DNA of 20,886 nucleotides, from positions 1 through 20,886 of the IMG/VR virus record IMGVR_UViG_3300023179_000601; one strand, written 5' to 3'. Shown one piece after another: positions 1 to 20,886 of the stretch. The position numbers and the translations under genes were made by a program. The notes under the pieces are model-generated. The model did not search any database and was not told the origin of the DNA. It was given only the letters and a program-made list of their open reading frames with translations. Position 1 is the stretch's first letter, and each line of letters begins with the position of its first letter. Origin of the DNA: a virus.

Positions 1-862
1 AATTATTAACAGTAAAATAATAACCAGGATTTAAAACATCTATTTGTTTAATTGTTCCAAAATCATTAACTTTAGCAATTTTAATATCAGAGCCATAATA
101 GCCAATGGCGACATTACTTGAATATCCTAACCCCCCGGATACTATATCTATAGATATTAACTGATATTCAGTATTTGCTTTAATACTATTATCTTTAACA
201 GAATATATTACTTCTTTGTTAAAGGATCCTTTTACCTTTTCAAGATATAACTCATACAATTCAAAACCATTGTCATAAATTTTAAGAACATTATCTACAA
301 CTGCAGTAGCTCCAGAATTTGCACCAATTATTTTATTATTTTTTAATGTAAACAGATTAGCTGTATTATTTTTTGTTACTCTTATAGTTTTAAAAGTTTT
401 CCATCGACCATCCGAAACTTTTAAAACTCTTTCACCCGGATAAAATAAATCAACATCTATATTGAATAAAACTCTAAAAAGTAAATCAAAAGATGCCTCA
501 GTTCCTTTAGTTTTAAATAAATCCTTAAGTCTTTTTAGAAAAAATCTATTGTTTTCTATCAATGAATATGGAATATCCTCACCATAATTCTTATAAAATG
601 TTTTTATTAAAGATACGTTAGCAGTGTCGATAGTTTCATCTATATCACCATATTTTTTAATATTTTGTAATAGTTCTTGAGGATTTTTTTCTTGTTCTAA
701 AAATCTATAATATGCTTCTAAAAAATTTATAAGTTTACTATAGTCTGAATTATTATTTACTAAGTTTTTATTGGATGAAGCATAGGTTATGTAGTCCCCT
801 CTAATATAGTCGGGAAGTTGTGATACAATAAAAGGTGAAATATTACTAGTAAGTCTAGGCAT
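1..862 (-). CDS. Large baseplate/tail structural protein, N-terminal part (gp7 position), cut by window edge
   Basis: Reading leftward from ATG at 862, an open frame runs to base 1 with no stop, so about 287 N-terminal residues are visible and the C-terminus lies outside the window. It begins MPRLTSNISPFIVSQLPDYI and holds the pattern FLEAYYRFLEQEKNPQELL, then DIDETIDT, then RLKDLFKTKGTEASFDLLFR. I know this N-terminal pattern from large structural proteins of marine T4-like phages. Its start overlaps the gp6 stop by 8 bases (ATGCCTAG), so the two are translationally coupled. In T4 the gene after gp6 is gp7, the baseplate wedge initiator. Position supports that assignment, but I cannot show sequence similarity to T4 gp7. 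The part after about residue 150 is rich in beta-type repeats (GATAVVDNV, SGGLGYSSN), as in fibre or baseplate-arm domains. That it is structural is fairly sure; the exact gp7 identity is inferred. Confidence 0.6.
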   Translation of the reverse strand, partial: MPRLTSNISPFIVSQLPDYIRGDYITYASSNKNLVNNNSDYSKLINFLEAYYRFLEQEKNPQELLQNIKKYGDIDETIDTANVSLIKTFYKNYGEDIPYSLIENNRFFLKRLKDLFKTKGTEASFDLLFRVLFNIDVDLFYPGERVLKVSDGRWKTFKTIRVTKNNTANLFTLKNNKIIGANSGATAVVDNVLKIYDNGFELYELYLEKVKGSFNKEVIYSVKDNSIKANTEYQLISIDIVSGGLGYSSNVAIGYYGSDIKIAKVNDFGTIKQIDVLNPGYYFTVNN

Positions 863-2720
863 TTATTGCTGTAGTTGTAACTGTTAGACCCTGATTTCTA
901 TTTACTAAGCCATTTATAATACTGTCATCCAGTAAAATAATTTGATTTTTATTAACAGTTATGTCTAGATAATTATTTTGCGGTTGAATCATTAATCTTA
1001 TATCTGTAACATTATCAGAATATCCATAAATTAAAAGATTGTTTATACTAATTTCACCTGTTCCATAATTTATACTACCGTAATTACTAGAAACTATTTC
1101 CCCAGATTCTGCATTGTATAATACTAATGTGCCTTCACCGGTATAATTAGGTATATTATCATTTGGAATATCTTTTATTCTAACAGGCAATAAAGTTTGA
1201 TTAATACTAACAATAAATCTAGTTGTTTCAAGACTTGCAGGAATTATACCAATATAAAATAAAATTTTATTATCTTGAATATATAGATTGTCTCTACCAA
1301 TTATGGGTTCTAATCTTTTTTGTAATTTAATACTTGTTAAATTACCGATAATGGAATCATCACTTTCATCAATTACTTTTGTTAATTGAGAATAATAAAA
1401 ATCTGAATCAAAAGTTTTAAGATTATTAAAAAATATTCTTATTTCACTTTGTACTAATTGTTTTATATCATCAGCTAATAACCCAGTCAATTTTGGATTA
1501 TATTTAACACTAACATCTATGTTAATAAAAAATATTTCAGGCTCCACAAATTCTGGAGTAAGAGTTAACATTTTTTTCTCAGTTAAAAACGTAGTTATAT
1601 CATTTTTTATAGTATCAGTAATATCATACCCATCTGCAGGTAATAATGAAATCATAATTTTACCATATTTTTTCGGAATATTTTCGTCACCGCCCCAAAC
1701 CGCAACTGAATTTACAAATGAGGGATAAAAACTATTTATTAAAACCTTATAATCCTCACTTGTAACTGCTCTATTTTGAGAAGCATAAAATTTTGGTGCA
1801 TAGTACTTTATAGATTCAATGGATTCTTTTGTTATACCATAATTAGAATTACTTATAGTGGTTACTTCGCCTATAGTTCCTCCACCTATAAATGATGATG
1901 TAGAAAATGATTGTGTAGTTTTACTTGAAACGTTTACATCTTCTCCATTACTAATAAGATACTGAATCTTAATAAAATTACCAGAAGTAAGCTTTTTCCC
2001 TAAAATATTGTCACCAAACACTAATTGTGTTCTTCCTAACGGAGACTCTTCAATAAAATATACTTTTGATGACCCAGTAATGCCTACAGTATCCTCAGCT
2101 TTTGTAAAAATTTCTGTGGTGGTATCTGTATTAGATTTTTGTACTTTTACTATTAGTGTTGTTGTATCAACATTTTCATTAGGTATTTCATATTTTTCAT
2201 CCGGTCCGGGGGTATTTACTCTTGCTGTAAATTCTAAGGGAATACCTTCAGTAATTACTATATTAGAAAAGACATAAATATTGCCTACAGGTTCAATCGT
2301 TTTAGATTCAAGATTAACAAAAGTATATGTTTTACCATTTATTTGGGTACTAAAAGGCGTATATTGGTCCAATGTTAGTGATGTAGGATTTCCGGTTGGA
2401 TTGCTGACACTAAAACTTACTGTTGCTTTAGCACTTCTATATGACCTCGGTGTGTATCCTAAATGTTTAGATAAAGAAACTGCAGATTCTCTTTTTACTG
2501 CAGAATCTAGAAACATTTCATTCAAAACCATATTGGCATAGTATGCATTATAATGCGTATTATATGACAAAAGATCTAATAATACTGAAATACCTGATCC
2601 CTCAAAATCATAATCTGAAAATACTAAGTCTCCATTACTATCTCTATAGGTACTAATAAATCTTTTTAGATTTTGTTTAATTGTATCGAAATCTAATTCA
2701 GAAATTCTAAGATTGGCCAT
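855..2720 (-). CDS. 6: Baseplate wedge protein gp6 (baseplate J-like)
   Basis: This 621-residue protein is a T4 gp6-type wedge protein, close to the usual length of about 600-660 residues. gp6 dimers form the continuous ring that ties the six wedges together around the hub and changes shape when the sheath contracts. The N-terminus (residues 1-100) has the typical block SELDFDTIKQNLKRFI, followed by DFEGSGISVLLDLLSYNTHY, NEMFLDSA and LGYTPRS. The baseplate J-like core follows (RAVTSEDYKVLI and VWGGDENIPKKYGKIMISL near residues 320-360). The start ATG overlaps the gp25 stop (TAATG), which fixes it and implies coupled translation. It sits between gp25 and the gp7-position gene, the same order as in many marine T4-like phages. 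No truncation or frame break is seen. Confidence 0.93.
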   Translation of the reverse strand: MANLRISELDFDTIKQNLKRFISTYRDSNGDLVFSDYDFEGSGISVLLDLLSYNTHYNAYYANMVLNEMFLDSAVKRESAVSLSKHLGYTPRSYRSAKATVSFSVSNPTGNPTSLTLDQYTPFSTQINGKTYTFVNLESKTIEPVGNIYVFSNIVITEGIPLEFTARVNTPGPDEKYEIPNENVDTTTLIVKVQKSNTDTTTEIFTKAEDTVGITGSSKVYFIEESPLGRTQLVFGDNILGKKLTSGNFIKIQYLISNGEDVNVSSKTTQSFSTSSFIGGGTIGEVTTISNSNYGITKESIESIKYYAPKFYASQNRAVTSEDYKVLINSFYPSFVNSVAVWGGDENIPKKYGKIMISLLPADGYDITDTIKNDITTFLTEKKMLTLTPEFVEPEIFFINIDVSVKYNPKLTGLLADDIKQLVQSEIRIFFNNLKTFDSDFYYSQLTKVIDESDDSIIGNLTSIKLQKRLEPIIGRDNLYIQDNKILFYIGIIPASLETTRFIVSINQTLLPVRIKDIPNDNIPNYTGEGTLVLYNAESGEIVSSNYGSINYGTGEISINNLLIYGYSDNVTDIRLMIQPQNNYLDITVNKNQIILLDDSIINGLVNRNQGLTVTTTAINA

Positions 2721-3121
2721 TATCTTAATCTACCTAAGGTTGTTTGTACTGTAACTGGCAAATCATAATTTTTAGGAGTAAAAGTTATATTCACAATTAA
2801 ACTATTGTTATCTTGATCTTCTTTTATAGCTACTTCTATCAATCTTACTCTTGGTTCAAATCTTTCTATTGTATTTCTAATAGATCGTTCGGCAGCGCTT
2901 TTTATTGCAGGAGTGTAATTATCAAATAACAAATTATCTATTTGTGTCCCTATTTCGGGATGAAACGGTTTTTCATAATTTTTTGTAAGAACTAAATTTT
3001 TTACAGATGCTTTTATTGCTTCGATATTAGTTTTTCTGTTCACATCTTTAGTAAACAAATTGATATCAAATAATAGATCTAAATCCGAAAATTCCTTTAT
3101 AACTTTATTAATGGTAGCCAT
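2720..3121 (-). CDS. 25: Baseplate wedge protein gp25 (lysozyme-like fold)
   Basis: This 133-residue protein has the length of T4 gp25 (132). The block KNYEKPFHPEIGTQIDNLLF near residues 48-67 is the family signature (GPW/gp25). The protein binds gp6 and gp53 in the wedge and nucleates sheath assembly at the baseplate. The C-terminus IVNITFTPKNYDLPVTVQTTL matches the usual final strands. The gene starts 12 bases after the gp5-like stop and overlaps gp6 by TAATG. No Shine-Dalgarno is obvious, so it probably relies on translation from upstream. The family name 'lysozyme' is historic; wall-cutting activity is not expected. Confidence 0.93.
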   Translation of the reverse strand: MATINKVIKEFSDLDLLFDINLFTKDVNRKTNIEAIKASVKNLVLTKNYEKPFHPEIGTQIDNLLFDNYTPAIKSAAERSIRNTIERFEPRVRLIEVAIKEDQDNNSLIVNITFTPKNYDLPVTVQTTLGRLR

Positions 3122-3132
3122 TTAAATATTTA

Positions 3133-5709
3133 TTAACCTAAATTAGCAAAACCATCACGTAGATACAATCTATGGTTGTATAATGTAGCCACTTGTAGAG
3201 GACTCGTTTTGCCCTCTTTATCATACGCTATATGAATCCAAGAAGTTCTTCCATATTGTTTATCTTGATATTCCAATAACAATTGTTTATGAGGGATATT
3301 TGATTTAATCCATTTTACAATTTCAAAATACTGATTTATTGGGACACCAGAGAAAGACATATCTGCTGCCATACCTAAACCATGGTCATTTTCCCTACTT
3401 CCTTGTCTAAATCCGCTGTTTATTCTCATATTTGGATATTTATCCTTTATTGGATCCAAACAATTCACAGCTAGATTTTTTAAATTACAAACTATATCTG
3501 AAGCACGAAGACCCTTCTGAGGAACAATTGTATGAGATCCAGCGAGAGCTCTGGTAGACAGTGGCCCTAGAGTGAAATGCTTAGACAATTTTAAAGAATC
3601 TGGAAAATTTTCATATAAACTAAATTCATTACAATCACAAGATGTTCCTGTTTTATCAAAACTTCTTGTTTTTGCAGAATCTATTTCTGTTACTGCGGGA
3701 GATCCTTCAATAATTTTGCCGTTGTTTAATTGTGATTTTCTATAATCTTCATGGCCGTCTTCTAAAGAATCAAAAAGATAAGTTGTAGCATCACAATCTG
3801 GAATCGGTAAATTTTCAAAATTACTATCTATGGGAGATAAAGAATCAGGTATCGATTGTAAATCTATAGATATCTCCTTTAAAGATGTCGAGCCAGACTT
3901 AGTTTTAACTACAATAGCATCCAATTTTAATTCTAATCCACCATTTATACTGGTACTATTATCTGATTGCATAATAATTTTATCTTTAGATTTGGCAGTT
4001 ATATTACCATCTTTAGAGAAAAAATTGATTTCTTTTCCTTGCATTTTCATTTGTTCACCGCTAAGAATTTTTACTCCCTTGGTAGCAGACATATTAATAC
4101 TTTCCGCAGCAATATTTAATTCCTTAGCAAAAGATAAATTACCAATTCCATGCCCAATTAAATTTACTTTTCCGTTTACCTCTATTTCAGCATTATTTTT
4201 GACTAAAATTTTTGTTGAACCATCCACAGTGACATTATATGCCCCTCTAACATACAAGTAACCATTTCTGTCTATCATCTCAAAAAAATCACCAACAGTT
4301 TTTCTTATTGTGGAACCATTGATATCAAATTCTATAAAAGAACCATTTTTATGTTGTATATTTACTCGCTCTTTTCCGGGGGTTGAATCTAATTCAATAA
4401 TGTGCCCTGCCTCAGATTCAAAAACTTGATTATAGGGATATCTTGCACAATATGTAGAACGAGGTTCATCATAAGTTTCGGACGTATTGGCTAAATTTAT
4501 TTTATAAGATCTAAGATTTTCTCTTTTAATTAATAATGTATGCGTATGATCACCTCTGGCCAATTTATTGGTATCTGGTGCACCAGAATATTCTAAAGTA
4601 GGATAAACTTTATTTGGATCTTGAAAACCTCTTCTTTTTGCAAGCTCTTCATCATTTAAGGCTTTAGTAGGATCATTTTTAATATTACCACCGTTAGTAG
4701 GAACATAGGTATCTCTATTGGTATCTGAATATTCCTCGGTTGGAATCGTTCCATCCCCTCCTAGAGCAATATTTCCTATCTTATAAAATTCACCTCTAGT
4801 AACACCGTTGCCATCTTTGGAATTATATTTAATAGCATTACCTCTACCTCCGTTGTGAGCAGCAGCCAAAATGCCCGCAATATGTTCTGGAGGATCATCG
4901 GTACTTATTACTTTATCTGCGATTAAAGAATTATAGTGATAAGCCATGTATTGAAACATTATGGATTCTTGAACTTTTCCATTACTATAAAAATCATCTA
5001 TACTATTTAAACCATCTTTACCTGTCCAGATAGTTTTATCATCAAGTTTATCATTCTTTTGTGATGTACTAAATTTTTTTACATAACCTAAAAATGCTAA
5101 AGCATCATAACCAAATTGATATTTGCCTCTGTATTTTAAATTATTAGATATATTGTAGTTTTGGGCCCCGCCTGCTACAGATGATGATTCCTTAAATCCA
5201 ATTGCATCCATTAATTTTTTTATATTTGTAACCGAAAGCGGCGGTAAGTCTGTCGTAATATATGGATATCTTGTATCAAAGGATTGTTTTGGATTAGATA
5301 AAACAGGCTCTCCGCTACTACTGTAAATAGGATTGTTGTAAGAATCTTTGGCTACGTTAGTTTCTTCCGGTTTTCTAAATTTTTTAACTGATCCTAGCGG
5401 ATTTTCTTTATTTTTCCCACCTATAGTTCCAACCATTAACGGTTGTTGCATATCATCACCATCTAAAAACCAACCAACCACCCAAGTTCCTTCAATTGGG
5501 CCTATCGGTGTACTACCTTTTCCAGAAATTGCAGCAGATGTAATTGGTTGCATGGGTAAGGCCCATGGCAAATCTTTAGTAGGTAATTCAACTGTGTCAT
5601 TCGTATGATAACCAAATATTCTTACCTTGCAACGTCCAAGTTGCTCAGGATCTTGTCTATCTTCGACTACCCCGATCCACCAACTAAAATTGCTATTAAA
5701 GTTAAGCAT
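3133..5709 (-). CDS. 5: gp5-like central spike/baseplate hub with two added wall-hydrolase-like domains
   Basis: This 858-residue protein is longer than T4 gp5 (575). Residues 9-100 form the gp5 OB-fold (WWIGVVEDRQDPEQLGRCKV, then GPIEGTWVVGWFLDGDD and PLMVGTIGGK). Residues 160-315 look like a lysozyme or transglycosylase-type domain, with E174 in GFKESS, RGKYQFG at 194-200 and AAAHNGGRGNA at 282-292. Residues 430-600 are a repetitive beta stretch fitting the gp5 triple beta-helix needle (SGEQMKMQGKEINFFSKDG). Residues 735-835 resemble M15-type zinc peptidases: H776 and D783 in DHGLGMAAD, E813 and H826 in SWIHIAYD are candidate ligands and base. The spike would pierce the outer membrane and locally open peptidoglycan during infection. 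The gene overlaps the gp27 stop (TAATG), as expected for the hub partners. The spike role is secure. The two enzyme domains rest on motifs only. Confidence 0.88.
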   Translation of the reverse strand: MLNFNSNFSWWIGVVEDRQDPEQLGRCKVRIFGYHTNDTVELPTKDLPWALPMQPITSAAISGKGSTPIGPIEGTWVVGWFLDGDDMQQPLMVGTIGGKNKENPLGSVKKFRKPEETNVAKDSYNNPIYSSSGEPVLSNPKQSFDTRYPYITTDLPPLSVTNIKKLMDAIGFKESSSVAGGAQNYNISNNLKYRGKYQFGYDALAFLGYVKKFSTSQKNDKLDDKTIWTGKDGLNSIDDFYSNGKVQESIMFQYMAYHYNSLIADKVISTDDPPEHIAGILAAAHNGGRGNAIKYNSKDGNGVTRGEFYKIGNIALGGDGTIPTEEYSDTNRDTYVPTNGGNIKNDPTKALNDEELAKRRGFQDPNKVYPTLEYSGAPDTNKLARGDHTHTLLIKRENLRSYKINLANTSETYDEPRSTYCARYPYNQVFESEAGHIIELDSTPGKERVNIQHKNGSFIEFDINGSTIRKTVGDFFEMIDRNGYLYVRGAYNVTVDGSTKILVKNNAEIEVNGKVNLIGHGIGNLSFAKELNIAAESINMSATKGVKILSGEQMKMQGKEINFFSKDGNITAKSKDKIIMQSDNSTSINGGLELKLDAIVVKTKSGSTSLKEISIDLQSIPDSLSPIDSNFENLPIPDCDATTYLFDSLEDGHEDYRKSQLNNGKIIEGSPAVTEIDSAKTRSFDKTGTSCDCNEFSLYENFPDSLKLSKHFTLGPLSTRALAGSHTIVPQKGLRASDIVCNLKNLAVNCLDPIKDKYPNMRINSGFRQGSRENDHGLGMAADMSFSGVPINQYFEIVKWIKSNIPHKQLLLEYQDKQYGRTSWIHIAYDKEGKTSPLQVATLYNHRLYLRDGFANLG

Positions 5710-7070
5710 TAATAAACATCTGTATATACGTTAGTAAAAGAATCCTTCATTACTTCTATTATCATATCATGTTTTGGTAGATTGTTTATTTTATGATGAA
5801 TTTTTGTAATTAAAAATCTACCAGAAGTATACGGATCTTCTCTTGATTTTGAAATATCCGATGAATCTACGGGAGAAGGATCTGGAATATTAATGTATAT
5901 CATATCGCCTGATTCTATATTAGTACGACCAGGTACAGTAATCTCCATACAAAAGTTTCTTAATTCCAAAAAATTAGATAATCTATTTCCATAGATTTGC
6001 GACATCAATTCATTAATATTTTCTTTAGTTTCTGTAAATAAGGTTTTATGTGAAAAATTAATTTTAAAATTATTTCTAGGATTAGTTAATAAAGGCTGTG
6101 GAAAGGTTGGAACTGCTAGAATTTCTGAGCTGCCAGCAGTATGATAGTAATCCTTAAAATTATCACTATGAAAATAATCTACATATTCATAATCTTTTTT
6201 AAATAAATCTAAATTTATAAGTCTATTACTATAGTAGCCACTAGAAGAATTTCTTAGATTATCCAATAAAATAGGCATTCTTATATTTTCAATATGAAAT
6301 AATTTTTCAGTTACATCGTAGGTTTCTCTTGTATTTGGGGGGAAATAAGAATAATATCCAACCATCAAAGTAGCATCATTAGTTATTGTTTCAAATATCT
6401 TTTCCAATGGGCCAAAAATAAATCTTTTATTCGTTTCCCAAAAGAAATAATTACATGCTTTTCCTTTAGCAGGTAAGGATTTGGATGCTAACCAGTTTAT
6501 ACATCCTATGGGAGACCAACCAGGACTAACAAATTTTGCACTATTTCTAGTTTCATCTAAAATAAGTAAACTAGTAGATTCAGAGTCTACTAGATTACCA
6601 TCTTTGATAATTAAATTTCTAGACATTGCTATTTCATTCTCATAAATATCCTGTACTATTTCTGATATTTTTCCTTCATATGATGAAAAAAGAGGATTTA
6701 GTGTATCTTTAAACCCCTCATTGGAAATAAATGATAATACATAGCCCTGAGTAATTTGATCTATTATTTTTCTAGAACTTATTGAAAAAATTCTAAAAGT
6801 TTTATGAATTGTAGAAGATGAATCAAAAGAGGGTGTTTTCAATTTTATAACTATATATTCATTACCGGTCATTTGTAAATTTTTTACTAGATTCACATTA
6901 TCTGCTATAAAAATATCACCATTTAGAACCGGACTGTAAATACTTTCAAAGATATTAATTTCTCTAAATGAAGATCTAATATCTATATAAACACCGTTGG
7001 AAGATACTAACAGTAATTCCTCAATTAAAATATCACCAGCTCTTTGAAGAAATTCTGCTGATCTATTCAT
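5709..7070 (-). CDS. 27: Baseplate central hub protein gp27
   Basis: This 453-residue protein is gp27-like (T4: 391). gp27 trimers form the torus under the tail tube that carries the gp5 spike. The N-terminal block with SSFREINIFESIYSPVLNGD (about residues 33-52) and IADNVNLVKNLQMTGNEYI is typical, as are NWLASKSLPAKGKACNYFFW near residue 190-210 and the late segment VPGRTNIESGDMIYINIPDP with GRFLITKIHHKI. Its start lies within the end of gp53 (8-base overlap), and its stop overlaps the gp5-like start, so gp53, gp27 and gp5 form a coupled run. It is intact, with no unusual features. Confidence 0.9.
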   Translation of the reverse strand: MNRSAEFLQRAGDILIEELLLVSSNGVYIDIRSSFREINIFESIYSPVLNGDIFIADNVNLVKNLQMTGNEYIVIKLKTPSFDSSSTIHKTFRIFSISSRKIIDQITQGYVLSFISNEGFKDTLNPLFSSYEGKISEIVQDIYENEIAMSRNLIIKDGNLVDSESTSLLILDETRNSAKFVSPGWSPIGCINWLASKSLPAKGKACNYFFWETNKRFIFGPLEKIFETITNDATLMVGYYSYFPPNTRETYDVTEKLFHIENIRMPILLDNLRNSSSGYYSNRLINLDLFKKDYEYVDYFHSDNFKDYYHTAGSSEILAVPTFPQPLLTNPRNNFKINFSHKTLFTETKENINELMSQIYGNRLSNFLELRNFCMEITVPGRTNIESGDMIYINIPDPSPVDSSDISKSREDPYTSGRFLITKIHHKINNLPKHDMIIEVMKDSFTNVYTDVY

Positions 7071-7650
7071 TAATTAATTTACTAAATGTATTTACTATTT
7101 CTGATACAACTTCAGATTTGGGTATTTTTATTTTTCGTTTCGCTTCATTGATAGCAGTTTCATATTCTAATCGAGAAACAGAATATATGGTAAAGGGGGG
7201 ATCTGTTAGTAGTAATGTAGATCCATCCTCAAATGAAATAAATACTTCTTCTTTATCACTTCTTGGAGAATTTTCTTGTAATCCACTGTAGCTATCTACA
7301 ACATAGTTTTTCTGATTTGTATATAATTTCGTTTTATAAATCTCTGGCTCGCCGCCGTATTTTCTAATACAAAATCTCAATAAATTTTCTTGAGACATAG
7401 GCCAATCATATCTCGGATCAATAATATTATTTGCGTGTAGTATTACCCAATGATAAAGTGGAGTATTATAGAAAATATCAGAAACTATTTCTGGAGATTC
7501 CCCATCCTTGACGTCATAAAATTCATAAAAAGCAATGTTATTGATAAATTCTTTATTGTATCCCGCTCTGCGAGCCAAATCTGTTACAACTTGACCAGAA
7601 CGTCTATCATCAAGAGTATATAACATTAAAGGAAAAGAACCAAAATACAT
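7063..7650 (-). CDS. 53: Baseplate wedge protein gp53
   Basis: This 195-residue protein matches T4 gp53 (196) in length. Family marks are the N-terminus YFGSFPLMLYTLDD, the block DVKDGESPEIVSDIFYNTPL (about residues 46-65), YHWVILHANNIIDPRYDWPM, and LLRFCIRKYGG. gp53 bridges neighbouring wedges and binds gp25 and gp6 at the last step of wedge assembly. It shares a one-base junction with the gp48-like gene upstream and overlaps gp27 downstream. Confidence 0.92.
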   Translation of the reverse strand: MYFGSFPLMLYTLDDRRSGQVVTDLARRAGYNKEFINNIAFYEFYDVKDGESPEIVSDIFYNTPLYHWVILHANNIIDPRYDWPMSQENLLRFCIRKYGGEPEIYKTKLYTNQKNYVVDSYSGLQENSPRSDKEEVFISFEDGSTLLLTDPPFTIYSVSRLEYETAINEAKRKIKIPKSEVVSEIVNTFSKLINE

Positions 7651-8810
7651 TAGAACCCTCTTTTCATTTCTCGTTTAGTAAGTTGTTCTAATTCTCTAAA
7701 AGTTAAGGTTAAATTTATTTGTGTCGGGGCACCATTATTAAATGTGGAAAAAGTATCACCTCCATATTCCACAGACATATCTGTTAAAGCACACGAGGCA
7801 ATTCTATTGAAATAAATATTTTCTTTAGGTTCTTCAGTTTTAGGATTAATGTAATAGTAAACAATTTCAAACTCTGAAGGATAAATAAAGAAAAATCCAT
7901 TTGCAGATAAATCAGGATGCATATGTTCTTTAAACTTATCTATTATGTTTTTTACCGCATTAGTTTCTTTTTCTGATTTAGGAAAAAATCTATATTTGAA
8001 ATTAAATGTTCTATAATCAATTGATTCAAACAATACTTCTCTAAAAGGATTAATTTTAACCCCCGCTGCAGCACCTAGTAAATCCGAAATAGTGGCACCA
8101 CCTATTGCACTGGGTATTTTGGCTAACTGTATGGCACCCAATGCTAATGCTTCTGCCCCAAAACTAGAATTTAACGTATTCTGCCAAGATTCAGATTGAG
8201 AAGCAACCGAGGCAAAAAAACCTGCAAGTACACCTAAATCTTTTTCAGTATAATTCATACCATACTTTACAGTAGGCCGATCTTCTATATGTAATGTTAT
8301 TACATCTTTTAATCTTGAAAAATTATTAATACCTAGAATATTAATTTGCCTTAATGCTGCGTCACTTATTTCTTTTGTAGCCAATCCAGTAAAAATAAAA
8401 GTAAGAACACTTTTTACTACATTTGCAGCTGCCTCTCTTGGATTTTTACCTTTAGTTGCGTTAGATATAGATCCTACTTTTTGTATTCCTGCCACAGTTA
8501 ATGCTGTCTGTAAAGCTAAAACTTTAGGCAATGCTACTCCGTAATCTTCCGCAGTAGGTTTTTTGGTTGTCCTTAGTATCGGCACTTCATTTTTATCAAA
8601 AGTATCATATCTATTCTCACTTTTAGATTTTTCTCTAACATTTATAAAAAAGGCGACATAATGACGCAGATCCGGATTTCTACCTAAATTTTCCGGATAG
8701 CTATATGCATTCCAGTTATATTTAGTATTATTATAAGAACGAAATCTTTCGTTCTCATATTTTTCAAGTTCATTTTGAACTGTTGGATTAGTATCTCTTG
8801 TTATTGCCAT
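7650..8810 (-). CDS. 48: Baseplate tail-tube junction protein, gp48-like
   Basis: This 386-residue protein is near T4 gp48 (364). The C-terminal part resembles gp48 as I remember it: a segment ending in a short strand pair and a final TFRELEQLTKREMKRGF-type tail that corresponds to the gp48 TLEITMREIITLNRAS region. The N-terminus carries YPENLGRNPDLRHYVAFFIN, a pattern I associate with gp48 of marine T4-like phages. gp48 sits on the hub and serves, with gp54, as the platform for tail-tube polymerisation. It is the first gene of the leftward operon, 32 bases downstream of a T4-late-type TATAAATA box. The long middle part (about residues 95-250) is alanine-rich and helical. gp54 would be the alternative, but a better gp54 candidate is at 9879-10439. 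Confidence 0.75.
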   Translation of the reverse strand: MAITRDTNPTVQNELEKYENERFRSYNNTKYNWNAYSYPENLGRNPDLRHYVAFFINVREKSKSENRYDTFDKNEVPILRTTKKPTAEDYGVALPKVLALQTALTVAGIQKVGSISNATKGKNPREAAANVVKSVLTFIFTGLATKEISDAALRQINILGINNFSRLKDVITLHIEDRPTVKYGMNYTEKDLGVLAGFFASVASQSESWQNTLNSSFGAEALALGAIQLAKIPSAIGGATISDLLGAAAGVKINPFREVLFESIDYRTFNFKYRFFPKSEKETNAVKNIIDKFKEHMHPDLSANGFFFIYPSEFEIVYYYINPKTEEPKENIYFNRIASCALTDMSVEYGGDTFSTFNNGAPTQINLTLTFRELEQLTKREMKRGF

Positions 8811-8817
8811 TCTAGTA

Positions 8818-8825
8818 AATAAATA
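8818..8825 (+). promoter_or_regulatory. Possible weak late promoter for the rightward operon
   Basis: AATAAATA on the plus strand matches 7 of 8 bases of the T4 late box TATAAATA and lies 31 bases upstream of the gp4 start. T4-like late genes are read from such boxes by RNA polymerase with gp55, gp33 and gp45. The surroundings are very AT-rich, so a chance match is possible. Confidence 0.4.
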
Positions 8826-8841
8826 TTAAGTGTCTATTTAT

Positions 8842-8849
8842 TATTTATA
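8842..8849 (-). promoter_or_regulatory. T4-type late promoter for the baseplate operon
   Basis: On the minus strand this is an exact TATAAATA, the T4 late promoter -10 box, in the 46-base gap between divergent operons. It ends 31 bases before the gp48-like start at 8810, a normal leader length. The phage encodes gp33 (15020-15286), the coactivator used at such promoters, which supports the reading. Confidence 0.65.
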
Positions 8850-8856
8850 ACCAAAA

Positions 8857-9303
8857 ATGCACCAAAAAACATACAAGGGACGTTTTAGAATTGGTAATCC
8901 CCTGAAGTACAAGGGAGATATCAATAATATCATTTACAGATCTTTATGGGAATTAAGATTTATGAAATGGTGCGATCAAAATTCGTCGGTTTTAGAATGG
9001 GGGTCTGAAATAGTTATTATACCATATATCTCACCCGTAGATAAAAAGGTACATAGATATTTTGTAGATTTTTATATTAAGGTGAAGAATTCCGAAGAGA
9101 AAATACAAAAATATCTAATCGAAATCAAACCTGAAAAATTTACTAAACCTCCTGAAATACCTACTAGAAAAACTAAAAAATTTATAGATGAGGTATTTCA
9201 GTATGGTGTTAACCAAGCCAAATGGAAAGCTGCATTTGAATTTTGTGAAGACAGAAAAATGAAATTTATGATTCTAACCGAAAAAGATTTAGGAATCAAA
9301 TAA
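8857..9303 (+). CDS. 4: Head completion protein gp4 (gp50/65-like)
   Basis: This 148-residue protein matches T4 gp4 (150) in length and pattern. It opens with KTYKGRFRIGNPLKYKGD, followed by YRSLWELRFMKWCDQN, WGSEIVIIPYISPVDKKVHRY and VDFYIKV, then YLIEIKP. The layout WE..F..WCD, then FVDF, then IEIKP is nuclease-like (similar to restriction-type PD-(D/E)XK cores), as noted for this family. gp4 acts after DNA packaging, together with gp2, to make the head ready for tail joining. It heads the rightward operon and overlaps the next start by one base (TAATGG). No strong Shine-Dalgarno precedes the start, which follows a run of A bases. Confidence 0.88.
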   Translation: MHQKTYKGRFRIGNPLKYKGDINNIIYRSLWELRFMKWCDQNSSVLEWGSEIVIIPYISPVDKKVHRYFVDFYIKVKNSEEKIQKYLIEIKPEKFTKPPEIPTRKTKKFIDEVFQYGVNQAKWKAAFEFCEDRKMKFMILTEKDLGIK

Positions 9304-9878
9304 TGGCAACTGATATTTTTAAAAATATTAGAATAAAAAAGGGTGACGCAGAAAAATCTTATCAATGGTTTCAAAATCAAGTAAAGAATTTAACTAATAA
9401 TACCAATAGTGAATCTTTAATGAAAAATACTAAACAACTTGAAACCAATATTATTCCCGGAAATATGTATTTATTTTATTATGATCCAAAATTTAAAGAC
9501 AGCTTACCCTATTATGATAAATTTCCATTAGCGTTACCTTTTAGAACTGTAAAAAATGGTTTTTATGGTATTAATCTTCATTATATGCCATATATGATAC
9601 GATTTAGATTACTTGAAAAACTTACAGAATATACAACGGATAATAATCTAAATGATGATACTAGAATAAAAATATCTTGGAATTTATTACTTACATTTTC
9701 AAGATACGCTCCAATACAAGGAAGTGTGAAACATTATCTATTAAATCATGTTAAATCTAGGTTCTTGAAAATAAATTATCCAGATTGGTTAACAGCATCA
9801 CAACTGCCAATAGAACAGTTTGAAGGTGCTAATAAATCTTTTGTTTGGAAAGAAGCAAGAAAAATATCAGGACAATAA
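9303..9878 (+). CDS. Structural protein, probable gp2-like DNA end protector/head-tail protein
   Basis: This 191-residue protein holds the pattern IIPGNMYLFYYDPKFKDSLP, then YYDKFPLALPF, GFYGINLHYMPYMIRFRLLE and, near the C-terminus, WLTASQLPIEQFEGANKSFVW. I recall this pattern as widely conserved in T4-like marine phages, often labelled DNA end protector gp2, but I cannot confirm that from T4 gp2 itself, which is longer (274). Its place right after gp4 fits, since gp2 and gp4 act together in head completion and are neighbours in T4. The start overlaps the gp4 stop, and the next gene starts directly after its stop. The structural role is inferred from neighbours. Confidence 0.5.
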   Translation: MATDIFKNIRIKKGDAEKSYQWFQNQVKNLTNNTNSESLMKNTKQLETNIIPGNMYLFYYDPKFKDSLPYYDKFPLALPFRTVKNGFYGINLHYMPYMIRFRLLEKLTEYTTDNNLNDDTRIKISWNLLLTFSRYAPIQGSVKHYLLNHVKSRFLKINYPDWLTASQLPIEQFEGANKSFVWKEARKISGQ

Positions 9879-10439
9879 ATGGCATCATCAATTCATAAAC
9901 TATCGGACTTTATATCATACGTTACATCATATGGTGTAGCAAGACCAACAAGATTCGAAGTAGTTATGGCTGCCCCTCAACGTTTATTTAGAAAATTGAA
10001 TTTAAATTATTTAACACTTGTATCACTGTATTGTGAAAATGCCAGTTTGCCTCAATTAAATCTTGGAATTATGCCGCAAAGAATATATGGACCAAATTAT
10101 CAAAATCCAATAAGTATAGATTATGGAGGTGAAGGTGTTACTTTATCCTTTTTAATGGACAGAGATTTCGATGTTAAAAAATTTTTTGAAGAATGGATTG
10201 GTACCATAGTGGATCCGGTAACATACAATTTATCTTATCTTAGAGATTCAGAAGGAGGATATGCAGCAGATATAACTATAAATCAATTAAATGAAGTTGA
10301 CGATATAGTTTATTCTATAAAGCTGATAGATGCCTTTCCAAGAAATATAGGAATTATGGATTTAAATGCTGCATCTTTAAATATGCCACAGAAGGTAAAT
10401 GTCACATTTGTTTATAGACGTTGGATAAAGTTAAAATAA
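9879..10439 (+). CDS. 54: Tail-tube initiator, gp54-like (gp19 tail-tube fold)
   Basis: This 186-residue protein belongs to the tail-tube fold shared by T4 gp19 and gp54. The stretch VTLSFLMDRDFDVKKFFEEW, then IGTIVDPVTYNLSYL, then YAADITINQLN, resembles T4 gp54 around ISFRMDSEACNYRAMQDWVN and QDPVTGLRALP. The end, LNMPQKVNVTFVYRRW, parallels gp54 ITTFDVTFAYRVM. It is shorter than T4 gp54 (320) because it lacks the long hydrophobic insert and tail, which makes it similar in size to gp19 (163). gp54 caps the hub with gp48 and starts tube polymerisation. A second gp19 copy is the main alternative. The start follows the preceding stop without a gap (TAAATGG). Confidence 0.65.
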   Translation: MASSIHKLSDFISYVTSYGVARPTRFEVVMAAPQRLFRKLNLNYLTLVSLYCENASLPQLNLGIMPQRIYGPNYQNPISIDYGGEGVTLSFLMDRDFDVKKFFEEWIGTIVDPVTYNLSYLRDSEGGYAADITINQLNEVDDIVYSIKLIDAFPRNIGIMDLNAASLNMPQKVNVTFVYRRWIKLK

Positions 10440-10451
10440 TAAAGGATTATT

Positions 10452-11147
10452 ATGGCATTGCCGATATTAGAAACACCTACATATGAACTAGAATTACCGT
10501 CTACCGGTAAAATAATTAAATACAGACCTTTTTTAGTTAAAGAATTTAAAATTTTATTAACTGCATTAGAATCGGAAGTAAGCGAAATTACCAGAATACT
10601 TCTAGATTTAATAGACAATTGTACATTCAACAAATTAAACGTAAATAAACTAGCACATTTTGATATAGAATTTATTTTTGTTAATCTAAGAGCTAAATCC
10701 ATTGGAGAATTGACGGATCTAAATTATAAATGTGATTGTGAATTTACAAATAATTTCAGTATAAATTTACTTGAAGCTAAAATAATAAAACCAGATGATT
10801 TCACAAATAGAATTATGATTACTAACGATGTTGGTGTTCAAATGAGGTATCCTAAATTTAATGAAATAATTAGTATCTATGAAAATTTAAAAACTGAAAA
10901 AGTAATTTCATTAATATGTGATTGTATTGAGAAAATATTTACTAAAGATGAAACATACAACACTGAAGATCAATCTAAGGAAGAGATAATAGGATTCTTA
11001 GAATCATTTAGTAAAAAACAATTTGAAAAACTTGAAAATTTCTTTTTAAATATGCCAAAGCTTGAAAATAGATTAAACCACATTTGTAAAAACTGTGGTA
11101 AAGAAAATACTATAGTGTTGGAGGGACTTCAAAATTTTTTCGTTTAA
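10452..11147 (+). CDS. 26: Baseplate hub assembly protein gp26 (T4_baseplate family), frame-0 product
   Basis: This 231-residue protein has the marks of the gp26 family found in marine T4-like phages: LPSTGKIIKYRPFLVKEFKI near residues 15-34, then LALLD-like helices and VQMRYPKFNEI near residue 133. Cysteine pairs (CDC near residue 95 and CKNCG near 214) could bind zinc. The family is needed for hub assembly but is not a major virion part. An AAGGA Shine-Dalgarno stands 8 bases upstream of ATG. The frame closes with TAA at 11145-11147, a few codons after a double -1 slippery site (11132-11141). A 294-residue fusion with the downstream -1 frame is predicted. This gp26/gp51 pair directly before the tape measure gene mirrors lambda G/GT. 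Confidence 0.82.
   Translation: MALPILETPTYELELPSTGKIIKYRPFLVKEFKILLTALESEVSEITRILLDLIDNCTFNKLNVNKLAHFDIEFIFVNLRAKSIGELTDLNYKCDCEFTNNFSINLLEAKIIKPDDFTNRIMITNDVGVQMRYPKFNEIISIYENLKTEKVISLICDCIEKIFTKDETYNTEDQSKEEIIGFLESFSKKQFEKLENFFLNMPKLENRLNHICKNCGKENTIVLEGLQNFFV
11132..11141 (+). promoter_or_regulatory. Double -1 ribosomal slippery site
   Basis: In the gp26 frame the bases read CAA AAT TTT TTC GTT TAA. They contain two overlapping ideal X XXY YYZ heptamers: A AAT TTT (11132-11138) and T TTT TTC (11135-11141). Slipping back by one base at either gives the same 294-residue fusion into the open -1 frame that ends at 11335. The frame-0 stop is 4 bases past the second heptamer. A branched RNA fold starts 2 bases after the site. 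Confidence 0.75.
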
Positions 11148-11335
11148 CTCTTTCTCATGAAAGTCTTGTAAATTATTACAAGTTAAATTTTGCATTAATA
11201 CATCATCATAAGTATAGTTTAACTGAAATAGAAAATATGTTACCATGGGAAAGAGAGATATATGTTAGTATGGTAGTAAATTATATACGAGAAGAAAACG
11301 AAAAAATTAAACTTAAACAAGCTGGGAGGCAATAA
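11138..11335 (+). CDS. 51: gp51-like -1 frame extension of gp26 (tail chaperone/hub catalyst)
   Basis: The -1 frame after the slippery site encodes about 65 residues: FRLTLSHESLVNYYKLNFAL, then IHHHKYSLTEIENMLPWERE, and a helical end to KLKQAGRQ, stopping at 11333-11335. The conserved-looking block NMLPWEREIYVSMVVNYIRE resembles gp51-type small proteins next to gp26 in marine T4-like phages. The -1 frame is closed upstream at about 11099 and has no ATG, GTG or TTG start before ATG at 11237, which would drop half of the domain. Expression by frameshift from gp26 is therefore the best reading. The stop overlaps the start of the next gene (TAATGG). The gp51 name follows position and my recollection; the reading frame is directly visible. 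Confidence 0.68.
   Translation, partial: FRLTLSHESLVNYYKLNFALIHHHKYSLTEIENMLPWEREIYVSMVVNYIREENEKIKLKQAGRQ
11143..11187 (+). promoter_or_regulatory. Branched RNA structure after the slippery site (candidate frameshift stimulator)
   Basis: The outer stem TTTAACT (11143-11149) pairs perfectly with AGTTAAA (11181-11187). Inside it lie hairpin CTTTC-TCAT-GAAAG (11150-11163) and hairpin CTTGTAA-ATTA-TTACAAG (11165-11182). The last hairpin shares A11181-G11182 with the outer stem, so one of the two loses two pairs. All stems are exact complements. The fold begins 4 bases after the first heptamer. Confidence 0.55.
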
Positions 11336-12795
11336 TGGCCTTAGATAGTATCTTAGAAAATGATCAAAAAAATGAAATAGTCACTGATAATCTAATGAGA
11401 TATTTTTCCAGAGAAAATACATTAGACGGTAAAATACAATTAAAAATATTCAATGAATTAAATTCAATTAAAAAATTATTTGAAAAAATATTTTCTTTAA
11501 ACAATCGAGAAAATAGTTATAAAGAAAGTAATAGAATTGATAATAGTAAAATAAAATCAAATAAAAATATACTAAGTCAAAATAATGAAATTCTTGAGAT
11601 CAATAATCCCGATACGTCTAATAATGAAAAAGATAATTTGATTACAAGTTTAATAGAAATTTTATCTAATTTGAAAAAAAATGAAAAATTAAAGGAAAAT
11701 AAAGAAAGAACTTTAGTTAATGATATAAAAGAGATAATGCAAGGTACAATAGATCCATTTAGGGATGTGTATTCATATCTTATAGGTAGTAAAGAGTCTA
11801 CTTCTAATGATAATTCTATTGCCAATTTATCGAAATATACTGACAGTAGAAAAACTTTATCTCAAGCATCCGGTATTGAACCGGGTGCAGAAACTCAAAG
11901 ACAAAGAGAACGAGAACTACTAGCAGAAGCAATTGCAGAGAAATTAGCAGATCTTTTAGGTTCTATGCCGAATACAGACATAAATTTACCCGGAGATATA
12001 GATAAACCGGGGGGATCAAAAAAAGGTAATACGAAAAAATCACCAAGAATTTCAGGATCAGGTGCTAGGTTATTCGGACTGGGAGCTGCAGCTGCAACCG
12101 CAGGTTTTGGATTATCTGTATATGAAGTAATGGAAATAGAAAAAAGTAATAGACAACGAATTGCATCTGGTGATATTTCTTCACAAGAAGCTTCGTCACC
12201 AATTGGCAGAGCTACTATTGAAAATATTACAGAAAGTGAGGCAAGAGGAAAAAATGTAAGAGATGCGATTAAACAAATAAGTCCAGCTTATGCTAGAGAA
12301 CTTATCCAAACGGGAAATGAAAATTTAGTGAAAGAAGAAACTGGTGCAGATAGTATAGAGAGCCTACAGAAAGCTCTTTCTAAATATGAAGAATACCAAC
12401 AATTACCTGCTGCCGACAGACAAGAATATAATGATAAATATGGTGTACCTAAAGGTGTAATGAGTTTTTATTCACCAAGAGATTTAGTGCCGAAGCAAGT
12501 TGATCCTAATGTATCTAGAATAGGTGCTATGCTTGATAAAGCTAGCGGCAAATCTAGAATTCCTTTAGATGTACAAAGTCAAAACAATTCTGGAACAGAA
12601 TTACAACTTTATTCTGATACTAACAAAGAACTTTCTTCAGTAAATAATATGGGAGTAAAACCAATAGTAAGTTCTTTAGTAAACAATAACTTGATATCTG
12701 ATACTAAAAATACTTATATACCGTCTGGAGCATCAGCAACTAATTCTAATCATACAGTAACAGAATATGTAAAAAGTGTCTCAAAATACATTTAA
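11335..12795 (+). CDS. Probable tail tape measure protein (gp29 position)
   Basis: This 486-residue protein has the make-up of a tape measure protein. The N-terminal 180 residues are highly charged and helical (LQIKLKIFNELNSIKKLFEK-type heptads). The segment ETQRQRERELLAEAIAEKLA lies near residue 185-205. A glycine- and alanine-rich hydrophobic stretch, ARLFGLGAAAATAGFGLSVY (about 244-263), resembles the membrane-active segments of such proteins. Two more helical blocks and a polar tail follow. A strong Shine-Dalgarno GGGAGG stands 5 bases before the ATG. It comes right after the gp26/gp51 frameshift pair, the usual place for the tape measure in long-tailed phages. T4 gp29 has 590 residues. 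At about 0.15 nm per residue, this length would set a tail near 73 nm. I see no direct gp29 motif, so the call rests on composition and position. The terminator starts within its last codons. Confidence 0.6.
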   Translation: MALDSILENDQKNEIVTDNLMRYFSRENTLDGKIQLKIFNELNSIKKLFEKIFSLNNRENSYKESNRIDNSKIKSNKNILSQNNEILEINNPDTSNNEKDNLITSLIEILSNLKKNEKLKENKERTLVNDIKEIMQGTIDPFRDVYSYLIGSKESTSNDNSIANLSKYTDSRKTLSQASGIEPGAETQRQRERELLAEAIAEKLADLLGSMPNTDINLPGDIDKPGGSKKGNTKKSPRISGSGARLFGLGAAAATAGFGLSVYEVMEIEKSNRQRIASGDISSQEASSPIGRATIENITESEARGKNVRDAIKQISPAYARELIQTGNENLVKEETGADSIESLQKALSKYEEYQQLPAADRQEYNDKYGVPKGVMSFYSPRDLVPKQVDPNVSRIGAMLDKASGKSRIPLDVQSQNNSGTELQLYSDTNKELSSVNNMGVKPIVSSLVNNNLISDTKNTYIPSGASATNSNHTVTEYVKSVSKYI

Positions 12796-12820
12796 AAAGG
12801 GAGTCTAGCTCCCTTTTTTT
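12794..12820. terminator. Bidirectional rho-independent terminator
   Basis: Stem GGGAG (12799-12803) pairs with CTCCC (12809-12813) across the loop TCTAG. It is flanked by five A bases on the left and seven T bases on the right, so it ends in a U-run on both strands. It separates the converging rightward structural operon and the leftward gp32 operon and overlaps the stop of the exported protein gene. Confidence 0.9.
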
Positions 12821-13070
12821 ATTTCTTGGTTAAATCAGCAGATTTCTTGGTGTCATCTACAGGTTTGCCATCTTTGCCAATTGGTTTAACCTTTGGTTTA
12901 TCAGATTTGGAAGAATCCTTTTTTTCCTCAGCTTTCGGGGATTCTTTTTTCGCCTCTGATTTAGCTGTAGTTTTAACAGAATCCTTTTTAGAATCTTCTT
13001 TCTTTGCATCTGCTGCATATGCCCCTGCAGCCATTCCAATTGCTGCGAATAATGCAATAAAATATTTCAT
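12819..13070 (-). CDS. Small exported lysine-rich protein
   Basis: The 83-residue product starts with a clear Sec signal peptide: MKYF, a hydrophobic core IALFAAIGMAAGA, and a cleavage site after AYA (about residue 19). The mature 64 residues contain 21 lysines plus many D, E and S, in repeats such as KKEDS and KKDS, and no cysteine. The part near KVKPIGKDGKPVDDTKK looks disordered. It would be exported to the periplasm. The ATG is 2 bases after the gp32 stop, and the Shine-Dalgarno GAGG lies inside the last gp32 codons, so it is made together with gp32. I do not recognise a family. The length and clean signal peptide argue that it is a real gene; function is unknown. Confidence 0.7.
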   Translation of the reverse strand: MKYFIALFAAIGMAAGAYAADAKKEDSKKDSVKTTAKSEAKKESPKAEEKKDSSKSDKPKVKPIGKDGKPVDDTKKSADLTKK

Positions 13071-13072
13071 AA

Positions 13073-13999
13073 TTAGTCCTCGTTTGCTAGTTTTGAGAAA
13101 TACGATAACGATTCCTCATCGTTGTCAAAATCTATCTCTTTTGCAGAAACTGCTTTAGAAGTAGATGCCTTGGTAATTACTTGTGCTTTAGGTGCAGTCT
13201 CGAGAACAGTATCCTCATCAAGAAATGCATCCTCAGCGCGTTTTGTAGCAGCTGTTCCAGATAATACCATTTGTAATTTTTTCTTCAACTCATCATAGGA
13301 TTTGAAATGCTTAGAATCTAAAAATTGAATAAGCGAATGCTCTGAATTCCAAATTTTTTCTAATTTTTCTAAATCTTCCGTAACAGGCGAAGGCCTTTCA
13401 AATTCAGATTTATCATAATTACGATAACCCTCGACATTACGAATCTTCAACTTAAAGTTTGCTCCTGTATCGAAATCGAAAGGATTGACAGGTTTTTCAT
13501 CTTCAAATTGCGGTTCAGTTAAATCTTTAATCTTATCAAAAATCTTTTTTCCATACTTGTAAAGAAAAATCTTGCCCTCATTTTCCGGATGAGCAGGATC
13601 TTTAATCACTAGAATATTTGAAATATAAGTTAATTTTCGCTTCTGTCTACGAGCAATTTCTTTATTTGCCTCGGAACCAGAATTCCACAATTCGCTATTA
13701 AGTTCAGATACCGGATCATTTTTGCCGATAGTTGTTAGTGAATTTTCAATATACCATTTGCCCCCGGGACCCTGAAAACCATGATTCCAAATACGAACAA
13801 AGGGTAGATCTTCATTAATAGGCGCCGGCAAAAATCGAATAACAGCATAACCATTACCGGATTTATCTACTTCGGGTTGCCAAAAACGATCATCTGCTTT
13901 TGAATCAGATTGAGGATTAGCGATTTTTTCAACCTCTTTCATAAGAGTTTCAAAACCACCACGAGATTTGCGAAGATCTGCTAAAGATGTAAATGCCAT
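13073..13999 (-). CDS. 32: Single-stranded DNA-binding protein gp32
   Basis: The 308-residue protein matches T4 gp32 (301). The N-terminal B domain (MAFTSLADLRKSRGGFETLM) drives cooperative binding. The core contains RFWQPEVDKSGNGYAVIRFL, then WNHGFQGPGGKWYIENSLTT, RRQKRKLTYISNILVIKD, and KIFLYKYGKKIFDKI. The C-terminus is acidic (DFDNDEESLSYFSKLANED), as needed to contact replication partners. The zinc site of T4 (H64, C77, C87, C90) is mostly gone: H73 remains, but the cysteine positions read S87 and a DPVSE stretch. It coats ssDNA in replication, recombination and repair. A GGAGCAAT leader gives a Shine-Dalgarno 6 bases before ATG. The gp33-gp59-gp32 order is as in T4, with two small genes in between. 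Confidence 0.95.
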   Translation of the reverse strand: MAFTSLADLRKSRGGFETLMKEVEKIANPQSDSKADDRFWQPEVDKSGNGYAVIRFLPAPINEDLPFVRIWNHGFQGPGGKWYIENSLTTIGKNDPVSELNSELWNSGSEANKEIARRQKRKLTYISNILVIKDPAHPENEGKIFLYKYGKKIFDKIKDLTEPQFEDEKPVNPFDFDTGANFKLKIRNVEGYRNYDKSEFERPSPVTEDLEKLEKIWNSEHSLIQFLDSKHFKSYDELKKKLQMVLSGTAATKRAEDAFLDEDTVLETAPKAQVITKASTSKAVSAKEIDFDNDEESLSYFSKLANED

Positions 14000-14030
14000 T
14001 TATTGCTCCATATATGCGTTGTATAAAGTA

Positions 14031-14216
14031 TTAACGTCGTTTGATTTTAGTATTGAAAGCATAATCTAAATATTCATCAAACGTATCATCTTGCTCCTGT
14101 GATGATACATAATTATATATTATTTTTCTGTGCTTGTCAAGCTTATTTTTATTCTTTTCTATTCGATGTATCTTTTTTTCTTTATCAAAAGATTCAAATG
14201 TTTTAGTCTTACTCAT
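14031..14216 (-). CDS. Small charged protein of unknown function
   Basis: The 61-residue product (MSKTKTFESFDKEKKIHRIE onward) is rich in lysine, then has an acidic patch EQDDTFDEYLDYAF and ends KIKRR. An AGGAGAA sequence lies 9 bases upstream of ATG, a good ribosome site. It lies between the coiled-coil gene and gp32, within a replication cluster. I recognise no family. The real ribosome site and coding-like neighbours support it. Confidence 0.6.
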   Translation of the reverse strand: MSKTKTFESFDKEKKIHRIEKNKNKLDKHRKIIYNYVSSQEQDDTFDEYLDYAFNTKIKRR

Positions 14217-14233
14217 TTTAAAAAATCATTCTC

Positions 14234-14446
14234 CTATTCTTCCTGATTATTTACCACAATGTAGGGCCATTGAGAAACTCTTTTAGTTAATTCCATTTGA
14301 TTATGTGCAAGTTTAGCAAGATATCTGTGCGTATCTCTAATATTTTCAGATATTTCTTCTAAATTACTCAACATAATAGCAATCTGCATTTCCAAATCTT
14401 TTATTCGTTTTTTAACAACTGTCAAATCTTCTTCTAAAGATTCCAT
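14234..14446 (-). CDS. Small coiled-coil protein of unknown function
   Basis: The 70-residue product has regular heptads across residues 3-60 (VVKKRIKDLEMQIAIMLSNL, then EEISENIRDTHRYLAKLAHN), so a parallel coiled coil is likely, ending in WPYIVVNNQEE. Its start lies 35 bases inside the end of gp59, giving coupled translation with the helicase loader. The context suggests a small partner of the replication machinery, but no known T4 gene matches it. Confidence 0.65.
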   Translation of the reverse strand: MESLEEDLTVVKKRIKDLEMQIAIMLSNLEEISENIRDTHRYLAKLAHNQMELTKRVSQWPYIVVNNQEE

Positions 14447-15023
14447 CGTATTTATCCATATCTATTTTAAGAAAGGGTTTATATTTTTTTACTAATCTTT
14501 TTATATCTGGCCAGACAATAGTATCATTGGTTTCTAAATCAAATTTATCTATTATGTTATACAATTTATCAAGAATAACTAATGTTTCTATAGATATAGT
14601 TTTTCTAAGATATGCTTTAATTATATATGGATGAGAATTTTTAGAAGATTGCAATAATATATTTTTTTGTAAACTATTTTCTTCAATATCTAATTCAATG
14701 TTATCCAAATCTTTTTTGAAGGTATATGATAGTCCTTCAATTCTTTTTTTCCAATCAAGATATCTATCGCGAGATTCATTGTCAAACACTCCACCCCATC
14801 TATCTCCCGATACAAAATTAGCTATTAAAAAATTTGTAATTTCTTCATTAGAATATTTTTTAGCTATTTTGTTGATAGCAAATAAATCTGTTCTTTTAGC
14901 AAATGCTTGTCTAGATGCTCTTATTTTTCCTTTTTGTTCAATTACATCATACTTATCTGTTGTAAAATGAAGCTTTAATGCCATATAATATTTGTATACT
15001 TGAAAGGCATCCATTGTTATCAT
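14412..15023 (-). CDS. 59: DNA helicase loader gp59
   Basis: The 203-residue protein resembles T4 gp59 (217) along its length. VYKYYMALKLHFTTDKYDVI corresponds to T4 VYKLYLMIKQHMNGKYDVI, and KRTDLFAINKIAKKYSNEEI to RRDKYFFQKLSEKYKLKEL. The block LIANFVSGDRWGGVF matches ISNLVANQDAWIG. The C-terminal DKLYNIIDKFDLETNDTIVW matches DSFLNIIDKHDEQTDNLVW. gp59 loads the gp41 helicase onto gp32-coated DNA at forks and blocks early leading-strand synthesis. The start overlaps the gp33 stop (ATGA); an alternative start three codons later (ATG of MDAF) is possible. Positions among gp33 and gp32 agree with T4. Confidence 0.93.
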   Translation of the reverse strand: MITMDAFQVYKYYMALKLHFTTDKYDVIEQKGKIRASRQAFAKRTDLFAINKIAKKYSNEEITNFLIANFVSGDRWGGVFDNESRDRYLDWKKRIEGLSYTFKKDLDNIELDIEENSLQKNILLQSSKNSHPYIIKAYLRKTISIETLVILDKLYNIIDKFDLETNDTIVWPDIKRLVKKYKPFLKIDMDKYDGIFRRRFDSC

Positions 15024-15286
15024 AAAGGTAGTTTTCCCCTTTTCTTTTTTAAGTAGTTTTGTTCTTCAGCCTCAATTTGAATTTTATCTTTAAGAGGTTG
15101 ATTAATTAATTTGGAAATGGATTCCACATCAATATCTATTTCATTACAATATTGAATAACTGCATCCATATAAGATATCTTTTCTTTATGTACTTTTTCT
15201 TCTATATATAAAGAAAATTCATTAGATGATCTAAATCTTTTAGTAATTACCATTGAATCAGTTAATTCTTTTTTAAGTTCTTTCAT
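15020..15286 (-). CDS. 33: Late transcription coactivator gp33
   Basis: The 88-residue product is shorter than T4 gp33 (112) but fits the small gp33 proteins of marine T4-like phages. Its core is FSLYIEEKVHKEKISYMDAV, then IQYCNEIDIDVESISKLINQ and EEQNYLKKKRGKLPL. gp33 binds the beta flap of RNA polymerase and links it to the sliding clamp (gp45), allowing strong late transcription. It lies next to gp59 as in T4. Its start sits 14 bases inside the bilin reductase gene, so bilin genes and a key transcription factor share one coupled message. Confidence is limited by the small size. Confidence 0.8.
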   Translation of the reverse strand: MKELKKELTDSMVITKRFRSSNEFSLYIEEKVHKEKISYMDAVIQYCNEIDIDVESISKLINQPLKDKIQIEAEEQNYLKKKRGKLPL

Positions 15287-15968
15287 TAAAGTTTCTTTTT
15301 TGAGGAAATAAAATATTATTCATATATTCTTGAAATAAATCCTTGTTAACACCTAAACCAATCATCATCTGCGGAGTACGAGGATTTTGCTTTTGATAAT
15401 AGCAATATCTATCATGAGATTCTGAATAATCGTTTTCTGATTCTCGTTTTTGCCCTACATTTGCAACATAATAATTTAATGTATTATAATATAATTCGGA
15501 TGCTTTTTCAAATTCTATTTTATCCAAATTACCTGCAGCTATCATGTTTTCTGAAAAGATTTGTTTTGCCCAAGCAGGTAGTTCTCTTGGTTTATTGGGA
15601 TAGTATGAAGATGAAATATTTTTAAAAGTATCTAACATCTCATGATTTTTATTGCCTGCAACTGAGTAATCATGAAAAAGACCAGTAATTTTTTCTTTAC
15701 CGGCCACGATATCAAAACCAAAAATAGGTGATGAATCATTATAATGAGGAAAAATACAAAAGTGCATTATCCATATTTTTTTGTTTTGTCTGGCATCAAC
15801 TATTTCTACATGTGCTCTTCGAAATTTATTAGATTCAAACACAAAATTTTCCCAGTTAAAATCATAACTAGAATGATCAAGGGTATATGGGACTAAGTCA
15901 GAATTTCTAAGCAATAATCCAATAGTATAGTTAGCCAAATGCTCGGCTCTGTCCCAAATATTAATCAT
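15273..15968 (-). CDS. pcyX: Ferredoxin-dependent bilin reductase, PcyX/PcyA-like
   Basis: The 231-residue protein belongs to the ferredoxin-dependent bilin reductase family. The core reads FRRAHVEIVDARQNKKIWIM, then HFCIFPHYNDSSPIFGFDIV and AGKEKITGLFHDYS, with the C-terminal DRYCYYQKQNPRTPQ helix. E55 matches the PcyA E76 position; H69 and D86 are 17 residues apart, the same spacing as PcyA H88 and D105. PebS of cyanophages lacks the histidine, so a PcyA/PcyX-type mechanism is favoured. It would reduce biliverdin IXalpha, with electrons from host ferredoxin, to phycocyanobilin or phycoerythrobilin. Phage PcyX proteins described from marine metagenomes make phycoerythrobilin and were traced to non-cyanophages. 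The start overlaps the heme oxygenase stop by 8 bases, giving a two-step heme-to-bilin unit. No ferredoxin gene is seen in the window. Product identity cannot be read from sequence. Confidence 0.85.
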   Translation of the reverse strand: MINIWDRAEHLANYTIGLLLRNSDLVPYTLDHSSYDFNWENFVFESNKFRRAHVEIVDARQNKKIWIMHFCIFPHYNDSSPIFGFDIVAGKEKITGLFHDYSVAGNKNHEMLDTFKNISSSYYPNKPRELPAWAKQIFSENMIAAGNLDKIEFEKASELYYNTLNYYVANVGQKRESENDYSESHDRYCYYQKQNPRTPQMMIGLGVNKDLFQEYMNNILFPQKRNFNERT

Positions 15969-16503
15969 ATTGTTTTAGAATAGCAATATTAAAATCAAAA
16001 GCAATATTCGCTTCAGCTGCCATATCAATACTAGTTCTTTTTCTCATTTCAGAAATAAGATGCACTAAATTATTAAATTTATACATTGAGGCTGATCCTG
16101 GTACAAGCTTAGACAGTTGTTGGCCTCCGAACAGATCGCCCATGTGTCTTACATAAATATGAGCCATTATTCTATTACGCCTATTGTAGATATCATCATA
16201 AAAAATATCATCAAGATATTTTAGATATTTATTTGTTTCTGAATTACAAATATTTTTGTAATTTTTAGAAGCCAATTCCACAAAATCTTTTCTTACAAAA
16301 GAAGCGCGTAATAAGTCTTCAATATCATTAAAAAGTCCTAGATTGCATCCGTGATTTTCCAAAGTATAATAAACAAAATGTAATTGATAAAGATAATCAC
16401 AATACTGTACTCTATCTACTGTACCCTCAAAAATGGATTTGATAAAAGGTAGCGATTCTGCTATGGCATGTTTTTCTTTAGTTGCTTCTTTTAGAGTATT
16501 CAT
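15961..16503 (-). CDS. ho: Heme oxygenase
   Basis: The 180-residue protein is a biliverdin-forming heme oxygenase, shorter than cyanobacterial HO1 (about 240). H12 in ATKEKHAIAE is the proximal heme ligand, and YVRHMGDLFGGQ at residues 117-128 is the distal helix glycine-rich signature (RHMGDLFGGQ here, against RYLGDLSGGQ in cyanobacteria). The enzyme opens heme to biliverdin IXalpha, CO and iron, using ferredoxin or another reductant. It feeds the bilin reductase that overlaps its 3' end. Its ATG overlaps the TGA of the membrane protein gene upstream (ATGA). Besides bilin supply, release of iron is a second plausible benefit. Confidence 0.9.
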   Translation of the reverse strand: MNTLKEATKEKHAIAESLPFIKSIFEGTVDRVQYCDYLYQLHFVYYTLENHGCNLGLFNDIEDLLRASFVRKDFVELASKNYKNICNSETNKYLKYLDDIFYDDIYNRRNRIMAHIYVRHMGDLFGGQQLSKLVPGSASMYKFNNLVHLISEMRKRTSIDMAAEANIAFDFNIAILKQYD

Positions 16504-16823
16504 TTAAATAATACCAAAGCTAACATTACAGCATGGGCTAAAAATCCAGCACCAATAGTAATAACATTTAGCATATCTTTTAAAATAGATGCTCTAATAA
16601 AAAGCAATAACAGTCCACCCCAAATAAACAATACTAAATCAATTGGTGGTGTTTTATCTGATAATCCATTCATCAAAGCAATCATAGTAGGAACAATGGA
16701 TGCATGAATTAAAATAATAGCAACCCATGTTATAGTTTCAGCTGTTGCTGCAGTAACGTGTGTTCTAAAGTATTCAATTATTTTTTGAAGATTAACATTA
16801 CTAAATTTTTGAATTATATTCAT
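16500..16823 (-). CDS. Three-helix membrane protein, unknown (possible holin)
   Basis: The 107-residue product starts MNIIQKFSNVNLQKIIEYFR and has three hydrophobic segments at about 31-51 (ITWVAIILIHASIVPTMIAL), 62-76 (DLVLFIWGGLLLLFI) and 86-106 (NVITIGAGFLAHAVMLALVLF). A longer frame starting at 16919 would lie inside the hydrolase gene, so I chose the ATG at 16823, one base after that gene's stop. It overlaps the heme oxygenase start (ATGA). Being directly downstream of a membrane-anchored wall hydrolase, it could be a holin, but its conserved-looking middle also fits an unknown membrane protein of marine T4-like phages. No known motif decides. Confidence 0.65.
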   Translation of the reverse strand: MNIIQKFSNVNLQKIIEYFRTHVTAATAETITWVAIILIHASIVPTMIALMNGLSDKTPPIDLVLFIWGGLLLLFIRASILKDMLNVITIGAGFLAHAVMLALVLFK

Positions 16824-16824
16824 T

Positions 16825-17358
16825 TTATTTGTAGAAAATGTGATTACCAATTTTTGTAATCTTTTGTTTATTCCACCCCGGGTTAATATAGTTTGCATGA
16901 TAATACATGGCCTCCTCAAGAATTTGTAATCTAAATCCTTCTAATAATACTTTCTTAGCTACTGCGTAGCATTCATCATACGCACTTTGATTCATTGGTT
17001 TTTTCTTAACTACTGAAGTACAAAACCAACTAAATTGACAAATCATCTTTTCCATTACTATATTTTTTTGATATACAACTTTACAAATGTCAGAAGGGAA
17101 TAATCCAGATTCTGATCTATTTATTGTAACTTGAGCCACTGCAACTTTGCCTTCGAATGATTCCTTTGCTGCTTCATAGTAAATATTGTATGCAAGACAT
17201 TCTAATTGTTTTTCTCTCTCTGCCATGGTAGTATAGCGAGTTGAAGTATTATGATCATTCTTTAATGACTCAAGTTTAATATCTATAAACTTATAAAAGA
17301 AATTACCTAAAATAACTGCGGCAAAGCATACAAAAAATAGTTTGATTAACTTTTCCAT
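16825..17358 (-). CDS. Membrane-anchored cell wall hydrolase, SleB/CwlJ type
   Basis: The 177-residue protein has an N-terminal hydrophobic segment at residues 5-20 (IKLFFVCFAAVILGNF), a linker, and a Hydrolase_2 (SleB) domain from about 50. The domain shows CLAYNIYYEAAKESFEGKVA, with E62 as likely catalytic residue, then AQVTINRSES, ICQFSWFC, and YHANYINPGW with KIGNHIFY at the end. This family cuts glycan strands as a lytic transglycosylase or amidase-like enzyme. The lone anchor could make it a signal-anchor-release type endolysin or a periplasmic enzyme tethered to the inner membrane. A hairpin (17368-17389) lies just upstream of the start. It precedes a membrane protein gene, as lysis genes often do. 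GH19 at 18732-19370 is a second endolysin candidate. Confidence 0.85.
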   Translation of the reverse strand: MEKLIKLFFVCFAAVILGNFFYKFIDIKLESLKNDHNTSTRYTTMAEREKQLECLAYNIYYEAAKESFEGKVAVAQVTINRSESGLFPSDICKVVYQKNIVMEKMICQFSWFCTSVVKKKPMNQSAYDECYAVAKKVLLEGFRLQILEEAMYYHANYINPGWNKQKITKIGNHIFYK

Positions 17359-17367
17359 TTATTTTTT

Positions 17368-17389
17368 ATTGGGGGACTATGCCCCCAAT
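17368..17389. other. Strong hairpin between small gene and SleB gene
   Basis: ATTGGGGG (17368-17375) pairs perfectly with CCCCCAAT (17382-17389) across a 6-base loop. On the coding (minus) strand it is followed by A bases rather than T, so it is not a typical terminator. It begins 2 bases after the upstream stop and ends 10 bases before the SleB start, so it could protect or process the message or limit translation of the hydrolase. Confidence 0.6.
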
Positions 17390-17391
17390 GA

Positions 17392-17664
17392 TTATTTCTT
17401 AGATGTTTTTTCTAAGTTATGAGTTGGAATTTGAGATACAAAATCATTAAAAGTCTGAGCTTTGGCAATGATTTCTATTTCTGAAGGATATGCTGGCAGA
17501 TCCGGTTGAGGGGGAAGGGATTCGCCACGCTGTCTTGCATTTTCACAAGATGTTTGCCAATTATTATGCGATACTTCTCGCTTGGCAAAATAATCCTCAC
17601 CAAGCATGTCTTTAGATAGCTTCAATAACTCTAATCTTAATTCAAACGGTGTCATATTAGACAT
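17392..17664 (-). CDS. Small conserved-type phage protein of unknown function
   Basis: The 90-residue product starts MSNMTPFELRLELLKLSKDM and has helix, a proline-rich middle (SLPPQPDLPAYPSEIEIIAK) and a final amphipathic helix. AGGAG stands 6 bases before the ATG. The layout resembles small hypothetical proteins of marine T4-like phages. It lies directly downstream of the tmRNA coding piece and may be cotranscribed with it. No function can be assigned. An alternative start at the M of MTPF, three codons later, exists. Confidence 0.72.
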   Translation of the reverse strand: MSNMTPFELRLELLKLSKDMLGEDYFAKREVSHNNWQTSCENARQRGESLPPQPDLPAYPSEIEIIAKAQTFNDFVSQIPTHNLEKTSKK

Positions 17665-17694
17665 AAGTTTCTCCTGTGTGTATGTGAATAAATT

Positions 17695-17725
17695 GATGGG
17701 TTATTCTGTTACGAGGAAACCCATC
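17695..17725 (-). other. 3' stem of the tmRNA coding piece
   Basis: GATGGGTT and AACCCATC (17695-17702 and 17718-17725) are exact complements around a 15-base loop on the transcript. It closes the end of the coding piece just before the Shine-Dalgarno of the next gene and could be a pseudoknot arm or a processing mark. No U-run follows, so it is not a clear terminator. Confidence 0.55.
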
Positions 17726-17742
17726 GAAACCCTAAGCAGTGT

Positions 17743-17775
17743 TTATGCTGCTAATGCGTAAACTTCATCGTTTGC
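17743..17775 (-). other. tmRNA proteolysis tag reading frame (ANDEVYALAA)
   Basis: Resume codon GCA at 17773-17775 (minus strand) begins ten codons ANDEVYALAA, followed by TAA at 17743-17745. With the alanine from the charged tmRNA it gives AANDEVYALAA. It differs from the E. coli tag (ANDENYALAA) in one residue, N to V. The LAA end is the ClpXP degron. The bases before the resume codon, AATAGAC, match the usual upstream pattern. Confidence 0.92.
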
Positions 17776-17861
17776 GTCTATTGTTTTGCTAGGATTACGT
17801 CCTTCGCCTATCGAGTTGTCCACTTACATACTATTTGCTCCGTCGAAACCATGTCTGGCCC

Positions 17862-17970
17862 ATTAAAATAAACTCTTCAGTATACCTATAATAATTCCTA
17901 TTCCAGGTATAATTACTAGACTTATTCCAAACAAAACAATAATTAGTATAATGTATCTCAAAGTTTATTT
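17862..17970 (-). other. tmRNA intervening segment, with nested inverted repeats
   Basis: This 109-base spacer joins the CCA end to the coding-piece 5' end in the precursor. AAATAAACT at its start (17962-17970 on the minus strand) is the exact complement of AGTTTATTT near its end (17865-17874), so it extends the acceptor stem. An inner 7-base stem TATACCT/AGGTATA (17881-17887 and 17905-17911) lies inside. The fold would place the two RNA cut sites next to each other. Confidence 0.75.
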
Positions 17971-18044
17971 TGGTGGACCAGGCGGGAGTCGAACCCGCGT
18001 CCGCAGCACTTTTCTGTTTGCTTCATACAACTATATGATTATAT

Positions 18045-18073
18045 ATTATACTAAAAAAAGATTAGTTTGTCTA
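18045..18073 (-). promoter_or_regulatory. Sigma70-type promoter of the tmRNA gene
   Basis: On the minus strand TAGACA (18068-18073) and TATAAT (18045-18050) are 17 bases apart, the ideal spacing. Expected start is near 18038, giving the acceptor piece a short 5' leader. The -35 box overlaps the stop of the nuclease gene. It looks like a host-type early or constitutive promoter rather than a T4 late box. Confidence 0.75.
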
Positions 18074-18730
18074 GTCTTTTGTTGCTCTTTCGTATTCATC
18101 TCGCATTTTCAATAATTTACCAGCATAGTCATCTCGTTTTTTGTGAAATATCTGTGGATAATCATCTTCTACAGCGATAATAATAGTAATTCTAGGCACA
18201 GATATTTTGTATCTTTCCTCAAACATTATTGCATATGCAGTAGTTTGAATAAAATAATTTTCTATCCAATCTTCTCTTTTTGGTTTAGATGAGGTTTTAA
18301 AATCTATTACGTTTATCTTGCCTTTATATTCAGCTATACAATCTACAGTACCTGCTAATCTTAAATGATTTGAATATAAATATTTTTCTTGAATGTAAAT
18401 ATTATCTATATTATTAAGGTAGGGCAATAGTGTTTTGAATAATTCATATGTAGTTGGATTATCTATTACCATGTCTTCGTTAGCTAAATATTTTTCAGCT
18501 AATTTATGTAATCTAGTTCCACGTCCAGATGCAGCTTTAGATATTTTATTTGCTTGTTCATGTCCTACTTTGTTTCTCCATTCTAGAATTGCATTCTTAC
18601 TAAAATGACTTAACATTGTAGTGACTGAGGGATATTTATTTCCCTCTGGTGTCACATAATATCTTTTACCGTCTTCTAAATTTACTTGCGTAAGTTTAAG
18701 AGAAGGCAAATTTACATGATTAAAATTCAT
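18071..18730 (-). CDS. PD-(D/E)XK family nuclease
   Basis: The 219-residue protein has the PD-(D/E)XK exonuclease plan: PSVTTMLSHF at about 34-43, ASGRGTRLHKLAEKYL at about 67-82, the core GTVDCIAEYKGKINVIDFKT near 127-146 (D130, D143 and K145 as likely metal-site residues), then QTTAYAIMFEERY. This family includes RecB-like nucleases of phages. Roles in host DNA degradation, recombination or repair of forks are all possible. Its start is one base after the GH19 stop, and its last codons overlap the -35 box of the tmRNA promoter. No partner helicase lies nearby. The fold is fairly sure, the role is not. Confidence 0.83.
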   Translation of the reverse strand: MNFNHVNLPSLKLTQVNLEDGKRYYVTPEGNKYPSVTTMLSHFSKNAILEWRNKVGHEQANKISKAASGRGTRLHKLAEKYLANEDMVIDNPTTYELFKTLLPYLNNIDNIYIQEKYLYSNHLRLAGTVDCIAEYKGKINVIDFKTSSKPKREDWIENYFIQTTAYAIMFEERYKISVPRITIIIAVEDDYPQIFHKKRDDYAGKLLKMRDEYERATKD

Positions 18731-18731
18731 T

Positions 18732-19370
18732 TTAAGTTTGTAGTATTTCTATAGCATGATTATAATGTTTAATTCTATCTTCTAAACCAATAAAGCCACC
18801 ATTTATTTTTTTGGTCATCATTTTAATATCCTGAGCATCTGCTAATTCATTTAATTTATTCGCATTCCAAAACCAACATGCTGAATGTAATGCATAATAT
18901 GGTTGGGTTAGTGCATCGGGATTTTCTAATAAAGTTGAATCTCCAAACATATCATTAGAACAACGAGCATAGTTAGATTTACCGGTCAATTGAATTAATC
19001 CCCTGCCTCTAAACTTATACCCCTCGCCGCTTGCCTCAGGACCATTACCCATTCTATTGGCATATACTCTATTTGCTATTTTTTCCGGCTGTCTATTGTA
19101 TGCTTGTGCAGTAGCATCATCGGAGAAGTATTTTGGAAATACTTTACGAAGTCCTTGCCAAGAATAGTTTAGATTTTCCGATAACATGGTAAATCCCCCG
19201 GATTCGTGTGCGCATTGAGCAATAAATGCAGATACACGAGCTACATCATAAATATCATACTGAGGAAGTATTTCACACATAGAATTATACCATTCAGTAA
19301 TATCTTTTGCTTTAGGTATTAGATGATTAAGATGATCTTCAGTAAAATGAAAATCGAATTCTTCAGCCAT
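18732..19370 (-). CDS. GH19 chitinase-like endolysin
   Basis: The 212-residue protein is a glycoside hydrolase family 19 endolysin. VSAFIAQCAHESGGFTMLSE near residues 46-65 holds the catalytic glutamate (HESGGF), and GEGYKFRGRGLIQLTGKSNY around residues 115-134 holds the second acidic residue and the substrate loop. CWFWNANKLNELAD and the KKINGGFIGLEDRI end are also typical. GH19 phage lysins cleave peptidoglycan between MurNAc and GlcNAc. No signal peptide is seen, so it needs a holin. The AAGGAG Shine-Dalgarno lies in the last codons of iscU and the two genes overlap by 8 bases (ATGGCTGA), which ties a lysis enzyme to an iron-sulfur gene. Confidence 0.92.
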   Translation of the reverse strand: MAEEFDFHFTEDHLNHLIPKAKDITEWYNSMCEILPQYDIYDVARVSAFIAQCAHESGGFTMLSENLNYSWQGLRKVFPKYFSDDATAQAYNRQPEKIANRVYANRMGNGPEASGEGYKFRGRGLIQLTGKSNYARCSNDMFGDSTLLENPDALTQPYYALHSACWFWNANKLNELADAQDIKMMTKKINGGFIGLEDRIKHYNHAIEILQT

Positions 19371-19746
19371 GGTTTTTCTCCTTAAAGTCTTTTATTGCGG
19401 CCTTAATTGCATCCTCTGCTAAAATGGAGCAGTGAATCTTGACGGGGGGAAGCGAAAGTTCTTCTGCAATCTGAGTATTACGAATAGTGCCAGCTTCCTC
19501 TAGAGTTTTACCTTTTACCCATTCGGTAATTAGTGAACTAGAAGCAATCGCCGAACCACAACCATATGTTTTAAATTTAGCATTCGTAATGATACCATTT
19601 TCATCTACTTGTATTTGAAGCTTCATCACATCACCGCATGCGGGCGCACCGACCATGCCTGTGCCAATTCTTTTGGCTTCTTTAGCAAAGGATCCTACAT
19701 TACGAGGATTTTCATAATGATCTATTACTTGTGCTGAGTATGACAT
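19363..19746 (-). CDS. iscU: IscU iron-sulfur cluster scaffold protein
   Basis: The 127-residue protein is a full IscU (E. coli: 128) and all key residues sit at the same numbers as in E. coli: C37 and D39 in GAPACGDVM, C63 in KTYGCGSAIASSS, H105 and C106 in KIHCSILAEDA, and the HscA-binding LPPVK at 99-103. It likely assembles [2Fe-2S] and [4Fe-4S] clusters with the host IscS cysteine desulfurase and HscA/HscB. The overall identity to proteobacterial IscU is visibly high (DHYENPRNVGSF, EDAIKAAI). Local GC is raised: by my count 34 of 60 bases at 19621-19680. This suggests recent transfer from a host. The start overlaps the 2OG oxygenase stop (TAATG). IscU could supply clusters for ferredoxin used by the phage bilin enzymes; this is inference. 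Confidence 0.95.
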   Translation of the reverse strand: MSYSAQVIDHYENPRNVGSFAKEAKRIGTGMVGAPACGDVMKLQIQVDENGIITNAKFKTYGCGSAIASSSLITEWVKGKTLEEAGTIRNTQIAEELSLPPVKIHCSILAEDAIKAAIKDFKEKNHG

Positions 19747-20366
19747 TACAAAATTAACTGAGTAAGATCATTCTCAGAACCAAGCGAACCTATCGGAAAA
19801 GTATTCATTGCAATACTAATACGTAGATTATTATCTAATTTAGATTCAACCATATGATTTAAACTTGAGGGAAAGACAATCAACTTACCTTGACCTGCAC
19901 TAAACCACCAAGACTCAGAATTCCAAATATTCCAATTAGCTGGAGGTATTTTTAATTGCTGATAACCATCCTTAAAGAAAAAGATTTTATCAACATCATT
20001 ATTTGTTTTCGCAAAAAATACTCCAGACAAATAACTATTTGGGTGTGCATGTTTATGGTGATGTTGATTCTGTTCAGTATAATTTAACCATGATTGTGTA
20101 ATTCTCAATTTGATGTTTTCTTTAGGATTTACAATACTTGTTAAATACATATTAAAACAATGATCAAAAAATTCTTTAAGATCCGATAATCTATTTTCCG
20201 AAAGAATATAAGAATTAGTGCTTGTTAAATTGCCCACATTAGTTCTTTTTTCTTGATCTAGTATACAATCCATTTCATCTGTTGTAAGATCTCTACCAAG
20301 ATCAAAAAATCCAACTGCTGTTGGAAACAATGCTTCTAAAACCATGTTCGGATCAATATTAGCCAT
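19746..20366 (-). CDS. 2OG-Fe(II) oxygenase-like protein
   Basis: The 206-residue protein is of the 2OG-Fe(II) oxygenase type seen in T4-like phages. HKHAHPNSYLSGVFFA at residues 104-119 supplies the first histidine ligand(s), and GKLIVFPSSLNHMVE at 160-174 holds the second (H171), with R182 in NLRISIAMN as the 2-oxoglutarate anchor. The N-terminus LFPTAVGFFDL and the beta pattern fit the double-stranded beta-helix. The usual HxD acid is replaced here by polar residues, so iron binding may differ from the canonical triad. The substrate is unknown; family members hydroxylate proteins, nucleic acids or small molecules. An AAGGAA lies 9 bases upstream of ATG. It heads the iscU-GH19 coupled run. 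Confidence 0.82.
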   Translation of the reverse strand: MANIDPNMVLEALFPTAVGFFDLGRDLTTDEMDCILDQEKRTNVGNLTSTNSYILSENRLSDLKEFFDHCFNMYLTSIVNPKENIKLRITQSWLNYTEQNQHHHKHAHPNSYLSGVFFAKTNNDVDKIFFFKDGYQQLKIPPANWNIWNSESWWFSAGQGKLIVFPSSLNHMVESKLDNNLRISIAMNTFPIGSLGSENDLTQLIL

Positions 20367-20381
20367 AATTATTTCCTTTTA

Positions 20382-20792
20382 TTATACAGTAATTGTATTT
20401 TCAACCCAATTTAATTGTTCTTCATTCCATATATACGTTTTTGGGGGATCACCAGTGCCAGCATCGCCTGGTATGGGAACAGGTGCTTCCCATAGACACG
20501 TAGTCTCATTTAGTTGCCAAGAATTATATGGTTTGGGTGGAATAAATGCATCCCTGCCCGCGTCATAAGTATAACCTAATCCAGCAAAATTCTTTCTAAA
20601 TGCTTTGGATTGATTCGGATGAACTGTTCCATCTGAATTAAAATAAACACCACCTCTTGTGTTATATGAAGTTTGTTTATAAACATCTCCAGTTCTTGCA
20701 GTTAATTCATTCTCCCTACCATTGTCTTCATCTCGACCAACAGTAACGTAAACTACTACATTATCTGGACTTAATTTAGCAAAATGTGCCAT
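20382..20792 (-). CDS. Conserved phage protein with aromatic W-N repeats, unknown
   Basis: The 136-residue product (MAHFAKLSPDNVVVYVTVGR start) has the look of a small protein common in marine T4-like phages: NTRGGVYFNSDGTV, SKAFRKNFAGLGYTYDAGRD, and two related aromatic repeats, SWQLNETTCLWEAPVPIP and TYIWNEEQLNWVENT. The repeats (W or Y, then WN or LNE, then W) suggest a beta-sheet binding module of tail-fibre type, but I know no proven role. AAAGGAAACG precedes ATG by 4 bases. It has its own promoter at 20838-20866 and starts the leftward run visible here. Confidence 0.75.
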   Translation of the reverse strand: MAHFAKLSPDNVVVYVTVGRDEDNGRENELTARTGDVYKQTSYNTRGGVYFNSDGTVHPNQSKAFRKNFAGLGYTYDAGRDAFIPPKPYNSWQLNETTCLWEAPVPIPGDAGTGDPPKTYIWNEEQLNWVENTITV

Positions 20793-20837
20793 ATCGTTTC
20801 CTTTTAAACTAATAAAATTTACAAATTAATTTAATAC

Positions 20838-20866
20838 ATTATATATGATGCAGTACAACTAGTCTA
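20838..20866 (-). promoter_or_regulatory. Sigma70-type promoter upstream of the W-N repeat gene
   Basis: On the minus strand TAGACT (20861-20866) and TATAAT (20838-20843) are 17 bases apart, nearly the same elements as at the tmRNA promoter (TAGACA-17-TATAAT). A second TATAAT-like box lies just upstream, and the whole stretch is AT-rich. Leader to the ATG at 20792 is about 40 bases. Confidence 0.6.
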
Positions 20867-20886
20867 TTATATATTTTTGCAAAGTG

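Follow-up and report, generated by a model that had tools for sequence, protein, structure and literature searches.

A predicted complete circularly permuted tmRNA gene at a conserved locus of a T4-like phage

The tmRNA gene and its neighbours

The window, meaning here the whole 20,886-base virus record that was analysed, is a fragment of a T4-like phage as judged by its gene content. It encodes a gp59 helicase loader, a gp32-type single-strand binding protein, an exonuclease and two cell-wall enzymes, and its left part looks like a set of baseplate genes, judged by size and sequence. On sequence grounds, the minus strand from about 18038 to 17695 is a complete circularly permuted tmRNA gene of the two-piece type. 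Its parts and flanking features, in order along that strand, are:

18071..18730, minus strand: exonuclease (PD-(D/E)XK; phrog_298), the conserved upstream neighbour of the tmRNA gene, assigned from family matches and synteny
18045..18073, minus strand: sigma-70-like promoter TAGACA-17-TATAAT, agreeing with the consensus at 11 of 12 positions and reaching into the 3' end of the exonuclease gene
17971..18038, minus strand: tRNA-like 3' (acceptor) piece, with T-arm GCGGGTTCGACTCCCGC, acceptor strand CTGGTCC at 17981-17975 and an encoded ACCA; its 5' end is estimated
17862..17970, minus strand: intervening transcribed segment of 109 nt, whose removal is expected; its ends pair (AAAUAAACUUU / AGAGUUUAUUU)
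17695..17861, minus strand: mRNA-like (5') piece, with the GGGCCAG acceptor strand, the D-like region ACAUGGUUUCGACGG, the tag and a hairpin; its 3' end is estimated
17743..17775, minus strand: tag frame GCA AAC GAT GAA GTT TAC GCA TTA GCA GCA TAA, read as ANDEVYALAA* from the sequence, ARAGORN and model alignment
17725-17695, minus strand: final hairpin GAUGGGUU...AACCCAUC, within the 5' piece
17392..17664, minus strand: conserved 90-aa protein, the downstream neighbour of the tmRNA gene, assigned from relatives and synteny

ARAGORN reports a single tmRNA in the window, of permuted type, at 17652-18063 on the minus strand. Two Rfam models match the same place in cmscan: tmRNA_permuted (RF04321) at 18032-17743, with 135.8 bits (E 5.8e-27; cut-off 47 bits; model positions 1-213 of 213 covered), and beta_tmRNA (RF01850) at 18087-17685, with 110.6 bits (E 2.8e-33; cut-off 84 bits; model 1-331, complete). 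Because of these E-values, a chance match is excluded. Beta_tmRNA was the best-scoring lineage model of its clan, above its cut-off, in a comparison from which the tool left out lower-scoring matches of the same clan. The initial annotation had proposed a phage-encoded, permuted two-piece gene at 17695-18038 and had named covariance models and ARAGORN as the check; both find a permuted tmRNA. The interval, given there with no strand stated, agrees with the sequence, since 18038 lies 7 nt past the -10 box and the final hairpin ends at 17695. The phage origin is borne out by the T4-like neighbours and by a position kept across dozens of viral contigs.

The permuted tmRNA gene lies between the exonuclease and the small 90-aa gene in 49 of the 51 viral loci that have both genes in order, many of these loci being near copies and thus not independent. 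The tmRNA is not universal beside the exonuclease, because only 30 of 80 loci fetched by means of the exonuclease show one, many of them incomplete. All members of a sample of 20 loci match RF04321 above the cut-off. The 90-aa protein has no Pfam or PHROG match, and at least 594 confirmed relatives of it occur in viral contigs, often near a tmRNA gene. None of 200 shuffles of the promoter region matched the consensus as well as the putative promoter does. Sites resembling TTGACA-17-TATAAT recur at this distance in several relatives, and the promoter-like site is better than shuffles (p <= 0.05) in 22 of 72 relatives.

Other genes of the window were noted in passing. Heme oxygenase is followed by a ferredoxin-dependent bilin reductase at 15273-16503, a pair known as a pigment cassette in marine and freshwater phages (PMC11480375); 5-aminolevulinate synthase was not seen among the window proteins scanned. 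A NifU/IscU-type Fe-S scaffold protein (19363-19746; NifU_N, 174 bits) adjoins a 2OG-Fe(II) oxygenase gene, and a lysine-rich protein of 83 aa that appears to carry a signal peptide (MKYFIALFAAIGMAAGAYAADAKKED...) is encoded at 12819-13070, beside the gp32-type gene.

Structure of the two pieces and the tag

The order on the minus strand is acceptor half, 109-nt intervening segment, 5' half with the tag. The CCA-ending half is therefore encoded upstream of the tag-bearing half, as had been proposed and as both ARAGORN's 'Permuted' call and the sequence indicate. The 5' piece opens with GGGCCAG from 17861, continues with ACATGGTTTCGACGG and then holds the tag frame and the final hairpin. GGGCCAG and CTGGTCC form the acceptor stem with 7/7 pairs including G3-U70, and ACCA follows, in agreement with the perfect stem and G3-U alanine mark described in the initial annotation. 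The marks in the Rfam model alignment show non-standard pairing at some positions of the tRNA-like and connector helices.

The paired ends of the intervening segment extend the acceptor stem. In the predicted precursor fold (-90.6 kcal/mol, z -2.39; 3 of 100 shuffles were as good), the stem of the intervening segment is stacked on the acceptor stem. Among 136 permuted phage genes whose intervening segment is of sufficient length, the ends of this segment pair better than shuffled ends (p < 0.05) in 72%; for the window gene, p is 0.03. The modelled precursor is consistent with processing into two RNAs held together by base pairing.

In a comparison of 154 unique permuted phage genes, G3-U70 is kept in 151 of them, pairs 1, 2 and 7 are fixed along with G3-U70, and acceptor pairs 4-6 covary (GC/CG/AT/TA), in a count that is biased because ARAGORN favours paired stems. 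Many relatives have an altered D-loop, so that just 9 sequences passed a strict D-loop anchor. At the elbow, T-loop residue 55 (tRNA numbering; the second T-loop residue) and the facing D-loop residue switch together, U/G becoming G/A, in every one of the 149 scorable genes. On the exonuclease tree the switch took place along five independent, supported paths, each time at both residues (sign test p 0.0625), with exchange of tmRNA between phages being possible. The two states correspond to the beta- and alphaproteobacterial tmRNA types as modelled in Rfam; the window gene has the U55/G type (17835-18009), and some G/A relatives otherwise best match the betaproteobacterial model, combining a beta-type body with an alpha-type elbow. 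The G55/A18-type elbow was considered as a novelty and rejected, as the Rfam alpha_tmRNA consensus is of the same type (GGC T-loop, UAGGAUCGAC).

The tag frame has a resume codon, a stop and an LAA-type end. The resume codon is the GCA at 17775, as judged by aligning the gene with the Rfam models and with L267, a relative whose tag is identical. By the same alignment, the longer tag given by ARAGORN (EGRNPSKTID-ANDEVYALAA, 'Tag not identified') is an over-extension. The full tag, AANDEVYALAA, is one residue apart from AANDENYALAA of E. coli, in which AANDENY is bound by SspB and ALAA by the ClpX pore (PMC8512704). An LAA end is found in 124 of 152 phage tags. Across 28 distinct ten-codon tags, A1, N2, A9 and A10 are invariant, position 6 is F or Y only, and third codon positions vary most (0.30 vs 0.14 and 0.15). 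Both the start and the (A)LAA end of the tag are thus retained, and this coding-type pattern of variation argues for selection, as does the fixed position of the gene.

Relation to known phage tmRNAs

The initial annotation called a phage two-piece tmRNA unusual, which is overstated. Two-piece tmRNAs of aquatic phages were catalogued in 2022, when a two-piece ssrA was described in the Methylophilales phage Melnitz (Buchholz et al., 2022; PMC9004378). That study counted 53 two-piece tmRNAs among phage genomes, 50 of them from marine or aquatic samples, and found that 17 of the 47 contigs clustering with Melnitz carry a permuted one. A tmRNA database of 2025 holds 79 unique phage sequences of all forms (PMC11915505). 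Phage two-piece tmRNAs were thus already known before this gene, which, given the earlier catalogue (PMC9004378), belongs to a known kind. Melnitz and the phage of the window are both T4-like aquatic phages with a complete tmRNA gene of permuted form. The Melnitz gene, however, resembles those of alphaproteobacteria and is associated with a predicted glutamine riboswitch, whereas the window gene scores best as betaproteobacterial and has no riboswitch family at its site. A Melnitz-like riboswitch was rejected for the window gene, as Rfam gives tmRNA matches alone there, with no riboswitch or other RNA family up to E = 1. Compared with RF01850, the window gene matches the full-length betaproteobacterial model, including a promoter-like upstream part, but has 99 more bases at the intervening segment than the model shows and a weak match to the 3' stem.

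Two phage records illustrate how the gene varies. In Pelagibacter phage HTVC008M (KC465899.1), a permuted tmRNA at about 145120-145461 is unannotated and lies downstream of the exonuclease, as in the window. Its tag, ANFNEYALAA, ends in ALAA as the window tag does, but its elbow is of the alphaproteobacterial type (T-loop TGC, D-loop TAG) and its intervening segment is shorter. Synechococcus phage BUCT-ZZ01 (ON615601) is the best DNA match among phage records, with 71.6% identity over 58% of the query. Its permuted tmRNA is beta-type like the window gene but differs in its tag (ANDETFSMALAA), in lying in a tRNA cluster and in having no annotated exonuclease beside it. This tmRNA (L209:5974-6392, ON615601.1) is also unannotated; its match is to the beta model, even though a cyanobacterium is named as the host.

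The additions made here are modest: a fixed block of exonuclease, tmRNA and small gene, a recurring promoter, and the unannotated HTVC008M copy, none of which was found stated in the passages of the literature consulted. A clean, complete example and a conserved locus are thereby added to the little-studied set of phage two-piece tmRNAs.

Proposed role in infection

It is highly probable that a T4-like phage of aquatic bacteria keeps here a complete and probably functional permuted ssrA gene, and that this gene serves ordinary trans-translation during infection together with host AlaRS, SmpB and proteases. From the anatomy and the tag sequence we infer roles in ribosome rescue and in tagging for ClpXP. 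Host RNA polymerase would transcribe the gene from its own sigma-70-type promoter. In the precursor, the acceptor stem and the stem of the intervening segment would form one long helix, and host RNases would excise the segment to leave two RNAs that stay together through base pairing. Host alanyl-tRNA synthetase would recognize G3-U70 and charge the tmRNA with alanine. Host SmpB would then bring it to ribosomes arrested on mRNA that has been cut or truncated, translation would resume at GCA and add A-ANDEVYALAA, and host ClpXP would degrade the tagged product. Stalled ribosomes are expected to be frequent in T4-like infection, since the degradation of host nucleic acid by such a phage would produce them; supplying tmRNA would therefore return ribosomes to phage mRNAs. 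The gain to the phage would be free ribosomes and recycled amino acids.

SmpB was found in none of 21 related phage records, which may be incomplete, whereas the control was found in 10 of 14 genomes; the phage tmRNA thus presumably uses the SmpB of its host. The lineage of the RNA, for which the betaproteobacterial model is best, does not fix that host, because Melnitz infects OM43 and carries a tmRNA gene of alphaproteobacterial type (PMC9004378).

The Melnitz study proposes the same two roles, ribosome rescue and the marking of host proteins for ClpXP (PMC9004378). The second role could be the main one, with the tag tuned to mark host proteins for degradation early in infection and general rescue set aside. 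Such re-targeting, already put forward for Melnitz (PMC9004378), would fit the host-type, sigma-70-like promoter site, but is unlikely, as nothing in the sequence confers selectivity for host proteins. In addition, tmRNA acts on stalled ribosomes whatever the origin of the mRNA.

Somewhat less probable still is a decoy or inhibitor, in which the phage RNA would take SmpB, AlaRS or ribosomes away from host tmRNA and would not complete trans-translation. A tmRNA-like RNA of phage DS6A that has no CDS inhibits the endogenous tmRNA in E. coli (PMC11915505), and a phage copy whose relatives have no SmpB in their records would draw on that of the host. A pure decoy, however, needs no tag frame, whereas the frame here is complete, stop included, and many relatives preserve it as a coding sequence with an LAA end.

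Very improbable is a functionless passenger from a bacterial chromosome, left by imprecise excision, an att-site remnant or an assembly artefact: tmRNA genes often serve as sites of integration (PMC11915505) and prophages can contain ssrA fragments (PMC9004378), but this gene is complete and flanked by genes of a T4-like phage, its relatives keep their place between the same two genes with stem and tag intact in diverged sequence, no integrase was found among the window proteins scanned, and the tag in its flanking context has no match in a genome collection of 84,980 species against 7 viral contigs. Searches of that collection used exact patterns and may miss near relatives. The exact pattern of acceptor and T-arm occurs there in two unrelated genomes, neither of which was called as a permuted tmRNA (L291 standard, L290 not called), and in a plasmid collection just 8-11% of the query matched.

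A bolder reading of ordinary trans-translation by the phage gene can be offered tentatively, and is on balance doubtful. In a large T4-like group of phages of aquatic alpha- and betaproteobacteria, a near-core two-piece tmRNA with a fixed place by the exonuclease, its own promoter and rapidly changing tags might make trans-translation an essential, phage-run step of infection and not an occasional acquisition. What a phage gains from its tmRNA could be tested directly in isolates with this locus, for example HTVC008M on SAR11. In this SAR11 phage, the tmRNA (L295:2501-2842) overlaps the end of an annotated hypothetical protein.
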